Assembly: GCA_000026125.1 (NCBI GenBank)
Contig: CU207211.1
Location: 1,426,001 to 1,490,000 of the forward strand
Length of the DNA: 64,000 nucleotides
Origin: Herminiimonas arsenicoxydans
GTDB lineage: Bacteria > Pseudomonadota > Gammaproteobacteria > Burkholderiales > Burkholderiaceae_D
Direction: 5' to 3'
The notes under the pieces are model-generated. The model was given only the letters and a program-made list of their open reading frames with translations. It ran no database searches and was not told the origin of the DNA. This document shows positions 1 through 64,000 of this stretch, piece after piece (positions within the stretch are counted from its first letter, which is position 1; every line of letters starts with the position of its first letter). The translations under genes were made by a program, and so were the position numbers.

Positions 1-86
1 AATAGTTGCAGGCCTTTGTCGACTGTGCCCATACGGGTGCCGCGTCCGCCTGCGAGTATGAGTCCGGTGATTTGACTGGTATCCAT
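1..86 (-). CDS. mobA: Molybdenum cofactor guanylyltransferase MobA, N-terminal fragment
   Basis: Only the first 28 or so codons lie in the window; the gene runs off the left edge. The reverse strand reads MDTSQITGLILAGGRGTRM and then GTVDKG, which is the nucleotide-binding LAGGxGxRMG loop and the following DKGL of MobA. MobA attaches GMP from GTP to molybdopterin to make the bis-MGD cofactor, which formate dehydrogenases of the type encoded at 7312-10278 need. It lies just downstream of moaA on the same strand, with about 80 bases between them. The family call rests on this one motif and its context. Confidence 0.82.
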   Translation of the reverse strand, partial: MDTSQITGLILAGGRGTRMGTVDKGLQL

Positions 87-166
87 TTTTTAAAATTATT
101 CCAGTAACAATTAAATGACAGTTGAATGAGCAACTGGGTGAACAGTTGAGCGAATGGAAGGAATTG

Positions 167-1288
167 TTAGCCGCCGATGTAGGACATCTCGACTTTACGC
201 GTCGATTTCAAATCGGTATTGGCAGTGCGTAATTCCGAATAGCGATCGTCACGCGCGCGCCAGATGTGGGCAATGACGGTGGAAATTTCTTCATCCGTTT
301 TGTTTTCGCGTAACAGCGCACGCAAATCGTGGCCGCCGGTGGCAAACAGGCAGGTGTAGAGCTTGCCTTCGGTAGACAGGCGGGCGCGGCTGCAGTCGGC
401 GCAGAAGGCTTGCGTGACGCTGGAGATGACGCCGAGTTCACCGCCGCCATTGCTGTCGTTGCCGACGTAACGCCAGCGTCCTGCAGTTTCGCCAGTGTAA
501 TTGGGGGCTATCTCCTCCAGCGGCATTTCGGCATGGATGCGACGGATCACTTCGGCGGAAGGAATGACTTCATCCATCTTCCAGCCGTTCGATGCGCCTA
601 CATCCATGTATTCGATGAAACGCAGGATGTAAGGCGTGTTCCTGAAATGGCGCGCCATCGGCAGGATTTCCTGATCGTTCATGCCGCCTTTGACGACCAT
701 ATTGACCTTGATCGGGCCGAGGCCGACGCTATGTGCAGCTTCTATCCCCTCCAGCACGTCCGATACTGCAAAATCGACGTCGTTCATCTGTTTGAAAATC
801 TTGTCGTCGAGTGCATCCAGCGACACGGTGACGCGCTTCAGGCCGGCATCTTTCAGCGCTTGCGCCTTGCGCGCCAGCAGCGAGCCGTTGGTGGTCAGCG
901 TCAGATCAAGTTCGCGTCCATCAGGTGTACGCAATGCGCTCAGCATTGCTATCAGCCTCTCGACATTCTTGCGCAGCAGGGGTTCGCCACCTGTCAGGCG
1001 GATTTTCTCGACGCCATGGGCGACGAACAATGATGCGATGCGGGTGATTTCTTCAAAAGACAGCAGCGAAGAATGCGGCAGGAAGGCATAGTCCTTGTCG
1101 AACACCTCTTTCGGCATGCAGTAGACGCAGCGGAAATTGCAGCGATCGGTGATCGAGATGCGCAAATCCTGCAAGGGTCTGGCGTGCGTGTCAGACAGCA
1201 ATCCGCTCGGCGCCTCAAGTTGCGTCGGGATGATCGGTATCCGGTTCAGATAACGGTGGTCTGCAAGTGGAATTATTTTTTCAGTCAT
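167..1288 (-). CDS. moaA: GTP 3',8-cyclase MoaA
   Basis: Radical SAM enzyme for the first step of molybdenum cofactor synthesis, turning GTP into 3',8-cyclo-7,8-dihydro-GTP together with MoaC. The 373-residue protein is slightly longer than usual because of an N-terminal extension of about 35 residues. The SAM-cluster motif [13 protein letters not shown] (CxxxCxxC) lies at about residues 47-59. The second cluster is seen as [10 protein letters not shown] with a later Cys in YTCLFATGG. The protein ends in the Gly-Gly tail (SYIGG) that is functionally important in MoaA. It is followed on the same strand by mobA, and it stands beside a formate dehydrogenase locus that consumes the cofactor. Confidence 0.96.
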
Positions 1289-1567
1289 GACGTGGCCGCG
1301 ATTAAGTCTCTATTGTAAGTGCTTCGTACTCGCCATGTCGAATCCGCACGGCTTGTTTTACTGTCTTGCTGATGATAAATACCGCACATGGCAAATGAGG
1401 GCGAAAGCAGAAAAATCAACGCCGGCACTGCATTCGCTAGGTTCTTATGCGACATATCGTGAATGAAGTATGGTGTGAATTGTATGGTCACACGCTCTCT
1501 TTAACATTGATCAAGGCCGATATGCTGCAAATTGGTTTAGACTTGCACAATACATTCAGGAGAACCA

Positions 1568-2656
1568 ATGAGCATCACGATTGAAGCAGTCAAAGCGGCA
1601 TTGTCCACAGTAATTGACCCTAACACCGGCAAGGATTTAGTCAGTAGCCGTTCCGCAAAAAATATCCAGATCAACGGTACCAACGTCATTTTCGACGTTG
1701 AACTCGGCTATCCGGCCAAGAGCCAGATCGACGGTATCCGCAAGGCATCGATTGCCGCCGTGCGGACTATCGAAGGCATGGGCAGCGTCACCGCCAACGT
1801 GTATTCCAAAATCGTGGCGCACTCGGCGCAACGCGGCGTGAAGTTGCTGTCCAACGTGAAAAATATTATCGCGGTGGCGTCCGGTAAGGGTGGCGTAGGC
1901 AAATCGACCACTTCGGTCAACCTGGCGCTGGCGCTGGCTGCCGAAGGCGCGCAGGTCGGGATTCTGGATGCGGATATCTACGGCCCGTCGCAGCCGATGA
2001 TGATGGGCATTTCCGGCCGTCCTGAAAGCGCGGATGGCAAAACCATGGAGCCGATGGAGAATTACGGTTTGCAGGTATCGAGCATCGGTTTCATGATCGA
2101 TCCGGATGAGCCTATGGTGTGGCGCGGCCCTATCGTGACGCAGGCATTGACGCAGTTGCTGGAACAAACCAACTGGCGCGATCTCGATTATCTGATCGTC
2201 GATATGCCGCCGGGTACTGGCGATATTCAATTGACGATGTCGCAAAAAGTACCGGTAACCGGCGCTGTGATCGTTACCACGCCGCAGGATATTGCGTTGC
2301 TGGACGCACGCAAGGGCTTGAAAATGTTCGAGAAGGTCGGTATTCCGATTCTCGGTATCGTGGAAAACATGAGTACGCATATCTGTTCGAATTGCGGTCA
2401 TGCCGAAGCGATTTTTGGTGCAGGCGGTGGCGAAAAAATGTGTGGCGAATACGGCGTGGATTTCCTCGGCGCCTTGCCGCTGACAATGTCGATCCGCCAG
2501 CAGGCGGATTCCGGCAAGCCGACGGTAGTGGCCGATCCGGATGGCCCGATTGCGGTGATCTACAAACAGATCGCCCGCAAGATTGCCATCAAGGTCGCGG
2601 AAAAAGCTAAGGACATGTCATCCAAGTTTCCAACCATTGTGGTCAAGAACGATTGA
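1568..2656 (+). CDS. apbC: Iron-sulfur cluster carrier protein, Mrp/ApbC P-loop ATPase
   Basis: A 362-residue Mrp/NBP35-family protein that carries or transfers Fe-S clusters in the cytoplasm. The first 90 residues or so form a MIP18-type (DUF59) domain. Next comes the deviant Walker A VASGKGGVGKSTTSVNLA near residue 105, then VDMPPGTGD (Walker B region). A CSNCGH motif near residue 275 supplies the CxxC cysteines that bridge a cluster between two subunits. An AGGAGA-like site (CAGGAGAACC) sits just before the ATG. Its position ahead of a large Fe-S enzyme operon is suggestive, but this gene is found in many contexts. Confidence 0.95.
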   Translation: MSITIEAVKAALSTVIDPNTGKDLVSSRSAKNIQINGTNVIFDVELGYPAKSQIDGIRKASIAAVRTIEGMGSVTANVYSKIVAHSAQRGVKLLSNVKNIIAVASGKGGVGKSTTSVNLALALAAEGAQVGILDADIYGPSQPMMMGISGRPESADGKTMEPMENYGLQVSSIGFMIDPDEPMVWRGPIVTQALTQLLEQTNWRDLDYLIVDMPPGTGDIQLTMSQKVPVTGAVIVTTPQDIALLDARKGLKMFEKVGIPILGIVENMSTHICSNCGHAEAIFGAGGGEKMCGEYGVDFLGALPLTMSIRQQADSGKPTVVADPDGPIAVIYKQIARKIAIKVAEKAKDMSSKFPTIVVKND

Positions 2657-2736
2657 TGTTCATTTGCTTGATGCAAGCAGCATTTACGCGTATGGTTGCT
2701 TTAAAGTATTAGTGCTGGACAGTAAGTAGTGCTAAA

Positions 2737-2759
2737 GCGTGAGCGGAGCATGCTCACGC
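2737..2759 (+). terminator. Hairpin after apbC, possible terminator
   Basis: GCGTGAGC and GCTCACGC form a perfect 8-bp stem with a 7-base loop, 80 bases after the apbC stop. The downstream tract (AGTTTATTC) is only moderately T-rich, so termination efficiency is uncertain. Confidence 0.4.
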
Positions 2760-2895
2760 AGTTTATTCATGATTTTCCTTCATCGTTTGCAAACACGATT
2801 TTCAGAGACGAAATCCGGTTTGCAGTTTCGGCGCACAATAGACAAGGCGTCGCTATCGATACAACGACAGGCAGAATATGCCGAAATGAGGAGAC

Positions 2896-3411
2896 ATGGA
2901 GACAGAAGCAATCAGCATTGGCGTCATCATGCAATGCACGCCCTTATCAAGTCGTTGGCAGCCGTTCCAATGGCAGCCGATTGAAATCGTCGGACAAGTC
3001 GGGCCCGCGGGCGCACCGCATTGCCTGCGCAGTGATCCTGCCGATACACGCTGGTTATTTACCGGTATCGACATCACGCTATGCAGTTCCGAGGCGGAAG
3101 GATATTTCCTCAATATCAGCGCGCCTGTCCCGTGCTGGTTTGTCATGTGGCGCATCGAAGACGTGGACGGTGCAGAGATCCCTGTTCCCAAGGTGGTCAC
3201 GTTGTCGTACAACGAAGCGGCACGTCTGATGGATGGCGGCGAACGCGTTGATACATTGCCGGTTTCCGACGAAATCCTCGAACGTCTGACGGCTTTCACG
3301 CACGATTACTACCATCCCGAACCCAAGCGCAAACACAAGAAACCATCGTTTGAAGGCGGCGAAGGCGTCGACAAGATGGCGCGTGCCGAAGGTGTGAAAA
3401 ATGGCAGCTGA
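2896..3411 (+). CDS. DUF3305 domain protein of the formate dehydrogenase locus
   Basis: A 171-residue soluble protein with no signal peptide. It begins METEAISIGVIMQ and contains the WQPFQWQPIEIVG stretch typical of DUF3305. The family is usually encoded next to DUF3306 and formate dehydrogenase genes in proteobacteria; its biochemical role is not established as far as I know. The C-terminus is lysine-rich (KRKHKKPSF) and charged. The stop overlaps the start of the DUF3306 gene by 11 bases, which suggests coupled translation. It is the first gene of the long + strand FDH run, with about 240 bases before it that could hold the operon promoter. Confidence 0.82.
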   Translation: METEAISIGVIMQCTPLSSRWQPFQWQPIEIVGQVGPAGAPHCLRSDPADTRWLFTGIDITLCSSEAEGYFLNISAPVPCWFVMWRIEDVDGAEIPVPKVVTLSYNEAARLMDGGERVDTLPVSDEILERLTAFTHDYYHPEPKRKHKKPSFEGGEGVDKMARAEGVKNGS

Positions 3412-4084
3412 AGATTTTTTTGCGCGCTGGTCCAAAAAGAAAAACGATGTGTCTAGCGCGGCTGGCGAACCGCAACAGGACAGTGCGGTCGCGCCCTTGC
3501 CTGAAGCCCATGACAAGGCCGGAGAAGCGGTAGCTCAGGATGCAGCGACACAAGCCTTGCCGACGCAGGCAGATGTCGAAAAATTGACGCACGATTCCGA
3601 TTACTCGGCATTCATGACGCAAGGTGTGGATGAGTCGGTCAAGCGCTCGGCAATGAAGAAGCTGTTTTCCAATCCTCATTTCAACATCATGGATGGCCTC
3701 GATGTCTATATCGAGGATTACAGCAAATTTGAACCGATCAGCCCGGCGCTGCTGGCGTCGCTGAGTCATGCAAAGGGATTGCTGGACCCCTTGTCGCAAT
3801 TGCAGGCGCCGATAATGCGTTTGCTGGAAACAAATCCCGAAAAGAATACCGCTGCGCCGGATAGCGTACAGCCCACGCCCGCGCGCGATGGTGTGACGCA
3901 GGAAGATGCGCAAGCACCGGAAACAGCTGCAGCACTGTCTGATGCCGATCAGGAAAAAGATTATCCTGAGCAGGAGCCGTATCAAGGCAGCGAGAATCAA
4001 GATAGCAAGACAGCAAAGGAGAACGTCGTTAAAAAAGAGGATGTGCAAGCGCTCAAAACATCCCCAAAACTTGACGACGTTTAA
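3401..4084 (+). CDS. DUF3306 domain protein of the formate dehydrogenase locus
   Basis: A 227-residue protein with the DUF3306 opening EDFFARWSKKK. The conserved core DSDYSAFMTQGVDESVKRSAMKKLFSNPHFNIMD lies around residues 64-97, given here only to its key features: a DYS/F motif, an RxxAMKKLF helix and HFNxMDGLD. The last 90 residues or so are acidic, rich in Glu, Gln and Ala, and look disordered. No membrane segment or cofactor motif is visible. It overlaps the preceding DUF3305 gene and lies 36 bases before the ferredoxin gene. The family almost always travels with DUF3305 and FDH genes, so an assembly or maturation role is likely but unproven. Confidence 0.8.
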   Translation: MAAEDFFARWSKKKNDVSSAAGEPQQDSAVAPLPEAHDKAGEAVAQDAATQALPTQADVEKLTHDSDYSAFMTQGVDESVKRSAMKKLFSNPHFNIMDGLDVYIEDYSKFEPISPALLASLSHAKGLLDPLSQLQAPIMRLLETNPEKNTAAPDSVQPTPARDGVTQEDAQAPETAAALSDADQEKDYPEQEPYQGSENQDSKTAKENVVKKEDVQALKTSPKLDDV

Positions 4085-4120
4085 AACAGTTTTTCTCAGC
4101 CAGCATCGACAAGCCAGCCA

Positions 4121-6220
4121 ATGACTACAGAATTCAAAGTTTGCAATTGCAATCGCACCATGCCACTGGACGCTGCCGCAGGTACGCAGCTTGGTGCTGC
4201 ACTCGGTACCGCGCCTATTCCCATTGCCACCGAATTGTGCCGGCGTGAAGTCGGCACTTATTTGAAAACGCTGGATGGCGTGGATGATGTGGTGGTAGCG
4301 TGTACTCAGGAGCGCAGCCTGTTTGTCGAACTGGCGCAGCAAAAGGGCACGGTTGCGCCTTTGCGGTTCGTCAATATCCGTGAAACCGGCGGCTGGAGTG
4401 CGCAGGCTGGGCAGGCATTGCCGAAAATGGCGGCACTGCTGGCCGCGGCAGCCTTGCCAGATCCGGAGCCGGTGCCTATCGTCAACTACGATTCTGCCGG
4501 GCATGTACTGATTATCGGACCGGCCGATCAGGCGCTACCGTGGGCGCAGCGCCTGCGTGAACAGGTCGATGTCAGCGTGCTGCTGACATCGGGCAGCGAG
4601 AGCCAGATGCTGGGCGAGCGCAGCTTCCCCAGTTTTTCAGGCAAGAAGATCAAGGTTGACGGCTGGCTGGGCGCGTTCAATGTGCGCTGGCAGCAAGACA
4701 ATCCGATCGACCTGGAAAGCTGCATACGCTGCAATGCCTGCATAGAAGTCTGTCCGGAAAGCGCGATCGATCTAACTTACCAGATCGATCTTGATAAATG
4801 CCGTTCGCACGGCGATTGCGTGAAGGCCTGCGGCAGCATCGGTGCGATCAACTTTGCGCGTGGCGAGCTTGCGGGAGCCAATGAGCGCAACGGCGAATTC
4901 GATCTGATATTCGATTTGTCCAGTACACCGCTGGTCCATACGCATCAGTTGCCGCAAGGGTATTTCGCTCCCGGACAGGATGTTGCACGACAGTTTGAAG
5001 ACAGCCTAAAGCTGACGCAGATGGTGGGTCAGTTTGAAAAGCCGAAATTCTTCAGCTACAAGGAAAAGCTGTGCGCGCACAGCCGCAACGGAAAAATCGG
5101 TTGCAATGCCTGTATCGAAATTTGCTCGGCGGAAGCCATCAGCCATAACGGCAATCACGTCAAGGTCAATCCAAATCTGTGCGCCGGCTGCGGTGCCTGC
5201 ACCACGGTCTGTCCATCCGGCGCCATGGCGTATGCCTATCCGCGCACGGAAGACATGGGCTTGCGCGTGAAGACCTTGCTGAATACTTATGCCAAGGCAG
5301 GCGGTCGCCAGGCCGGACTGCTGTTCCACAGCAAGGGGCAGGGCGCAACGCTGATCGCACAGGCTGGCCGTTTGGCGAAGGCGGGCTGGAACGGAATTCC
5401 GGCGCGCATCATTCCGGTTGAGCTGCATCACACGGCAGCCGTCGGCATCGACGTCTGGCTGGCTGCCTTTGCTTACGGTGCCGCCAATGTGAGCGTGATG
5501 GTAACGGATGAGGAGGCGCCGCAATATCTGGACGCCTTGCAGCAGCAAATGGAGCTGGCGCAAACCATCATGTCCGGACTTGGTTATGCCGGCGTGCATG
5601 TGCAATTGATCCGGATTAATACGGCGGCCGAGCTGGATACCTACGTCAATGCGCTGGCACCGGCCCAAACGACGGAAATCCGTGCCACTTTCAATGTGGC
5701 GGCAGACAAGCGCACCACGCTGGAATTTGCGCTTGATCATTTGCACCGGCACGCACCGATCAGCGTCGAGCAGATCGCGTTGCCAGCCGGTTCCCTGTAC
5801 GGTGCGGTGGTGGTTAACCGGGATGCGTGCACCCTGTGCATGTCCTGTGTGGGCGCCTGTCCGGAATCGGCGCTGACCGACAATGCGAATGCACCGCAAT
5901 TGCGCTTCATTGAAAAGAATTGTGTGCAATGCGGGCTGTGCGAAAAAACCTGCCCGGAAAACGCCATCACCCTGGTGCCGCGTCTGCTGCTGACCCCTGC
6001 GGCAAAAGAGCTGCAGGTATTGAATGAGGCAGAGCCGTTCCATTGCATCAGCTGCCAAAAACCTTTCGGCACGGCGAAGATGATAGAGAACATGGTGGGC
6101 AAGCTGTCCATGCACGGCGCATTCTCAGGCAATATCAACAGACTCAAGATGTGCCCCGACTGCCGCGTGGTCGACATGATGGCGAACAAGCAGGAATCGT
6201 CGGTTTCCGATTTCAAATGA
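4121..6220 (+). CDS. Multi-cluster 4Fe-4S ferredoxin-type protein of the FDH locus
   Basis: A 699-residue soluble Fe-S protein. It opens with FKVCNCNRTMP, has a Rossmann-like stretch near residue 125 (HVLIIGPADQALPW), and then three blocks of ferredoxin motifs. These are CIRCNACIEVCP followed by CRSHGDCVKACG (about 200-240), CNACIEIC with CAGCGACTTVCP (about 328-365), and CTLCMSCVGACP with CVQCGLCEKTCP (about 568-612). A further CxxC pair (CISCQKPF and CPDC) lies near the C-terminus. So many clusters suggest an electron-transfer hub, perhaps between FDH and a cytoplasmic acceptor. The family is often annotated simply as 4Fe-4S binding protein. It is placed between DUF3306 and the TorD chaperone. 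Confidence 0.8.
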   Translation: MTTEFKVCNCNRTMPLDAAAGTQLGAALGTAPIPIATELCRREVGTYLKTLDGVDDVVVACTQERSLFVELAQQKGTVAPLRFVNIRETGGWSAQAGQALPKMAALLAAAALPDPEPVPIVNYDSAGHVLIIGPADQALPWAQRLREQVDVSVLLTSGSESQMLGERSFPSFSGKKIKVDGWLGAFNVRWQQDNPIDLESCIRCNACIEVCPESAIDLTYQIDLDKCRSHGDCVKACGSIGAINFARGELAGANERNGEFDLIFDLSSTPLVHTHQLPQGYFAPGQDVARQFEDSLKLTQMVGQFEKPKFFSYKEKLCAHSRNGKIGCNACIEICSAEAISHNGNHVKVNPNLCAGCGACTTVCPSGAMAYAYPRTEDMGLRVKTLLNTYAKAGGRQAGLLFHSKGQGATLIAQAGRLAKAGWNGIPARIIPVELHHTAAVGIDVWLAAFAYGAANVSVMVTDEEAPQYLDALQQQMELAQTIMSGLGYAGVHVQLIRINTAAELDTYVNALAPAQTTEIRATFNVAADKRTTLEFALDHLHRHAPISVEQIALPAGSLYGAVVVNRDACTLCMSCVGACPESALTDNANAPQLRFIEKNCVQCGLCEKTCPENAITLVPRLLLTPAAKELQVLNEAEPFHCISCQKPFGTAKMIENMVGKLSMHGAFSGNINRLKMCPDCRVVDMMANKQESSVSDFK

Positions 6221-6282
6221 GTTCGTAGCAAATGGTTTTGATTTTTTGTCTTCAATCGAACGGAAAGATCTGACAGGACTAC

Positions 6283-6900
6283 ATGACAAGCACTCAATCA
6301 ATCAAATTTGAATCGCAGGATCAAGGTGAAGAAACTGCGCGTGCCGATGTGTACGGCTTACTGGCGACGCTGCTGTACGCGCCGCCTTCGCAAGCCTTGC
6401 TGGATACGATAGGCAGCGCACCCGCAGAAGGCACTGGCGTGCTGGAACAGGCGTGGGCCGACCTGGTTGCTGCCTGCAAGACAGCGCAGCAGGAAAGCGT
6501 GCGGGAAGAATATGAACAGCTCTTTGTCGGGGTCGGCCGGCCGGAAGTGATGTTGTACGGTTCGTTTTACCTGTCCGGCTTTCTGATGGAAAAGCCGTTG
6601 GCAGAGTTGCGCACCGATCTGGCGGTACTTGGTTTGCAGCGCTCGGACGATGTGGTCGAGAGCGAGGATCACCTGGCTTCCCTGTGCGAAGTGATGCGCT
6701 ATCTGATTGCATCCGATGATGTCGTGCATGCAAATCTTGCAGCGCAGGAAAAATTCTTCAATACGCATATGCGCGCCTGGGTGCTGGATTGCTGTGCTGC
6801 TATGGAAGCCAGTGCCAATTCTCATTTTTACAAGCCGGTCGCGTGTCTGGCGCGTGTATTTTTTGAAGTAGAGATGCAGGCTTTCGATATGGCGAATTAG
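6283..6900 (+). CDS. TorD/DmsD-family molybdoenzyme chaperone
   Basis: A 205-residue all-helical cytoplasmic protein of the TorD family. These chaperones bind the Tat leader of a molybdoenzyme and help cofactor insertion before export. Diagnostic features are DVYGLLATLLYAPPS near residue 25, the YEQLFVGVGRPEVMLYGSFYLSGFLMEKPL stretch around residues 79-108 (YxxLFxG and the aromatic YGSxY core) and the EDHLASLCEVMRYLI motif. It is encoded ahead of the small Tat protein and the catalytic FDH subunit, its probable client. Confidence 0.88.
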   Translation: MTSTQSIKFESQDQGEETARADVYGLLATLLYAPPSQALLDTIGSAPAEGTGVLEQAWADLVAACKTAQQESVREEYEQLFVGVGRPEVMLYGSFYLSGFLMEKPLAELRTDLAVLGLQRSDDVVESEDHLASLCEVMRYLIASDDVVHANLAAQEKFFNTHMRAWVLDCCAAMEASANSHFYKPVACLARVFFEVEMQAFDMAN

Positions 6901-7095
6901 TATGGTTCAGCCATGTCAGCCGCTTTTGAATGTAAATTTTTTATGTTTTTTTCAATTCCAGTCCTTTTTGCCCCAAAGAAGCGCATTTTTTATATCTTTA
7001 CTTGTGCAAGTTGCTAAAAGGTATGCTAAGTTATACACATGCTGCATTGGAATTAAAAAGCATATTACGTCCTGACCCCATCACAGGAGACGATC

Positions 7096-7296
7096 ATGGC
7101 AGAAAAAACTAAAATTCCCCGCCGCAGTTTTTTTGCAGGTTTGGGACTTGTCGCAGCCGCTGGCGTTGCCGCCAAACTGGCCCCTGAATCCGCATCATCC
7201 GTTCTGACTAACGTCATTTCCCCGCAAGAACCGGAAGGCAAGAGTTACCGCCTCACCGAGCACGTCAAAAAATACTACCGTACGACCACAATTTAA
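7096..7296 (+). CDS. Small formate dehydrogenase-region Tat signal protein
   Basis: A 66-residue protein whose start is preceded by a good AGGAGA site. It carries a twin-arginine leader (KIPRRSFFAGLGLVAAAGVAA) and then about 40 hydrophilic residues ending HVKKYYRTTTI. This matches the small FDH-region Tat target family found directly before catalytic FDH genes in many proteobacteria. It has no cysteine and no cofactor motif. It may be a small periplasmic or membrane-anchored FDH subunit, which I infer from conserved linkage. The next gene begins 15 bases after its stop. Confidence 0.85.
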   Translation: MAEKTKIPRRSFFAGLGLVAAAGVAAKLAPESASSVLTNVISPQEPEGKSYRLTEHVKKYYRTTTI

Positions 7297-7311
7297 TTAC
7301 GAGGTGACGTC

Positions 7312-10278
7312 ATGCTGTTAACTCGCAAAAGCAACGCTGCAGAGCGTTCGCCTGCCCGCTTTACATCCAGTCTTGCCGATAGCCTGTCGCGCGCCTTGCC
7401 GACGATGGACAGGCGGGGTTTCCTCAAACGTTCCGGGATCGGCATCGGTGCCGGTATTGCCGTTGCGCAATTGAGTCTGATCCAAAAAGCCAGGGCAGCG
7501 GAGGGTGGTAAAGCTGCGGCAGCGGGCAGCAAGATTGAAGTCAAACGTACGGTTTGCACACACTGTTCGGTCGGTTGTGCATCCGATGCCATTGTCGAAA
7601 ATGGCGTGTGGGTACGGCAGGAGCCGGTATTTGATTCACCGATCAACCTGGGTGCGCATTGTGCCAAGGGTGCCTCGCTGCGTGAGCATGGTCACGGTGA
7701 ATACCGCCTGAAATATCCGATGAAATTGGTGAATGGAAAATACCAGCGCATTAGCTGGGATCAGGCCATGAACGAAATTACGGCCAAGATGCTGGATATC
7801 AAAAAAGCCAGTGGCCCGGACTCCGTATTTTTCGTCGGTTCATCCAAACATAACAACGAGCAGGCAGCATTGTTGCGCAAGTTCGTTTCCTTCTTCGGCA
7901 CTAATAATACTGATCATCAGGCGCGCATCTGCCACTCGACCACGGTCGCCGGCGTTGCCAACACCTGGGGTTACGGTGCGATGACGAACAGCTACAACGA
8001 TATGCAGAACTCAAAGGCTGCGTTGTACATCGGCTCGAACGCGGCTGAAGCGCATCCGGTATCGATGCTGCACATGCTGCATGCAAAAGAGAACGGTACC
8101 AAGATGATCGTGGTGGATCCGCGATTTACGCGCACTGCTGCGAAAGCCGATCAATACGTTCGCATCCGCTCAGGTACCGATATTCCATTCCTGTACGGCT
8201 TGCTGTATCACATCTTCAAAAACGGCTGGGAAGACAAGAAGTACATCAATGACCGCGTCTACGGTATGGAAAAGGTCAAGGCGGAAGTCATGACCTGGAC
8301 GCCGGAAAAAGTGGAAGAAGCCTGCGGTGTGACGGAAGCTGAAATGTACAGGGCCGCTGAGACGATGGCGAAAAATCGTCCTTCGACTCTGGTCTGGTGC
8401 ATGGGGCAGACACAGCACTCGATCGGCAATGCGATGGTGCGCGCTTCGTGCATCGTGCAGCTGGCGCTGGGCAATATTGGCGTTTCGGGCGGTGGTGCAA
8501 ACATTTTTCGCGGCCACGATAACGTGCAGGGTGCGACTGACGTTGGTCCTAATCCTGATTCGCTGCCGGGTTACTACGGCTTGGCGACAGGCTCGTGGAA
8601 GCATTGGTGCGCAGTGTGGGGTGTCGATTACGAATGGGTGAAGAAGCAGTACGTCTCGCAGGCAATGATGGAAAAATCGGGTACTACGGTATCGCGCTGG
8701 GTCGATGCTGTGCTCGAGAAAAGTGAAAATATAGATCAGGACAACACGGTCAAGGGTGTGCTGTTCTGGGGCCATGCGCCAAACTCGCAGACGCGCGGCC
8801 TGGATATGAAAAAAGCCTTCGATAAACTGGATTTGCTGGTCGTGATCGATCCTTATCCGTCTGCCACGGCCGCGATGGCCGCGATGAAAGTCGATGGTCA
8901 GGAACTCAATCCGAATCGTGCCGTGTATTTGTTGCCGGCGGCGACTCAATTCGAAACATCAGGTTCCGTGACGGCATCGAATCGCTCCTTGCAGTGGCGC
9001 GAAAAAGTGATCGAGCCGCTGTTCGAATCACGCACCGATCACATGATCATGTATCAAATGGCGCAAAAACTCGGCTTCGGTAAAGAGTTGGTCGCCAAGA
9101 TCAAGCTGGTTCCCGGCAAGGGCGGCATGATGGAGCCGGAACCGGAATCGATGCTGGAAGAAATCAATCGCGGCTCATGGACCATCGGTTATACCGGTCA
9201 GTCGCCTATGCGTCTGAAAGCGCATATGCGCAACATGCATCTATTCGATGTGAAAACATTGAAATGCAGCGCTGGCAAGGATGCGGCAACGGGTTACGAC
9301 ATAAGCGGTGATTATTTCGGTTTGCCATGGCCTTGTTACGGTACGCCGGAATTGAAGCATCCAGGCACGCCTAATCTATACGACACTTCCAAGAGCATGA
9401 TGGAAGGCGGCGGCAACTTCCGCGCCAACTTCGGCGTCGAAAAAGATGGCGTCAACCTGCTGGCAGAAGATGGTTCGCACAGCAAGGGTGCGGATATCAC
9501 GACCGGTTATCCGGAGTTCGATCACATCCTGCTGAAAAAACTCGGCTGGTGGGACGACCTGACTGACGCCGAGAAGAAAGCGGCTGAAGGCAAGAACTGG
9601 AAAACCGATTTGTCCGGCGGCATTCAGCGCGTGACGATGAAAGTGCATGGCGTGCATCCATGGGGCAACGCGAAGGCGCGCGCTGTCGTCTGGAATTTCC
9701 CGGATGCCGTGCCGCTGCATCGCGAACCTATCTACGGCACACGCCCGGATCTGGTAGCCAAGTATCCGACGCATGACGATAAAAAAGGTTTCTGGCGCAT
9801 GCCGACCTTGTTCAAGTCGCTGCAGGACAAGAATGTGGAAACCAAGATGTATGAGAAGTTTCCTATCATTCTTACTTCTGGACGTTTGGTTGAATACGAG
9901 GGCGGTGGCGAAGAGACGCGCTCCAATCCGTGGCTGGCCGAACTGCAGCAGGATGCGTTTGTCGAGATCAATCCGAAAGCGGCAGCTGCTCGCGGCATAC
10001 GCAACGGCGAATATGTCATAGTCAGCACACCGACCGGTGCACGGATCAAGGTCAAGGCACTGGTGACCATGCGCGTTGGCGAAGACACGGCATTCATTCC
10101 GTTCCATTTTTCCGGTTGGTGGCAGGGCAAGGATCTGCTTGAATACTATCCTGAAGGAGCGCATCCGATCGTGCGTGGCGAAGCGGTGAATACTGCGACG
10201 ACTTACGGTTATGACTCGGTCACGATGATGCAGGAAACGAAGACGACTATTTGTAATATCGAGAAAGCGGCGGCGTGA
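7312..10278 (+). CDS. fdhA: Formate dehydrogenase catalytic (alpha) subunit, Mo/W-bis-MGD, Tat-exported
   Basis: A 988-residue member of the DMSO reductase superfamily that oxidises formate to CO2. A Tat leader (MDRRGFLKRSGIGIGAG) starts at residue 32 after a 31-residue hydrophilic extension. A 4Fe-4S site follows with C82, C85, C89 and C117. DHQARICHSTTV places the metal-ligand residue as Cys207, so this is the cysteine and not the selenocysteine type; no in-frame TGA is present. The C-terminal molybdopterin dinucleotide-binding domain (FPIILTSGRLVEYEGGGEETRSNPWL, given by its TSGRLV core) lies near residues 850-870. Export through Tat implies a periplasmic active site, with electrons passing to the beta and gamma subunits encoded next. 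Confidence 0.95.
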   Translation: MLLTRKSNAAERSPARFTSSLADSLSRALPTMDRRGFLKRSGIGIGAGIAVAQLSLIQKARAAEGGKAAAAGSKIEVKRTVCTHCSVGCASDAIVENGVWVRQEPVFDSPINLGAHCAKGASLREHGHGEYRLKYPMKLVNGKYQRISWDQAMNEITAKMLDIKKASGPDSVFFVGSSKHNNEQAALLRKFVSFFGTNNTDHQARICHSTTVAGVANTWGYGAMTNSYNDMQNSKAALYIGSNAAEAHPVSMLHMLHAKENGTKMIVVDPRFTRTAAKADQYVRIRSGTDIPFLYGLLYHIFKNGWEDKKYINDRVYGMEKVKAEVMTWTPEKVEEACGVTEAEMYRAAETMAKNRPSTLVWCMGQTQHSIGNAMVRASCIVQLALGNIGVSGGGANIFRGHDNVQGATDVGPNPDSLPGYYGLATGSWKHWCAVWGVDYEWVKKQYVSQAMMEKSGTTVSRWVDAVLEKSENIDQDNTVKGVLFWGHAPNSQTRGLDMKKAFDKLDLLVVIDPYPSATAAMAAMKVDGQELNPNRAVYLLPAATQFETSGSVTASNRSLQWREKVIEPLFESRTDHMIMYQMAQKLGFGKELVAKIKLVPGKGGMMEPEPESMLEEINRGSWTIGYTGQSPMRLKAHMRNMHLFDVKTLKCSAGKDAATGYDISGDYFGLPWPCYGTPELKHPGTPNLYDTSKSMMEGGGNFRANFGVEKDGVNLLAEDGSHSKGADITTGYPEFDHILLKKLGWWDDLTDAEKKAAEGKNWKTDLSGGIQRVTMKVHGVHPWGNAKARAVVWNFPDAVPLHREPIYGTRPDLVAKYPTHDDKKGFWRMPTLFKSLQDKNVETKMYEKFPIILTSGRLVEYEGGGEETRSNPWLAELQQDAFVEINPKAAAARGIRNGEYVIVSTPTGARIKVKALVTMRVGEDTAFIPFHFSGWWQGKDLLEYYPEGAHPIVRGEAVNTATTYGYDSVTMMQETKTTICNIEKAAA

Positions 10279-10355
10279 TTATCTGTACGAAGACGAATAA
10301 GCAACCGCTAGATGCGGCGTTGAACACGGATAAGAACAGCTAAGGAGATACCAAA

Positions 10356-10985
10356 ATGGCACGAATGAAATTCATCTGCGACGCAGAGCGCTGTATTGAA
10401 TGCAATGGTTGTGTGACCGCCTGCAAGAACGAAAATGAAGTGCCATGGGGCGTCAACCGACGCCGCGTGGTCACTATTAACGATGGTTTGATCGGGCAGG
10501 AGAAATCCATTTCGGTTGCCTGCATGCATTGCTCCGATGCGCCGTGCATGGCCGTCTGTCCGGTCGATTGCTTCTATCGTACCGACGAAGGCGTGGTTCT
10601 GCATGACAAGGATATTTGCATCGGCTGCGGTTACTGTTCTTACGCATGCCCGTTTGGCGCACCGCAATTTCCATCCAACGGCGCATTTGGCCTGCGCGGC
10701 AAGATGGACAAGTGCACATTCTGTGCCGGTGGTCCGGAAGAAAACGGTTCCAAAGCGGAATTTGAAAAATACGGACGTAACCGTCTGGCCGAAGGTAAGT
10801 TGCCGGCCTGTGCGGAAATGTGCTCGACCAAAGCCTTGCTGGCTGGTGATGGCGATGTGATTGCCGATATCTTGCGTGCACGTGTGCTGCGTCGTGGCAA
10901 AGGCAGCGAAGTCTGGGGCTGGGGCACCGCGTATGGCCAGTCCCGCGATCCGCAGGCCAAAGCACCGGTGGAGAAAAAATCATGA
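10356..10985 (+). CDS. fdh3B: Formate dehydrogenase iron-sulfur (beta) subunit
   Basis: A 209-residue ferredoxin-type subunit that carries electrons from the catalytic subunit to the cytochrome. Four cluster motifs are visible: CIECNGCVTACK, CMHCSDAPCMAVCP, CIGCGYCSYACP and a split site with CTFCAGG and CAEMCSTKALLAG. It has no signal peptide, so it is probably exported by hitch-hiking with the Tat-bearing alpha subunit. A strong AAGGAG site lies 10 bases before the ATG. The stop overlaps the start of the next small lipoprotein gene as ATGA. Confidence 0.94.
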   Translation: MARMKFICDAERCIECNGCVTACKNENEVPWGVNRRRVVTINDGLIGQEKSISVACMHCSDAPCMAVCPVDCFYRTDEGVVLHDKDICIGCGYCSYACPFGAPQFPSNGAFGLRGKMDKCTFCAGGPEENGSKAEFEKYGRNRLAEGKLPACAEMCSTKALLAGDGDVIADILRARVLRRGKGSEVWGWGTAYGQSRDPQAKAPVEKKS

Positions 10986-11209
10986 TACGACCACTATTGA
11001 TCTCATTGATTGCATTGGCAATGTTCGGTTGCAGCGAAAAAAGCCAGTCGCAGGCAGATGCACGGGTATCGGGCGACGTAGCTCCTTACAAGGGAGCGGT
11101 GAACGATCCCTATGTCATCAAAGGCTGGACGGCTGGCAATAAAACCGAGTGGGACACGCAAATGCGCGAACGTGCTCAAAAGCAGAACGAGTACGTAAAA
11201 GTCAATTGA
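10982..11209 (+). CDS. Small putative lipoprotein within the FDH operon
   Basis: A 75-residue protein that overlaps the fdhB stop by 4 bases. It begins with a short positively charged and hydrophobic leader (MIRPLLISLIALAMFGC) ending in a Cys at position 17. That resembles a lipobox, although the -3 and -2 residues (M, F) are not ideal. The mature part is hydrophilic, with WTAGNKTEWDTQMRERAQ and a lysine-rich tail, and has no other cysteine. I do not recognise a named family. Its place between the beta and gamma subunit genes suggests a periplasmic membrane-tethered FDH accessory. Confidence 0.72.
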   Translation: MIRPLLISLIALAMFGCSEKSQSQADARVSGDVAPYKGAVNDPYVIKGWTAGNKTEWDTQMRERAQKQNEYVKVN

Positions 11210-11225
11210 TGCATTCGCGAGGAGA

Positions 11226-12374
11226 ATGATCATGCAAACATGGTTCGCCAAACTCGCTATCGGTTTGTCGCTGGTTGTTGCGACCGCCGGTATAGCGTCG
11301 GCACAAACGAGTGAGCCTGCCGCCGCAGCCAAAGCGCCGCCGGCTGTGCAGAATATGTCCAATATCCAGTCGGACGATATTTTGTACATGAAGCAGAATC
11401 AGGCTGAACGTACGAAAGTCCAGCCTGGCAATCTGGCGCCTGTGTATCGCCAGGTCAAGGAAGGCGGCGAACATTACTCTAGTTTGCCGGCACTGGAGTC
11501 GGGTGTGCTGATTCAGCAGAAAGCACAATTTCCCGGCCAGGCACGTGCAACAACTGCAGGTGAGGCGTGGCGGCAATACCGCAACGGCCCGCTGACGACT
11601 TACGGCGGCTGGCTGATCATTGTGGCAGTAATCGGGATCGCAGCGTTTTATCTGGCGATCGGAACCATCAAGTTGAAAAGCCCGCGCACCGGTCGCCTGA
11701 TCGAACGATTTACCTCGATCGAACGCTTGTCGCACTGGACAGTCGCCATCAGCTTCCTGATACTGGCATTGACCGGCTTGATCATGCTGTTCGGTAAGTA
11801 TGTGGTGTTGCCGGTGTTCGGGCATACCGCATTCGGCTATCTCGCTTACGCTGGCAAGAACATACACAACTTCGTAGGGCCGGTTTTCACGGTTGCGCTG
11901 ATCGTGATGTTCGTGATCTTCGTCAAGGATAATTTCCCTGCGCCGTCGGATTGGCAATGGCTGAAAAATCTTGGCGGTGCTCGCGGCCATGCCAGCGCCG
12001 GACGTTTCAATGCCGGCGAGAAATTATGGTTCTGGGGCGGCCTGGTGTTTCTCGGATTGATTGTCAGTGCATCCGGTTTCGTACTGGATATGCTGGTGCC
12101 GGGCATACTCTATACTCGCGGCAATATGCAGATTGCCCATGTGATCCATCTGGTTGCTGCAGTATTGGTGTTCAGTGCATCGCTGGCGCATATCTATATC
12201 GGTACCCTCGGCATGGAAGGTGCGTATGAAGCGATGTCCACCGGCTATGTAGACGATGCATGGGCCAAGGAACATCACGACATCTGGTATGCGGACATTG
12301 AAAGCGGCAAGGTGCCGCGCATACGTACTGACAAGGGCACGGAAAAACTCGGCGTGCCAGCCAAGGCTGTCTAA
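11226..12374 (+). CDS. Formate dehydrogenase cytochrome b (gamma) subunit
   Basis: A 382-residue membrane subunit that takes electrons from the beta subunit to the quinone pool through b hemes. An N-terminal signal sequence (MQTWFAKLAIGLSLVVATAGIASA) is followed by a periplasmic segment of about 110 residues containing QSDDILYMKQ. Then come the membrane helices of the FdnI-type domain. Likely heme-ligand histidines lie in RLSHWTVA, KNIHNFVG, QIAHVIHLVAA and SLAHIYIG. It follows the small lipoprotein gene by 16 bases and has a GAGGAGA site. The family is certain; the direction of electron flow is assumed from known respiratory FDHs. Confidence 0.93.
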   Translation: MIMQTWFAKLAIGLSLVVATAGIASAQTSEPAAAAKAPPAVQNMSNIQSDDILYMKQNQAERTKVQPGNLAPVYRQVKEGGEHYSSLPALESGVLIQQKAQFPGQARATTAGEAWRQYRNGPLTTYGGWLIIVAVIGIAAFYLAIGTIKLKSPRTGRLIERFTSIERLSHWTVAISFLILALTGLIMLFGKYVVLPVFGHTAFGYLAYAGKNIHNFVGPVFTVALIVMFVIFVKDNFPAPSDWQWLKNLGGARGHASAGRFNAGEKLWFWGGLVFLGLIVSASGFVLDMLVPGILYTRGNMQIAHVIHLVAAVLVFSASLAHIYIGTLGMEGAYEAMSTGYVDDAWAKEHHDIWYADIESGKVPRIRTDKGTEKLGVPAKAV

Positions 12375-12386
12375 GGAGACCTCCAA

Positions 12387-12713
12387 ATGAAAAAGATACT
12401 GATTGGACTGATGGGCTGGGCGGTCGTGGGTATGGCTTGTGCAGCATTGCCGCCTTTGAGCGATGAGGCGAAGGCCAAAGCCGCCGAAGCCAAAAACAAG
12501 AGTGCATGGAGCGACAAGGTCGCGGCGTATCAGTTATGCCAGGCTCAGGATCTCGTGGCCGCCAATTACCTGAAAAGCAAAGGCAAGCCCAAACCTGCAG
12601 TCGAGGTGCCGGCATGCACCAATCCCGGACCTTATGTCGCCTTGCAAGTGGCGACCTCGACGGTAGGTGTGGCCGATGCCAAGCCGGTTCCGGCAGCAGG
12701 CGCAAAGAAATAA
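12387..12713 (+). CDS. Small exported protein at the end of the FDH structural genes
   Basis: A 108-residue protein with a cleavable-looking signal peptide (MKKILIGLMGWAVVGMACA, cut before or near ALPPLS). The mature part has an Ala/Lys-rich helix, a pair of cysteines (AAYQLCQAQD and VPACTNPGP) that could form a disulfide, and an Ala/Pro/Lys tail. No family name comes to mind. It starts 13 bases after the cytochrome gene with a GGAGA site, so it belongs to the same transcript. I infer a periplasmic FDH accessory from position only. Confidence 0.7.
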   Translation: MKKILIGLMGWAVVGMACAALPPLSDEAKAKAAEAKNKSAWSDKVAAYQLCQAQDLVAANYLKSKGKPKPAVEVPACTNPGPYVALQVATSTVGVADAKPVPAAGAKK

Positions 12714-12927
12714 CAGTATCTGCAGTGGTCGCCCGCATGCAAGATGCGGGCGCACGTCTGAGTGGGCGTACTCTATGCCTGCCTTCCCGTTATAATCTCG
12801 CAGTAGCAGGAAAATATGCGGCGTCGTCATAGACGCTCACGCTTCCCTGCTTATCCCGCATCATGTTGAAACATGAATCCGATAATGAACAGAGGCCGGC
12901 CGTTTGTGCTGCCCGAGATGAGTTGCC
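12714..12927 (+). promoter_or_regulatory. Leader region before fdhD with hairpins and a TATAAT box
   Basis: GCCCGCAT and ATGCGGGC (12731-12738 and 12744-12751) form a perfect 8-bp hairpin without a T tract. A consensus TATAAT lies at 12791-12796, but no good -35 is placed before it. Further on, GCGTC/GACGC and GCAGG/CCTGC could nest as a second stem. The region may hold an internal promoter and structured leader for fdhD; this is weak evidence. Confidence 0.25.
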
Positions 12928-13773
12928 ATGTCGTATCGCCCAGAACTTACCAGCACGCCGATCAAGCTGACGCATGATGTCCAGGCGATCGATGAAACTG
13001 CGCAGGCTTCGACCATAGCAATACCGGCGGAGCGGCCGTTGACGGTCTACGTCGATGGCCGGGAATTGATTACTCTGATGACATTGGGTGCGGCGCCGGA
13101 AGCGCTCACGCTGGGTTATTTGCGCAATCAGCGCCTGGTGCAGACTATTGAAGAAATCGTTGCAGTGCATGTGGACTGGAGCAAGCATGCGGTTTCAGTC
13201 ACCACGCGCGGCGGCATCGCAAACATTGAAGAACGCACGGCCAAGCGCGTGGTCACGACAGGTTGCGGACAGGGTACGATGTTTGGCGGCTTGATGGATG
13301 AAGTCGATACGCTGGTTCTGCCAGCCGATGCAAGACTGAAGCAATCCACACTTTACAAAATCGTCAACAAGATACGCACGCAGGATTCGGTCTATGCACA
13401 GGCAGGTTCGGTGCATGGCTGCGGCCTGTTTTCATCTGAAGGCGACTTGCAATATTTCATCGAAGACGTGGGTCGGCACAATGCCGTCGATTCCATTGCC
13501 GGCATCATGTGGCTGGAAAATATCAGTGGCGCGGACAAGGTGTTTTACACTACCGGCCGTCTGACTTCCGAAATGGTGATCAAGGGTGCACAGATGGGCA
13601 TGCCATTCCTGATCTCGCGCTCCGGCACCACGCAAATGGGTCATCTGGTCGCGGAAAAGGTCACTATGACTTTGCTGGCGCGTTGTACTGGTAAACATTT
13701 TTTGCTGGTGACGGGCAAGGAACGCATGGTTTACGAGCCGCATTTGCTGGATACGCCCCTGCACGTTGCCTGA
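12928..13773 (+). CDS. fdhD: Formate dehydrogenase accessory sulfurtransferase FdhD
   Basis: A 281-residue cytoplasmic protein that passes sulfur to the bis-MGD cofactor of formate dehydrogenase and is required for its activity. Family signatures are ERPLTVYVDGRELITLMT near residue 35, TTGCGQGTMFGG near residue 112, GSVHGCGLFSSEG and EDVGRHNAVDSIAG. The motif that in E. coli FdhD is CxxC reads CGQG here, so only Cys113 remains at that site. The gene follows the FDH structural genes by about 210 bases and lies upstream of a tungstate/molybdate permease. Confidence 0.95.
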   Translation: MSYRPELTSTPIKLTHDVQAIDETAQASTIAIPAERPLTVYVDGRELITLMTLGAAPEALTLGYLRNQRLVQTIEEIVAVHVDWSKHAVSVTTRGGIANIEERTAKRVVTTGCGQGTMFGGLMDEVDTLVLPADARLKQSTLYKIVNKIRTQDSVYAQAGSVHGCGLFSSEGDLQYFIEDVGRHNAVDSIAGIMWLENISGADKVFYTTGRLTSEMVIKGAQMGMPFLISRSGTTQMGHLVAEKVTMTLLARCTGKHFLLVTGKERMVYEPHLLDTPLHVA

Positions 13774-13888
13774 GCATGCAGACGTTGCAGGTACGCCTTT
13801 CGCCGGTATGCTTTTAGAGTGCGCTAGAATTACCCTTGCACAATAAATAGTCGACCGTATTCGTGTCGCCACTTACCCATCATTTCCC

Positions 13889-14593
13889 ATGCCATTAATT
13901 GATGCCACCCAGGCTGCTTTCGGTTTGCTCTTTTCGGGCGATCCGGTGCTATGGAAAATTGTCTGGATCTCGCTCAAGACATCGATAGTAGGCCTCTCGA
14001 TAGCCACGCCGATAGCGGTGCTGTTTGGTTACCTGATCGCAACGCACGATTTTATCGGACGCCGTATCGTGATCTGGATTGCGCAAGCAGCCTTGTCCTT
14101 GCCGACCGTACTGATAGGCTTGCTGCTGTATCTGATGCTGTCACGCCAGGGACCACTCGGCTCCCTGCAATGGCTGTTTACACAATCGAGCGTCATTCTC
14201 GGACAAGTATTGATTGTGCTGCCGGTGTTGATAGCCTTTACCTTGTCGGCAGTGCAGGCGGCCGATCCACGACTGGCTGAAACGGCCACCGTGCATGGCG
14301 CTTCCAGATGGCGTGTGATGCTGACGGTTTTGTATGAAGTCCGTTTCGGTGTGATGGCGGCGGTGATCAATGGTTTCGGCCGCGTGATTTCAGAAGTTGG
14401 CTGCGCGATGATGGTGGGCGGAAATATCGCAGGTGAGACACGCACGATCACTACCGCGATCGCGCTGGAAACCAGCAAGGGAGAGTTTGCACAAGGTATT
14501 GCGCTGGGTATCGTGCTGGTTGCCTTTGCATTATTGATTAATGCAGGAATGATGTTGCTGCAAGGCGATACGCGTCCTGCGAGGAATATGTGA
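13889..14593 (+). CDS. tupB: Tungstate/molybdate-type ABC transporter permease (TupB-like)
   Basis: A 234-residue inner-membrane permease of the TupB/WtpB/ModB class. It has about five or six hydrophobic segments, and the EAA-type coupling loop is seen as AETATVHGASRWRVMLTVLYEVRFG near residues 130-154 (key part EtATVHGAsRwr). The C-terminal half reads ISEVGCAMMVGGNIAGETRTITTAIALE, a hallmark of TupB proteins. Its stop overlaps the start of the ATPase gene by 4 bases. A metal oxyanion supply role fits the adjacent FDH and cofactor genes. Tungstate and molybdate cannot be told apart from the permease alone. Confidence 0.85.
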   Translation: MPLIDATQAAFGLLFSGDPVLWKIVWISLKTSIVGLSIATPIAVLFGYLIATHDFIGRRIVIWIAQAALSLPTVLIGLLLYLMLSRQGPLGSLQWLFTQSSVILGQVLIVLPVLIAFTLSAVQAADPRLAETATVHGASRWRVMLTVLYEVRFGVMAAVINGFGRVISEVGCAMMVGGNIAGETRTITTAIALETSKGEFAQGIALGIVLVAFALLINAGMMLLQGDTRPARNM

Positions 14594-15267
14594 TGGATGC
14601 ATTGTTATCGATTCGGCATTTGCAGAAAAGTTTTCATCAGCGCCGTTTGCTGGATATCGAAAATCTGTCGATTGCGCCGGCACAGGCTTATGTCCTGACC
14701 GGCACCAACGGCTCCGGAAAAAGCACGCTGATGCGTATTCTGGCGGGGCTGGAATCCGTCGATGCAGCCGAGGTGCAGTTTCAGGGAAAATCCGCCAGCC
14801 TGTCGCCTTATCCGCGCGCGATGCGCGATGCCATCGTCTATGTGCATCAGCATCCTGTGATGTTTTCCACCAGCGTGGCGGAAAACATCGGCTACGGTTT
14901 GTTGGTGCGCGGTGTAGCGAAAAACATCATCGCTGAAAAAGTGGAAGAGGCGATAGAGTGGGCCGGCATTGCGCATCTGCGCAAGAACGTGCCGAGTTTT
15001 CTATCCGGCGGCGAGAAACAGCGTGTTGCACTTGCGCGCGCACGCGTGCTGGCGCCAAAACTGCTTTTGCTGGATGAGCCTACGGCGAATCTGGATGGCG
15101 CGGCACGCGAACAGGTGATTGCGCTGATTCCAACGCTGGTGAGCGAAGGCAACAGCGTCATCATGGCATGTCATGATCGCGATCTGATTGCCTTGCCTGG
15201 GGTACAGCGTTTGAAAATCCGCGATGGAAAGCTGGAAGTAAGAAAGATCAATACGCACGGCGAATAA
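14590..15267 (+). CDS. tupC: Tungstate/molybdate-type ABC transporter ATP-binding protein (TupC-like)
   Basis: A 225-residue ABC ATPase that powers the preceding permease. It has Walker A GTNGSGKSTLM near residue 36, the Q-loop HQHPVMFSTSV, the signature LSGGEKQRVALARA and Walker B LLLLDEPTANLD. The length is that of a bare nucleotide-binding domain, with no C-terminal regulatory (MOP) domain. The start overlaps the permease stop as ATGTGATGG. No periplasmic binding-protein gene lies between fdhD and tupB or after this gene in the window. Confidence 0.86.
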   Translation: MMDALLSIRHLQKSFHQRRLLDIENLSIAPAQAYVLTGTNGSGKSTLMRILAGLESVDAAEVQFQGKSASLSPYPRAMRDAIVYVHQHPVMFSTSVAENIGYGLLVRGVAKNIIAEKVEEAIEWAGIAHLRKNVPSFLSGGEKQRVALARARVLAPKLLLLDEPTANLDGAAREQVIALIPTLVSEGNSVIMACHDRDLIALPGVQRLKIRDGKLEVRKINTHGE

Positions 15268-15301
15268 GCCGGTTCATCCGGCGCGGATAAAATATTCCGG
15301 C

Positions 15302-15913
15302 TTACGGTAAACGCATCGAAAAAAGTGCACCGCCATCCGCGCATGTACTCAAGTGCGCGCTGCCATATTTGTCGTCGCTGCAATGCGCGCGGGCAATCGC
15401 TGCGCACAAGGCCATGCCCAAACCGGTTGACGCTTGTTCTTCTGTGGCATCCAGCCCCGGCCCATCGTCGCGCACCGTGAAAATAATTTCCCCGGCTGTT
15501 TTTCTGCAGGCGACTACTATGCTCGATTTTGCAAAGCGCGTTGCATTTTGCAATGCTGCATTCATTGCCAGTCCAAGCAGATGCTCATCGAAAAATGCGA
15601 TGGCAGGCAACGCATCGCTATCCATCGTCAATGTTAATTCCGGGCGCGAATGGACATGATTGCGGATCAATTCCCTGAGAAAGTCGTCCGGATGGACGGC
15701 TTCAATGCGTGGGTTCAATCCCTGTTCCGTGGCTTTGTATAAAGTCAGGAAAGCGATCATTTTTTCGCGCAGTGCAATACAGCTTGCATGCGCCTGAAGT
15801 GCCTGTTCCCGATCGAGATCTACGGTCAGCGTCGCCAAGCGGCCTTCCAGTACGCCCAATTCATTTTTTAAATCGTGCACGACGATAGCGCTCAATTGCG
15901 GATTCATGGTCAT
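15302..15913 (-). CDS. Small soluble histidine kinase partner of the receiver-TPR protein
   Basis: A 203-residue protein with no membrane segment and no sensor domain. The H-box is VVHDLKNELG with His13, almost at the N-terminus, and a four-helix dimerisation region follows. The ATPase domain shows an N-box (MNAALQNATRFA), G1 (VRDDGPGLD) and G2 (STGLGMALCAAIARAH). I place the start at the ATG that overlaps the upstream stop as ATGA (15910-15913); a longer reading frame exists but would bury 150 bases in the neighbour. It probably phosphorylates the receiver domain encoded just upstream. Confidence 0.85.
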   Translation of the reverse strand: MTMNPQLSAIVVHDLKNELGVLEGRLATLTVDLDREQALQAHASCIALREKMIAFLTLYKATEQGLNPRIEAVHPDDFLRELIRNHVHSRPELTLTMDSDALPAIAFFDEHLLGLAMNAALQNATRFAKSSIVVACRKTAGEIIFTVRDDGPGLDATEEQASTGLGMALCAAIARAHCSDDKYGSAHLSTCADGGALFSMRLP

Positions 15914-17538
15914 GCCTCTTTCGCGACCTTGACCAGCGTTTCGCGCAGAAAGCGATACATCTTGGCCACGCGTTCGCTGTTCGGCATCAAGCCATCCAGT
16001 TGCGCCAGATAGCCGTTGACGCGTCTGACGTAAGAGCGATCCAGTCCTTTCTGGCTCATCCACAACAAATGCAGTTGCGCGGCAGCGAGCAGTACCCCGG
16101 TATTATCGGGTGTGGCGTCCAGCGCTTCCTCCAGTTTGGCCAGCGATTCATCGAACTGTCCGTTGCGCATCAGCCTGGTTGCTTCATCGACGATCAATGC
16201 GCCTGCACTGATCGCGTCATCGACGATTTTTTCAACCAGTGTTTCATTGCCGGTATCTTTCAGGACTTTGCGCGCCAGCGCCACCAGCCGTGCATTTTCA
16301 TGATCGGACTTGATCGCTTTCGCCATGATGCGCGCACCTTCTTCATGCATACCGAGGCAAAATGCCGCTTTCGCCAATGTCAGCGTATTGGTATCTGCAC
16401 GTATATCTGCAGCCAGTTCTTTGGCGGATTCAAAAGCAGCCTTGCCGGAAGCCATGTCACCCAGGGCGGCGAAGGCCTGCGCGGCGATGATTGCCTGCCG
16501 GCTGCAGAAACCAGGATCTTCATGATGATCTTGTGCAGCGACGCTCAGGATTTCCAGCGCGTTGCCGGCCTGGCCGATGTCGACATGCACCTGCGCCAGC
16601 GACAAGGCGTCCGACGCCTGCGCGGTCAGCGAACCGCGTGTGTGATTCAATGCTTTATCGTATGCGCTGCGCGCCTGCTCCAGATCGCCGACGCGGTAGG
16701 CAGCATCGCCGACCATGCGGCTGCGGCGTGCCGATGGAATGACGTTATACGATTTATTCAGAGCTTCCAATACCTGCTGATCCTCGCCCCGGGATTCGGC
16801 TATCTGCGCCAGCAAATCATAGGCATCGACGTATTGTGCATTTTTTTCCAGTACGCCTTGCACGATGATTTTCGCTTCCTCCAGCCGGCCTTCGGCCTGA
16901 TCGCAGCGTGCCAGCCCCAGTTTCGCCCATACCAGATCCTGACGCAGGCCCAGAGCCTGCAGATAGCTGCGGCGCGCCTCATCGTTTTGCCCCAATTCCA
17001 GTGCGGCGCCTGCCTTGGTTTTGAGTATGTCGACGATCCACTTAGGTTCTATTTTCAATACCCTGTCGCATTCGGCGATGGCGCCGGCCAGATCTTTTTT
17101 CTGCAGTCTGTCGGTGATCGGTTTTAATGCCTGCTTCCGGTCCAGCAAGCGCTCGATACGATCGGCAATCTTGCCGCCGGTGAGCGGCTTCACCATGTAC
17201 GCATCCGGCTGGAATTCGGCAGCGCTGGCAACGCTGTCGTAACTGCTCTCTGCCGTCACCATGAAAAACATTGCAGTAGGGGAGAGCAGTTTTTGCGAGC
17301 GCAGAAACTCCAGCATTTGCTGGCCGTTGGTTTCCTTGTTGAGGTTGTAATCGCAGATGATCACATCGTAGCTGGTGCTGCGGATGTACTTGATCGCATC
17401 GTTTGGCGTACCGGCCTGATCGACTTGCTCTATCCCTAACTGACCTAGCTGGGAGCGAATATTTTGTCGCATGGCCGGCATGTCGTCGACGACCAGCGCA
17501 CGGAGTTTCGCAAGACGGCTATTGAGGATGGTTGCCAT
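15910..17538 (-). CDS. Receiver domain protein with C-terminal TPR repeats
   Basis: A 542-residue cytoplasmic protein. Residues 10-130 form a response-regulator receiver with acidic pocket D18/D19, phosphoacceptor D63 (IICDYNLN), T95 and K117 (MVKPL). Residues 140 to the end are helical tetratricopeptide-like repeats (for example AECDRVLKIEPKW, ARRSYLQALGLRQDLVWAKLG and the AnaQYVDAYDLLAQ region). No DNA-binding or enzymatic output domain is present, so the output is probably protein-protein contact. Similar receiver-TPR proteins occur across proteobacteria, with poorly defined targets. It overlaps the kinase gene by 4 bases. Confidence 0.86.
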   Translation of the reverse strand: MATILNSRLAKLRALVVDDMPAMRQNIRSQLGQLGIEQVDQAGTPNDAIKYIRSTSYDVIICDYNLNKETNGQQMLEFLRSQKLLSPTAMFFMVTAESSYDSVASAAEFQPDAYMVKPLTGGKIADRIERLLDRKQALKPITDRLQKKDLAGAIAECDRVLKIEPKWIVDILKTKAGAALELGQNDEARRSYLQALGLRQDLVWAKLGLARCDQAEGRLEEAKIIVQGVLEKNAQYVDAYDLLAQIAESRGEDQQVLEALNKSYNVIPSARRSRMVGDAAYRVGDLEQARSAYDKALNHTRGSLTAQASDALSLAQVHVDIGQAGNALEILSVAAQDHHEDPGFCSRQAIIAAQAFAALGDMASGKAAFESAKELAADIRADTNTLTLAKAAFCLGMHEEGARIMAKAIKSDHENARLVALARKVLKDTGNETLVEKIVDDAISAGALIVDEATRLMRNGQFDESLAKLEEALDATPDNTGVLLAAAQLHLLWMSQKGLDRSYVRRVNGYLAQLDGLMPNSERVAKMYRFLRETLVKVAKEA

Positions 17539-17716
17539 GTAATGTGAGACATAAGGGATGCCTCATCATACATGGTGGCACCAGATTTAAAGCAAGTGTG
17601 GAAGCAAAGATACATTTGCAACGCTGATAAAGCCGGCATGCACACGCGGCCATCCTATGCATGCCGTTTCATCCGCCCATCGGCTGATGGCGCAAGCCCG
17701 CTATCAGCACTCAAAC

Positions 17717-18106
17717 TTAGTGGTGATAGCGATACTCTTGCGTATACCCGCCATAACCATACGACGCGGCTTTTACGTCCTGAACATGGATATAGCTTTC
17801 TTCGTGCAGATTCCCCAGAATGCGGGCGAATCCGGCAAACGCTTCCTTGATGTAAAGCGCCTTTTCATCCTTGGTGTTGGTTTCATCGGTGATCTTGATG
17901 TCGAAGTAGAAGCTGTTTTTCTTTTGCTCGCTGAGGGAGCGGCCTCCCACGATCCAGCTGTCGTGCTCGACAAAATCGATGGCGATCGCCGTTACTTCGC
18001 GTTTCTTTTTCAGAATGCGCGTCGTCAGATCCAGCAGCAGTTCGGATATCTGTCCGATCAATTCAGGTGATTTTTTTGCACTTACTTTCACATTCAGTAT
18101 GGGCAT
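17717..18106 (-). CDS. 4-oxalocrotonate tautomerase-superfamily protein
   Basis: A 129-residue protein starting MPILNVKVSAKKSPELIGQ. The Pro directly after Met becomes the catalytic N-terminal base in this superfamily. The length is twice that of the classic 60-residue 4-OT subunit, as in cis-CaaD/MSAD-like and tautomerase_2 proteins. The second half contains TKDEKALYIKEAF and an unusual Tyr/Gly-rich tail (ASYGYGGYTQEYRYHH). The substrate cannot be told from sequence. It lies directly downstream of the MarR-family gene on the same strand, with a copy of a shared 14-bp motif 20 bases before its start. Confidence 0.8.
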   Translation of the reverse strand: MPILNVKVSAKKSPELIGQISELLLDLTTRILKKKREVTAIAIDFVEHDSWIVGGRSLSEQKKNSFYFDIKITDETNTKDEKALYIKEAFAGFARILGNLHEESYIHVQDVKAASYGYGGYTQEYRYHH

Positions 18107-18119
18107 TTGAAACTCCTAT

Positions 18120-18139
18120 TAGTTTGCTATGCAACTATA
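18120..18139 (-). promoter_or_regulatory. Operator-like site before the tautomerase gene
   Basis: The 14-mer GCTATGCAACTATA (18126-18139) recurs exactly at 18599-18612. Together with flanking bases it makes an imperfect palindrome TAGTT-N8-AACTA. The position 20 bases before the tautomerase start, and the second copy before the MarR gene, suggest a binding site for that regulator. Confidence 0.5.
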
Positions 18140-18155
18140 TGGTTTAAAAAAATAC

Positions 18156-18590
18156 TCAGCCTATGACTGAGCGAACAGCTCTCACTTTGCTTACTGTTTC
18201 ATCAAAATGAGCGATACCTAATTCTTTTTTCAAACGTTTCGTTACTTCTCCGCTGGCAGCATCAAGCTGTTCCTGCATTACGACTCCCAAAGGAGTTGGC
18301 TGAATCGCAGACTCCCGACCATCACTCAGCGTTGCCTCACGCGTCAGCAAACCCATTTGTTGCAAACCATCAAGCGTGCGTGTAGCAGTTGAACGTGAAA
18401 TTGCCAATTCTTTAGCCAGTTCGCTTTGCAGCAAACCCGGTTTCTTCAGCACAACCCTGAGCATGAATGCCTGCGAAGGTGTTAGCCCGAAGGGCTTGAA
18501 CGCCTTGCTCCATACGCGTTCCAGAACGCGAGCCAGGGCAGTTGTGTTGAAGTAGAGGCAGTGATCGAACATAGAAGGATGATAGGTCAA
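18156..18590 (-). CDS. MarR-family transcriptional regulator
   Basis: A 144-residue winged-helix regulator. The recognition helix region is GLLQSELAKELAISRSTATRTLDGLQQMGLLTRE (its core is ELAISRSTATRTLDGL), followed by the wing DGRESAIQPTPLG. MarR proteins usually repress nearby genes and release DNA on binding small phenolics or oxidants. It stands between the tautomerase gene (same strand, downstream) and a divergent 2OG-Fe(II) oxygenase. Matching sites at 18120-18139 and 18593-18612 flank it, so autoregulation and control of the tautomerase are likely. The ligand is unknown. Confidence 0.88.
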   Translation of the reverse strand: MTYHPSMFDHCLYFNTTALARVLERVWSKAFKPFGLTPSQAFMLRVVLKKPGLLQSELAKELAISRSTATRTLDGLQQMGLLTREATLSDGRESAIQPTPLGVVMQEQLDAASGEVTKRLKKELGIAHFDETVSKVRAVRSVIG

Positions 18591-18592
18591 CT

Positions 18593-18612
18593 TAATTCGC
18601 TATGCAACTATA
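18593..18612. promoter_or_regulatory. Operator-like site between marR and the 2OG oxygenase
   Basis: Second exact copy of GCTATGCAACTATA, at 18599-18612, in the divergent spacer 9 bases before the marR start and about 80 before the oxygenase ATG. From here the regulator could act on both divergent genes. Confidence 0.5.
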
Positions 18613-18691
18613 ATTTATGCTTCTAAAGTGAGAGTGAGTGCATAATGAACAGACAGTTTGCGGCCGATTACGTTTTCAGAAAAACTCAATA

Positions 18692-19324
18692 ATGCTATTA
18701 GACCCACCTCATGCCCAGGCCGGCGTTAGTGATGTATTGCAATCGAAGATTTGCAATGATCTGGAAACACAAGGCTGGCTACAGCAGGATTTTTTTCTCC
18801 CGGATGACCTGACAATCGCATTGGCTGCCGAATGCAGGCAGATGAGCGCGACCGGTTCACTGAAATCGGCCGGTATTGGTCGTGCTGAGGGGCAGATGCT
18901 GCGCCCGGACATTCGTGGAGACCAGATTGCCTGGTTGAAAGCAGGGCAATCGATTCCATGCGATCGTTATCTGCAGATCATGGAAAATGTACGGATTGCG
19001 TTGAACCGCTCGCTTTACCTCGGCCTGGAAGAGTACGAGAGTCACTTCGCTATTTATTTGCCAGGTACCTGTTATCGCAAGCATCTGGATCGCTTCCGGG
19101 ATGATGACTGCCGTACTGTTTCAGCGGTGGTTTATCTCAATCCGGTTTGGTTGCCAGAGCAGGGTGGTGTTTTGCGCCTGCATATTGACGACACGCGTAC
19201 GGAAGATATTACGCCTTTGGGCGGTCGGCTCGTGTTGTTCATGTCTGCCGACATGCCGCATGAAGTGCTGCCGGCCACGCACGATCGTATGTCGCTGGCA
19301 GGCTGGTTCAGGCGTCGCGTCTGA
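18692..19324 (+). CDS. 2OG-Fe(II) oxygenase-family protein
   Basis: A 210-residue non-heme iron oxygenase of the prolyl-hydroxylase-like type, which couples substrate hydroxylation to decarboxylation of 2-oxoglutarate. The metal triad is visible as HLDRF (HxD) and PHEVLP, and the 2OG-binding Arg as RMSLAGWFRR at the C-terminus. I chose the ATG giving MLLDPPHAQ; an in-frame GTG at 18638 would add 18 residues without a better ribosome site. It is divergent from the MarR gene. The substrate is unknown. Confidence 0.84.
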   Translation: MLLDPPHAQAGVSDVLQSKICNDLETQGWLQQDFFLPDDLTIALAAECRQMSATGSLKSAGIGRAEGQMLRPDIRGDQIAWLKAGQSIPCDRYLQIMENVRIALNRSLYLGLEEYESHFAIYLPGTCYRKHLDRFRDDDCRTVSAVVYLNPVWLPEQGGVLRLHIDDTRTEDITPLGGRLVLFMSADMPHEVLPATHDRMSLAGWFRRRV

Positions 19325-19700
19325 GCAGATCAACTTTCCATGAGCTACTGAAACTCATCAACTCTTTCTGGCAGGAACGACATCGTTCCTTGGTGGCTGC
19401 GCTGCAAGTCAATTGTCTGCATCCTTTGCCTTGCAATGGTTGATGTCTCGTCTGAGTGCGTTGCAGCATCTGTACCCCGCTGCAGAGGATCGTCGTACAG
19501 TGGTGTTTACGCTAGGGTTAAAAGATGAGTGCAGTTGTTTCTGCGATGAGCGTCGACAACTGTCGTCGATACAAATAGCTAATTGACATCAAAAATAGAT
19601 TGCTTTGCTGCAAATTCGCATTTCGATTTGCTCAGTCCCAGCCGGCGTATCCCTCTGATTCTCCCTTTGTAAGCACCGTGAGATGGGGTGTCCTGCACGT
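19325..19700. other. Intergenic region without a recognisable gene
   Basis: About 375 bases between the oxygenase and the ArsR operator. No reading frame here has a convincing start or protein-like composition. GGAACGA and TCGTTCC at 19373-19388 can form a short hairpin that might end the oxygenase transcript. A TTGACATCAAAAA tract near 19582 is only half of an FNR-type site. Nothing else stands out. Confidence 0.5.
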
Positions 19701-19738
19701 TAAAATTTAATATCGTATAATTGCGATATTAAATTTTA
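19701..19738 (+). promoter_or_regulatory. Palindromic operator overlapping a TATAAT promoter, before arsR-type gene
   Basis: TAAAATTTAATATCG (19701-19715) and its exact complement CGATATTAAATTTTA (19724-19738) form a perfect 15-bp inverted repeat around an 8-base spacer. The spacer begins with TATAAT (19716-19721), a consensus -10. A further partial half-site (ATACGATATT) follows at 19742. The arrangement would let a dimeric ArsR-type protein block RNA polymerase directly. Confidence 0.72.
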
Positions 19739-19795
19739 AATAATACGATATTTGTTTCGCCTTTTAACGAAAAGCATATAGACAGGACAACCATC

Positions 19796-20092
19796 ATGGA
19801 CATAGATGCTATCCACAAGGCTTTGGCCAATCCGGTACGCAGGCAAATCCTGGCCTGGCTGAAGTCGCCTGGAGAGTACTTTGCCGAGCAGGAACATCCG
19901 CTCGATTTTGGCGTGTGCTGCGGCATGATCGACAAGCGTAGCGGTTTGTCGCAATCAACGATTTCAGCGCATCTGGCAACTTTGCAGGCGGCCGAACTCA
20001 TCGTGCCGCGGCGCATCGGTCAGTGGGTTTTCTTCAAACGTAATGAAGCCACGATTCGGGCCTTCCTGGAATCGATACACGGCGATCTGTAA
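19796..20092 (+). CDS. ArsR-family transcriptional repressor
   Basis: A 98-residue winged-helix regulator. It starts MDIDAIHKALANPVRRQILAWL, the usual ArsR opening, and has the recognition helix GLSQSTISAHLATLQAAELI and a basic wing (RRIGQWVFFKRNE). A Cys-Cys pair (FGVCCGMIDKR) lies just before the recognition helix. The pair may sense metals or electrophiles, but the classic ELCVCDL motif of arsenic sensors is absent. It leads a three-gene + strand cassette with an MFS exporter and an ene-reductase, behind a strong palindrome it probably binds. Confidence 0.9.
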   Translation: MDIDAIHKALANPVRRQILAWLKSPGEYFAEQEHPLDFGVCCGMIDKRSGLSQSTISAHLATLQAAELIVPRRIGQWVFFKRNEATIRAFLESIHGDL

Positions 20093-20116
20093 AGCCCTTA
20101 TTCAAAGAAAGACTGC

Positions 20117-21289
20117 ATGCCTTTAGCTTTACTCGTCCTGGCACTGAGCGCTTTTGCCATAGGTACCACCGAATTCGTGATCATGGGTTTGCTGCCGGAT
20201 GTGGCGCGCAGCCTGTCGGTATCAATCCCCAGCGCCGGCTGGCTGATCAGCGGTTATGCGCTGGGCGTTGCCATCGGTGCGCCGATCATGGCGGTGGCAA
20301 CGGCTTCCTTGCCGCGCAAACGTGCCTTGTTGTTATTGATGGGAATTTTCATCGTCGGTAACGTCTTGTGCGCAGTGGCGACGGATTACAACTTCCTGAT
20401 GGTGGCGCGGATTATCACGGCGCTGTGTCATGGCGCGTTCTTCGGTATCGGTTCTGTGGTTGCCGCAAGTCTGGTGCCGGAAAATAAAAAAGCATCGGCA
20501 GTTGCGCTGATGTTTACCGGTTTGACCTTGGCGAATGTGCTTGGCGTGCCGCTGGGTACCGCGCTGGGCCAAGTCGCCGGTTGGCAGATGCCGTTCAGGG
20601 TGGTCGCTGTATTTGGCGTGCTCTCGTTGATCGGTTTGTGGCGCGTAATGCCGGGCGGGCAGGATGAAGAAAAAACAGATCTGCGTGGGGAAATTGTTCA
20701 GTTGCGCAATGCCGGTTTGTGGGCAGCGCTGTCAACCACGATGCTGTTCTCTGCCGCTACTTTTGCCTTGTTTACTTACGTCGCTCCCTTGCTGGAAGAC
20801 GTGACACATCTGTCGCCACAAGGCATTACATGGACCTTGTTTTTGATCGGCCTTGGCTTGACGGTCGGTAATTACATCGGCGGTCGTCTGGCTGACTGGA
20901 GCCTGGGCACGGCATTGACGGGAATTTTTCTGGTGCTGGCGATTGTCAGTTCCATCGTGCGCTGGACCAGCCCGAGTTTGATCCCGGTAGAAATCAATCT
21001 TTTCCTGTGGGCGATGGTGTCCTTCGCGGCGGTCCCCGGTTTGCAGGTCAACGTCATGATATTCGGCAAGGCTGCGCCTAATCTGGCGGCGACATTGAAT
21101 ATCGGTGCGTTCAATTTAGGCAATGCGCTTGGGGCATGGGTGGGCGGCTCTGTCATCAGCGCCGGCTTTGGATTGCAAGCAGTACCGTTGGCAGCAGGCG
21201 TACTCGCGCTGACGGCAGTTTTGGCAATGCGCGTATCGCTGCGCCTTGCCCGCGACGAAGTATCGGCATGTGCCGTTGCTGTCGCTTGA
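20117..21289 (+). CDS. MFS transporter, DHA1 drug-efflux type (AraJ/YdhP-like)
   Basis: A 390-residue membrane protein with twelve hydrophobic segments. The N-terminus, FAIGTTEFVIMGLLPDVARSL, is the signature of the YdhP/AraJ/NepI branch of DHA1 exporters. The loop after helix 2 reads ATASLPRKRALL (the conserved GxxxDRxGRK-type motif in weak form). It starts 24 bases after the arsR-type gene and lies 28 bases before the ene-reductase. The cassette suggests export of a toxic compound, with reduction of reactive alkenes or quinones by the next enzyme. The true substrate is unknown. Confidence 0.88.
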   Translation: MPLALLVLALSAFAIGTTEFVIMGLLPDVARSLSVSIPSAGWLISGYALGVAIGAPIMAVATASLPRKRALLLLMGIFIVGNVLCAVATDYNFLMVARIITALCHGAFFGIGSVVAASLVPENKKASAVALMFTGLTLANVLGVPLGTALGQVAGWQMPFRVVAVFGVLSLIGLWRVMPGGQDEEKTDLRGEIVQLRNAGLWAALSTTMLFSAATFALFTYVAPLLEDVTHLSPQGITWTLFLIGLGLTVGNYIGGRLADWSLGTALTGIFLVLAIVSSIVRWTSPSLIPVEINLFLWAMVSFAAVPGLQVNVMIFGKAAPNLAATLNIGAFNLGNALGAWVGGSVISAGFGLQAVPLAAGVLALTAVLAMRVSLRLARDEVSACAVAVA

Positions 21290-21317
21290 TTTAAACCATT
21301 TTTCTGGAAAGTACATT

Positions 21318-22376
21318 ATGACGAATCATTTATTTACCCCGATTAAGGTTGGCGACATCACTCTTCCTAACCGCGTGATCATGGCCCCTCTGACGCGTTC
21401 GCGTGCAGTTGGCGGTGGTCGTGTGCCGAATGATCTGATGGTCGAATACTATGTGCAGCGCGCATCTGCAGGCTTGATCCTGAGTGAAGCGACTGCAGTC
21501 ACACCGCAGGGTGTCGGTTATGCCGATACGCCGGGCATCTGGTCGGATGAGCAGGTCGCAGGCTGGAAGAAGGTGACGGATGCAGTGCATAAGGCCGGTG
21601 GTCTTATCTCGCTGCAGTTGTGGCATGTCGGTCGCATCTCGCACCCGATGTTTCTGAATGGCGAATTACCGGTTGCGCCTAGCGCGATTCAGCCTGAAGG
21701 GCATGTCAGCATTGTGCGTCCGCAAGTGGGATACGTGACGCCGCGTGCATTGGAACTGGATGAAATTCCAGGCATCGTCGCCGCTTATCGCAAGGGCGCG
21801 GAAAATGCCAAGCTGGCCGGTTTCGACGGTGTTGAAGTACATGGCGCGAATGGCTACCTGCTGGATCAATTCCTGCAAAGCAGCACCAATCAGCGTACTG
21901 ACATCTATGGCGGCTCAATCGAAAATCGTGCGCGTCTGATGCTGGAAGTGGTTGATGTCTGTATCGAAGTATGGGGCGCTGGACGCGTCGGTTTGCATCT
22001 GGCACCGCGCGGTGATTCGCACGATTTGAGTGATGCAACGCCGGCGGAAACTTTCGGCTACGTTGCTGCCGAAATGGGCAAACGCGGTATCGCCTTCATT
22101 TGCGCGCGTGAATCGCTGGGTGAGAATCGCCTTGGTCCGCAATTGAAAAAGGCTTTCGGCGGTGTGTATATCGCCAATGAACAAATGACTAAAGAGACGG
22201 CAGCAAATGTGATTGCGACTGGTGAAGCGGATGCGGTTGCATTCGGCAAACTGTTCATCGCGAATCCGGATTTGCCGCGTCGTTTGAAGGATAACGCACC
22301 GCTTAATCCGGCACGTCCGGAAACCTTCTACAGCCCGACTGCAGAAGGCTATACCGATTATCCGGCGCTGGCCTGA
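21318..22376 (+). CDS. Alkene reductase, old yellow enzyme family (NemA-like)
   Basis: A 352-residue FMN-dependent NADPH oxidoreductase that reduces activated C=C bonds, nitroesters or N-ethylmaleimide-type electrophiles. Seen motifs include the FMN-binding opening FTPIKVGDITLPNRVIMAPLTR, the SLQLWHVGRISHP stretch, and VEVHGANGYLLDQFLQ with STNQRTDIYGGSIENRAR, the OYE substrate and FMN site. I chose the ATG at 21318, which has a GGAAA site; the frame stays open upstream inside the MFS gene. It is the last gene of the ArsR cassette. Confidence 0.93.
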   Translation: MTNHLFTPIKVGDITLPNRVIMAPLTRSRAVGGGRVPNDLMVEYYVQRASAGLILSEATAVTPQGVGYADTPGIWSDEQVAGWKKVTDAVHKAGGLISLQLWHVGRISHPMFLNGELPVAPSAIQPEGHVSIVRPQVGYVTPRALELDEIPGIVAAYRKGAENAKLAGFDGVEVHGANGYLLDQFLQSSTNQRTDIYGGSIENRARLMLEVVDVCIEVWGAGRVGLHLAPRGDSHDLSDATPAETFGYVAAEMGKRGIAFICARESLGENRLGPQLKKAFGGVYIANEQMTKETAANVIATGEADAVAFGKLFIANPDLPRRLKDNAPLNPARPETFYSPTAEGYTDYPALA

Positions 22377-22449
22377 TTGATCTGTTCCACCATGCGGGCG
22401 ATTTGATCGATCGCCTGCACGGTGAGCAACTCTCTGCACATCAACTATC

Positions 22450-22833
22450 TCAGCCGACGATGAAAGGCTGTTTGCTGAGCGCGACCGCAATGATGTAGGC
22501 GAATACAGCCAAGGCGGCAAGGAAGGCGCGCAATCGCTTTGCCCTGGTTTTTCCGCGTTTCAGTGCAATCGTGCCCAGGCCAATGTAAACAATCAGTGCA
22601 ATCACTTTTGCGGTCAGCCAGTTTTGTACAAACGGATACTGCTGGCTCCATACGACCATCGCCACTGCGCTTGCCAGCAGCGCAGTGTCCACGATGTGCG
22701 GGGTAATTCTCAGCCAGCGTTGCTGCAATGCCAGTGACTGACGCAGCATCAGCATGCCCCGCAGTAAAAAAAGACTGATACTCAAGACAGCGCAAGTGAT
22801 GTGCAGATGCTTGAGCGCGATATAGCTGATCAT
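22450..22833 (-). CDS. SirB2-family membrane protein
   Basis: A 127-residue protein with four hydrophobic segments, starting MISYIALKHLHITCAVLSISLFLLRG. The KxxHxxxAxxSxxxFxxRG pattern identifies SirB2, a family of small inner-membrane proteins of unknown function. A lysine/arginine-rich loop (KRGKTRAKRLR) precedes the last helix. Its start overlaps the stop of the GNAT gene as ATGA, so the two are probably co-translated. Confidence 0.85.
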   Translation of the reverse strand: MISYIALKHLHITCAVLSISLFLLRGMLMLRQSLALQQRWLRITPHIVDTALLASAVAMVVWSQQYPFVQNWLTAKVIALIVYIGLGTIALKRGKTRAKRLRAFLAALAVFAYIIAVALSKQPFIVG

Positions 22834-23144
22834 TCGATGTTTCCAATATTGAAGATGCGCCGACTTTCCGGCGTAAGCAGATCAAGGTATTGTGGATGCT
22901 TGCGTAGATAATTCACCATAAAGCCGCAAATCGGTACCACCTGTCTGCCCTGGTTGCGCACATATTCCATCGCCTGAGCGGCAACTTTGGAGCCATATCC
23001 CTGGCCGGCAAGAGCAGGAGGCACTTCGGTATGCGTAATCATGCAGATCTCGCCGAACACGTAATACTCGACAAAGCCGAACAGCTGATCTTCATTCCGC
23101 CATTCGTAACGTTCGATGCTGCTTTCGTTTTCCCGCTGGTTCAT
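22830..23144 (-). CDS. GNAT-like N-acetyltransferase, small YjdJ type
   Basis: A 104-residue protein of the minimal GNAT_acetyltr_2 type. It has the hydrophobic strand ITHTEVPPALAGQGYGSKVAAQAMEYVRNQG (acetyl-CoA loop GQGYGS) and the terminal core VPICGFMVNYLRKHPQY typical of this group. Members are known as small acetyltransferase-like proteins without a settled substrate. It overlaps the SirB2 gene downstream by 4 bases. Confidence 0.86.
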   Translation of the reverse strand: MNQRENESSIERYEWRNEDQLFGFVEYYVFGEICMITHTEVPPALAGQGYGSKVAAQAMEYVRNQGRQVVPICGFMVNYLRKHPQYLDLLTPESRRIFNIGNIE

Positions 23145-23240
23145 GCAAGTGATGAGTAAATTTTTTCTGCATTGATGGAAATAGGCAAAACATCATGAGA
23201 TGATACATTGATTCAGGCAGAATTTATTCGGAGAACAAGC

Positions 23241-23675
23241 ATGGAAAATGAAAATACGACTGTTCAACTGAGCAAGCTGACACGTCAACCGGACGATTGC
23301 AGCCGCGTGCTGGTTGCTGCGCTGGAGTCAGGCGATATTGAAACGTCGGTTGCATTGTATGAACCGAGTGCAGTCCTGTTCAAGAAGTCGGGCGAAACCA
23401 TGACCGGTCTGGATGCGATACGCGAGAATAATGCCGGTGTGATCGCCTTGAAACCGAAATTCACGATCGAGTTCATCACTTTCACGCTCAGCGGCGACGG
23501 GACATTGGCGACCAATCGGATGAAGGCGAATCTGGCGTTTGTCAAACCGGATGGAACGCTGGTGAATACCAGCGTGGATACGCTGGAAGTATTGCGCAGG
23601 CAGGCGGATGGATCGTGGCGCTACATCATCGACGATCCCTACGGCAGTATGCGAGCAGGCATGAAACAGCGTTAG
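23241..23675 (+). CDS. SnoaL-like / DUF4440-type NTF2-fold protein
   Basis: A 144-residue protein of the NTF2-like fold. Typical features are VLVAALESGDIETSVALYEPSAVLF (alpha-helix and first strand), the G-T/L loop GLDAIRENNAGV, and WRYIIDDPYGS near the end. Such proteins can be enzymes or binding proteins, and sequence alone does not say which. The start is set at the ATG preceded by GGAGAACAAGC; the upstream frame has no better site. No partner gene is evident. Confidence 0.75.
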   Translation: MENENTTVQLSKLTRQPDDCSRVLVAALESGDIETSVALYEPSAVLFKKSGETMTGLDAIRENNAGVIALKPKFTIEFITFTLSGDGTLATNRMKANLAFVKPDGTLVNTSVDTLEVLRRQADGSWRYIIDDPYGSMRAGMKQR

Positions 23676-23706
23676 GGTGCTGCCATGCCTGCTACGGTAA
23701 CGGCGA

Positions 23707-24111
23707 TTACTTGGCTTTTTCTCTGCGGCTCAGAAACTGTTCCAGGTCTGCTGTGCGATGCACGGCATGCAGACGCATGCAGCTGAAGTATTCGACATCC
23801 TGCAAGACGCTGCCCGTATTGTAGATATTGATGGTTTTGCAGTCCTGCTCGACGAACCCGCTCCAGGCCTGCTGCGCGAGCTTCAACTGTTTTTTGACGG
23901 CTGGATAAGGAATGCCGGCGACGTCCTTGGCTGGCATTTGTGCTTGCAGTGCCTGGTAAGTGCTATCGAGTTTGGTGCTGGCTTTTTTATATTCTTCTTT
24001 GGCGCAAGCGCTCATTTCCTGCGCCGAACCCTTGCCGATACAAGGATCGATCTGCTGGGCAAAGGCTGAAAAAGGAAGCAGGGCCAAAAAGAGCAAAGTG
24101 ATTTTTTTCAT
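23707..24111 (-). CDS. LprI-like secreted protein (lysozyme inhibitor LprI family, DUF1311)
   Basis: A 134-residue exported protein. The signal peptide MKKITLLFLALLPFSAFA is followed by a mature domain with four cysteines (IDPC, MSACAKEEY, QDCKTIN and FSCMRLH). The spacing CAKEEYKKASTKLDSTYQALQA fits the LprI/DUF1311 helix pair. The name derives from a mycobacterial lysozyme inhibitor; most proteobacterial members have no tested function. An FNR-like site lies about 85 bases upstream. Confidence 0.8.
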   Translation of the reverse strand: MKKITLLFLALLPFSAFAQQIDPCIGKGSAQEMSACAKEEYKKASTKLDSTYQALQAQMPAKDVAGIPYPAVKKQLKLAQQAWSGFVEQDCKTINIYNTGSVLQDVEYFSCMRLHAVHRTADLEQFLSRREKAK

Positions 24112-24188
24112 CGTATCCCTGGCGAAAAAATTAATAAAAATAAGTGACTGGACAGAAAACAGCGTACCGCGACAGCTTGCGTCATATT

Positions 24189-24202
24189 TTGATCGAGGTC
24201 AA
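24189..24202 (-). promoter_or_regulatory. FNR-like site upstream of the LprI-like gene
   Basis: TTGATCGAGGTCAA matches the FNR/Anr consensus TTGAT-N4-ATCAA with one mismatch. It is centred 84 bases before the LprI-like start on the - strand. A convincing -10 at the matching distance is not seen, so function is uncertain. Confidence 0.3.
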
Positions 24203-24230
24203 TAAACTGCAGGGAAGAGGGCCGTGATTC

Positions 24231-24994
24231 CTACATCTTGAGCCGATAGCCCGTCTTGAATATCCACCATACTGCCGTCATGCACAAAGCCAGAAATACC
24301 AGCGTCATGCCGGCACTGATCGCAACGTTCACATCCGAAGTGCCGTAAAAACTCCAGCGAAAACCGCTGATCAGATAGACAACCGGATTGATCAGTGCAA
24401 TTTTCTGCCACACGGGCGGCAACATGCTGATCGAATAGAAGCTGCCGCCGAGGAAGGCCAGCGGCGTCACGATCAGCATGGGAATGATTTGCAGCTTTTC
24501 AAAACCGGTGGCCCAGATGCCGATAATGAAACCGAACAGGCTGAAGGTCACCGCAGTCAGAATCAGGAAGGCGACCATCAATACCGGATGCGCGATATCG
24601 AAGGAAACGAATAGCCGCGCAGTAGCGAGTATCAGCACGCCGAGGATAATCGATTTGGTCGCTGCCGCGCCGACATAGCCGATCACGATTTCCACATAGG
24701 AGACAGGCGCTGACAGTACTTCGTATATCGTGCCCGCATATTTCGGCATGAAGATGCCGAAGGAGGCATTGGAAATACTTTCTGTCATCAGTGCCATCAT
24801 GATCAAACCGGGCACGATGAAGGCGCCGTAACTGACGCCGTTGACTTCCACCATGCGCGCGCCTATGGCGGCGCCGAACACGACAAAATACAGCGAAGTG
24901 GAAATGACCGGCGCAGCAATGCTTTGCATCAGCGTGCGCCAGGTACGTGCCAACTCGAAATGATAGATGGCGCGGATTGCATAGAAATTCATGT

Positions 24995-24998
<4 letters not shown>
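24231..24998 (-). CDS. yadH: ABC-2 type transporter permease (YadH-like)
   Basis: A 255-residue permease with six hydrophobic segments of the ABC2_membrane type. It contains the [25 protein letters not shown] opening, the [23 protein letters not shown] segment and the [34 protein letters not shown] stretch, of which [15 protein letters not shown] is the diagnostic exporter signature. It pairs with the ATPase gene upstream, whose stop overlaps its start by 4 bases. E. coli YadH is the nearest named homologue I recall; the substrate is not known. Confidence 0.88.
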
Positions 24999-25915
<917 letters not shown>

Positions 25916-25991
25916 ATGAGCCTCGCAATAAATCTGATGGCATAGATTGTAGTGCGGATGGGGTTTCAATGTATTGAACGGTTTCTTATTC

Positions 25992-26780
25992 TCAGAGCTT
26001 GATGTTCACGGAACGCGGCGCGACGTACATGTCTCTGGTCATCAGGTCGACGCCGCAATCCAGCGTTTCTATCCAGTCGAGAAAGCGCGCAATCATGGCC
26101 TTGCCTTTGAATGGCGCGCCATGTTGCGGCACTATCCATTCCGGATCGACTTCGCGCACCATGGCTGCCCAATAACGGCAGACCTTGTTCGAGACCATGT
26201 AACGCGTGTGAAAGCCGCGCATGAAGGGCAGATGCTGATCGAAATTTGTCACCGCTGTCGCTGCCAGATCGGGCTGCATCATGGAAGCGCCCATATCGCC
26301 GGAAAACAGGATGCGGCTGACCGGGTCGTAAAACTGTAAATTGCCTTCAGCATGCAGAAAATGCGCCGGCAGAATCTGGAATGTCGTGCTACCGAAAGGA
26401 AGCAGCGTGCCTTCATCGGGCAGCGCGATGATGCGCCCTTCGGTTTTTCCCTGCGGGCAGAAATGCGGTACAAAACGCGACCAGATACGCGAAATCAGCA
26501 GACTGGTTTCGGAACCGTTCAACCAGCGCGGCAGCGAAGCGATGATGTCGGGATCTGCATGCGAGGCAAAGACATATTTCAATTTCTTGGGCGGAAAATA
26601 TTTACTCATCGCCATGTAGAGTTCGTTGTAAGTCAGTACGCCGCCCGGATCAAGCAGGATGCCGTTGCCATCCTGTACGATCAAAAACTGATTGGACTGC
26701 ACCGACTCGCCATCCTCTTCCGCCAGATCGGAAAACATCAGGCAAATATGCTTGCCATCATTGAACAGTTCAATTGCCAT
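25992..26780 (-). CDS. MBL-fold di-iron oxygen-binding protein (FprA/ODP-like, no flavodoxin domain)
   Basis: A 262-residue metallo-beta-lactamase-fold protein resembling the di-iron half of flavodiiron proteins. Metal-site motifs visible are [24 protein letters not shown] and [10 protein letters not shown]. The opening ([19 protein letters not shown]) is typical of the oxygen-binding ODP group. The C-terminal flavodoxin domain of true flavodiiron NO/O2 reductases is absent, so an electron donor must be separate, or the protein is a sensor. A perfect FNR-type box lies about 120 bases upstream, which fits a role under oxygen limitation. Confidence 0.85.
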
Positions 26781-26864
26781 GCATATTCCAGGGTGCGGGA
26801 GTTGAGGTTGACGTGCGCAAGCTGCGGTCGTGCTTTGTCGTCTGCCATTTAGATGGGTGGCCAG

Positions 26865-26907
26865 AGTATGGCGCGCAAGTCAAGAGTGCTTCTTGATTTA
26901 CATCAAA
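26865..26907 (-). promoter_or_regulatory. FNR/Anr-type box and -10 for the di-iron MBL gene
   Basis: TTGATTTACATCAA (26894-26907) is a perfect TTGAT-N4-ATCAA FNR/Anr/Dnr palindrome. On the - strand a CATACT -10 lies at 26870-26865. That puts the expected start near 26858 and the box centre at about -42, the classic spacing of a class II activated promoter. The predicted leader to the ATG at 26780 is about 78 bases. Confidence 0.65.
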
Positions 26908-27050
26908 GATCGTGACGCCGTATCGGATGAAAAAGGCCTGTGCGCTCGCGCAGATTGATCAAGGCGAACCGATATCAGTCAGATCAAGTATCCTTCGTGT
27001 CTGGCTTGCTTCACATCGTTTTCAATTTTCGCTCATCAACGTTTCTGCAC

Positions 27051-27950
27051 ATGACTCAAAAAATAACACCTTCGACTGCATTGCTGCTGACGATTGCGCC
27101 GCTGATGTGGGCAGGCAACGCAATCGTCGGACGTTCGATCAATGCGCTGGTGCCGCCGCTCACGCTGAATTTTTTCCGCTGGTCGATTGCAGCAATCATT
27201 CTGTTGCCATTTGCGAGCTGGATATTCCGTCGCAATAGCGCGCTATGGACGCACTGGCGCCGCTTTGCCCTGCTGGGTCTGCTGGGCGTCGGACTCTACA
27301 ACTCGCTGCAATATCTGGCCTTGAAAACGTCGTCGCCCATCAATGTGACGCTGGTGGCGGCAAGCATGCCGGTCTGGATGCTGATGATAGGGTCGATGTT
27401 TTTCGGCGTACGGGTATCTGCAAAGCAAGCGCTGGGCGCGGTCATGTCGATTGCCGGCGTGCTGCTGGTGCTCAGTCGCGGCGAGCTGCAGCAACTGCTG
27501 GCCCTGCGTCTGGTGCCGGGCGATATTTTGATGATACTGGCGGCGATCATCTGGTCTTTTTACAGCTGGTTGCTGACGCTGCCGAAGGATCCGGCGCAGA
27601 TTCGCGCCAACTGGATCGCCTTTTTGCTGGCCCAGGTTGCATTTGGCGCAGTGTGGTCAGGCGCATTTTCCGCTGCTGAATGGACGTTTGCCGATCCGCA
27701 CATCGTGTGGGGCTGGTCCCTGATTGCGGCACTGATCTTTGTCGCCATCGGCCCGGCCATCATTGCCTTGCGATGCTGGGGGCTGGGCGTGCAACGCGTC
27801 GGGCCGACGGTCGCCGGTTTCTTCAGCAATCTGACGCCTTTGTTTGCGGCCTTGATGTCGGCTGCATTTCTGGGCGAAACACCGCATCTTTATCATGGAC
27901 TTGCATTTCTGCTGATCGTAGGCGGCATCGTGGTGTCATCGCGCCACTGA
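27051..27950 (+). CDS. DMT-superfamily transporter, EamA family
   Basis: A 299-residue inner-membrane protein with ten hydrophobic segments in two EamA repeats. The first repeat starts ALLLTIAPLMWAGNAIVGRSI, and the second centres on LMILAAIIWSFYSWLLTLP. Conserved glycines and the tryptophan after the first helix (MWAGN) support the family. I chose the ATG giving MTQKITPS; the longer frame starting at 26940 reads through promoter sequence. Members export amino acids or metabolites, and the substrate here is unknown. Confidence 0.87.
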   Translation: MTQKITPSTALLLTIAPLMWAGNAIVGRSINALVPPLTLNFFRWSIAAIILLPFASWIFRRNSALWTHWRRFALLGLLGVGLYNSLQYLALKTSSPINVTLVAASMPVWMLMIGSMFFGVRVSAKQALGAVMSIAGVLLVLSRGELQQLLALRLVPGDILMILAAIIWSFYSWLLTLPKDPAQIRANWIAFLLAQVAFGAVWSGAFSAAEWTFADPHIVWGWSLIAALIFVAIGPAIIALRCWGLGVQRVGPTVAGFFSNLTPLFAALMSAAFLGETPHLYHGLAFLLIVGGIVVSSRH

Positions 27951-27983
27951 TGCGCATCCATTGATGGCTGGTCGAAGCGTTTC

Positions 27984-28301
27984 TTAGTAACGACCGAGAT
28001 GCTGGAGCTGCGCCTCCAGCCGCTCGATTTTTTCCAGCAGGTCTATGGCGAGTGCGACCCCCGGTGTGTTGAGTTCCAGATCGTGCGCCAGATGTTGCGC
28101 CAGTTGGGCGCGGCGTAGCGCAGTGCCGTTGAAATGCCATTCTTGCGGCTGCTCACCCATGGGCTCCAACACACCTTCAACAACCAGAGCGGTGATCAGC
28201 TCTTCTGATGCGTTGCAGGCCTGACACAATTCCAGCAGGGTGAAATTGCTGTCTTCGTCAATAACTTGGACGTGCAGATAAGTGCGCTCGGTTTGTGTCA
28301 T
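27984..28301 (-). CDS. cbpM: Chaperone modulator CbpM
   Basis: A 105-residue MerR-HTH-like protein that binds the J domain of CbpA and inhibits its co-chaperone and DNA-binding activities. Features are FTLLELCQACNASEELITALVVEGVLEPMG, where the LxELCxxxxxxxxLIxxLVxxGVLxP pattern is clear, LRRAQLAQHLAHDLELNTPGVALAIDLL, and a C-terminal coiled coil (EKIERLEAQLQHL). It starts 14 bases after cbpA, as in E. coli. Confidence 0.93.
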   Translation of the reverse strand: MTQTERTYLHVQVIDEDSNFTLLELCQACNASEELITALVVEGVLEPMGEQPQEWHFNGTALRRAQLAQHLAHDLELNTPGVALAIDLLEKIERLEAQLQHLGRY

Positions 28302-28315
28302 GACGATGATCCTTG

Positions 28316-29257
28316 CTAGACGTTGCGTGGATTGAAATCGAAGGCCTGTTGCAGCGTACGATAAGCCTGTCTGGCCGATTCAGTGTCCGCAGGTGGTAGC
28401 GCAATGTTGAGCACCACATACAGATCGCCGGCTTCCTTGCCCGGAATGCCTTTGCCTTTCAAGCGCAGCTTGCGCCCGGCCGAGGAGTTTGGCGGGATGG
28501 TCAGTTCTACCGATCCTTCCGGTGTCGGGACTGCGATGCTGGCGCCCAGTGCGGCTTCCCACGGCGCAAGCGGCAGATCCACATAGACATCGCGCCCGTC
28601 TACGCGGTAACGCGGATGCGGACGGAACACGATTTCCAGATACAGGTCGCCGGCTTTGCCTTCACCTATGCCTGGCCCGCCCTGGCCGGCCAGGCGCAAG
28701 GTTTGTCCGGCGCGTATGCCTTTCGGAATATTGACGCTGAGCGTGCGCTCTTTGGTGACGACATGACCATGCTCATCAACCGTCGGCATGCGGAGCGAGA
28801 TGCTGCGTTTCGCACCGCGGTACGCATCTTCCAGATCGATCTGCACCTTGGCATGATGATCTTCCCCTTGCTCATGGCGCGCGCGCTGCTGTCCACGGCC
28901 CCAGCCTCTTTGCTGGCCGAACAACTGCTCGAAATAATCGCTGAAATCCGATCCATCGCCGAAGCCTGCGTGCGCACCGCGGCCGCTGAATTCGAAACCT
29001 GCATCGGCATTCGGCGGCGGCTGGAAATCCTGACCATTCTTCCAGTTGGCGCCGAGCTGATCATAGGAGGCGCGTTGTTCCGGGTCCTTCAAGACCTTGT
29101 AGGCTTCGCCCATTTCCTTGAAGCGCGCTTCAGCATTCGCTTCCTTGCTGACATCCGGATGATATTTGCGTGCCAGCTTGCGGTAGGCGCTCTTGATTTC
29201 GTCTTGCGTCGCATCGCGTTTGACGCCGAGAATTTCGTAATAGTCCTTGAATTTCAT
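28316..29257 (-). CDS. cbpA: Curved DNA-binding protein CbpA, DnaJ family
   Basis: A 313-residue type II J-domain co-chaperone for DnaK that also binds curved DNA. The J domain occupies residues 1-70 (MKFKDYYEILGVKRDATQDEIKSAYRKLARKYHPDV; the HPD triad is visible). A Gly/Phe-rich linker with FEFSGRGAHAGFGDG and a Gln/Arg/Gly tract follows. The C-terminal substrate domains contain LRLAGQGGPGIGEGKAGDLYLEI and KLRLKGKGIPGKEAGDLYVVL. I start at MKFKDYY as in E. coli CbpA; the frame opens 10 codons earlier. cbpM follows. Confidence 0.95.
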   Translation of the reverse strand: MKFKDYYEILGVKRDATQDEIKSAYRKLARKYHPDVSKEANAEARFKEMGEAYKVLKDPEQRASYDQLGANWKNGQDFQPPPNADAGFEFSGRGAHAGFGDGSDFSDYFEQLFGQQRGWGRGQQRARHEQGEDHHAKVQIDLEDAYRGAKRSISLRMPTVDEHGHVVTKERTLSVNIPKGIRAGQTLRLAGQGGPGIGEGKAGDLYLEIVFRPHPRYRVDGRDVYVDLPLAPWEAALGASIAVPTPEGSVELTIPPNSSAGRKLRLKGKGIPGKEAGDLYVVLNIALPPADTESARQAYRTLQQAFDFNPRNV

Positions 29258-29344
29258 GTCTGCAGCCTTCTGCCTGATTTCAGTCAAGCTTCAATAAGCG
29301 GGATGCCTTTCCGGTACAGCTTGTTCTTTCATGAATAGTACGCG

Positions 29345-30043
29345 TTAAACCACGGTGCCGAATAGCTTGCCTATGCCTGCCGTGACCCCCATTGCCAGTG
29401 CGCCCCAGAATCCGACGCGCACAGCGGCACGCAGCAGAGGGGCGCCACCGGCTTTTGCTGCCAGCATGCCCAGTGCGATCAGAAACAGCAGTGAAGTAGC
29501 CGTCAGTGACGCGATCAGCATGGAGGGCGGTGCGATCAGGGCAGTCACTAGCGGCAATGCAGCACCGGCAGAGAAAGTAAGGGCGGAGGCGATGGCAGCC
29601 TGCACCGGTTGCGCTGCGGAAGTGTCATGAATGCCGAGTTCGTCCCTTGCATGCGCACTGAGCGCGTCATGGGCCATCAATTGTTGCGCGACTTGCATGG
29701 CCAGCTCCGGTGCGACGCCGCGTGCGGTATAAATCGATGCCAGCTCACGCTGTTCGGCAGCAGGCTGATCGCGCAATTCCACACGCTCGCGTTCCAGATC
29801 CGCCTGTTCCGTATCCGATTGCGAACTGACGGAAACATATTCGCCGGCCGCCATCGACATGGCGCCGGCTACCAGCGCCGCCACACCTGCGACCAGCAAT
29901 TCACTGCGATCTGCATTGGCCGCTGCCACGCCCAGCATCAGGCAGGCCGTGGAAATGATGCCATCGTTTGCGCCGAGTACGGAAGCACGCAACCAGCCGA
30001 TGCGGTCATTGCGGTGATGTTCGGAGTGATAGTGACGTGACAT
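29345..30043 (-). CDS. VIT1/CCC1-family membrane transporter
   Basis: A 232-residue protein of the vacuolar iron transporter family, which moves Fe2+ or Mn2+ across membranes in exchange for protons. The N-terminus HRNDRIGWLRASVLGANDGIISTACLMLG is diagnostic (WLRAxVLGANDGIxS). GAMSMAAGEYVSVSSQSDTEQADL ends the second helix and begins the cytosolic metal-binding loop. Three more hydrophobic segments follow. Bacterial members are usually annotated VIT family protein; metal specificity here is unknown. The shared spacer with the nitronate monooxygenase carries an FNR-like box. Confidence 0.9.
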   Translation of the reverse strand: MSRHYHSEHHRNDRIGWLRASVLGANDGIISTACLMLGVAAANADRSELLVAGVAALVAGAMSMAAGEYVSVSSQSDTEQADLERERVELRDQPAAEQRELASIYTARGVAPELAMQVAQQLMAHDALSAHARDELGIHDTSAAQPVQAAIASALTFSAGAALPLVTALIAPPSMLIASLTATSLLFLIALGMLAAKAGGAPLLRAAVRVGFWGALAMGVTAGIGKLFGTVV

Positions 30044-30160
30044 GGATGCCTTGTGCGATGTTGAACAGTAAACGGCACTTTATCATTCTGATATGCAGTC
30101 ATGATGAGGCCGTCATTTGATGTTTCAAGAACAAGGATCACATTTCAGTCTGAATCATTT

Positions 30161-30201
30161 TTGATCCATGTCAATTTGTCTGCGATCCTCTTTGCTACAG
30201 T
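30161..30201 (+). promoter_or_regulatory. FNR-like box and -10 for the nitronate monooxygenase gene
   Basis: TTGATCCATGTCAA (30161-30174) matches TTGAT-N4-ATCAA with one mismatch. A TACAGT -10 lies at 30196-30201, which predicts a start near 30208 and puts the box centre at about -41, the class II position. The short leader supports a translation start at 30227 or 30233 and not the far upstream frame opening. Confidence 0.5.
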
Positions 30202-30226
30202 CGGGCATCTACATGGCAAGCGAAGG

Positions 30227-31405
30227 ATGATTGTGCTGGATACTGCGTTCCCGAAGTTGAAACTGAAGAATAAATTACTGCTCCCCATCGTGCAAGGCGG
30301 CATGGGCGTGGGTGTTTCCGCGCATCGCCTGGCCGGCACTGTCGCCAGCCTCGGTGCGCTCGGCACCATTTCCAGTGTCGATCTGCGACGGCATCATCCC
30401 GACCTGATGGCGCAAACCGAAAAAACGCGCAACAAGGAGCTGATCAATGCAGCCAATCTGATCGCACTCGATCGTGAAATCAAGGCCGCCAAGGCGATGG
30501 CAGAAGGTCGCGGCATGGTCGCCGTCAATGTGATGAGGGCGGTGGCGGAATACGCGGCTTATGTGCGGCAATCCTGTGAAAGCGGAGCCGATGCGATCGT
30601 GGTCGGAGCCGGCCTGCCCATGGATTTGCCGGAGTTGACCAGCGAATATCCGGATGTGGCCTTGATCCCGATACTGTCCGATGCGCGCGGCATTGCGCTG
30701 ATATTGAAAAAATGGATGCGCCGCAAGCGTCTGCCGGATGCGATCGTGATCGAGAATCCGCAATATGCGGCCGGCCACCTGGGCGCCGCCGGACTTGATA
30801 GCGTCAACGATCCGCACTTTGCATTTTCCGTGGTGCTGGAAGGGACGCTGGCCTTGTTCAAGGAACTGGGCATAGAGAGCGAGAAGATCCCGCTGATTAC
30901 CGCCGGCGGGATACACAGCCCGGAACAGGTGCGCGAACTGTTTGCTCTGGGCGCCAGCGCGGTGCAACTCGGTACGCCGTTTGCGGTAAGCGAAGAAGGC
31001 GATGCGCATATGACTTTCAAGAAGGTATTGACTGGTGCCAGGCCGGAAGACATCGTGACCTTCATGAGCTGCGCCGGTTTGCCGGCGCGTGCAGTAAAGA
31101 CGCAATGGCTTGCCAATTATCTCGACAAGGAAGCCAAACTGCAGCGCAAGGCAGGACCAAAAGATTGCACGGTCGGCTTCGACTGCCTGCATCAATGCGG
31201 ATTGCGTGACGGCATCGCGAAAGCCGGGCAATTCTGTATCGATACGCAATTGGGCTTTGCACTGGAAGGCGACGTCAAGCGCGGCTTGTTCTTTCGCGGC
31301 TCCGAGCCGTTGCCATTCGGCAGTGCGATCCGGCCGGTACGCGAGTTGATCGATTACCTGTTGAACGGCATCAGCCCGGCAACGCATGGAACGCTGGGTG
31401 CATGA
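30227..31405 (+). CDS. Nitronate monooxygenase / 2-nitropropane dioxygenase-family flavoprotein
   Basis: A 392-residue FMN-dependent TIM-barrel protein of the NMO/enoyl reductase II superfamily. Motifs are LPIVQGGMGVGVSAHRLAGTVASLG (phosphate and FMN loop), DAIVVGAGLP, PLITAGGIHSPEQVRELFALGASAVQLGTPF, and the Cys-rich CTVGFDCLHQCGLRDG. The start is taken as the ATG at 30227, but GTG at 30233 has a better spaced GAAGG site and may be the real one; the frame stays open to 30101. Substrate specificity (nitronates or other) is not evident. Confidence 0.88.
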   Translation: MIVLDTAFPKLKLKNKLLLPIVQGGMGVGVSAHRLAGTVASLGALGTISSVDLRRHHPDLMAQTEKTRNKELINAANLIALDREIKAAKAMAEGRGMVAVNVMRAVAEYAAYVRQSCESGADAIVVGAGLPMDLPELTSEYPDVALIPILSDARGIALILKKWMRRKRLPDAIVIENPQYAAGHLGAAGLDSVNDPHFAFSVVLEGTLALFKELGIESEKIPLITAGGIHSPEQVRELFALGASAVQLGTPFAVSEEGDAHMTFKKVLTGARPEDIVTFMSCAGLPARAVKTQWLANYLDKEAKLQRKAGPKDCTVGFDCLHQCGLRDGIAKAGQFCIDTQLGFALEGDVKRGLFFRGSEPLPFGSAIRPVRELIDYLLNGISPATHGTLGA

Positions 31406-31590
31406 TGGTGCGGACATAGTCTGTGCAAGCAGGGCTGCGGTGTCGCGCCGTCTTGCCCTGCATGCGTATGCACCACATCTGAATGACGCCTTGCCGCATC
31501 TGTTATATCCTCGACCCCTCTATCGATTGCGTTCAGACGTAGATTCGGTATGCAGGTTGGGTACGCAGACTCGGTGCAAGGATAAAGCGC

Positions 31591-33528
31591 ATGCACAAGT
31601 GGCAAAAAATAATGTTGTGGGGAGCAGGCGGATTGGCGCTTGCGCTGGTCATTGCTGCGAGCATCTTGTATACGCAGACCGACAGTGCACATCTGAAAAT
31701 CATTGCACGCGACCAGGCCAGGCAGGCATTGGCGCGCGAACTGATGCTGGACGAGATCGACCTGAGTCTGTTTCCCTATCCGCAATTGCATGCGAAAAAT
31801 ATCACGCTATCCAATCCCGCCTGGGCACAGGGTCAGCATTTTCTTGAAGTGTCTTCTGCCACTGCGCAGCTTGCCCTGCTGCCGCTGTTAAGCGGCAGGA
31901 TCATCTTGAGCGGACTGCATCTTGAAGGCTTGCAAGCTAATCTAGAAATCGCGGCCGACGGCAAACGCAACTGGGAATTTCCGGATGTGGACGCTGCTTC
32001 CCTGTCCGATATGACGCTGACATCCATGAGTGTCCTGCACAGCAATATCCGTTTTCGCGATGGCAAGAAAGAGTCTGCGCAATGGCAGGTACTCAGTCTG
32101 CATGCCGATGGCGGGCACGGTTTGCAGCGGGTGAAATTCGGGATGAAAGTAGTGCGCGACAATCATTTGCTGCAACTGGACGGCAAGCTGGACGATTTGT
32201 CGCAACTGGGCAAGCCGGGTGCAGTCAGCCCCGGTATCGTTCACGCGACTTCCGGTCAGGCAAAAATCACGGTGAGCGGCAAGATCCCTCTGGATCTCGC
32301 TTTACAGAACTACGATATTGCCGCCTCGATAGAGGCAGAGTCGATGCAGGACATGTTCGGCTTTTTCGGCATACAACGTCCATCTCCAGTGCCTTTGAAA
32401 GGAGAGATGAAGCTGCACGCAGCCAATAAAAAAACCGAGATTGCGGATGTCAGACTGCACATGGGCAAGCTGAATTTATCCGGTGATGGCAGGTGGGATG
32501 ACAGCGGCAGCAAACCGGTTTTTCATGCGCGCCTGCAAGCCGACAAGATAGACATGGTGCAGACTTTTCTTGATATCGGCCAGCCATCACTGCCACCTAA
32601 AAAAACCGGGCAATTGTTCCGTGATCAAGCGCTCGCCTGGCCTTTGCTGCTCGATCTTGAAGGGACGCAAGGCACTGCCGAAGTCAACATTGCGGCCTTG
32701 AAAATACGCTCCGGAATTGAAGTTGCAGATGCAACGGCACGCATGAGTTTTAACGATGACCGCATGAAAGTGGAGGCGTTTTCCGGCAAGCTGCTAGGTG
32801 GCCGTGCCAGCGGCGATGCTCTTTTTGAGGGGCGTAAAGAAGCCGTGCATCTGAATCTGCAGATGACCGATACCACGCTGGAGCAATGGTTCAGGCAAAG
32901 CGGAAAGAATATCGCCATCACAGGTGGGGCGATGAAAGTCGATGCGCGTATTGATGCGACAGGCACATCGATGAACGACCTTGCCGCCACGCTCAGCGGC
33001 CCTGTCAATATTCAGGTCGGTGCGGCAAAAATTCTCTCGCCCAAGGCAGGCAATGCCGAGTTCTGGCTGACCGGCCTGTTTTCGGCCAGGGATTCCGAAC
33101 GTGTCGATCTTTCCTGCGTCAGTGCACGTTTGCCCTTCCAGTCCGGCGTGGCGCGCGGCGAGGCAATTGTCGGTGCGCGCAGCGACGCCAGCCAGTTGCT
33201 GACGCGCGGCACGGTGAATTTGCGCGACCAGACACTGGACTTGCGTGGCCGTATACGTGCACGTTCGGGCATCAATCTGGGAATTTCCAACTTTGCCGGC
33301 GAAGTGAAAATCGTCGGCAAGCTCGTCAATCCGGAATTAAGCATGGATGAAACCGGCGCCGTCGGTGTCATTGCCAGAATAGGTGCGGCGATCCTGACCA
33401 GCGGTATGAGTGTGCTTGCCACCTCGATATGGGATGGCGCCAATCCCGCATCCGACCCATGCCAGCTGGTCTTTTCCAGCAAGGCAAAAGCCTCTGCCGG
33501 CAAAGCGAAACGCACATCTGGCAACTGA
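31591..33528 (+). CDS. AsmA-family protein
   Basis: A 645-residue protein anchored by one N-terminal transmembrane helix (WGAGGLALALVIAASILYT), with the rest predicted periplasmic. The N-terminal AsmA core contains IDLSLFPYPQLHAKNITLSNPAWA and GLQANLEIAADGKRNWEF. The C-terminal AsmA_2-like region repeats beta-rich segments (VNIQVGAAKILSPKAGNAEFWLTGLF and the NLGISNFAGEVKIVGKLVNPEL stretch). Bridge-like lipid-transfer functions have been proposed for large AsmA proteins; the exact role of this one is unknown. A small unknown gene and psd follow. Confidence 0.87.
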   Translation: MHKWQKIMLWGAGGLALALVIAASILYTQTDSAHLKIIARDQARQALARELMLDEIDLSLFPYPQLHAKNITLSNPAWAQGQHFLEVSSATAQLALLPLLSGRIILSGLHLEGLQANLEIAADGKRNWEFPDVDAASLSDMTLTSMSVLHSNIRFRDGKKESAQWQVLSLHADGGHGLQRVKFGMKVVRDNHLLQLDGKLDDLSQLGKPGAVSPGIVHATSGQAKITVSGKIPLDLALQNYDIAASIEAESMQDMFGFFGIQRPSPVPLKGEMKLHAANKKTEIADVRLHMGKLNLSGDGRWDDSGSKPVFHARLQADKIDMVQTFLDIGQPSLPPKKTGQLFRDQALAWPLLLDLEGTQGTAEVNIAALKIRSGIEVADATARMSFNDDRMKVEAFSGKLLGGRASGDALFEGRKEAVHLNLQMTDTTLEQWFRQSGKNIAITGGAMKVDARIDATGTSMNDLAATLSGPVNIQVGAAKILSPKAGNAEFWLTGLFSARDSERVDLSCVSARLPFQSGVARGEAIVGARSDASQLLTRGTVNLRDQTLDLRGRIRARSGINLGISNFAGEVKIVGKLVNPELSMDETGAVGVIARIGAAILTSGMSVLATSIWDGANPASDPCQLVFSSKAKASAGKAKRTSGN

Positions 33529-33567
33529 AAAAAGCTATGATGTCGGCAGTTTTGGTTTTGGAATGGA

Positions 33568-33801
33568 ATGCAGATGGCCTTGCTCGAAGATATTGTCAAT
33601 AAGCAAAAAGATGGTGCGCAGTTTGTTATTTCGGCGCAAATGCTGCATCTCGATCCCGAAGAGTTCGATACGCTGGTGCACATGTGGCTGGAAGATGGCG
33701 GATTGGGCTTTGAATTGTCGGGCGTGCCGCATCGCAAATGTGTAGACGGCGAATTTTTTATCGACCGGATTACCGTCAGGCGCGTCATTGCGCCGAAATA
33801 A
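33568..33801 (+). CDS. Small hypothetical protein between asmA-like and psd
   Basis: A 77-residue soluble acidic protein (MQMALLEDIVNKQKDGAQFV, then a LHLDPEEFDTLVHMW helix and a basic C-terminal strand RITVRRVIAPK). It has one Cys, no signal sequence and no motif I recognise. The alternative ATG at 33574 would remove two residues. It sits 40 bases after the AsmA gene and 50 bases before psd on the same strand, and composition and codon use look like its neighbours. Confidence 0.55.
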   Translation: MQMALLEDIVNKQKDGAQFVISAQMLHLDPEEFDTLVHMWLEDGGLGFELSGVPHRKCVDGEFFIDRITVRRVIAPK

Positions 33802-33850
33802 GCTCCAAGACCCGCTACAATCACGCATCTTTTTTTTCATCGAATTCATA

Positions 33851-34735
33851 GTGTCCAATCGCCTGCCTGTACTTCCGCAATATCTGCTGCCAAAAAAGGC
33901 ATTGACCATTTTCGCCGGCAAAGTCGCGGGCGCGAAAGCGGGGCGCGTGACAACAGGCTTGATACGCTGGTTTATCGGAAAATACGGCGTCAACATGACG
34001 GAAGCGGCGAATCCGGATATCCGCAGCTATGCCAGTTTCAATGAATTCTTCACCCGCGCACTGCGCAGCGGCGCGCGTCCGCTGGCCGACGACCCATATA
34101 TCTGTCCGGTCGATGGCGCGATCAGCCAGTGCGGCACGATACAAAAAGACCAGATATTTCAGGCCAAGGGGCACAGTTATTCCACTACTGCGCTGGTGGG
34201 CGGCGATCATGAATTGGCAGCGCAGTTCGATAACGGCAGCTTTGCCACCGTGTACCTGAGTCCACGCGACTATCACCGTATCCACATGCCTTGCGATGGC
34301 CGCCTGATGCGCATGATTTATGTGCCGGGCGCATTGTTTTCAGTTAACCCGACGACTGCACGCGGCGTGCCGAATCTGTTTGCGCGCAACGAACGCGTGG
34401 TATGCGTGTTCGAGGGCGCTGCGGGGCCGTTCGTGCTGGTGCTGGTGGGCGCGACCATCGTCGGCAGCATGCAGACGACGTGGCACGGCGTAGTCAATGC
34501 AACACGCAATGGAAACATACGCGAATGGCACTACGACAAACAGTATCTCGGCTTGAAGAAAGGCGAGGAGATGGGACGCTTTTTACTCGGTTCCACCGTG
34601 GTCATGCTGTTTCCGCACGATACCTTGTCCTTTAACCCGTCATGGACGGCAGAACGCCCGGTCCGTCTGGGCGAGAGCATGGCACAGACGGTTGCCGCTA
34701 TCACTCCCCCTGCAATGCAGGCTGACGTCAGCTAG
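33851..34735 (+). CDS. psd: Phosphatidylserine decarboxylase proenzyme
   Basis: A 294-residue membrane-associated enzyme that makes phosphatidylethanolamine from phosphatidylserine. Conserved segments are DIRSYASFNEFFTRALR, CPVDGAISQCGTI, YLSPRDYHRIHMPCDG (catalytic His region) and VGATIVGSMQT. The LGST self-cleavage motif (GRFLLGSTVVMLF) places the pyruvoyl-forming Ser at residue 248. The start is a GTG giving MSNRLPVLPQYLLP, the usual betaproteobacterial N-terminus; the frame also opens upstream at a TTG without support. Confidence 0.95.
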   Translation: MSNRLPVLPQYLLPKKALTIFAGKVAGAKAGRVTTGLIRWFIGKYGVNMTEAANPDIRSYASFNEFFTRALRSGARPLADDPYICPVDGAISQCGTIQKDQIFQAKGHSYSTTALVGGDHELAAQFDNGSFATVYLSPRDYHRIHMPCDGRLMRMIYVPGALFSVNPTTARGVPNLFARNERVVCVFEGAAGPFVLVLVGATIVGSMQTTWHGVVNATRNGNIREWHYDKQYLGLKKGEEMGRFLLGSTVVMLFPHDTLSFNPSWTAERPVRLGESMAQTVAAITPPAMQADVS

Positions 34736-34929
34736 TTACCCTTGGGCGGGAAGGGGTGATCTTCATCGACCAGGCCTTTACTTTTTTCCGCGTCCTTGAT
34801 GGCTTGCTGATCAAGCTTTCTCCCAGGATTGATTTTGTTGATTTCAAGCTCGGTCTCCAGCTCGCCTGCATTTTTTTCGCCGCTGCCTATGTCGGCTTCA
34901 TCCATATAATGTCTGACTTCCTTCGTCAT
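34732..34929 (-). CDS. Small hypothetical hydrophilic protein
   Basis: A 65-residue, highly charged protein (MTKEVRHYMDEADIGSGEKN) with no cysteine and no membrane segment, ending DEDHPFPPKGN. A strong AAGGAG site lies 8 bases before its ATG, which supports real translation. The stop overlaps the psd stop region on the opposite strand by 4 bases. I do not recognise a family; such short, disordered, lysine- and glutamate-rich proteins are often stress-related, but that is a guess. Confidence 0.62.
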   Translation of the reverse strand: MTKEVRHYMDEADIGSGEKNAGELETELEINKINPGRKLDQQAIKDAEKSKGLVDEDHPFPPKGN

Positions 34930-35110
34930 GATGCGACTCCTTGAGTGAATGCATGTCGACGATCTGACCCGTTGCTCGGTAAAAAATTTGTCGCCGGGGC
35001 TATCGCCACTGCCTGTTTAAAATCTTTACATGCCAAGCGCAGCTTGCGGCTGCCTGCTATGCTTTCTGCTTCATTATAAAAAAGCGCGAACAAGAGACGG
35101 AACGAATGCC

Positions 35111-36037
35111 ATGGGCTTCCTGCTAGAACTGATTGAGCAATACGGCTTGCTTTTCGTCTTCGCTAATGTGTTGCTGGAGCAATTGGGTGCGCCTATACCA
35201 GCTTATCCTACGCTTGTGATTACCGGCGCGCTACTGGGGCGGGGCGAATATTCTGCACCGATGCTGTTGTTCGTTGCCGTATTGGCCGCCTTGATTGCCG
35301 ATTTCGCCTGGTATCTGGCCGGGCGGCGTTACGGCGCGCGCGTGATGGCGCGCTTGTGCCGGATTTCGCTGTCGCCGGATTCCTGCGTACGGCAAACCGA
35401 ATCCATTTATCTGCGTTTTGGCCCGGCGTCGCTACTGGTGGCGAAATTCATCCCTGGTTTTGCTTCGGTTGCCAGTGCGCTGGCCGGCGCGATCGGCACG
35501 CGTTCCGTCAAATTCATTTTTTTCGACGCATTGGGGGCGGCGCTGTGGTCGGGCTCGGCGATTTTTCTCGGCTCGCTGTTCAGTTCTGCCGTTTCGGATT
35601 TGCTGGATATCCTGGCCAGCCTGGGTAAATGGGGCTTGGTGCTGGTGGCAGTGGCGCTGGCGATTTACATCGCGCGCAAATGGTGGCAGCGCCATAGCTT
35701 TTTGAAGGATTTGCGCATGGCGCGCATTTCCGTCGACGAACTCGATCAATTGCTGAAGCAGGGCAATCCGCCCACCATCATCGATGTGCGCTCCGACTTT
35801 GCCCAGCAGGGCGGGAGGATTCCAGGTGCGATGGTACTGTCGGATGAGGATATCAGCGCGCTGGTAATCAATACCGAAACCGATTCGGAAGTCATTGTTT
35901 ATTGCGCCTGCCCGAATGAAGTATCGGCGGCGCGGATCGCCAGGAAATTGATGCAGCGCGGTTACACCCGCGTGCGACCATTAACCGGCGGTATCGAGGC
36001 GTGGGTGGCGGCCGGATTTTCGGTCGATCGTCATTAG
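35111..36037 (+). CDS. DedA-family membrane protein fused to a rhodanese domain
   Basis: A 308-residue fusion. Residues 1-200 are DedA/SNARE-associated type, with LLEQLGAPIPAYPTLVITGALLGRG, the DFAWYLAGRRYG segment and KFIPGFASVASALAGAIGT. DedA proteins are undecaprenyl phosphate or lipid flippase-like transporters. Residues 215-305 form a rhodanese-like domain with IIDVRSDFAQQGGRIPGA and the active loop YCACPNEVSAARIA, whose Cys could carry a persulfide. I use the ATG giving MGFLLELIEQYG; the frame opens 27 codons earlier without a good site. The function of the fusion is not known to me. Confidence 0.87.
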   Translation: MGFLLELIEQYGLLFVFANVLLEQLGAPIPAYPTLVITGALLGRGEYSAPMLLFVAVLAALIADFAWYLAGRRYGARVMARLCRISLSPDSCVRQTESIYLRFGPASLLVAKFIPGFASVASALAGAIGTRSVKFIFFDALGAALWSGSAIFLGSLFSSAVSDLLDILASLGKWGLVLVAVALAIYIARKWWQRHSFLKDLRMARISVDELDQLLKQGNPPTIIDVRSDFAQQGGRIPGAMVLSDEDISALVINTETDSEVIVYCACPNEVSAARIARKLMQRGYTRVRPLTGGIEAWVAAGFSVDRH

Positions 36038-36100
36038 GCTGCCTGGACAGCCTGCTTTCCACCTCTATTTTTTCACCTTCATGCCATCGAAAGATATTTC

Positions 36101-36781
36101 ATGCTGATACTGTTTTTCAAGGCTGCAATCCTGATACCGATTACCTTGGTACCCATCCTCAATCCTTTCGGCAATGCGGCGATATTTGCCAGTCTCGCGG
36201 GCGATATCGACCGCGATGCAGAGAAGCGGCTGGCGCGTCAGGTGGCGATCAATTGTTTTGTCATGCTGCTGGGAACCATGTTCATCGGCTCGCACGTGTT
36301 GATGTTCTTCGGCATTTCGCTGCCTATCGTGCGTATCGGTGGCGGCATACTGGTGGCGGCTACCGGCTGGCGGCTGTTGAACGATAAGGGGCAGGATGAC
36401 ATCCGTACGCAAGTGGCAAGCAAGCCGCGCGAAGTCTGGTCCGAGGATGATTTCAAGGTGCGCAGTTTTTATCCGATCAGCTTTCCACTGACAGTCGGCC
36501 CCGGCACAATTGCGGCGTCGATTACGCTGGGTGCAAGTGCACCGTCCCGTTTATCGAATCTGTTTGTTTCAATCGGCAGTGCAGCTTTGGGCGCGGCCAT
36601 GACGGCGCTGGTGATTTTTCTCTGTTATCGCTATGCGAACAAGATGGTCAGGCTGCTGGGACGCCTGGGTACGATGGTGGTGCTGCGGCTGTCGGCTTTC
36701 ATCCTGCTGTGCATAGGCATAGAAATTTTCTGGCAGGGTATGCTGGGCTTGTTGGCTGAGGCAGGTATTACGCTTCATTAG
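36101..36781 (+). CDS. MarC-family membrane protein
   Basis: A 226-residue protein with six hydrophobic segments. The opening FFKAAILIPITLVPILNPFGNAAIFASLAGD and the central FYPISFPLTVGPGTIAASITLGA are typical of the MarC/NAAT family (core TVGPGTI). These inner-membrane proteins were once linked to antibiotic resistance, but that role was not upheld; their substrate is unknown. It follows the DedA-rhodanese gene by 63 bases. Confidence 0.9.
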   Translation: MLILFFKAAILIPITLVPILNPFGNAAIFASLAGDIDRDAEKRLARQVAINCFVMLLGTMFIGSHVLMFFGISLPIVRIGGGILVAATGWRLLNDKGQDDIRTQVASKPREVWSEDDFKVRSFYPISFPLTVGPGTIAASITLGASAPSRLSNLFVSIGSAALGAAMTALVIFLCYRYANKMVRLLGRLGTMVVLRLSAFILLCIGIEIFWQGMLGLLAEAGITLH

Positions 36782-36785
36782 AAAA

Positions 36786-36817
36786 AATTCCGGCGCTGTA
36801 AATACAGCGCCGGAATT
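36786..36817 (-). terminator. Strong terminator after the amiS/ureI-type gene
   Basis: AATTCCGGCGCTGT and its exact complement form a 14-bp stem with an AAAT loop. On the - strand the stem is followed by TTTTTTC, a good T tract. It would end the fmdA-fmdB-amiS transcript and may also stop marC on the other strand. Confidence 0.82.
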
Positions 36818-36916
36818 GCATTGGATGTCAGGTCTTTGTATTCATCTTTGATCAAGAGAAATCGGGAATGCGTTTTGATACTCCGACTCCATTTGGAGGA
36901 AGGTCGTTCAGATTTT

Positions 36917-37432
36917 CTATTGAAGAACGCCGTTCAGCAGCAGGAAGCCCGGCAGCCATCCGGTAAAAACACCGCATAGCAAGGCAACGACGCCGGTCAG
37001 CTGGCCGATCTGCTTTTGCATGGAGAGCAGCAGGAAGAACATGAACCACAAGACAGCCCACGCAGCCCAGCTCAGGCCGAACCAGAAGCCCCATGTCGTC
37101 GTGGCTGCTTGCAGGGTCTCGATCGCCACGGGTATGGCGGTGATGGCAACGAACAGACTGAACCAGCCCAGGCCGCGACCATCTGCGCCATTGAAGCGAT
37201 TGAAGGCAACCCACAGGTAGGTAAACGAGAATAAAAGAGTGAGTGCGGCTCCTTTGATCGATGCGGCATCGGCGTTTGCGCCAAATGCCAGTTGCAAGGA
37301 AATCAGCAGCGTGATGCCGCCGGAGAATACGTTGATGACCCAGATCTCCTTGTCGCCGATACGGCCGAGCAGCCATAAACCGTTAAGAGACAGAACCGCG
37401 CCAACGTAGAGTAGTGATAGACCTAATAGCAT
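36917..37432 (-). CDS. AmiS/UreI-family amide or urea channel
   Basis: A 171-residue membrane protein with six hydrophobic segments. The N-terminus LLGLSLLYVGAVLSLNGLWLLGRI and the internal LFSFTYLWVAFNRFNGADGRGLGWFSLFVAI (core YLWVAxNxxxGxDGRGLGWF) match AmiS/UreI channels. These conduct short amides or urea. It is the third gene of fmdA-fmdB-amiS, so it probably carries formamide or related amides in. The gap after fmdB is 130 bases. Confidence 0.9.
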   Translation of the reverse strand: MLLGLSLLYVGAVLSLNGLWLLGRIGDKEIWVINVFSGGITLLISLQLAFGANADAASIKGAALTLLFSFTYLWVAFNRFNGADGRGLGWFSLFVAITAIPVAIETLQAATTTWGFWFGLSWAAWAVLWFMFFLLLSMQKQIGQLTGVVALLCGVFTGWLPGFLLLNGVLQ

Positions 37433-37561
37433 GAGATCTCCTTGATTGATAAAGCATCGATGCGATGTTTAATAAATACACAGGAACTTTGCATGGTCTG
37501 AAACCAGCGAAGTCGAATCGACCCCGCTGGTGTTCCGGTCATGCCTGCTACGATACTTCTG

Positions 37562-37906
37562 TCAGTGGCTGATCATCCATGGTCGTTTGCCGACGAAGGT
37601 TTTCGTTCCGTTGGGTGCAACGAGTGTGGATTTGCTCTTCTTGCCGGACGAGCAGCAACTGCATCCTGACGGATGGGCTTTCGATGTGTAATTTTTGGAA
37701 CTCATCGGTTCATGCGATGCTTTTTCATTGGTACTCATCGCATGTCGCTTTTCATCCGTCAATACAGCCAGACGTGGCGCCGCAAGCCAGATACGCTGCG
37801 CTGCCGAGGCGCAATGCGGGCAATCAATCGGATCGTCGCGCGATGACATGCTGCGCAAGGCTTCGAAAGGACCGCATTCTTTGCAGACGTAATCGTATGT
37901 AGGCAT
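37562..37906 (-). CDS. fmdB: FmdB-family zinc ribbon protein
   Basis: A 114-residue protein starting MPTYDYVCKECGPFEALRSM, with a second CPHC pair at about residue 34; the CxxC...CxxC zinc ribbon is typical of FmdB. A Ser/Lys-rich tail has CSCCSSGKKSKS. FmdB was described with formamidase in Methylophilus as a putative regulatory protein; its precise action is unsettled. It lies 12 bases after fmdA. Confidence 0.9.
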   Translation of the reverse strand: MPTYDYVCKECGPFEALRSMSSRDDPIDCPHCASAAQRIWLAAPRLAVLTDEKRHAMSTNEKASHEPMSSKNYTSKAHPSGCSCCSSGKKSKSTLVAPNGTKTFVGKRPWMISH

Positions 37907-37918
37907 GACAGCCCCCCT

Positions 37919-39151
37919 CTATTTGAGATCGTGCGACAAAGGTATGCCCATGCTTTTGAATTTCTGCACTGCAGGGCCGGCAGCATTGGGATTGATGTCG
38001 AAGTCGAAGATCTGCGTCGGCAGCCACAAAGTCGCGCACGAGTTGGGGATATCCACCACGCCGCTGATATGACCTTGTACCGGAGCAGTGCCAAGGATGG
38101 AATAGGCCTGCGCACGGCTGTAGCCGAACTTGGTCATGTATTCGATCGCATTCAGGCAGGCTTGACGATAAGCCACGTTCACATCGAGATAATATTGCTT
38201 GCCCTGTTCATCGACGGAGATACCTTCAAAGATCAGGTAGTCGTTGTAGTGCGGTGTGATCGGACTAGGCTTGAAAATCGGATTCTTGATGCCGTAGGTA
38301 GCCATGCCGCCTTTGAGTACGGAAACCTTCATATGCACCCAGCCTGCCATTTCAATTGCGCCGCAGAAGGTGATTTCGCCATCGCCCTGGCTGAAGTGCA
38401 AATCGCCGACCGACAAACCTGCACCTTTGACGTAGACCGGGAAGAAGATTTTCGAGCCGCGCGACAAATCCTTGATATCGCAGTTGCCGCCGTGTTCGCG
38501 TGGCGGCACGGTGCGGGCGCCTTCAGCCGCTGCCTTGTCGCGGGCTGCACCTTTCATTTTTCCCATATGTGCGGTTGGTGCGAATGGTGCATTGGCCAGC
38601 GGCGGTACGCGATCAGGTTCGGTGGCGATCAGGCCGGTTTCGCGTTTATTCCACTCAGCCAGCAATTTGGGGTCTGGCAGGCAGCCGATCAGGCCGGGAT
38701 GGATCAAGCCTGCGTAGCGCACGCCAGGTACATGACGTGAAGATGTGAACAGGCCGTTGATGTCCCAGATCGATTTTTGTGCTTCAGGGAAGTGTTCGGT
38801 CAGGAAGCCGCCGCCGTTCTTCTTCGAGAAGAATCCGTTGAAGCCCCACATCGATTCGTCCTTGGCGCCGATATCGAGCAGCTCGACTACCAGCAAATCA
38901 CCAGGCTCTGCGCCATGTACACCGACCGGACCGGTCAGAAAGTGAACGATGGAAAGATCAATGTCGCGCACGTCGTCGGCGCTGTCGTTGTTCTTGATGA
39001 AACCGCCGGTCCAGTCATAGGTTTCGAGGATGAAGTCTTCGCCGGGATTGACCCAGGTTGCCATCGGGATATCGGAATGCCAGCGGTTGTGTATGTTTTC
39101 ATTGTCGTACGGGGATTGGTTCAGATCTACTTTGATCAGAGTTTCAGCCAT
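37919..39151 (-). CDS. fmdA: Formamidase
   Basis: A 410-residue cytoplasmic amidohydrolase of the acetamidase/formamidase family that splits formamide into formate and ammonia. Features include IHNRWHSDIPMATWVNPGEDFILETYDWTGG near the N-terminus, GPVGVHGAEPGDLLVVELLDIG, FTSSRHVPGVRYAGLIHPGLIGCLP, PPREHGGNCDIKDLSRGS and GDLHFSQGDGEITFCGAIEM. Length and order match FmdA of Methylophilus. It is the first gene of fmdA-fmdB-amiS and is divergent from an NCS1 permease and two-component genes, probable regulators. Formate released here could be oxidised by the FDH at 7-12 kb. Confidence 0.95.
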   Translation of the reverse strand: MAETLIKVDLNQSPYDNENIHNRWHSDIPMATWVNPGEDFILETYDWTGGFIKNNDSADDVRDIDLSIVHFLTGPVGVHGAEPGDLLVVELLDIGAKDESMWGFNGFFSKKNGGGFLTEHFPEAQKSIWDINGLFTSSRHVPGVRYAGLIHPGLIGCLPDPKLLAEWNKRETGLIATEPDRVPPLANAPFAPTAHMGKMKGAARDKAAAEGARTVPPREHGGNCDIKDLSRGSKIFFPVYVKGAGLSVGDLHFSQGDGEITFCGAIEMAGWVHMKVSVLKGGMATYGIKNPIFKPSPITPHYNDYLIFEGISVDEQGKQYYLDVNVAYRQACLNAIEYMTKFGYSRAQAYSILGTAPVQGHISGVVDIPNSCATLWLPTQIFDFDINPNAAGPAVQKFKSMGIPLSHDLK

Positions 39152-39511
39152 GATATCTACCTCTCGAAGTTGTGTTTATATGGATGGAACTCGGAGTTCC
39201 CCGACACTGGTGAGCGCTGCAATTGCAGGCATGGAGACTGCGACACCGAGCATTCCAGACACGATAATGTATGTACAACGTTCAACGTCAAATACGTCAA
39301 TTGGCGTACATCCAAAGCTCCCATACTTCTTCTTTCCTATGGGAAACTCGCCTTGTTAAATATTTTCAACTCATGTAATTTAAACAAGCACAAATCGTTT
39401 GCATGCTTGCCCACATGGATTCCAGCAAAACGAATGATTGCCATGTACCTTGAAAAGTAGATTCCATTGTCACGACACAAATAGACTCCATTCACATTCC
39501 ATGTGCATCTA
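39152..39511. other. Divergent control region between fmdA and the NCS1 permease
   Basis: About 360 bases without a gene. It contains the candidate fmdA promoter (39264-39291), ACGTCAA repeated at 39285 and 39294, and a near-perfect inverted repeat CTTGTTAAAT (39352-39361) with ATTTAAACAAG (39378-39388) in an AT-rich stretch. These are plausible sites for the LuxR-type regulator encoded at 42782-43729; nothing proves it. Confidence 0.4.
39264..39291 (-). promoter_or_regulatory. Possible sigma-70 promoter of fmdA
   Basis: On the - strand TTGACG (39291-39286) is followed after 16 bases by CATTAT (39269-39264), a 4/6 match to TATAAT. It would give a leader of about 105 bases. ACGTCAA occurs twice around the -35, perhaps as an activator site. 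Confidence 0.35.
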
Positions 39512-41011
39512 ATGGCTCAGCAAAAAATCTTCCGCATCCGACGTGATTACAACCGATGGGTCGCCAATGAGTCGCTGGAAGATTATGCGTTGCGCTATAC
39601 GCCGCGCGGTTTTCGTAAATGGTCGGAATGGCGTTTGGGTAATGCTGCTTTTGGTGCCGCCTCGTTTCTGGCGCTGGAAGCAATCGGCGGGGCGATTGCG
39701 CTGAACTATGGTTTTGCCAATGCGGTCTGGGCCATCCTGACGGTGGCCGTGATTACCTTCCTGACCGGTTTGCCGATTAGTTACTATGCAGCACGTTACG
39801 GCATCGATATGGATTTGCTGACGCGCGGTGCCGGTTTCGGCTATATGGGGTCGACGATCAGTTCGCTGATCTATGCCAGCTTTACGATCATTTTCTTTGC
39901 ACTTGAAGCAGCGATTCTTGCAGTAGCCTTGCAGATGTGGATAGCGTGGCCGCTGTGGATTTGGTATGTGATCTGCCCGCTATTCATCGTGCCTTTGGTC
40001 GCGCGCGGCATTACTCTGATTTCTCGCTTGCAACTCTGGACACAGCCGCTCTGGCTGCTATTGTTGATTACCCCTTATGTCGCCATTTTCTGGAAAAAGC
40101 CGGAAGCGTATACCGAGTTCACGCAATTCGTTGGTGCAATATCCAAAAGCAGCAACTTCGATCCCGTCATGTTCGGTGTGGCAGCGACAGTAGCCTTTTC
40201 GCTGGTGGCGCAGATCGGCGAGCAGGTCGATTTCTTGCGTTTCCTGCCTGAAAAAACGGCCGTCAACCGCCGTCGCTGGTGGACTGCAGTTATTGTGGCC
40301 GGAGCCGGCTGGATAGTGCCGGGCGGGCTCAAGATGCTGGGTGGCGCTTTCCTGGCGTATCTGGTTTTTCAGACAGGTGTGCCTGCCGCCCATGCGATGG
40401 AGCCGACGCGGATGTATCTGCTCGGTTTCTCGCATCTCTTCAGCGATCCGGCCTGGGTGCTCGCTATCACCCTGTTATTTGTCGTCGTCTCTCAGGTAAA
40501 AATCAATCTGACCAATGCGTATGCGGGATCGCTGGCATGGTCGAATTTTTTTGCGCGCTTGACGCACAGTCATCCGGGCCGCGTGGTCTGGCTGGTTTTC
40601 AATTGCCTGCTGGCTTTGCTGCTGATGAATCTGGGGGTGTTTGCCGCACTGGAAAACGTGCTGGGTCTGTACAGCAATGTTGCCGTTGCATGGGTAGGTA
40701 CATTGGTGGCCGATCTCGTCATCAACAAGCCGCTGGGACTGAGTCCGAAAGGAATCGAATTCAAACGTGCGCATCTGTACGACATCAATCCGGTTGGACT
40801 GGGGACGATGTTGCTGGCCGCAGGCGTGGGAATTACAGCCTTTTCTGGCGTAATGGGGCCTGAAGTGGCGGCCTTCTCGCCATTTATTACCCTGGGTATG
40901 ACGTTTGTCATATCGCCCTTGCTGGCGTTTGCGAAAACAGCTTTGAATCCGAGGATATGGCGCATTGCCCGGCGTATGGTGCGCCTATTTGTTCGTTGTG
41001 TTGCACGCTAG
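39512..41011 (+). CDS. NCS1-type permease, probably the detached N-terminal part of a permease-kinase
   Basis: A 499-residue protein with about twelve hydrophobic segments of the cytosine/purine/allantoin permease (NCS1) family. It has NESLEDYALRYTPRGFRKWSEWR, NYGFANAVWAILTVAVITFLTGLPISYYAARYG, and KINLTNAYAGSLAWSNFFARLTHSHPGR (core VKINLTNAYAGSLAW). After SPLLAFA the frame ends in 22 atypical basic residues (LNPRIWRIARRM then VRLFVRCVAR) and a stop. The next frame at the same place encodes a Cys-rich domain and the kinase. In related Burkholderiales, as I recall, permease and kinase are one protein. The start is the ATG; a GTG three codons earlier is possible. Confidence 0.85.
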   Translation: MAQQKIFRIRRDYNRWVANESLEDYALRYTPRGFRKWSEWRLGNAAFGAASFLALEAIGGAIALNYGFANAVWAILTVAVITFLTGLPISYYAARYGIDMDLLTRGAGFGYMGSTISSLIYASFTIIFFALEAAILAVALQMWIAWPLWIWYVICPLFIVPLVARGITLISRLQLWTQPLWLLLLITPYVAIFWKKPEAYTEFTQFVGAISKSSNFDPVMFGVAATVAFSLVAQIGEQVDFLRFLPEKTAVNRRRWWTAVIVAGAGWIVPGGLKMLGGAFLAYLVFQTGVPAAHAMEPTRMYLLGFSHLFSDPAWVLAITLLFVVVSQVKINLTNAYAGSLAWSNFFARLTHSHPGRVVWLVFNCLLALLLMNLGVFAALENVLGLYSNVAVAWVGTLVADLVINKPLGLSPKGIEFKRAHLYDINPVGLGTMLLAAGVGITAFSGVMGPEVAAFSPFITLGMTFVISPLLAFAKTALNPRIWRIARRMVRLFVRCVAR

Positions 41012-41034
41012 AATCGCGCTGCCATGATCTGTGC
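40930..41034 (+). other. Cys-rich linker segment coded across the permease-kinase junction
   Basis: In the kinase frame, and before its first ATG, the sequence reads CENSFESEDMAHC and then CSLCCTLESRCHDLC. Seven Cys codons lie at 40930, 40966, 40990, 40999, 41002, 41020 and 41032. The first part overlaps the final codons of the permease in another frame. This looks like a metal-binding linker that once joined the two domains. Confidence 0.7.
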
Positions 41035-42807
41035 AAGAAAGAATCCAGAACTGCGGAACAGGCGCAGCAATTGTTGTCGGCATTGTTGCCGAATGCCTTT
41101 TCGCATTTGATCAGTCGGCGTGTAGGCAACTACATGGTGGTAGTGCTGTCACTGTGCGCGGTAGGTGCGGCAGCACTTGGTCTTGTGTACGTACAGGAAA
41201 TCTCTGCCATCGCTTCAGTGGAAAGCCGCATCCTGATTGATGGCATTTTCATCAAGATAGCGGCGGTACTGTCGATTATCGTTGCCGTATCAAGCTGGTG
41301 GGTCGTACTGGGCAGCGAAGGCCGGCATCTGGCGCAAGACGATTTGAATCGGCAAAACGAATTGCTGACGCAAGAAATTGAGGCGCATCAGCGTACCGAT
41401 GTTGCATTGCAAAGCGCGAAGGAAGCGGCAGAATTCGCGAATCAGGCAAAGACACGCTATGTGGCCGGTATCTCGCACGAACTGCGTTCGCCGCTCAACA
41501 GCATCCTGGGATATTCGCAAATTCTGCTCAAGAATGAGCACCTTGCTGCTGCACCGCGCACGGCCATACAAACCATACATCGCAGCGGTGAACATCTATT
41601 GGGTTTGGTGGATGAACTGCTGGATTTGGCGCGTATCGAAGCGGATCGCATGCGCCTGGAACCGGCGCCGATTTTGCTGAGTGCATTTCTGGAAGATTTG
41701 CTGAGCATGGTGCGTCCGCAGGCAGAAGCGAAAGGTCTCAAGCTGCTGTGCACGTACAACGGGAAAATATCGCGTTACGTATTGGCGGATGGAAAACGCT
41801 TGCGTCAGATATTCATCAACTTGCTGACCAACGCGGTGCGTTTTACAGATGATGGTTCGGTTACTTTGCATGTGGAGTGCAGCCCGGCATCGGTACGCTT
41901 CGATGTGGTCGATACCGGCATCGGCATCGCAGTGCAGGACAGACAGCGCATATTCCAGCCGTTCGAACGCGGCGCGGCAGGGCGCTTGCGCGGCGAGCCT
42001 GGCGCAGGTTTGGGTTTGGCCATTACCGAGAAGTTGATCCTGCTGATGAATGGCAGCTTGAATCTGGTGAGTATGCAGGGGCAGGGCAGTACCTTCATTG
42101 TACGTTTGCCGCTGACGGAAATCACTGCATTCGAGTCCTTGCCGCAACGCGATGTGATCGGTCATGCCGGTCCTGCACGCACTTTGCTGGTAGTGGACGA
42201 TCAGCCTGTGCAAAGGCATATGCTGACCGGCATGTTGATTCCTCTGGGCTTCAATGTCCGCGAGGCGGCCAGCGGGAATGAGTGTCTGGATTTGCTGCAG
42301 GATTTTGCTCCCGATGCGATTCTTCTCGATATCGGCATGGACGGCATGGACGGCTGGGAAACCGCCAGACAAGTGCGCGCCGCAGGTCATGCTGCCGTGC
42401 CGATTATCTTTATTTCAGCCGATTTATTTGAAAACGATCCGGAAAAATTACGTTTGGCAGGATGTCAGGCTTTTGTCGGCAAGCCAGTACTGGAATCGGA
42501 ACTTATGCTCGCATTACAGGGTCAACTTGGGCTGAAATGGGTATATACCGGCCTTGCCGAGCAGCGCCCGTCGGCAGGAATATTGCCTGAGCAATTGGCA
42601 TTTCCACAGCCCGTGATTACCCAATTGCTGCAATTGACGCGCATGGGACATGTGACAGGTTTGCGCTGCGCGCTTGATCGTTTGGCGGCGGCAGATCCTT
42701 CTCTCCATACTTCTTGCGCAGTAGCAAGAGCATTGCTCGATCGCTTCGAGCTAGGCGCATTGGAGAACGCATTGATGGAGAATGAACGTGCCGCATCTCT
42801 TGATTGA
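40957..42807 (+). CDS. Hybrid histidine kinase with receiver domain, probably detached from the NCS1 permease
   Basis: A 616-residue reading frame from the first ATG. It starts inside a Cys-rich motif, followed by two membrane helices (YMVVVLSLCAVGAAALGLVYV and IFIKIAAVLSIIVAVSSWWVV) and a coiled coil. The HisKA domain has the H-box GISHELRSPLNSILGYSQ with His174, then the ATPase boxes NLLTNAVRF, DTGIGIAV and GAGLGLAITEKL. A C-terminal receiver has D414 and phosphoacceptor D458 (LLDIGMDGMDGWE). The stop overlaps the next regulator by 26 bases. The true start is uncertain, as the frame is open from 40864 and lacks a clear ribosome site. Confidence 0.83.
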   Translation: MAHCPAYGAPICSLCCTLESRCHDLCKKESRTAEQAQQLLSALLPNAFSHLISRRVGNYMVVVLSLCAVGAAALGLVYVQEISAIASVESRILIDGIFIKIAAVLSIIVAVSSWWVVLGSEGRHLAQDDLNRQNELLTQEIEAHQRTDVALQSAKEAAEFANQAKTRYVAGISHELRSPLNSILGYSQILLKNEHLAAAPRTAIQTIHRSGEHLLGLVDELLDLARIEADRMRLEPAPILLSAFLEDLLSMVRPQAEAKGLKLLCTYNGKISRYVLADGKRLRQIFINLLTNAVRFTDDGSVTLHVECSPASVRFDVVDTGIGIAVQDRQRIFQPFERGAAGRLRGEPGAGLGLAITEKLILLMNGSLNLVSMQGQGSTFIVRLPLTEITAFESLPQRDVIGHAGPARTLLVVDDQPVQRHMLTGMLIPLGFNVREAASGNECLDLLQDFAPDAILLDIGMDGMDGWETARQVRAAGHAAVPIIFISADLFENDPEKLRLAGCQAFVGKPVLESELMLALQGQLGLKWVYTGLAEQRPSAGILPEQLAFPQPVITQLLQLTRMGHVTGLRCALDRLAAADPSLHTSCAVARALLDRFELGALENALMENERAASLD

Positions 42808-43729
42808 TAATCCCGATAGCCGTCCTGTCGTGCTGGTTGTCGATGACGCACCCAGCAGTCTGGGCGTACTGTGCGAAACGCTGGAGAGCTCCGGCTATAT
42901 CGTGCTGGTCGCTTGCGATGGCGATACTGCCTTGCGTTGCCTGACCCTGACCACGCCGGACATCATTCTGATGGATGCGGTGATGCCGGGCATGTCAGGC
43001 TTCGACGCCTGCCGTCACATCAAGTCTGATCTTGCGACCAAACATATTCCCCTTATTTTCATGACGGGCTTGTCCGATACTTCACATGTGCTGGAAGGCT
43101 TTGCCTGTGGTGGCGTGGATTATGTGGTGAAGCCGGTGTGTGCGCCGGAAGTGCTGGCGCGTTTGCACACGCATTTGGGTAATGCACGTGTTGCCCGGTT
43201 TGCATTGGATGCGATTGATATGTCCGGTCTGGGTGTTGTCATGCTGAACCAGCAGGGTGCGATTTCATGGTGTTCACCATGCGCAAGGCAATTACTGATG
43301 CAATTCGGCATCAAGCAGGATGCGCTCGCCTTGCCGCAATCCTGGTGGGATGACGGCAGCAATATGGTACTGGTTGCTTCCATTGCTGAACCGGCCGGTG
43401 ACAGTCTGCTGGTACGCAATATGGGTTCGGCCGGGATGGATGAAATCATGTTGCTGCTTGAATTGAGCAGCAATCGCATGTTGCCGACAGGACGTCTTGC
43501 CAGCGCCGCGTTGACGCCGCGTGAAACGGAAGTGCTTTCCTGGCTGGCCAAGGGTAAAACCAATCGCGATATCGGCGATATCCTGCAATTAAGTCCGCGC
43601 ACGGTAAGCAAGCATCTGGAACACATCTTCGAGAAACTGGGAGTCGAGACACGCTCGGCAGCGGTTGCCATGGCGAGCGCTCAGGATAACGCAGGCGCTC
43701 GTCTGACGTCAGGCAAATGGCTGCCTTGA
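42782..43729 (+). CDS. LuxR/NarL-type response regulator
   Basis: A 315-residue transcription factor. The receiver domain has D21/D22, phosphoacceptor D65 (ILMDAVMPG), T95 and K117 (VVKPV). A linker of about 120 residues follows, with a degenerate PAS-like stretch (GLGVVMLNQQGAISWCSP). The C-terminal HTH is LTPRETEVLSWLAKGKTNRDIGDILQLSPRTVSKHLEHIFEKLGV (its core is TNRDIGDILQLSPRTVSKHL). It overlaps the hybrid kinase gene by 26 bases and is its likely partner. Divergent fmdA-fmdB-amiS are the most obvious targets, by position only. Confidence 0.92.
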   Translation: MNVPHLLIDNPDSRPVVLVVDDAPSSLGVLCETLESSGYIVLVACDGDTALRCLTLTTPDIILMDAVMPGMSGFDACRHIKSDLATKHIPLIFMTGLSDTSHVLEGFACGGVDYVVKPVCAPEVLARLHTHLGNARVARFALDAIDMSGLGVVMLNQQGAISWCSPCARQLLMQFGIKQDALALPQSWWDDGSNMVLVASIAEPAGDSLLVRNMGSAGMDEIMLLLELSSNRMLPTGRLASAALTPRETEVLSWLAKGKTNRDIGDILQLSPRTVSKHLEHIFEKLGVETRSAAVAMASAQDNAGARLTSGKWLP

Positions 43730-43776
43730 AGCAAGGCACATTTGTCAGAATACAATTTCAAAACTGAAAAAATCTT

Positions 43777-43805
43777 GGATGCCATGCTCAAAAGGGATGG
43801 CATCC
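43777..43805 (-). terminator. Terminator after the Rnk-like / small membrane protein pair
   Basis: GGATGCCAT and ATGGCATCC form a perfect 9-bp stem with an 11-base loop. On the - strand a T-rich run (AAGATTTTTTC) follows. It lies 4 bases beyond the stop of the 46-residue gene and may also serve the response regulator on the other strand. Confidence 0.8.
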
Positions 43806-43808
43806 GGA

Positions 43809-43949
43809 TTAACCAATCGCGATGGCAAGCGTCAGCAATGCCATGCCGATAACGATACACGCGCACAGCCATTTTTTCAGTCGTACGCCATTTTCGACCA
43901 GTTGCACGGCTGCTGCGCGTTTGGCTGCGGACAAATCATCTTTTTTCAT
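43809..43949 (-). CDS. 46-residue single-pass membrane peptide coupled to the Rnk-like gene
   Basis: A short reading frame, MKKDDLSAAKRAAAVQLVEN and then GVRLKKWLCACIVIGMALLT and LAIAIG. A basic amphipathic helix precedes one strong transmembrane segment at the C-terminus. Its ATG overlaps the stop of the Rnk-like gene as ATGA, a usual sign of coupled translation, and a terminator follows the stop at once. No family is known to me. It may be a small tail-anchored protein. Confidence 0.6.
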   Translation of the reverse strand: MKKDDLSAAKRAAAVQLVENGVRLKKWLCACIVIGMALLTLAIAIG

Positions 43950-44365
43950 GAGTGTGTGAGTTCTCCTACTGCCGAGTCCAGTGGCGTGACATCAAGAATC
44001 TTGATTTTTTCGATGCGATTCGACGGCAATTCAACTTCTATCGTGCTCGACACTTTTCTTCCTATTAGCGCCAGGCCGATGGGCGTCAAGGTGGAAATCA
44101 GCGCGAGTTGCGGATTGGCGTCCTGCGGACAGACGATGGTGATGCTGCGTTTTTCATCGCTGTTGTATGGCGAATACGAAACGGTCGAGTAGAGCGAGAC
44201 GCAATCCTTGCGCGGTGCATTGATCGGCAGGATCACCGAAGTGGAAATGATATCAATCAATTCTTCGCCGGCATTGATTTCGACTTCGCCCAGGCGCAAC
44301 AGATGTTCGGCCAGCTTGCTCAGAATGGAGGCATCATTTTGGGTCAGGTAACGTTGATTTTTCAT
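43946..44365 (-). CDS. Rnk-like GreA/GreB-family factor
   Basis: A 139-residue protein resembling the nucleoside diphosphate kinase regulator Rnk. The N-terminal part (YLTQNDASILSKLAEHLLRL) is a short helical pair where Gre factors have their coiled coil. The C-terminal FKBP-like GreA/B domain contains CVSLYSTVSYSPYNSDEKRSITIVCPQDAN and STLTPIGLALIGRKVSSTIEVELP (core TPIGLALIGRKV). Rnk binds RNA polymerase but lacks cleavage-factor activity. The gene has a long structured upstream region and overlaps a 46-residue membrane peptide gene by 4 bases. Confidence 0.82.
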   Translation of the reverse strand: MKNQRYLTQNDASILSKLAEHLLRLGEVEINAGEELIDIISTSVILPINAPRKDCVSLYSTVSYSPYNSDEKRSITIVCPQDANPQLALISTLTPIGLALIGRKVSSTIEVELPSNRIEKIKILDVTPLDSAVGELTHS

Positions 44366-44828
44366 GGCAATAAAACTCCACGGCCAGTCATGTCAGACCA
44401 GCCAAAAAGAAATGGCAATACATATCGATGCATATCGATGCAAAAGCATCAATACATCGTCAGGTTTTGGATGTGGGTGGCTCGGGAGTGATGTTGCAGA
44501 ACGAAGTTTCGTTCCCGTGGACACTCGCCGAGCCTAAGGGAGGCAGGCGAGGTCTCTTACGAAAGTTGTCTGCGAGTAGATTCCGGCAACGGCGCGCGTA
44601 ATAACCGGAATGCTCACAATGCGCGCACGCGACTCTTCCTTGTTCGGCGCAGAACGTATGCGTTTCGACAGGAAGGTTGGCGTAGTCATTGCAGGCAGCT
44701 TATGCAAGTGGATGAAAGAGCTTCAGTATAGCCATTTAGATGTTTCCGTCAACCATGTGCAAATTTGCATGCAAATGGAAGGTTTTTTCAGGATGGCAGT
44801 AGTGTAGATGGGGCCGTTCCTCTGCAAT
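44366..44828 (-). promoter_or_regulatory. Long intergenic region with nested RNA-like stems upstream of the Rnk-like gene
   Basis: No convincing protein gene is seen in these 463 bases. Stems include CTCGCC/GGCGAG (44524-44529, 44546-44551) enclosing GCCT/AGGC (44532-44535, 44541-44544), an outer TTTCGT/ACGAAA (44507-44512, 44559-44564), and TTCCGG/CCGGAA (44581-44586, 44605-44610). ACGAA at 44501 can alternatively pair with TTCGT at 44508. CATATCGATG is repeated in tandem at 44421-44440, next to GATGC-AAAA-GCATC. This may be a 5' leader of the Rnk-like gene or a separate small RNA. Confidence 0.4.
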
Positions 44829-45554
44829 TCAAGCCACGGCAGCCCATAGCAGCGACATGCCTGAGCAAAACAGCAGGCCATCCAGCAAATGCTGAAAAGT
44901 GCGCTCGCTCAATTTCAGCATCACGATTTTTCCGGCGAAGGTGCCAGCCATCAGCGATGCGCCGACCAGCAGCCCTTTGATGAAAATATCCGGTGGCAGG
45001 GCGCCGAACTCGCCGAAGATGATGAGTTTGCCGACATAAAGGAAGAGCGAACTGGCTGCCTCGGTGGCAATGAATGCCCCTTTGACCAAGCCGTAGGCGG
45101 TAAAGGCCGGTACGCTGAGCGGGCCGGTAGACAATACGACGCCGGTGAGAAAGCCGATGACGCCGCCGGCCAGTGACAGATGCCATAAGCTGAGGCGAAA
45201 ATGGCGTGCGATCAGCCAGTGCCGCAGCGGAATCATCAGAATGAAAAACAGGCCGAGAAAGCTGTTGATCAGATTGACCGGCAAGGTCAGCAGCGTGCGT
45301 GCACCGATGGCGGCGGCTGGAATGCCGGTGATTGAATAGGCCGCAAATGCACGCCAGTCGATCAGCTTCCACCATGCCATCACGCGCGCCAGATTGGCCA
45401 TCACCGCGGCCACGGCCATGATAGGTACGGCCTGTTTGGGGCCGAAGGTAAATACCAGTATGGGCAGGAGAATGATGGACGAGCCGGTGCCGATCACACC
45501 GCTGATGACGCCGGCGACCAGGCCAACGGCCAGAACGAACAGGTAGGCAATCAT
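44829..45554 (-). CDS. TSUP-family (TauE/SafE) membrane transporter
   Basis: A 241-residue protein with about seven to eight hydrophobic segments. The repeat LVAGVISGVIGTGSSIILLPILVFTFGPKQAVPIMAVA is the TauE/SafE hallmark (core GxxxGxxGxGxxxxxxP), and a second half-repeat appears as LAGGVIGFLTGVVLSTGPLSVPAFTAYG. Members export sulfite, sulfoacetate or related organosulfur anions; the substrate here is unknown. It stands alone, divergent from smpB. Confidence 0.9.
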   Translation of the reverse strand: MIAYLFVLAVGLVAGVISGVIGTGSSIILLPILVFTFGPKQAVPIMAVAAVMANLARVMAWWKLIDWRAFAAYSITGIPAAAIGARTLLTLPVNLINSFLGLFFILMIPLRHWLIARHFRLSLWHLSLAGGVIGFLTGVVLSTGPLSVPAFTAYGLVKGAFIATEAASSLFLYVGKLIIFGEFGALPPDIFIKGLLVGASLMAGTFAGKIVMLKLSERTFQHLLDGLLFCSGMSLLWAAVA

Positions 45555-45635
45555 GTTTTTAAATGTTAACTGGAACAGTCACGAGTGCAGATTGCCGCGC
45601 AGACCGTTACACTGCCGTTATGAATAGAGAGCACC

Positions 45636-46085
45636 ATGACCATAGTCGATAACAGAAAAGCATTTCACGATTACTTCATTGAAGACCGCTACGAAGCAGG
45701 CATTGTATTGCAAGGCTGGGAAGTCAAGGCAATCCGTGCCGGTCGCGTGCAGCTCAGGGAAGCGTATGTCATTGCGCGTGATAACGAAATTTATCTGTTC
45801 GGGGCGCACGTCAGTGCCTTGAACAGCACCTCATCCTTCGATCATCCGGAGGCGATACGTACGCGCAAACTCCTGCTGCATGCAGCTCAAATCAAAAAAC
45901 TCGTCAGCAAGGTCGATCAATCCGGCTTTACGATGGTGCCTGTCAACCTGCATTGGGTAGGGGGCCGGGTGAAATGCGACATCGCGCTGGCGAAAGGCAA
46001 GAAGGAGTACGACAAGCGCAATACCGAAAAAGAGCGCGACTGGCAGCGCGAACAGCAAAAGATCATGAAGATCCATCGTCGCTAG
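45636..46085 (+). CDS. smpB: SsrA-binding protein SmpB
   Basis: A 149-residue RNA-binding protein that delivers tmRNA to stalled ribosomes for trans-translation. It shows [41 protein letters not shown] (core GWEVKxIRxG), [27 protein letters not shown] and the basic tail [15 protein letters not shown] that reads the mRNA channel. The ssrA gene itself is not in the window. Confidence 0.97.
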
Positions 46086-46116
46086 ATGTGTCGATGACTG
46101 AAATGGAGAAAATAAA

Positions 46117-46755
46117 ATTTCAGATATCAAATTAAACCCGCAGGAACTGGGGCATATCAGCGCCGTAACGCTGAATCATTACAATCAGGGCGCGAGCGCA
46201 TTCCGGGAAGGGACGCGCTCGCATGACGTCAGCCAGAATATCCAGTCGCTGCTGAAATATATAGAGGCGGATGCTCCATTCAGCATTCTGGATCTGGGCT
46301 GCGGCCCGGGTCGCGATTTGAAAACCTTCATCGAGCTGGGTCACCATCCTGTCGGTCTCGACGGCTCGGCCGAGCTTGTGCGCATGGCGCGAGAGGATGC
46401 CCAATGCGAAGTATGGCAGCAGGATTTCCTGCAACTCGCCCTGCCTGCGCAGCAGTTCGATGGCGTGTTTGCCAATGCATCGCTATTCCATGTGCCGAGC
46501 CAGGAGTTGCCGCGCGTGTTGCGCCAACTGCATGCAAGCCTGAAGGCCGGGGGCGTGCTTTTTACCTCCAATCCGCGCGGTGAGAATCGCGAGGGCTGGA
46601 GCGGCGACCGTTACGGCGCCTATTACGAATGGCCCGCCTGGCAGCAATTCATGACGGATGCCGGTTTTGTCGAACTCGAACATTATTACCGGCCGCCAGG
46701 ATTGCCGCGTGAGCAGCAACCGTGGCTGGCTTCGGTCTGGCGCAAGCCCCGTTAG
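46117..46755 (+). CDS. Class I SAM-dependent methyltransferase, apparent ATT start
   Basis: A methyltransferase of about 212 residues. Motif I is SILDLGCGPGRDLKTF, followed by VGLDGSAELVRMAR (motif II) and FDGVFANASLFHVPSQELPRVLRQL (motif post-I/IV). The reading frame is open from 46102, but it contains no ATG, GTG or TTG until 46318, which lies inside motif I. The only start that fits a GGAG site (46105-46108, 8 bases away) is ATT at 46117, giving (M)SDIKLNPQELGHISAV. An ATG at 46103 in another frame leads to a stop after ten codons, so a one-base change is the alternative. The substrate is unknown. Confidence 0.78.
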   Translation: MSDIKLNPQELGHISAVTLNHYNQGASAFREGTRSHDVSQNIQSLLKYIEADAPFSILDLGCGPGRDLKTFIELGHHPVGLDGSAELVRMAREDAQCEVWQQDFLQLALPAQQFDGVFANASLFHVPSQELPRVLRQLHASLKAGGVLFTSNPRGENREGWSGDRYGAYYEWPAWQQFMTDAGFVELEHYYRPPGLPREQQPWLASVWRKPR

Positions 46756-46778
46756 CGGAACCCGAAATCCTGATCATG

Positions 46779-48056
46779 TCATGCAGGTTTAAGCGGCCTG
46801 CGTATCATGAAAATAATAATCGCCGCGAACAGGCAGGCGCCGCCGGCTGCATACAGAGCCGGTGTGTAAGTCAGCAGCATGGTGCGCGACAAACCGGCAC
46901 CGTAGGCCGCAAGTGCACCACCAATCTGATGCGCGGCAAATATCCAGCCGAAGATCATGCCCGCCCGTTCCTTGCCGAATGTCGCGCTGGCGAGTTTCAC
47001 CGTCGGCGGCACAGTGGCTATCCAGTCCAGCCCGTAAAACATGGCGAAGATCGACAGCCCATATAGCGTGAAGTCGGAATGCGGCAGCCACAGCAGAGAC
47101 AGGCCGCGCAAACCGTAATACCAGAACAGCAGCTTGCGATTGTCGTAGCGGTCGGACAGCCAGCCCGACAGGATGGTGCCGACAAAATCGAATGCGCCCA
47201 TCATCGCCAGCATGCCGGCAGCGGGAATGGCAGCCATGCCATAATCGCCGCACAGCGAGATGAAGTGCGTCTGGATCAGGCCGCTGGTACTCAAGCCGCA
47301 GATAAAGAAGGTGCCGGCCAGTATCCAGAAGGTGCGATTGCGCGAGACGCTGCGCAATACTTTCAATGGTTCCCACAGCGTCATGTGCGCTGTGCCTGGC
47401 GACATCGGTAGCACCACACTCGGATCTGCGCCGTAAGCCGTGATGCCTATGTCATGCGGGTGATTGCGGATGAACAAGAAAGCCAGCACCGCAACCAGCG
47501 CGCAGCAGAAAAACACCGGTATCACTGCCATGCGCCACCCGTGATTTTCAATCAGCCATGCCGCAACCGGCAGGAAGATCAATTGCCCGGTGGCCGAGCT
47601 GGCAGTCAGCAATCCTATGATCAGGCCGCGCCGTTTTTCAAACCAGCGATTGGCAACCACGGCACCCAGTACCAGCGCAGTCATGCCGGTGGCGATGCCG
47701 AGAATCAGACCCCATAGCAGGAACATGTGCCAGAGCGCAGACATTTGCGTGGACAGTGCAAGGCAGAGTGCAACCAGCGCCAATGCAGTCGTGATCACGT
47801 TGCGCAAGCCGAAGCGTTCCATGAAGATGGCCGCGAAGGGGCCGATCAGGCCGAACAGGACAAAGCGCAGTGCGATGGCGGATGAAATTTCGTCGTTGCT
47901 CCAGCCGAATTCCCGGCTGAGCGGTTGCAGCAATACACCAGGCAATCCCAACGCAGCCGATGAGGTCAGCATGGTCAGGAAAGTAATCGCCACGATGACC
48001 CACGAAAAATGTATGCCTTTGCGATCCAGCCAGTTAGACAGCGCTTGAACGTACAT
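46779..48056 (-). CDS. MFS transporter (monocarboxylate/oxalate-formate antiporter-like)
   Basis: A 425-residue protein with twelve hydrophobic segments. The N-terminal helix reads FSWVIVAITFLTMLTSSAALGLPGVLLQPLSREFGWSNDEISSAIAL, resembling MCT/OFA-type carriers (core PLSREFGWS). The motif GWLSDRYDNRKLLFWYYGLRG is the MFS loop after helix 8. It is followed, going upstream, by a maleate-isomerase-family gene with which it may share a LysR-controlled organic acid pathway. The substrate is probably a small carboxylate, inferred from family resemblance and neighbours. Confidence 0.85.
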   Translation of the reverse strand: MYVQALSNWLDRKGIHFSWVIVAITFLTMLTSSAALGLPGVLLQPLSREFGWSNDEISSAIALRFVLFGLIGPFAAIFMERFGLRNVITTALALVALCLALSTQMSALWHMFLLWGLILGIATGMTALVLGAVVANRWFEKRRGLIIGLLTASSATGQLIFLPVAAWLIENHGWRMAVIPVFFCCALVAVLAFLFIRNHPHDIGITAYGADPSVVLPMSPGTAHMTLWEPLKVLRSVSRNRTFWILAGTFFICGLSTSGLIQTHFISLCGDYGMAAIPAAGMLAMMGAFDFVGTILSGWLSDRYDNRKLLFWYYGLRGLSLLWLPHSDFTLYGLSIFAMFYGLDWIATVPPTVKLASATFGKERAGMIFGWIFAAHQIGGALAAYGAGLSRTMLLTYTPALYAAGGACLFAAIIIFMIRRPLKPA

Positions 48057-48287
48057 AAAAATCCTATGGTGGAGCAGGGTGGTAAGAAAGACAGGTGTCA
48101 GACAGCGGGATGTATCGTCTGATGTAAGCGTGCGGCCGCCAGAATTTCATCCGCAAGCGGAGCGCCGCTCCCTGGAAATGCTTGGTGCGGCTTATTTTTT
48201 TAAAATCAGCTTGCCAGAATAATAAATGATGTTTGTCACAAAGATCATGGATGTCGCGTGTCACCCATAAAAAAATTGACATGCGCA

Positions 48288-48306
48288 GGCCCTGCGAAGC
48301 AGGACC
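48288..48306 (-). terminator. Hairpin after the maleate-isomerase-type gene, possible terminator
   Basis: GGCCCTGC and GCAGGACC pair over 8 positions with one mismatch around a GAA loop, 16 bases past the stop. A T7 tract lies about 12 bases further along the - strand, a little far for an ideal terminator. Confidence 0.4.
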
Positions 48307-48321
48307 CGCTCCTCGTAGCCC

Positions 48322-49071
48322 TTAATATTTTCCTGATAAAAGTGCGCCGGCATTCGGCGAGATTGTTTTCAGGCCGAGCTTTTCCAGCATCTGGTAGGCA
48401 GTGCATGCCGCCGCAGACAGGACGGGCAAGCCCAGCCTATCCTGTACTGGCTGGAGGGATGCCAGAGAAGGCATTTGCACGCATGCAGACAGGACCACGG
48501 CATCGCAGTTCGCAACATTGAGTCGCTTCGATATCTCGATCAGTGCATTCGGATCGCGCGCGCCGACCTGGAGGTTGTCGGCGATTTCAAGCGAAATGCA
48601 ATCGAGTACTTCTATCCCTTCATGCTGGATGTAATCCACCACCAGTTCGGTAAGAGGCTTCATGTAAGGGGTGATGATCGCAATTTTTTTTGCCCCGATT
48701 TTGCCGAGCCCATGCACCAGTGCGCCCGCGCTGGTGACGACTGGAGCGGGGCCGTTATTTTCGACAGTGCGTTGATGCAGGCGTGTTTCTGAAACGCGAT
48801 GGTAGCCGCGGCCCATGCTCATGATCGCAACCAGACAGGCATAGCCGAGGACATCAACGCGTGCATCCGACAACTCCAGCGCGCAGCGGTCGGAATCGGC
48901 ATCCATGGCGGCAAGCTCTTCCCTGGTGACGCGCTTCATGCGCATGCGGCTGGAATGAAAGGTGAAGCGTTCCTGTGCCATGGCTTCCCGTGCACGCAGT
49001 ATCGCTGGAATTTCGGTTTCCATCGTGGTATTGCTGCTGGGGACTATCTGTCCGATGCGAAAGGTTTTCAT
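48322..49071 (-). CDS. Maleate isomerase / Asp-Glu racemase-family protein
   Basis: A 249-residue cofactor-independent enzyme with two cysteines in mirrored positions: YACLVAIMSMG near residue 78 and VVLSACVQMPSL near residue 195. That pair is the catalytic signature of maleate cis-trans isomerases, arylmalonate decarboxylases and hydantoin racemases. The opening MKTFRIGQIVPSSNTTMETEIPAIL is typical of maleate isomerase (PSSNTTMExE). I use the ATG at 49071; the frame continues upstream without a better start. A divergent LysR gene and a downstream MFS gene suggest uptake and conversion of a dicarboxylate. Confidence 0.86.
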   Translation of the reverse strand: MKTFRIGQIVPSSNTTMETEIPAILRAREAMAQERFTFHSSRMRMKRVTREELAAMDADSDRCALELSDARVDVLGYACLVAIMSMGRGYHRVSETRLHQRTVENNGPAPVVTSAGALVHGLGKIGAKKIAIITPYMKPLTELVVDYIQHEGIEVLDCISLEIADNLQVGARDPNALIEISKRLNVANCDAVVLSACVQMPSLASLQPVQDRLGLPVLSAAACTAYQMLEKLGLKTISPNAGALLSGKY

Positions 49072-49173
49072 GAAAATATCCTTGTCTGAGTGGCACCCGC
49101 GGCAGCGGGGCCAGCTTGGTGAAAGCCTGACTTTAACGATGATTGCGGGATGCGTCATTTCGTCATGCGCGAG

Positions 49174-49204
49174 GCCCAGCCTTCGCAAAGGACGAAGGCT
49201 GGGC
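49174..49204. repeat. Perfect 12-bp inverted repeat in a divergent spacer
   Basis: GCCCAGCCTTCG and CGAAGGCTGGGC pair exactly around a 7-base loop, between the divergent isomerase and LysR genes. No T tract follows on either strand, so it does not look like an intrinsic terminator. It could be an operator, an mRNA leader structure or a REP-like element. Confidence 0.6.
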
Positions 49205-49267
49205 TAATATGAATAGCCCTCAAAGAAAAATTTTTCCGGCCTGTTTTCAACCGAGGAAGGGAACTCC

Positions 49268-50185
49268 TTGAACGTTGCACGTTTTGATTTGATCACCCTT
49301 AGCCTGTTTGTGGACGTTGCGCGAACCGGCAGCATTACGCGTGGTGCGCAGCAGGCCAATCTTGCATTGGCAGCAGCCAGTAAACGCATTTCGGATCTGG
49401 AGGCGCATCTTGGTACGGTTTTGCTGTATCGGCACGCGAATGGCGTCACGCTGACGGATGCCGGCAACGCCTGTTTTCAGCATGCGCTCGGGATCATTCA
49501 GGATGTGGAAAGAATGTCCGGCGTGATGTCGGATTACGCTTCCGGCATTCGTGGTCAGGTGCGCATCTGGGCCAATACCTCAGCGATTACCCAGTTCCTT
49601 CCGGATGATTTGCACGCATTCATGCAGGCGCACGCAGGAGTCCGGATCGATATTGAAGAACGCAATAGCGGCGATGTCGTTGCAGGAATACGCGAGAATC
49701 GCACGGACATAGGAATTTTTGCCGATCCGACACCGGCCGAAGGCATTGCCGTCTTTACCTATCGCAAGCAGAAACTGGGACTGGTGGTGCCGAAAAACCA
49801 TCCATTGGCAGCACACAAGCAGGTGTCATTGTCGGATGCGCTTGATTACGATTTCGTCAGTCTGGCAGAAGCGACTTCGTTGACCGAGCGCTTGCACGCT
49901 GCGTGCAGTCGGCTGCAGAAGCCGCTCAAGCTACGGGCGCAAGTACGCAGCTTCGACGCTGTGTGCAGGATGGTGAAGGCAGGAGTAGGCATAGGCGTGG
50001 TGCCATTTCTGACGCAGGCGGAAGCGCGCTCTCTGGGTCTGCATTTTTTGCGTGTGGATGATGCATGGGCCGAGCGGACGCTGCTGCTTGCAGTAAGAGA
50101 TGTACGCGCATTGCCGGTGCCAGTTCGCCTTCTTGCTTCCAGTCTGAGCGCTGCGGCAGCCAGGGCGCTGGTCGTCCCCGCTTAA
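49268..50185 (+). CDS. LysR-family transcriptional regulator
   Basis: A 305-residue regulator. The N-terminal HTH is FDLITLSLFVDVARTGSITRGAQQANLALAAASKRISDLEAHLGTVLLYRHANG (core GSITRGAQQANLALAAASKRI). A substrate-binding domain follows with the QVRIWANTSAITQFLPDDLHAFM opening. The start is TTG, supported by GGAAGGG 8 bases before it. It is divergent from the maleate-isomerase-type gene, the usual LysR arrangement, and converges with the GntR gene. The effector is unknown; a dicarboxylate is a reasonable guess. Confidence 0.9.
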   Translation: MNVARFDLITLSLFVDVARTGSITRGAQQANLALAAASKRISDLEAHLGTVLLYRHANGVTLTDAGNACFQHALGIIQDVERMSGVMSDYASGIRGQVRIWANTSAITQFLPDDLHAFMQAHAGVRIDIEERNSGDVVAGIRENRTDIGIFADPTPAEGIAVFTYRKQKLGLVVPKNHPLAAHKQVSLSDALDYDFVSLAEATSLTERLHAACSRLQKPLKLRAQVRSFDAVCRMVKAGVGIGVVPFLTQAEARSLGLHFLRVDDAWAERTLLLAVRDVRALPVPVRLLASSLSAAAARALVVPA

Positions 50186-50193
50186 AACAAGCA

Positions 50194-50856
50194 CTACGCA
50201 GTCTTGCCCGCTGGCTTGGGCAAGGACGCAATCAGATCGGTAAAGCGCTGGCCCTGAATCATGATGTGCTGACGCAGCAATTCAGCCGCGAGCTCGCCTT
50301 TTCCTTCGATGATGGCATCGACTACCGCACCGTGTTCATCGAATGAAGCTTGCACGCGATTGCGCACACGGAGTTGCAGACGACGATACGGGCGCAGGCG
50401 GCGTTGCAGCACACGTGCCTGTTCTTCCAGAAAGCTATTCTGGCTGCCGATATAGATCTGCTGGTGGAATTCTTCATTCTTGTAAAAGTAAGCGTCGGAG
50501 TCTGCGCTATCCCGTGCTTCTTCGCAGGCCAGGTGTGTAGCCTTCAATGTCGCGTGTCCTGCAGGACTCATGCGCCGCGCCGCCAGCCTTGCACACATTG
50601 CTTCCAGCTCTGCCATGACCTCAAACATTTCTATCAATTGCTGCGGGCCGATCTCCGCCACGATGGCGCCGCGTCTGGGGCGTATCACGATGATCCCCAT
50701 GGACGCCAACTGGATCAGCGCTTCCCTGATCGGCGTGCGCGACACGCCAAACTCTTTTGCGAGTTCAGTTTCATCGAGATGATGTCCGGGAGGAAGCTTG
50801 CCAACTGCAATCATTTCTTCGATTGCTTCGCGTAATACTTCAGAGTGTTTTTTCAT
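50194..50856 (-). CDS. GntR-family regulator with FCD domain, probable malonate regulator (MdcY-like)
   Basis: A 220-residue regulator. The N-terminal winged helix is LREAIEEMIAVGKLPPGHHLDETELAKEFGVSRTPIREALIQLASMGIIVIRPRRGAIV (core ELAKEFGVSRTPIREAL). A C-terminal FCD domain has the metal-site residues in EMFEVMAELEAMCARLAA and FHQQIYIGSQN. It is divergent from the TRAP-mdc operon. A TTGTATACA palindrome over that operon's promoter resembles, from memory, the MdcY operator of Acinetobacter. Repression relieved by malonate is therefore likely. Confidence 0.87.
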   Translation of the reverse strand: MKKHSEVLREAIEEMIAVGKLPPGHHLDETELAKEFGVSRTPIREALIQLASMGIIVIRPRRGAIVAEIGPQQLIEMFEVMAELEAMCARLAARRMSPAGHATLKATHLACEEARDSADSDAYFYKNEEFHQQIYIGSQNSFLEEQARVLQRRLRPYRRLQLRVRNRVQASFDEHGAVVDAIIEGKGELAAELLRQHIMIQGQRFTDLIASLPKPAGKTA

Positions 50857-50924
50857 TTTTGCGCAACATGGCTATATTTCTTTAATAAAAATATCAAAAA
50901 AACATTATATAAAGTATTTAAATC

Positions 50925-50960
50925 TTGACTGTGTATTCTTTAAATGTATTCTTGTATACA
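50925..50960 (+). promoter_or_regulatory. Promoter and GntR-type operator of the TRAP-mdc operon
   Basis: TTGACT (50925-50930) and TATTCT (50947-50952), 16 bases apart, form a plausible sigma-70 promoter. TTGTATACA (50952-50960, core palindrome TGTATACA) starts at the last base of the -10 and covers the transcription start, the classic place for a repressor. The leader to dctP is then about 180 bases. Confidence 0.6.
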
Positions 50961-51141
50961 CAAAAAGAAAAGCCGCCATTGATATTTATTTGCTGATCGC
51001 ACAGCGATTGCGCATGCAAGCTCAGTGGGAGGTGAGTTTGATCGTCAGCCTGCAGGCGTGGATGAATGTGTCTTGAGCGCTTGCTACTGATGCCTTGGAG
51101 CAGTTGAATTCTCAAAAAAGAAGTTCATACAGGAGACAAAA

Positions 51142-52170
51142 ATGATCAGTAACAAGTTTCTGAAGTCCACACTATCCACTGTCCTCATAGGCGCATTTGC
51201 CATGGGATTCTCGGCCTCATCAATGGCAGCAACCAAGATCATCAAGATTTCCCACCAATTCCCGGGTGGTGATGGCGCCGATGTCGATTTCCGTCATCGT
51301 CTTGCCGTCAAGTTCGCGCAGGACGTTGAAAAACGCACCAACGGCGAACTGAAATTCGAGATTTATCCATCCGCCTCCCTGGTCAAGCCGAACAGCCAGT
51401 TTTCCGCAATGCAGACCGGTGCACTGGACATGACCGTGCTGCCATTGGCTTACGAAGGCGGCAAGATTCCGGAAACCAATCTCGGCCTGATGCCGGCGCT
51501 GGTGACCAGTTACGAGCAAGGTTTGCGCTGGAAGACAGCGCCTATCGGCAAGGCTTTGAATGACGTGGTGGAAGGCAAGGGCGTCAAGATCATTACCTGG
51601 GTATGGCAAGCCGGCGGCGTTGCATCGAAGACAAAATCGATCGTGCAGCCTAGCGATGCCAAGGACGTCAAAATCCGCGGTGGCAGCAAGGAAATGGACA
51701 TGATGCTGAAGGGTGCGGGCGGTTCGATCACGAACGTCCCATCGTCGGAAATCTATAACGCCATGCAAACCGGCGTGCTCGATGCTGCCGTGACATCAAG
51801 CACATCCTTGTTGAGCTTCCGTTTGTATGAAGTGGCGAAACAAGTGACGACAGCACGTAAAAATACGTTCTGGTTCATGTTCGAGCCTTTGCTGATGGCG
51901 AAAAGCACCTATGACAGCCTGACCCCGGCACAGCAAAAAATCGTGATGGAAGTCGGCGTCAGCCTGGAAAAATTCGCGATGGAAGAGTCGAAGAAGGATG
52001 ACGTGCGTCTGGGCGAGGTATATGCCAAAAATGGCGCCACCGCATCGGATATGGATGACGCTGCCTTCGCAAAATGGCGCGAACTGGCCAAGCAGACTGC
52101 ATGGAAAAATTTCGCTGAAAACGTGAAAAATGGCCAGCAACTGCTCGACCTGGCTCAGGCCGTCAAGTAA
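51142..52170 (+). CDS. dctP: TRAP transporter substrate-binding protein (DctP type)
   Basis: A 342-residue periplasmic binding protein. The signal peptide is MISNKFLKSTLSTVLIGAFA followed by MGFSASSMAA. The DctP core includes HQFPGGDGADVDFRHRLAVKFAQDVEKRTNGELKFEIYPSASL, VKIRGGSKEMDMMLKGAGGS (the Arg that salt-bridges a carboxylate) and PSSEIYNAMQTGVLDAAVTSS. A strong CAGGAGA site precedes the ATG. As the first gene of a malonate operon, it probably binds malonate or a close dicarboxylate. An internal terminator follows. Confidence 0.9.
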   Translation: MISNKFLKSTLSTVLIGAFAMGFSASSMAATKIIKISHQFPGGDGADVDFRHRLAVKFAQDVEKRTNGELKFEIYPSASLVKPNSQFSAMQTGALDMTVLPLAYEGGKIPETNLGLMPALVTSYEQGLRWKTAPIGKALNDVVEGKGVKIITWVWQAGGVASKTKSIVQPSDAKDVKIRGGSKEMDMMLKGAGGSITNVPSSEIYNAMQTGVLDAAVTSSTSLLSFRLYEVAKQVTTARKNTFWFMFEPLLMAKSTYDSLTPAQQKIVMEVGVSLEKFAMEESKKDDVRLGEVYAKNGATASDMDDAAFAKWRELAKQTAWKNFAENVKNGQQLLDLAQAVK

Positions 52171-52182
52171 CCCCGTCGAACT

Positions 52183-52216
52183 AAAAATGCCTGCAATTTC
52201 ACTTGCAGGCATTTTT
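52183..52216 (+). terminator. Intercistronic terminator between dctP and dctQ
   Basis: AAAAATGCCTGCAA and TTGCAGGCATTTTT form a perfect 14-bp stem with a 6-base loop, and the T tract runs out to 52217. It lies 13 bases after the dctP stop and ends 13 bases before the dctQ start. Partial termination here would keep the binding protein more abundant than the membrane subunits and Mdc enzymes. Confidence 0.88.
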
Positions 52217-52229
52217 TCAGGAATTTCAT

Positions 52230-52766
52230 ATGACTAATTTGATTCGATTGATGGGCAACAGTTTGCGTGCCTTTAATCGCTGGATGGCGATTCTTTCCGC
52301 TTTATTAATTGTGCTGGCGACGCTGGCGCTGGTCTACGAAGTGGTGACGCGCTACTACCTGCGTATCGCCAATGACTGGATGATCGAGTTTTGTGTTTAC
52401 CTTTTGATTGCCGCGACTTTTCTGGCCGCTGCCTATACGCAGGCCGAGCGGGGCCATGTCGGCATTGAGGTGCTGGATGAAGTGATGTCGCCGAAATGGA
52501 ACAAGTATCGTTTGATGGCTGGTGATTTTCTGTCGCTGATCGTGGTGTTTTTTGTCGCGCGTAATGCCTGGCAATACGCATGGAATGCTTATCAACAGGG
52601 GTGGAGCACCAGTTCAACCTGGGCTCCGCCATTGTGGATACCCTATTTTTTCATGGCATTCGGTTTGAGCACGATGGCTTTGCAGATGGTGATGCAGATC
52701 ATCGAAACGCTCACCATTCCTGTCCGGCATCAACAACATCAAGAACAAAACCTGATGGGAGCCTAA
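52230..52766 (+). CDS. dctQ: TRAP transporter small permease (DctQ type)
   Basis: A 178-residue membrane subunit with four helices. It has the family core VVTRYYLRIANDWMIEFCVYLLIAATFLAAAYTQAERGHVGIEVLDE (motif FLAAAYTqxexGHVxIexL). AGGAATTTCAT gives a ribosome site for the ATG at 52230. It is separated from dctP by a terminator hairpin and joins directly to dctM. Confidence 0.9.
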   Translation: MTNLIRLMGNSLRAFNRWMAILSALLIVLATLALVYEVVTRYYLRIANDWMIEFCVYLLIAATFLAAAYTQAERGHVGIEVLDEVMSPKWNKYRLMAGDFLSLIVVFFVARNAWQYAWNAYQQGWSTSSTWAPPLWIPYFFMAFGLSTMALQMVMQIIETLTIPVRHQQHQEQNLMGA

Positions 52767-54113
52767 ATGGGTACGCTAGAACTTGGTTTGCTTTATCTCG
52801 GCGTCACTCTGGTCCTGCTGTTTTCAGGGATGCCGATTGCGTTTGCACTGGGCGCCAGTGCGCTTGGCTTCATGTACTTTTTTATGCCGCCTATGAATCT
52901 GGAGATGCTGGCGGAAACGCTGTATGGCGAACTCGATAATTTCACGCTGTTGACGATCCCTTTGTTCATCATCATGGGAGCGGCCATAGGCAAGACGCGG
53001 GCCGCGGTCGACCTGTATGAATCGGCTTATCGCTGGATGCACAAAATGCCGGGCTCGCTGGGCGTGGCCAATGTGATCGGCTGCACGGTATTTGCCGCAT
53101 TGTGCGGATCCAGCCCTGCGACATGTGCGGCGATCGGTGGCATGGGCATACCAGAAATGCGCAAGCGCGGTTATTCGGATGCGCTGGCAACGGGTCTGAT
53201 TGCTGCCGGTGGCACGCTGGGGATTCTGATTCCGCCGTCGATCACGCTGATCATCTACGGCTTGATTACCGAACAATCGATAGGCAAGCTGTTTTTGGCC
53301 GGCATCATCCCCGGCCTATTACTGGCATTTTGTTTTGCTGCGTATGTCGTGTATCGCGCATCCAAGGACATCCGTCTGGCGAACGAAGCCCTGGCAGCAG
53401 GCATTGATCAAGTGCATACGGCGCCGGTAGTGGAGAGTTATAGCTGGCGCGAGCGTTTTGAAGTGCTGCCGCGCTTGCTGCCATTCGTGATCCTGATCGC
53501 CATCATCATGTATGCCATGTATGGCGGCATAGGTACGCCATCCGAGATTGCCGGCATCGGCGCCTTCGGTGCGATGTTGCTGGTGGTGCTGGTGTACAAA
53601 TGCTATCGCTGGATGGACGTGCGTGCGATTTTCCTGGGTACGGCAAAAGAGTCGTGCATGATCATGATGATCATTGCGATGGCTTTCCTGTTTACTTATG
53701 TGATGAGCTATCTGCGTATCACGCAAAGCGCAGCAGAGTGGCTGGCCGCGCTGGAAATGTCCAAATGGGCCTATCTGTTCTGGGTCAATATCCTGTTGCT
53801 GGTGCTCGGTTGCTTCCTGCCGCCGGTCGCCATCATTTTGATGGTGACGCCGGTTATTCTACCCGGCATTATCGCCAACGGTTTCGATCCGATCTGGTTC
53901 GGTATTGTCCTCACCATCAATATGGAGCTCGGACTGATCACACCGCCGGTCGGCTTGAACCTGTTTGTCATCAAGGGCATATCGCCCGACATCAAGAACC
54001 GCGAAATACTCAGAGGCGTTGTTCCCTTCATCTGGATCATGATTGCATTCATCGCTCTGCTGGCTGTATTTCCGGAGATTGTCACCTATTTGCCTAATAA
54101 AGTTGGAACCTAA
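52767..54113 (+). CDS. dctM: TRAP transporter large permease (DctM type)
   Basis: A 448-residue Na+-coupled transport subunit with about twelve hydrophobic segments. Typical motifs are LYLGVTLVLLFSGMPIAFALGASALGF, FTLLTIPLFIIMGAAIGKTRAA, GSSPATCAAIGGMGIPEMRKRGYSDALATGLIAAGGTLGILIPPSI (core GTLGILIPPSI) and ELGLITPPVGLNLFVIKGI. It starts immediately after the dctQ stop, and its own stop overlaps the mdcA start as TAATG. Confidence 0.93.
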   Translation: MGTLELGLLYLGVTLVLLFSGMPIAFALGASALGFMYFFMPPMNLEMLAETLYGELDNFTLLTIPLFIIMGAAIGKTRAAVDLYESAYRWMHKMPGSLGVANVIGCTVFAALCGSSPATCAAIGGMGIPEMRKRGYSDALATGLIAAGGTLGILIPPSITLIIYGLITEQSIGKLFLAGIIPGLLLAFCFAAYVVYRASKDIRLANEALAAGIDQVHTAPVVESYSWRERFEVLPRLLPFVILIAIIMYAMYGGIGTPSEIAGIGAFGAMLLVVLVYKCYRWMDVRAIFLGTAKESCMIMMIIAMAFLFTYVMSYLRITQSAAEWLAALEMSKWAYLFWVNILLLVLGCFLPPVAIILMVTPVILPGIIANGFDPIWFGIVLTINMELGLITPPVGLNLFVIKGISPDIKNREILRGVVPFIWIMIAFIALLAVFPEIVTYLPNKVGT

Positions 54114-55765
54114 TGAAACAGTGGAATCTGCTTTCCGAAAATCGGGGTAAAAGAATTGCACGGGGCCTGGCGATCACGGGAAGGATCGCCGATCCTGGCA
54201 AAATTGTTGCGTTGCTTGAGGCCGTGATTGAATCGGGCGATCGTGTCTGCCTCGAAGGAAACAACCAGAAGCAGGCGAATTTTCTGGCGGGCGCCTTGTG
54301 CGCGCTGGATCCGGCGCGTGTGCATGATTTGCACATGCTGCTCTCGGTCCTTGCCTTGCCGGAGCATCTGGATATTTTCGACAAGGGGATTGCATCCAGG
54401 CTTGATTTTTCGTTTTCCGGGCCGCAGGCAGTTCGTCTGGCGCGGCTGGTTGCAACGGGCAAGATCAATATCGGTGCGATTCATACCTATCTCGAACTGT
54501 TCGGGCGCTACTTCATCGATCTGACGCCGCGTGTTGCGCTGGTTGCCGCACAGGCGGCGGATCGGCAGGGAAATCTCTATACGGGGCCCAACACCGAAGA
54601 TACGCCAGCTATTGTGGAGGCGACGGCCTTCAAGAACGGTATCGTGATTGCACAAGTCAATGAAATCGTCGATGTACTGCCACGCGTTGATATTCCGGCG
54701 GATTGGGTGGATTTTGTGGTGCCGGCGCCGACGCCGCATTACATCGAGCCGCTGTTCACGCGCGATCCTGCCTTGATTTCCGAGGTGCAGGTGCTGATGG
54801 CGATGATGGCCATCAAAGGCATCTACGCGGAATACGGTGTCGAGCGCATCAATCACGGCATTGGTTTTGATACCGCGGCGATCGAATTGATCCTGCCGAC
54901 CTATGCCGAGTCGCTGGGCTTGAAAGGAAAAATCGGACGGCACTGGGCCTTGAATCCTCATCCGGCACTGATTCCTGCGATCGAAGCCGGCTTTGTGGAG
55001 TCGGTCCATTCTTTCGGCTCGGAGCTGGGCATGGAACGCTATATCGAAGCGCGCCCGGATGTGTTTTTTGTCGGGCGCGACGGTTCGATGCGCAGCAACC
55101 GTGCGATGAGTCAGGTGGCCGGCCATTATGCGTGCGACATGTTCATCGGTTCGACGCTGCAGATCGATATGCAGGGGAACTCATCGACCGCAACGCTGGG
55201 ACGCATTTCAGGTTTTGGCGGTGCGCCTAACATGGGCTCGGATGCACGTGGCCGGCGTCATCCGAGTGCCGCATGGCTGAAGGCAGGGGAACAGGCGCGG
55301 CAACAGACAAGCCAGGAGAAGAAAAAAATGCCGCGTGGCCAGAAGCTGGTGGTGCAAATAGTGGAGACCTTCCGCGAGCATATGCAACCGGCTTTTGTGG
55401 AAGAACTGGATGCATGGAAAGTGGCCGAGCAGGCCAAGCTGGCGATCCCGCCGGTGATGATTTACGGCGACGATGTGACGCACATCCTGACGGAGGAAGG
55501 CATCGCCAATCTGCTGTTGTGCCGCACTGAAGAAGAGCGCGAGCAGGCGATACGCGGCGTTGCAGGATATACGCCGGTCGGCATGGCGCGCGACAAAAAG
55601 ATGGTGGAAAACCTGCGCGATCGCGGCATTATTTTGCGTGCCGAAGACATGGGTATAGACAAGCGCATGGCGACGCGCGATCTGCTGGCAGCGAAAAACA
55701 TGAAAGACCTGGTGCGCGCATCCGGCGGCTTGTATGCACCGCCCAAGCGTTTCAGAAACTGGTGA
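54113..55765 (+). CDS. mdcA: Malonate decarboxylase alpha subunit (acyl-carrier protein transferase)
   Basis: A 550-residue subunit that exchanges acetyl for malonyl on the MdcC carrier, the entry step of biotin-independent malonate decarboxylation to acetate and CO2. It starts MKQWNLLSENRGKRIARGLAI and contains VCLEGNNQKQANFLAGALCALDPARVHDLHMLLSVLALPEHLDIFDKGIASRLDFSFSGPQ (core EGNNQKQANFLA), then VGRDGSMRSNRAMSQVAGHYACDMFIGSTLQID and GNSSTATLGRISGFGGAPNMGSDARGRRH. Length is normal for MdcA. Confidence 0.96.
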   Translation: MKQWNLLSENRGKRIARGLAITGRIADPGKIVALLEAVIESGDRVCLEGNNQKQANFLAGALCALDPARVHDLHMLLSVLALPEHLDIFDKGIASRLDFSFSGPQAVRLARLVATGKINIGAIHTYLELFGRYFIDLTPRVALVAAQAADRQGNLYTGPNTEDTPAIVEATAFKNGIVIAQVNEIVDVLPRVDIPADWVDFVVPAPTPHYIEPLFTRDPALISEVQVLMAMMAIKGIYAEYGVERINHGIGFDTAAIELILPTYAESLGLKGKIGRHWALNPHPALIPAIEAGFVESVHSFGSELGMERYIEARPDVFFVGRDGSMRSNRAMSQVAGHYACDMFIGSTLQIDMQGNSSTATLGRISGFGGAPNMGSDARGRRHPSAAWLKAGEQARQQTSQEKKKMPRGQKLVVQIVETFREHMQPAFVEELDAWKVAEQAKLAIPPVMIYGDDVTHILTEEGIANLLLCRTEEEREQAIRGVAGYTPVGMARDKKMVENLRDRGIILRAEDMGIDKRMATRDLLAAKNMKDLVRASGGLYAPPKRFRNW

Positions 55766-55787
55766 AGCAAGATATGGAAACCCTGAT

Positions 55788-56102
55788 ATGGAAACCTTGA
55801 ATTTTCGTTTTGAAAACGGTACGCGACGTGTCACGCCGCATGCGGAACTGGTCGGCGTGGTGAGTTCGGGCAATCTCGAAGTGCTGATCGAAACGGCAGT
55901 CCTGAACGGCGGCTGCGAAGTGGAAGTGAAAACGGCTGCGGTTGGATTCGCTGCGATCTGGCAGGCAGTGATAGCGGATTTTCATCTGCGCTGGTCGCTG
56001 GCGGATGTCCGCATCTCGATCAACGATGTAGGCGCCACACCAGCGGTCGTCAGCCTGCGTCTGGATCAGGCGGTGGAATCCATGATGGGAGCGACGACAT
56101 GA
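55788..56102 (+). CDS. mdcC: Malonate decarboxylase acyl carrier protein (delta subunit)
   Basis: A 104-residue carrier bearing a 2'-(5''-phosphoribosyl)-3'-dephospho-CoA arm. The site of attachment is in GVVSSGNLEVLIE, where Ser27 corresponds to the modified serine. The sequence continues AVLNGGCEVEVKTAAVGFAAIWQAVI and SINDVGATPAVVSLRLDQA, as in other MdcC proteins. The ATG lies in the second unit of a near-perfect 14-base tandem repeat (GATATGGAAACCCT then GATATGGAAACCTT), so an earlier ATG in another frame is also present. The stop overlaps mdcD as ATGA. Confidence 0.93.
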   Translation: METLNFRFENGTRRVTPHAELVGVVSSGNLEVLIETAVLNGGCEVEVKTAAVGFAAIWQAVIADFHLRWSLADVRISINDVGATPAVVSLRLDQAVESMMGATT

Positions 56103-56995
56103 GCAGCTATCTGGAAGCCAATGCACGCCAGCGTATCCATCAGTTGCTCGACGCAGATTCGTTTGCGGAATTTCTGCCGCCCGCGCAGCGCATCGTCAGC
56201 CCGCATCTGGCTCAACTTGATACGCCGGTCTCGTTCGACGATGGCGTGGTGATCGGCAGCGGCACATTGCTGGGAGCGCGGGTGCTGGCCGCATCGCAGG
56301 AAGGCGGCTTCATGGGAGGCGCGGTGGGCGAGGTGCATGGCGCCAAACTTGTGGGCTTGCTGAAACGTGCCATCCAGGATCGCGTGGATGGCGTGGTGCT
56401 GTTGCTGGAAACCGGCGGCGTGCGCCTGCACGAAGCGAATGCCGGTTTGATTGCAGTATCGGAAGTGATGCGCGCAGTACTCGATACGCGCGCCGCCAAT
56501 ATCCCGGTCATCGTCTTGATCGGCGGCTCCAACGGCTGCTTTGGCGGCATGGGCATCGTGGCCTGTTGCGCCAATGCGATCCTGATGTCGGAAGAAGCGC
56601 GGCTGGCGATGTCGGGTCCGGAAGTGATTGAGACGACGCATGGGGTGGAAGAGTTCGATTCCCGCGATCGTGCTCTCGTGTGGCGCACGACAGGAGGCAA
56701 GCACCGTTACCTGCTGGGCGATTGCGATGCCGTGCTGGCAGACGATATTGATGTCTTTCGCCATGCTGCAGGCGCAGCGCTGCAACGCTGCAGGCAAAGT
56801 TCGGCCGAACTCACGCTGCAGGCGCTTGAATCCGAACACGCTTTACTGAGCAAGCGCTTGAAGGATTTCGGCCAGTTGTCCGAGCCTATGGATATCTGGT
56901 CCAGCCTCGGCATTGCGAACCCCGCTGCATTGCCGATGCTGGAAGCCGAAGCCTTCATGCAGCAGGTCTCATCCTTCCGTCTGGGAGAACGATAA
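56099..56995 (+). CDS. mdcD: Malonate decarboxylase beta subunit
   Basis: A 298-residue carboxyltransferase-like (crotonase-fold) subunit that, with MdcE, decarboxylates malonyl-S-ACP to acetyl-S-ACP. Key stretches are NARQRIHQLLDADSFAEFLPPAQRIVSPHL, ASQEGGFMGGAVGEVHGAKLVGLLKRAI, LLLETGGVRLHEANAGLIAVSEVMRAVLD and GGSNGCFGGMGIVACCANAILMSEEARLAMSGPEVIE, which hold the oxyanion-hole glycines. It overlaps both neighbours by a few bases. Confidence 0.95.
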   Translation: MSSYLEANARQRIHQLLDADSFAEFLPPAQRIVSPHLAQLDTPVSFDDGVVIGSGTLLGARVLAASQEGGFMGGAVGEVHGAKLVGLLKRAIQDRVDGVVLLLETGGVRLHEANAGLIAVSEVMRAVLDTRAANIPVIVLIGGSNGCFGGMGIVACCANAILMSEEARLAMSGPEVIETTHGVEEFDSRDRALVWRTTGGKHRYLLGDCDAVLADDIDVFRHAAGAALQRCRQSSAELTLQALESEHALLSKRLKDFGQLSEPMDIWSSLGIANPAALPMLEAEAFMQQVSSFRLGER

Positions 56996-57711
56996 TGGAA
57001 TGGCAGAAACTTGCAGCGGAGTTGTTCCCGGAAGGACATGACATTGTCGAGCGCGATTTTTTCCTGCGCGGTAATGCGACGATCTCCGGCCGTGTCGCTA
57101 CCGTCATAGGCACCACCGGCCATACACCCATCGGGGTGGAAATCGCGCTGGCGCAGGCCCATGCGATTCTCGAAACGATGCGCGAATTTCCCGGTCGCCC
57201 GCTGATCATACTGGTCGATACGCAAGGCCAGCGCCTGCGGCATCGCGATGAAATGCTGGGTATCAATCGCTACATGGCGCATCTGGGAAAATGCATCGAT
57301 CGTGCGCGCCGCAACGGCCATCCGGTAATCGGTCTGGTCTACGATCAGGCGCTGTCCGGCGGCTTCATCACAAGCGGCCTGATGGCGGATGCCTGTTATG
57401 CGCTGCCCGAGGCTGAAATCCGCGTGATGGGCTTGCCGGCCATGGCGCGCATCACCAAAGTGCCGGAAGAAAAACTGCGCGAGCTGGCAAAGTCGAATCC
57501 GGTGTTTGCTCCCGGCGCAGAAAATTATTTGAATATGGGCGGCGTCGAAGCCATCTGGCACGATGATCTGGCAGCCTGCCTATCCCGGGCTCTGCAACAG
57601 ACGGATGCAAGCGATCGCCGCAGTGAACGCGGGCTGGAAAGAGGCGGGCGCAAAATGGCGCGTCCGGTTATCCAGGGCGTGCTGGCCAGTCACAATGTTT
57701 TACCGTCATAA
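56995..57711 (+). CDS. mdcE: Malonate decarboxylase gamma subunit
   Basis: A 238-residue partner of MdcD with the same carboxyltransferase fold. Visible motifs are VIGTTGHTPIGVEIALAQAHAILE, LIILVDTQGQRLRHRDEMLGINRYMAHLGKCID, GLVYDQALSGGFITSGLMADACYALPEAEIRVMGLPAMARITKVPEEKL and FAPGAENYLNMGGVEAIW. The start codon shares bases with the mdcD stop (TAATG). The end overlaps mdcG by 17 bases. Confidence 0.95.
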   Translation: MEWQKLAAELFPEGHDIVERDFFLRGNATISGRVATVIGTTGHTPIGVEIALAQAHAILETMREFPGRPLIILVDTQGQRLRHRDEMLGINRYMAHLGKCIDRARRNGHPVIGLVYDQALSGGFITSGLMADACYALPEAEIRVMGLPAMARITKVPEEKLRELAKSNPVFAPGAENYLNMGGVEAIWHDDLAACLSRALQQTDASDRRSERGLERGGRKMARPVIQGVLASHNVLPS

Positions 57712-58363
57712 CCGCGTCTGGCTGTCTGCAAATGGATGGCAGGCGGCATGTGCAAGGCTGCCTGCTGCACATGCGAAGGAATTGATGCGATGGGCTGAAC
57801 ATGACTGGCCGGCCATCGTGCGCCGGAGCGACGCCGACGCACAGCCGGATACGCTTTGTCTTGGCGTGGCGCCGCCGCCAGAGCCGGACAGCGGTGTGAA
57901 AACACGGATTCCCTTTACAGTCGGTGCGGCGGACATCGTGCGCCACGAAGCGCCGCTGGTACTCAGTGCGGCAGAATCTGCACTGTCGCCAGCGTGGCGT
58001 TGTGCATTTTCCGCATTGGCAGTAGAGGCAGGCAGCAGGGGACTGGAATTTCGCGTCTATGGCTCAGTCGCGCTGCAGGCGATCACGAGTCTGCCTTACC
58101 TTGCGGCTTCTTCCGACATAGACCTTCTTTTTTATCCGCGTACGCAGGCCCAGCTGCAGGAGGGCATGGCTCTTCTCAGTCTGTATGCAAAACAATTGCC
58201 GCTGGATGGGGAAATCGTTTTTCCTTCCGCGCGCGCGGTGGCATGGAAGGAGTGGGCGCAAGCGTTTGCAAATCCGGTTCGCCCGCGGGTGCTGGCGAAA
58301 GGCATGTCGAGTCTGAATCTCGTGCAGGTCGCGGACTTGCTGGCGGAACTGGAAAAATCATAG
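57695..58363 (+). CDS. mdcG: Phosphoribosyl-dephospho-CoA transferase (holo-MdcC synthase)
   Basis: A 222-residue nucleotidyltransferase-fold enzyme that attaches the phosphoribosyl-dephospho-CoA arm to apo-MdcC. The active site is seen as RVYGSVALQAITSLPYLAASSDIDLLF (GS motif followed by DxD). The start is set at MFYRHNRVWLS, the usual length; the frame opens farther upstream inside mdcE. It overlaps mdcE by 17 bases and mdcB by 1 base. Confidence 0.9.
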   Translation: MFYRHNRVWLSANGWQAACARLPAAHAKELMRWAEHDWPAIVRRSDADAQPDTLCLGVAPPPEPDSGVKTRIPFTVGAADIVRHEAPLVLSAAESALSPAWRCAFSALAVEAGSRGLEFRVYGSVALQAITSLPYLAASSDIDLLFYPRTQAQLQEGMALLSLYAKQLPLDGEIVFPSARAVAWKEWAQAFANPVRPRVLAKGMSSLNLVQVADLLAELEKS

Positions 58364-59286
58364 TGAAGCAATCGGCCCACTTATTTCCTGCGCGATACCG
58401 GGAAATTCCTGGCAGTGACGCTGTTCGGGCGTCTTCGGCAAACAGGCTGCTGCGCAATGCATGCCTGGCAACGGCCGGCATTGCCATAGGAAGCCTGCAC
58501 GCAGAACTGGTGCTGTATCCTAAGCCCGGTCTGGTTTCTCTGATAGACAATGGCAGTCATGCCGACATGGATGCCGGCTTGTTCATGCGCAGCCTGTTTT
58601 CACTGCGCCATTACTTTGTCCGGGTGGCGCATGCAGGGGCAGCGGATGTGCCGTTTGGCGTATTGAAGGAGCTCGGTATACAGGCCGAGCAACGGATGCT
58701 GGTTGCAACCGGTGGCATCAACACGCATCGCGGCGCCATTTTTTCTCTGGGGCTGCTCTGTGCCGCCGCCGGATATTGCCACGGCCACGGATTACCTGTA
58801 TCGGAAAGCACATTGCGCACGGTGCTCATGTCGCAATGGGGTGCCGCGTTGGAGAGACACTCGATGCAGGCGGCATCCGGCACTTCCCACGGCATGCGTG
58901 TCGCACACCTGTATGGCATTAGCGGTGCGCGTGAAGAAGCTGCAAAGGGCTTTCCGGCGGTATTCGATATCGGTCTGCCGCAGTTGCGCAACACGCTGGC
59001 TGCTGGGCGCTCGTCATATCATGCGCAGGTGGATGCCTTGTTCGCCTTGATGGCGCATATGGCAGATACCAATATTTATCATCGCGGCGGGCCGGATGGA
59101 GCGGTGCTGGCCAGACAGGCGGCGCAAGGATACATCGCACTTGGCGGCACTGCACATCCGCACTGGTACGATACTGCGCTCGATTGTCACCGGCAATTCG
59201 TGAGCAGAGGTTTGTCACCGGGTGGCGCAGCAGACATGCTTGCCGCAAGCTGGTTCGTGTATCAGACAAGTCTAGGGATGGAATGA
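58363..59286 (+). CDS. mdcB: Triphosphoribosyl-dephospho-CoA synthase
   Basis: A 307-residue CitG-family enzyme that joins ATP-derived ribose to dephospho-CoA, making the precursor of the MdcC prosthetic group. Motifs are LHAELVLYPKPGLVSLIDNGSHADMDAGLFMRSLFSL (core PKPGLVSxxDxGSHxDMD), TGGINTHRGAIFSLGLLCAA, GTSHGMRVA and MADTNIYHRGG. The start is a GTG that overlaps the mdcG stop as TAGTG; the same frame stays open 500 bases upstream inside mdcG, which makes start choice important. Confidence 0.93.
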   Translation: MKQSAHLFPARYREIPGSDAVRASSANRLLRNACLATAGIAIGSLHAELVLYPKPGLVSLIDNGSHADMDAGLFMRSLFSLRHYFVRVAHAGAADVPFGVLKELGIQAEQRMLVATGGINTHRGAIFSLGLLCAAAGYCHGHGLPVSESTLRTVLMSQWGAALERHSMQAASGTSHGMRVAHLYGISGAREEAAKGFPAVFDIGLPQLRNTLAAGRSSYHAQVDALFALMAHMADTNIYHRGGPDGAVLARQAAQGYIALGGTAHPHWYDTALDCHRQFVSRGLSPGGAADMLAASWFVYQTSLGME

Positions 59287-59301
59287 AACGACAGGGACGG
59301 G

Positions 59302-60249
59302 ATGAGTAATCGCATTGCTATCTTGTGCTCCGGACAGGGAGGACAGCACGCGGACATGTTCGATATCCTGCGTGAGGATGCGCGGGTCAGCCAGTTGCTG
59401 CAGACATGGCCGCTGGAAGAACTGTGCGGACATGCGCTAGCGGATATCCTGGCGGACGAACACCTGATGTTTGCCAATCCGATTGCACAACCGCTGGTGG
59501 TCGCGAGCATATTGGCAAGCTGGGAAGCCGTAAAAGGACTCATCCCCAGGCCCTTGATTACCGCCGGTTACAGCATAGGCGAGCTGGCATCCTGGTCGGT
59601 GGCGGGGGCGCTGGCGCCGGATGAGACGATCAGGCTGGCTGGGTTACGCGCAAAACTGCTGCAAGGTTGCATTACGCCCGAGCAGCCGCAAGTGATGCTG
59701 GCCATTTCGCTATCGCAAGCTCTGATACAGATGGCAGAGCTGGAGCCGGTGCTGCGTGCGCATGGTTTTTTCGTTGCGATTGAAGTCGATGAAGATGCGG
59801 TGATCGCCGGCGGCCTGCTCGGCAATGCCGATGCGCTGGAAGCATCCGTTAGCGCAGCCGGCGGCAAGGTAACCCGACTGCCAATTGAAATCGCTTCACA
59901 TACGCCATGGATGCGCAATGCGGTCAAGCCGTTTGAAGATGCAGTAACGGCGAGCGGTATGAGCAATCCCTTGTTTCCTGTTCTGGCAGGAATTTCCGGC
60001 GCACGCCTGCACAACAAGGATGCAGCAGCATCCGCATTATCACGCCAGCTTGCCGAGCCGATACGCTGGCAAGGCGTGATGGACAGCCTGGATGAAGCAG
60101 GCGTGGCGATGGCGATAGAACTGGGCCCCGGCGCGGCCTTGTCCAGAATGCTGGAGGCGCGACATCCGCATATACAGTGCCGCTCTGTTGCAGAATTCAG
60201 ATCGCTGGCCGGTTTGAAAAGATGGGTCGAGCAGTACGCAGATACATGA
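59302..60249 (+). CDS. mdcH: Malonate decarboxylase malonyl-CoA:ACP transacylase (epsilon subunit)
   Basis: A 315-residue FabD-like transacylase that loads the first malonyl group onto MdcC and restarts the catalytic cycle. It shows the N-terminal LCSGQGGQHADMFDIL (GQGxQ), the nucleophile elbow AGYSIGELASW with Ser91, the catalytic His in EIASHTPWM, and ELGPGAALSRMLE. It is the last gene of the operon, 15 bases after mdcB. Confidence 0.93.
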   Translation: MSNRIAILCSGQGGQHADMFDILREDARVSQLLQTWPLEELCGHALADILADEHLMFANPIAQPLVVASILASWEAVKGLIPRPLITAGYSIGELASWSVAGALAPDETIRLAGLRAKLLQGCITPEQPQVMLAISLSQALIQMAELEPVLRAHGFFVAIEVDEDAVIAGGLLGNADALEASVSAAGGKVTRLPIEIASHTPWMRNAVKPFEDAVTASGMSNPLFPVLAGISGARLHNKDAAASALSRQLAEPIRWQGVMDSLDEAGVAMAIELGPGAALSRMLEARHPHIQCRSVAEFRSLAGLKRWVEQYADT

Positions 60250-60326
60250 TGCACAAGACAGAAAAATAGAAAAATTTTCGTCTTTGCTTCCCGAATATCC
60301 AACCGCACAAGCTCTGAGCCAAAGCA

Positions 60327-62117
60327 TCAATCGATGCGGGTGATCCTGTTGGTAGCCGGCGGTTTTAATGGCGAATGTGTGCGCAGATAGCTCTCCAGTG
60401 CATCGACATCCAGTGCGCCGCCCGACACATTGCGTCCTTCATTGAACAGACTGAATTGATCGCCGCCATTTGCCAGGTAGCTGTTCATCGCCACACGATA
60501 CATCCTGTCATTTGCAATCGGCGCACCATGCAGATGCATGGCGACGATGCGTGTGCCGATCGGATTTTTCAGGTTGTAGGTATAGGTAAATCCGCTCGAT
60601 GGAAACAGGATGCGCGGATGGCCCATGGCAGCGCTGCCAGCCTTGAACTGTTGTTCCAGCAGCTTGCGCAGCTGTGCTCCGGTAAAGCTTTTGACGACCA
60701 GATTGTTGCCAAACGGCTGGCTGCTGAACAATTGCGCATAGCTGATCTCGCCCCCGCCGTTCGGTACCTGCAGGTCGGCACGCAGGCCGCCGGGATTCAT
60801 CAGCGCAAGTTGCGCCTGGCCGTTTTCCAGCGATTGTGTGGCGGCGAGTTGCGCATCGGCGATCAGATTGCCGAGTGGACTTTCGCCGGAGGCTGACTGT
60901 CTGCGTGTTGCGGATGCCGTCAGACTGCCGACGATGCGGTTTGCCAGCGGTGCGGCGGCGTGTGCGTAGCGGTTAACGATCGCAGCGACATCGCGGTCTT
61001 CCTCAAAACGCGGATACGCGGCAGAAGGCCGGACTGCGAGGCCGGCATGATTGATGAAGCCTGCTCCCTGCACGATCACATTGTCGGCGGATTTGGATAC
61101 CACTTTGCGCGTGTGCGGATTGATGCGCAGATTGATATCTGTAACCAGGGTGCCGTACTGGCCGGCACTGGTCAGCAAAAACGGTTTGGCCGGATTTTTT
61201 CGGCCGTAATCGCAGACATACGATCGATGCGTATGGCCGGATACCACGACATCGACTGCCGGATCGAGTCGCTCCAGTATCGTGACGATCGCGCCAGCCA
61301 GATTCGGGCAGGTATGGTCGTTGAAGCCGCCGGTCGTCGTGCCGCCCTCATGCACGATGACAACGATGGCAGCTGCGCCTTGCGCCTTCAGCTGCGGGAT
61401 CAGTGCATTCGCAGTATGGGCTTCGTCCTTGAACGTCACGCCGGCGACGCCACCGGGCGTGACGAGGTATGCGGTGTTTTTCAATGTCAGGCCGATGAAG
61501 CCGATCTTCACCTGCTGTGGGCCGTGGCCGAAAGTCTTGATGGCGCTCGCAGGGAAGAGTGTGCTGCCATCTTTCTTGACGGTATTTGCTGCGAGAAAGC
61601 CGAAATTGGCGCCGGCAAACTGCTGGTTGAGCGCGCAGGGCTGGCGCTGCGTGTATTTGGTGCAACCGCCATTCTGCATGCGCAACAGCTCGGCCACACC
61701 CTTATCGAATTCGTGATTGCCGACGGCATTGAAGTCGATGCCGAATGCATTGACTGCTTCTATCGTTGGCTCATCGAGAAACAGTGCCGATACCAGCGGC
61801 GTAGCGCCTATCATGTCACCGGCAGAAACGACGGCGTGATAGGGATTGGCCTGCTTCAGGGATTTGATTGCGCCGGCAAGATAGGCGGCGCCGCCGGCCG
61901 GTATGCCGACATGCGTGCCGTCGGCGGTCGGTACGGGAATGGATAATTTTGTAGCTTCGAGATGGCCGTGCAGATCGTTGAAGGCGATGATCTTGACGTT
62001 GATATCGGCGATGGCGTCATCGGCTGAAGCGGGCAGGACTTGCGTTGCGGCAGGATGGCTGCCGCTGCAACTGCCTAGTAGAACGACGGCACAAAACGAC
62101 AGCGCAATCCGGATCAT
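60327..62117 (-). CDS. Bifunctional metallophosphatase / 5'-nucleotidase lipoprotein
   Basis: A 596-residue exported protein of the UshA/5'-nucleotidase family, which hydrolyses nucleotides or related phosphate esters at the cell surface. The leader MIRIALSFCAVVLLGSC ends in a clear lipobox (LGSC). Metal-binding motifs of the calcineurin-like domain are FNDLHGHLEA, GDMIGATPL, GNHEFDKG, VIVHEGGT and GHTHRSYVC. The C-terminal substrate domain contains NLIADAQLAATQ, NPGGLRADL, QPFGNNLVV and NSYLANGGDQFSLF. The start overlaps the upstream small gene as ATGA. Confidence 0.92.
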   Translation of the reverse strand: MIRIALSFCAVVLLGSCSGSHPAATQVLPASADDAIADINVKIIAFNDLHGHLEATKLSIPVPTADGTHVGIPAGGAAYLAGAIKSLKQANPYHAVVSAGDMIGATPLVSALFLDEPTIEAVNAFGIDFNAVGNHEFDKGVAELLRMQNGGCTKYTQRQPCALNQQFAGANFGFLAANTVKKDGSTLFPASAIKTFGHGPQQVKIGFIGLTLKNTAYLVTPGGVAGVTFKDEAHTANALIPQLKAQGAAAIVVIVHEGGTTTGGFNDHTCPNLAGAIVTILERLDPAVDVVVSGHTHRSYVCDYGRKNPAKPFLLTSAGQYGTLVTDINLRINPHTRKVVSKSADNVIVQGAGFINHAGLAVRPSAAYPRFEEDRDVAAIVNRYAHAAAPLANRIVGSLTASATRRQSASGESPLGNLIADAQLAATQSLENGQAQLALMNPGGLRADLQVPNGGGEISYAQLFSSQPFGNNLVVKSFTGAQLRKLLEQQFKAGSAAMGHPRILFPSSGFTYTYNLKNPIGTRIVAMHLHGAPIANDRMYRVAMNSYLANGGDQFSLFNEGRNVSGGALDVDALESYLRTHSPLKPPATNRITRID

Positions 62118-62338
62118 TGAGCTGCGTCGGGATCGACCTGATTTTGAATTGCATCCAGGATCAAGGGTTCGACTTCCTGCCACTTGAGCATGATCAGCGG
62201 ATCGTCCGAATCGCAAAGGCGGGTATCAAATAATTGATGTTCCACAGCATATAAATTGAGCATCGCAGTCTTGATGATTTTTTCATAAAAATATCGGCTT
62301 TCCGCATCCATGTCGGCAAACATTTTTCTGGTGCTCAT
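62114..62338 (-). CDS. Small hypothetical protein upstream of the 5'-nucleotidase
   Basis: A 74-residue soluble acidic protein starting MSTRKMFADMDAESRYFYEK, with TAMLNLYAVEHQLFDTR and ending DPDAAQ. GAGG lies 9 bases before this ATG, which supports it over the longer frame. No motif is recognised. It shares 4 bases with the nucleotidase gene, so the two are probably translated from one mRNA. Confidence 0.6.
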   Translation of the reverse strand: MSTRKMFADMDAESRYFYEKIIKTAMLNLYAVEHQLFDTRLCDSDDPLIMLKWQEVEPLILDAIQNQVDPDAAQ

Positions 62339-62450
62339 ATCGATACCTCGTAGAGAAATTATCAAACCGCTACCTGATCATTATATGCGGCTTGCCAAGA
62401 TCCGAAAGGGTTGTGTATAGACATACGTGCAATGCGTCAGCAGACGTGAA

Positions 62451-62480
62451 AAAAGGGCAAACACGGATGTTTGCCCTTTT
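62451..62480 (-). terminator. Terminator after the DUF1993 gene
   Basis: AAAAGGGCAAACA and TGTTTGCCCTTTT pair over 13 bp with a 4-base loop. On the - strand six T's end the structure. A second small hairpin (CGGCAGC/GCTGCCG near 62492-62511) lies between it and the stop codon. Confidence 0.88.
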
Positions 62481-62525
62481 CTAACTTTTGCGGCAGCGCA
62501 AATGCTGCCGGTTAACGCATGCGTA

Positions 62526-63038
62526 TCAGTAGCTACCCATGTAATCGCGCTTGCCGATTTCAATGCCGTTGTGGCGCAGGATGGCGTAAGTCGTGGTGAC
62601 GTGGAAGAAGAATTGCGGTAAGCCGAAGTGCAGCAAATAATCCTGGCCGTTAAATTTTCTTTCTTTAGGGGTTCCTGGACGCAGAACGATGTCGCGCGCC
62701 TCCTGACCGTCGATTTGTGCCGGTTTGATGCTGTCGAGAAAGGTGATCGTTTCCGCCAGCATGGCGCGCAGATCGGCAAAGGTGGTGGCCAGGCTGTCGT
62801 CGACCTTGGGTACGTCGAGACCGGCCAGGCGCGCGGATACGCCGCGTGCAAAGTCGCCGGCAATCTGTACCTGGCGTATCAAAGGAAACATGTCCGGGTA
62901 CAAGCGCGCCTGCAGGTAGGCATTAGGGTCGATGTTCTTTGCCGCAGCATGCTCTTCGGTTTTCTTGAGCAGGTCGCTCACGCTATTGAGCATTTGCTTG
63001 AGTACAGGAACGGAGGCGGCGTAGAGAGAAATGGTCAT
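62526..63038 (-). CDS. DUF1993 domain protein
   Basis: A 170-residue protein starting MTISLYAASVPVLKQMLNSV. It has the DUF1993 pattern YLQARLYPDMFPLIRQVQIAGDFARGVSARLAG (core LYPDMFPLxxQVQxAxDxA), DLRAMLAETITFLD and the terminal HFGLPQFFFHVTTTYAILRHNGIEIGKRDYMG. The fold is thought to be a DinB-like four-helix bundle; the function is unknown. The ATG follows GGAAGTTCC. It is a single-gene unit with a strong terminator. Confidence 0.9.
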   Translation of the reverse strand: MTISLYAASVPVLKQMLNSVSDLLKKTEEHAAAKNIDPNAYLQARLYPDMFPLIRQVQIAGDFARGVSARLAGLDVPKVDDSLATTFADLRAMLAETITFLDSIKPAQIDGQEARDIVLRPGTPKERKFNGQDYLLHFGLPQFFFHVTTTYAILRHNGIEIGKRDYMGSY

Positions 63039-63148
63039 GGAACTTCCTTGGTGAGTGTGAGGCAGGTAGATGTGTCGATTATAGGCAGGATTGGAAAGTC
63101 GCGCAGCCGCCGGCATTTTTACGCCAACTGATTTCTCTCATGCCATCC

Positions 63149-63820
63149 TCATTCACGTTCTCGCATATCCGCCTGCATGCCGATATGCGCTTGCTGTTGC
63201 GTGACAAAACCGTCGAATGCTGCCAGCAGCGGTTTATATTTTTCAGTATTTTCTTCCAGGTGCATCAAGGCGTAACAAGTCGCCTCGAATGAGGAAAGCT
63301 GATCTGCCTTGTGCGCCTTGCGTATCCGGTAATGCGAAGGCGGCGGATCGCGCAGAGGCAGACGCGGCAACTGTTGCAGCAGCGGATTGAGATGCAGCAT
63401 CTTGCGGCTCTTGCGCCAGGTACCATCGATTACGATCAGACGGATGCGCGTTTCCGCTGTTATCTGTGCGACGGTGAGCGGCGAGATGAGCGCTTGTTCT
63501 TCAGCGTTTTCGGGATAGAGCAGAAGAGGGCATACAGTTTTTCCCTGTGCATGTACCTCGTCTGCCGAATCGAAAGGCGCACGCAGCAATGCCTGCAGTT
63601 CCTGTTCGGAAAATGTTTCGCCAACGACGAGACGGCTGTGCGGCAAACTCATGTGCAGCAGACGTGCTGTATTTTTTGCGTTGCCAACTTCCAGCGGATG
63701 CTGCAGAAACAGCACTTCGACATCGTGCTCAAGCGGGGTGACCCACTGACAGATGCAGGTGCGCTGCGGACGCAGGCATCGTGCGCAGTAGAGGCGTTTG
63801 CTGGTGTTCGGCGAGGGCAT
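63149..63820 (-). CDS. tRNA-uridine aminocarboxypropyltransferase, DTW domain (TapT-like)
   Basis: A 223-residue SPOUT-related enzyme that adds the acp group from SAM to a uridine in tRNA. The four N-terminal cysteines (YCARCLRPQRTCIC) form a probable zinc site. The family-defining DTW region reads LIVIDGTWRKSRKMLHLNP, with Gly in place of Asp before TW-type spacing (DGTW). RIRKAHKADQLSSFEATCYAL near the C-terminus is also conserved. The E. coli homologue (YfiP/TapT) makes acp3U47. Confidence 0.9.
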   Translation of the reverse strand: MPSPNTSKRLYCARCLRPQRTCICQWVTPLEHDVEVLFLQHPLEVGNAKNTARLLHMSLPHSRLVVGETFSEQELQALLRAPFDSADEVHAQGKTVCPLLLYPENAEEQALISPLTVAQITAETRIRLIVIDGTWRKSRKMLHLNPLLQQLPRLPLRDPPPSHYRIRKAHKADQLSSFEATCYALMHLEENTEKYKPLLAAFDGFVTQQQAHIGMQADMRERE

Positions 63821-63983
63821 GGGCAGGATTGGACTTTATATCGTGCTAAAAAGCGAAAAAATGCTGGGCGAGTTTTTAAACGCAGAAATATTTGGCAATG
63901 AAGCGACGAGAACACGCGTGGTTACCGTAACAGATTATAGTCGCCACTTTGGTAAGAACATGATCGCTTGATCATGCAAAAAA

Positions 63984-64000
63984 GCCGGCGCTTGAGGCCG
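63984..64000 (-). terminator. Half of a terminator cut by the window edge
   Basis: GCCGGC (63984-63989), a 6-base loop and GCCG at 63997-64000 look like a stem interrupted by the end of the window. Six A's precede it, which would be a T tract on the - strand for a gene lying beyond 64000. Confidence 0.45.

Follow-up and report, generated by a model that had tools for sequence, protein, structure and literature searches.

CbrA, a histidine kinase joined to an SLC5 transporter, is reported to keep the activities of its parts when they are separated: transport by the SLC5 part does not need the kinase, and a kinase deprived of SLC5 still phosphorylates and turns on expression of its target (PMC7096432). 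How a signal passes from the transporter to the fused kinase in CbrA is described as still an open question (PMC13022988). In the ammonium sensor kinase Ks-Amt5, the isolated kinase is reported to autophosphorylate and to be unregulated (PMC5764959). Here we describe a locus of Herminiimonas arsenicoxydans, within a stretch of 64,000 nucleotides of contig CU207211.1 (bases 1426001-1490000; the window), in which a transporter-sensor kinase gene has probably been cut in two by the loss of 79 bases; the two halves may work, and ligand control has most likely been lost.

Organization of the split gene

The two halves lie in overlapping frames, with the following features:

39512..41011, plus strand: NCS1-like permease half, 499 aa (frame 39503/39512-41011)
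40864..41008, plus strand: overlap of 145 bases in which the permease and kinase frames are both open
40924..40928, plus strand: GGCGT, the one copy left of a short direct repeat and junction of the deletion, from alignment with relatives
40930..41034, plus strand: what is left, in the kinase frame, of the eight-cysteine linker (Cys2-Cys8, with Cys1 deleted)
40957..42807, plus strand: hybrid histidine kinase half, longest ORF of 616 aa from ATG 40957, with the rest of the Cys linker, two hydrophobic segments, HisKA, HATPase_c and receiver

Residues 1-472 of the permease align with fused relatives, and residues 473-499 form a frameshifted basic tail, the sequence past the deletion junction being kinase-coding DNA read in another frame. 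The preliminary description of this DNA had remarked on an atypically basic end of the permease followed by a stop, and the tail past SPLLA indeed reads FAKTALNPRIWRIARRMVRLFVRCVAR, with eight basic and no acidic residues, and then TAG. As it had also proposed, the kinase frame 5' of its first ATG encodes a Cys segment that overlaps the permease end: the frame is open as far back as the stop codon at 40861, and its translation is ...AGVCENSFESEDMAHCPAYGAPICSLCCTLESRCHDLCKK. The seven cysteines that it counted are there in the window, but the motif of intact relatives has eight, the first of which is lost here. Cys2 lies 5' of the first ATG, GTG or TTG of the kinase frame.

The database protein for the kinase half (P0122) is 577 aa long and begins at TTG 41074. 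Predicted SD strengths (-1.8 at 40957, -3.5 at 41074, -1.4 at the permease start and -6.4 at the regulator) do not discriminate among the starts, as the start of the permease itself has a weaker score than those inside the kinase frame. Pfam matches to HisKA (E 5.6e-18), HATPase_c (3.8e-27) and a receiver (6.8e-21) identify a hybrid histidine kinase, and its two hydrophobic segments, judged by eye, are probably transmembrane.

The NCS1 identity given earlier to the permease stands by predicted fold and fails by Pfam profile. The model of the permease half has the NCS1/Mhp1 fold, with a strong match to CodB and Mhp1, and the listed SLC5-type chains (DUR3 21.3, CHT1 20.9) resemble it less than NCS1 does. 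PF02133, however, does not recognize it (no family at E up to 10), and the sole match to this profile in the genome is at another locus; when a profile built from the permease alignment was run against PDB sequences, one match resulted, at E 1.8. That the family (39512-41008 in the window) is invisible to Pfam at E 10 despite a CodB/Mhp1-like model points to a gap in the PF02133 profile. The linker is possibly RING-like, from a weak Prok-RING_1 match at residues 495-537 of the fused protein P0233 (7.9 bits against a cut-off of 29.1, E 3.9). Pfam scans gave no STAC match, the meaning of which depends on Pfam holding a STAC model. The model of the fused protein (pTM 0.54) is too loose for its domain arrangement to be read.

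Fusion in relatives

Each half was searched separately in the genome itself and in 59 relatives. In all 12 relatives that have both halves, these lie in a single open frame of 1126-1329 aa with no internal stops; in one of them (G003) the contig ends before the kinase does. Of the genomes searched that have both halves, the window's alone departs from this one-frame rule. The fusion of an NCS1 permease, a Cys-rich linker and a hybrid kinase, named in the preliminary description, is thus borne out, and close relatives with two separate genes, the case that it had set as refuting, were sought in the 59 relatives and none was found. An ancestral two-gene arrangement is rejected, since the 12 relatives with both halves are fused. 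Of the named relatives found, Herminiimonas sp. KBW02 and H. contaminans are the nearest, at 91% over the permease. No second copy is present in the genome itself at E 1e-60 for the kinase half or 1e-30 for the permease half.

Two wider, overlapping samples were judged by frame length (long enough for both halves), the kinase content being read for G345, G411, the both-half relatives and 20 phylum loci. Across the order the permease is found in 66 of 399 genomes (69 matches, own genome included); 65 of the 68 other matches lie in frames of at least 926 aa, two are at contig ends (G305, G347) and one (G287) is standalone. In G345 and G411 the permease is fused to a different kinase. Across the phylum all 61 matches other than our own lie in frames of at least 894 aa (62 matches in total), and the transporter-sensor family is widespread, being found in 57 of 397 sampled genomes, the window's own counted. 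On these comparisons fusion is the rule, and the window gene is one gene cut in two. The standalone permease of G287 (L093, contig C205) is distant, at 47% identity, and has a degenerate Cys motif; no kinase was seen 3' of it in the stretch read.

The deletion and its expected products

By match coordinates, the window lacks 79 bases relative to 10 of the 12 relatives, 76 relative to G016 and 127 relative to G038. The preliminary description had proposed that the start of the linker was deleted and the frame shifted, and alignment shows both: 79 bases are gone, a number not divisible by three, and the frame is shifted. A simple base-call error is rejected, since 79 bases are absent. With the deleted stretch went GRYYxAR, at the end of the last helix region of the permease, and the first cysteine of the linker. 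In the 119 fused proteins P0232-P0350, the best listed of 7999 scored, a loose GRYYxAR-like pattern is found in 113 and the eight-Cys motif in all. In G001 the missing stretch is flanked at both ends by GGCGT. A direct repeat at both ends of a deletion is the usual mark of slipped mispairing, and slipped mispairing between the repeats is the mechanism that we infer.

The proposed course of events is as follows. In relatives the product is one protein of about 1125 aa, consisting of an NCS1-fold permease, an eight-cysteine linker, two hydrophobic segments and a HisKA-HATPase-receiver kinase. Slippage between the two short direct repeats would have removed 79 bases, with them the GRYYxAR end and Cys1, and shifted the frame. 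Two products would be expected now: a permease whose core is complete and which ends in 27 new, basic residues, and a kinase anchored in the membrane and translated from an internal start (ATG 40957, TTG 41074 or ATG 41134). By analogy with CbrA and Ks-Amt5, the halves may each work and ligand control would be lost: each half may retain its own chemistry, as the isolated halves of CbrA do, and with ligand control of the kinase most likely lost, fmdA would be unregulated or expressed at a basal level.

Sequence change in the halves

Between the window and G001, dN and dS are 0.042 and 0.72 for the permease, 0.062 and 0.86 for the kinase, 0.057 and 0.58 for the regulator, and 0.021 and 0.59 for FmdA. 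Lineage-specific amino-acid changes (window/G001) number 12/17 in the permease and 31/8 in the kinase (p 0.0003), but the window lineage is faster than G001 nearly everywhere, with 19/6 in the regulator, 13/2 in FmdA and 67/16 in three further neighbours together. Against these five pooled neighbours (99/24) the kinase shows no difference (Fisher p 1.0), and the permease has relatively fewer changes (p 9e-5). The pool excludes MARC (129 codons) and DEDA (21 codons), whose alignments are short; MARC alone gives 20 against 4. By this measure against G001, no relaxation of the halves beyond the neighbouring genes is found. That neither half has changed more than the neighbours speaks against plain damage, and fits retained function as well as a recent break. 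GVCENSFESED, eleven codons 5' of any start in the kinase frame, differs from G001 at one residue, and the break therefore seems recent compared with the divergence from G001. The break would thus be young, or both halves would still be under selection; the sequence data fit either.

Separate and cut forms in databases

A search for the permease, limited by length to pieces, found 3010 proteins. Among the 120 listed, nine end just past a whole eight-Cys linker, of which two are called partial by the source (P0066 and P0067, dropped from the separate forms for this reason), five are on contigs of less than 8 kb and two are on long contigs. These last two, P0049 (contig of 694,925 bp) and P0071 (7,634,710 bp), are separate permease-plus-linker proteins that keep all eight cysteines. 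P0042 and P0047 are, like them, separate NCS1-like permeases ending right past an intact linker. Two pairs are cut within the linker much as in the window: P0006/P0163, on equal-sized contigs of 11,244 bp, and P0019/P0198 (15,202 bp, in 5 and 7 contigs). Such cuts may therefore be tolerated. The kinase pieces of both pairs start at the same conserved Met as ATG 40957, and so do 11 of the 111 kinase-half proteins first listed. In Thiomonas intermedia, P0070 and P0134, on contigs of 3,301,026 bases each, are apparently a fused sensor cut inside the permease domain. Both kinds of separation, after the whole linker and within it, thus occur in databases, with sequencing error or contig ends possible for most. 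These forms make plain damage in the window slightly less likely, and a two-piece form slightly more so.

Alternative readings

The permease and the kinase could both be made, interact in the membrane and signal in trans as a working two-piece transceptor, a possibility raised in the preliminary description. We consider this unlikely, although both frames are intact, have changed no more than neighbouring genes and leave the kinase half its own hydrophobic segments, and although separate permease-plus-linker proteins on long contigs, the two linker-cut pairs and the kinases starting at the conserved Met also speak for it. GRYYxAR and Cys1 are gone and Cys2 is in no frame from an ordinary start; therefore neither half has a whole linker, whereas P0049 and P0071 have one. 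The database pieces may hold errors. Five of the 12 congeners, moreover, have no match to the permease half at E 1e-30, and the system is therefore dispensable.

It is improbable that the break arose as an artefact of assembly or cloning, or that it is carried by no other stock than the laboratory one that was sequenced. Losing 79 bases at a direct repeat is not what a base-calling error does, and the genome is a single contig of 3,424,307 bases; the species is, however, represented by a single genome, its relatives with both halves are fused, and there is no decay around the break. Programmed frameshifting or slippage that restores the fused product is very improbable. It could make use of the overlap of the frames and of the still conserved kinase frame 5' of the ATG, but it is rejected because the overlap holds no X XXY YYZ heptamer in phase, in agreement with the earlier failure to see a clear slippery site. 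Nor did a script find the one partial form scanned. The longest homopolymer run at the junction is AAAA, relatives require no frameshift, and the product would still be short by about 26 codons. A natural cut by deletion, with ligand control most likely lost, is the reading that we prefer.

Gene neighbourhood and a candidate operator

The split gene is flanked by the following features:

37562..37906, minus strand: FmdB-type zinc-ribbon (RPWMISH) protein, 3' of fmdA, from domain matches
37919..39151, minus strand: formamidase FmdA, divergent neighbour (NF045496, 755.9 bits, cut-off 500)
39293..39308, no strand assigned: TACGTCAATTGGCGTA, an imperfect but conserved palindrome in the fmdA-permease interval, predicted to be a site for a response regulator
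42782..43729, plus strand: LuxR-type response regulator, intact, directly 3' of the kinase half, a conserved neighbour

FmdA is identified at the level of an NCBIfam equivalog. A protein with a GreA/GreB C-terminal domain lies 3' of the regulator (43946-44365 in the window). Among 10 named loci, seven (L075-L081) have a divergent FmdA beside the fused gene and a LuxR-type regulator after it; L083 has the regulator only, and L082 and L084 have neither. In L076 the regulator is masked by an antisense ORF, and tblastn finds it in the same genome (L088); in L080 the fused gene is masked likewise, its open frame being shown by the separate half searches (G009). Twenty of the 62 phylum matches were fetched with flanks (L114-L133). 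The regulator follows the fused sensor in all 20, and an FmdA homologue is within the fetched stretch in 15, 14 of them at 74-85% identity (two cut by the end of the stretch) and one at 60%. In three loci inspected by eye, the genes between FmdA and the sensor have the look of a branched-chain-amino-acid/urea-type ABC transporter. From this neighbourhood, the intact sensor and the LuxR-type regulator probably control amide genes, which here means fmdA and at other loci also includes an ABC transporter of the amide/urea type, and the fused protein would read an amide-type signal.

Of 13 genomes searched, 10 carry the palindrome pattern TACGTnAAnnnnCGTA 5' of the fused gene. Six of the 13 had helped define it; of the seven others it is present in four (G003, G012, G014 and G016) and absent in three (G033, G038 and G059). 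Within a genome, the reversed pattern turns up 0-4 times on each strand. The palindrome in the window alone is within chance expectation, and the site is found in only 3 of the 20 phylum loci. In the window's lineage the regulator may act at this site.

More tentatively, and with somewhat less than even confidence, the intact relatives could be an undescribed class of transporter-sensor kinase, in which an NCS1-fold receptor for an amide (e.g. formamide) acts through a RING-like cysteine linker on a kinase that, together with the LuxR-type regulator, governs formamidase and the uptake of amides, in this lineage via TACGTnAAnnnnCGTA; the window genome would then be a natural uncoupling mutant, with receptor and kinase separate. 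The window gene offers an experiment of nature on the way in which a transporter activates a kinase. The coupling is directly testable, because the natural cut is at the coupling point, the halves are otherwise unspoilt, and a candidate target gene and operator are nearby.

Comparison with known systems

Titles and abstract openings revealed no NCS1-kinase fusion in the literature covered, with most subscription journals outside its scope, and neither NCS1 nor Mhp1 came up when the preprint on the CbrA structure (PMC13022988) was searched for these terms. CodB and Mhp1, both NCS1, share the predicted fold of the permease half, but with 15-20% identity; the permease lacks a PF02133 match and is fused to a kinase in relatives. 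The short-chain amide operons (fmd) consist of FmdA, FmdB and an amide ABC transporter. The window locus likewise has FmdA and FmdB as neighbours but no ABC genes between fmdA and the sensor. In CbrA and CrbS, the SLC5-STAC histidine kinases, as in the fused relatives here, a small coupling domain links a transporter and a histidine kinase. Here, however, the model is nearest to NCS1 (CodB, Mhp1), the linker has eight cysteines and two hydrophobic segments come after it, and the gene is broken in two. Ks-Amt5 likewise has a transporter domain fused to a histidine kinase, the transporter part being the receptor, but it has another transporter fold and is described with the DHp and CA kinase parts only, unlike the Cys linker and receiver found here (PMC5764959).
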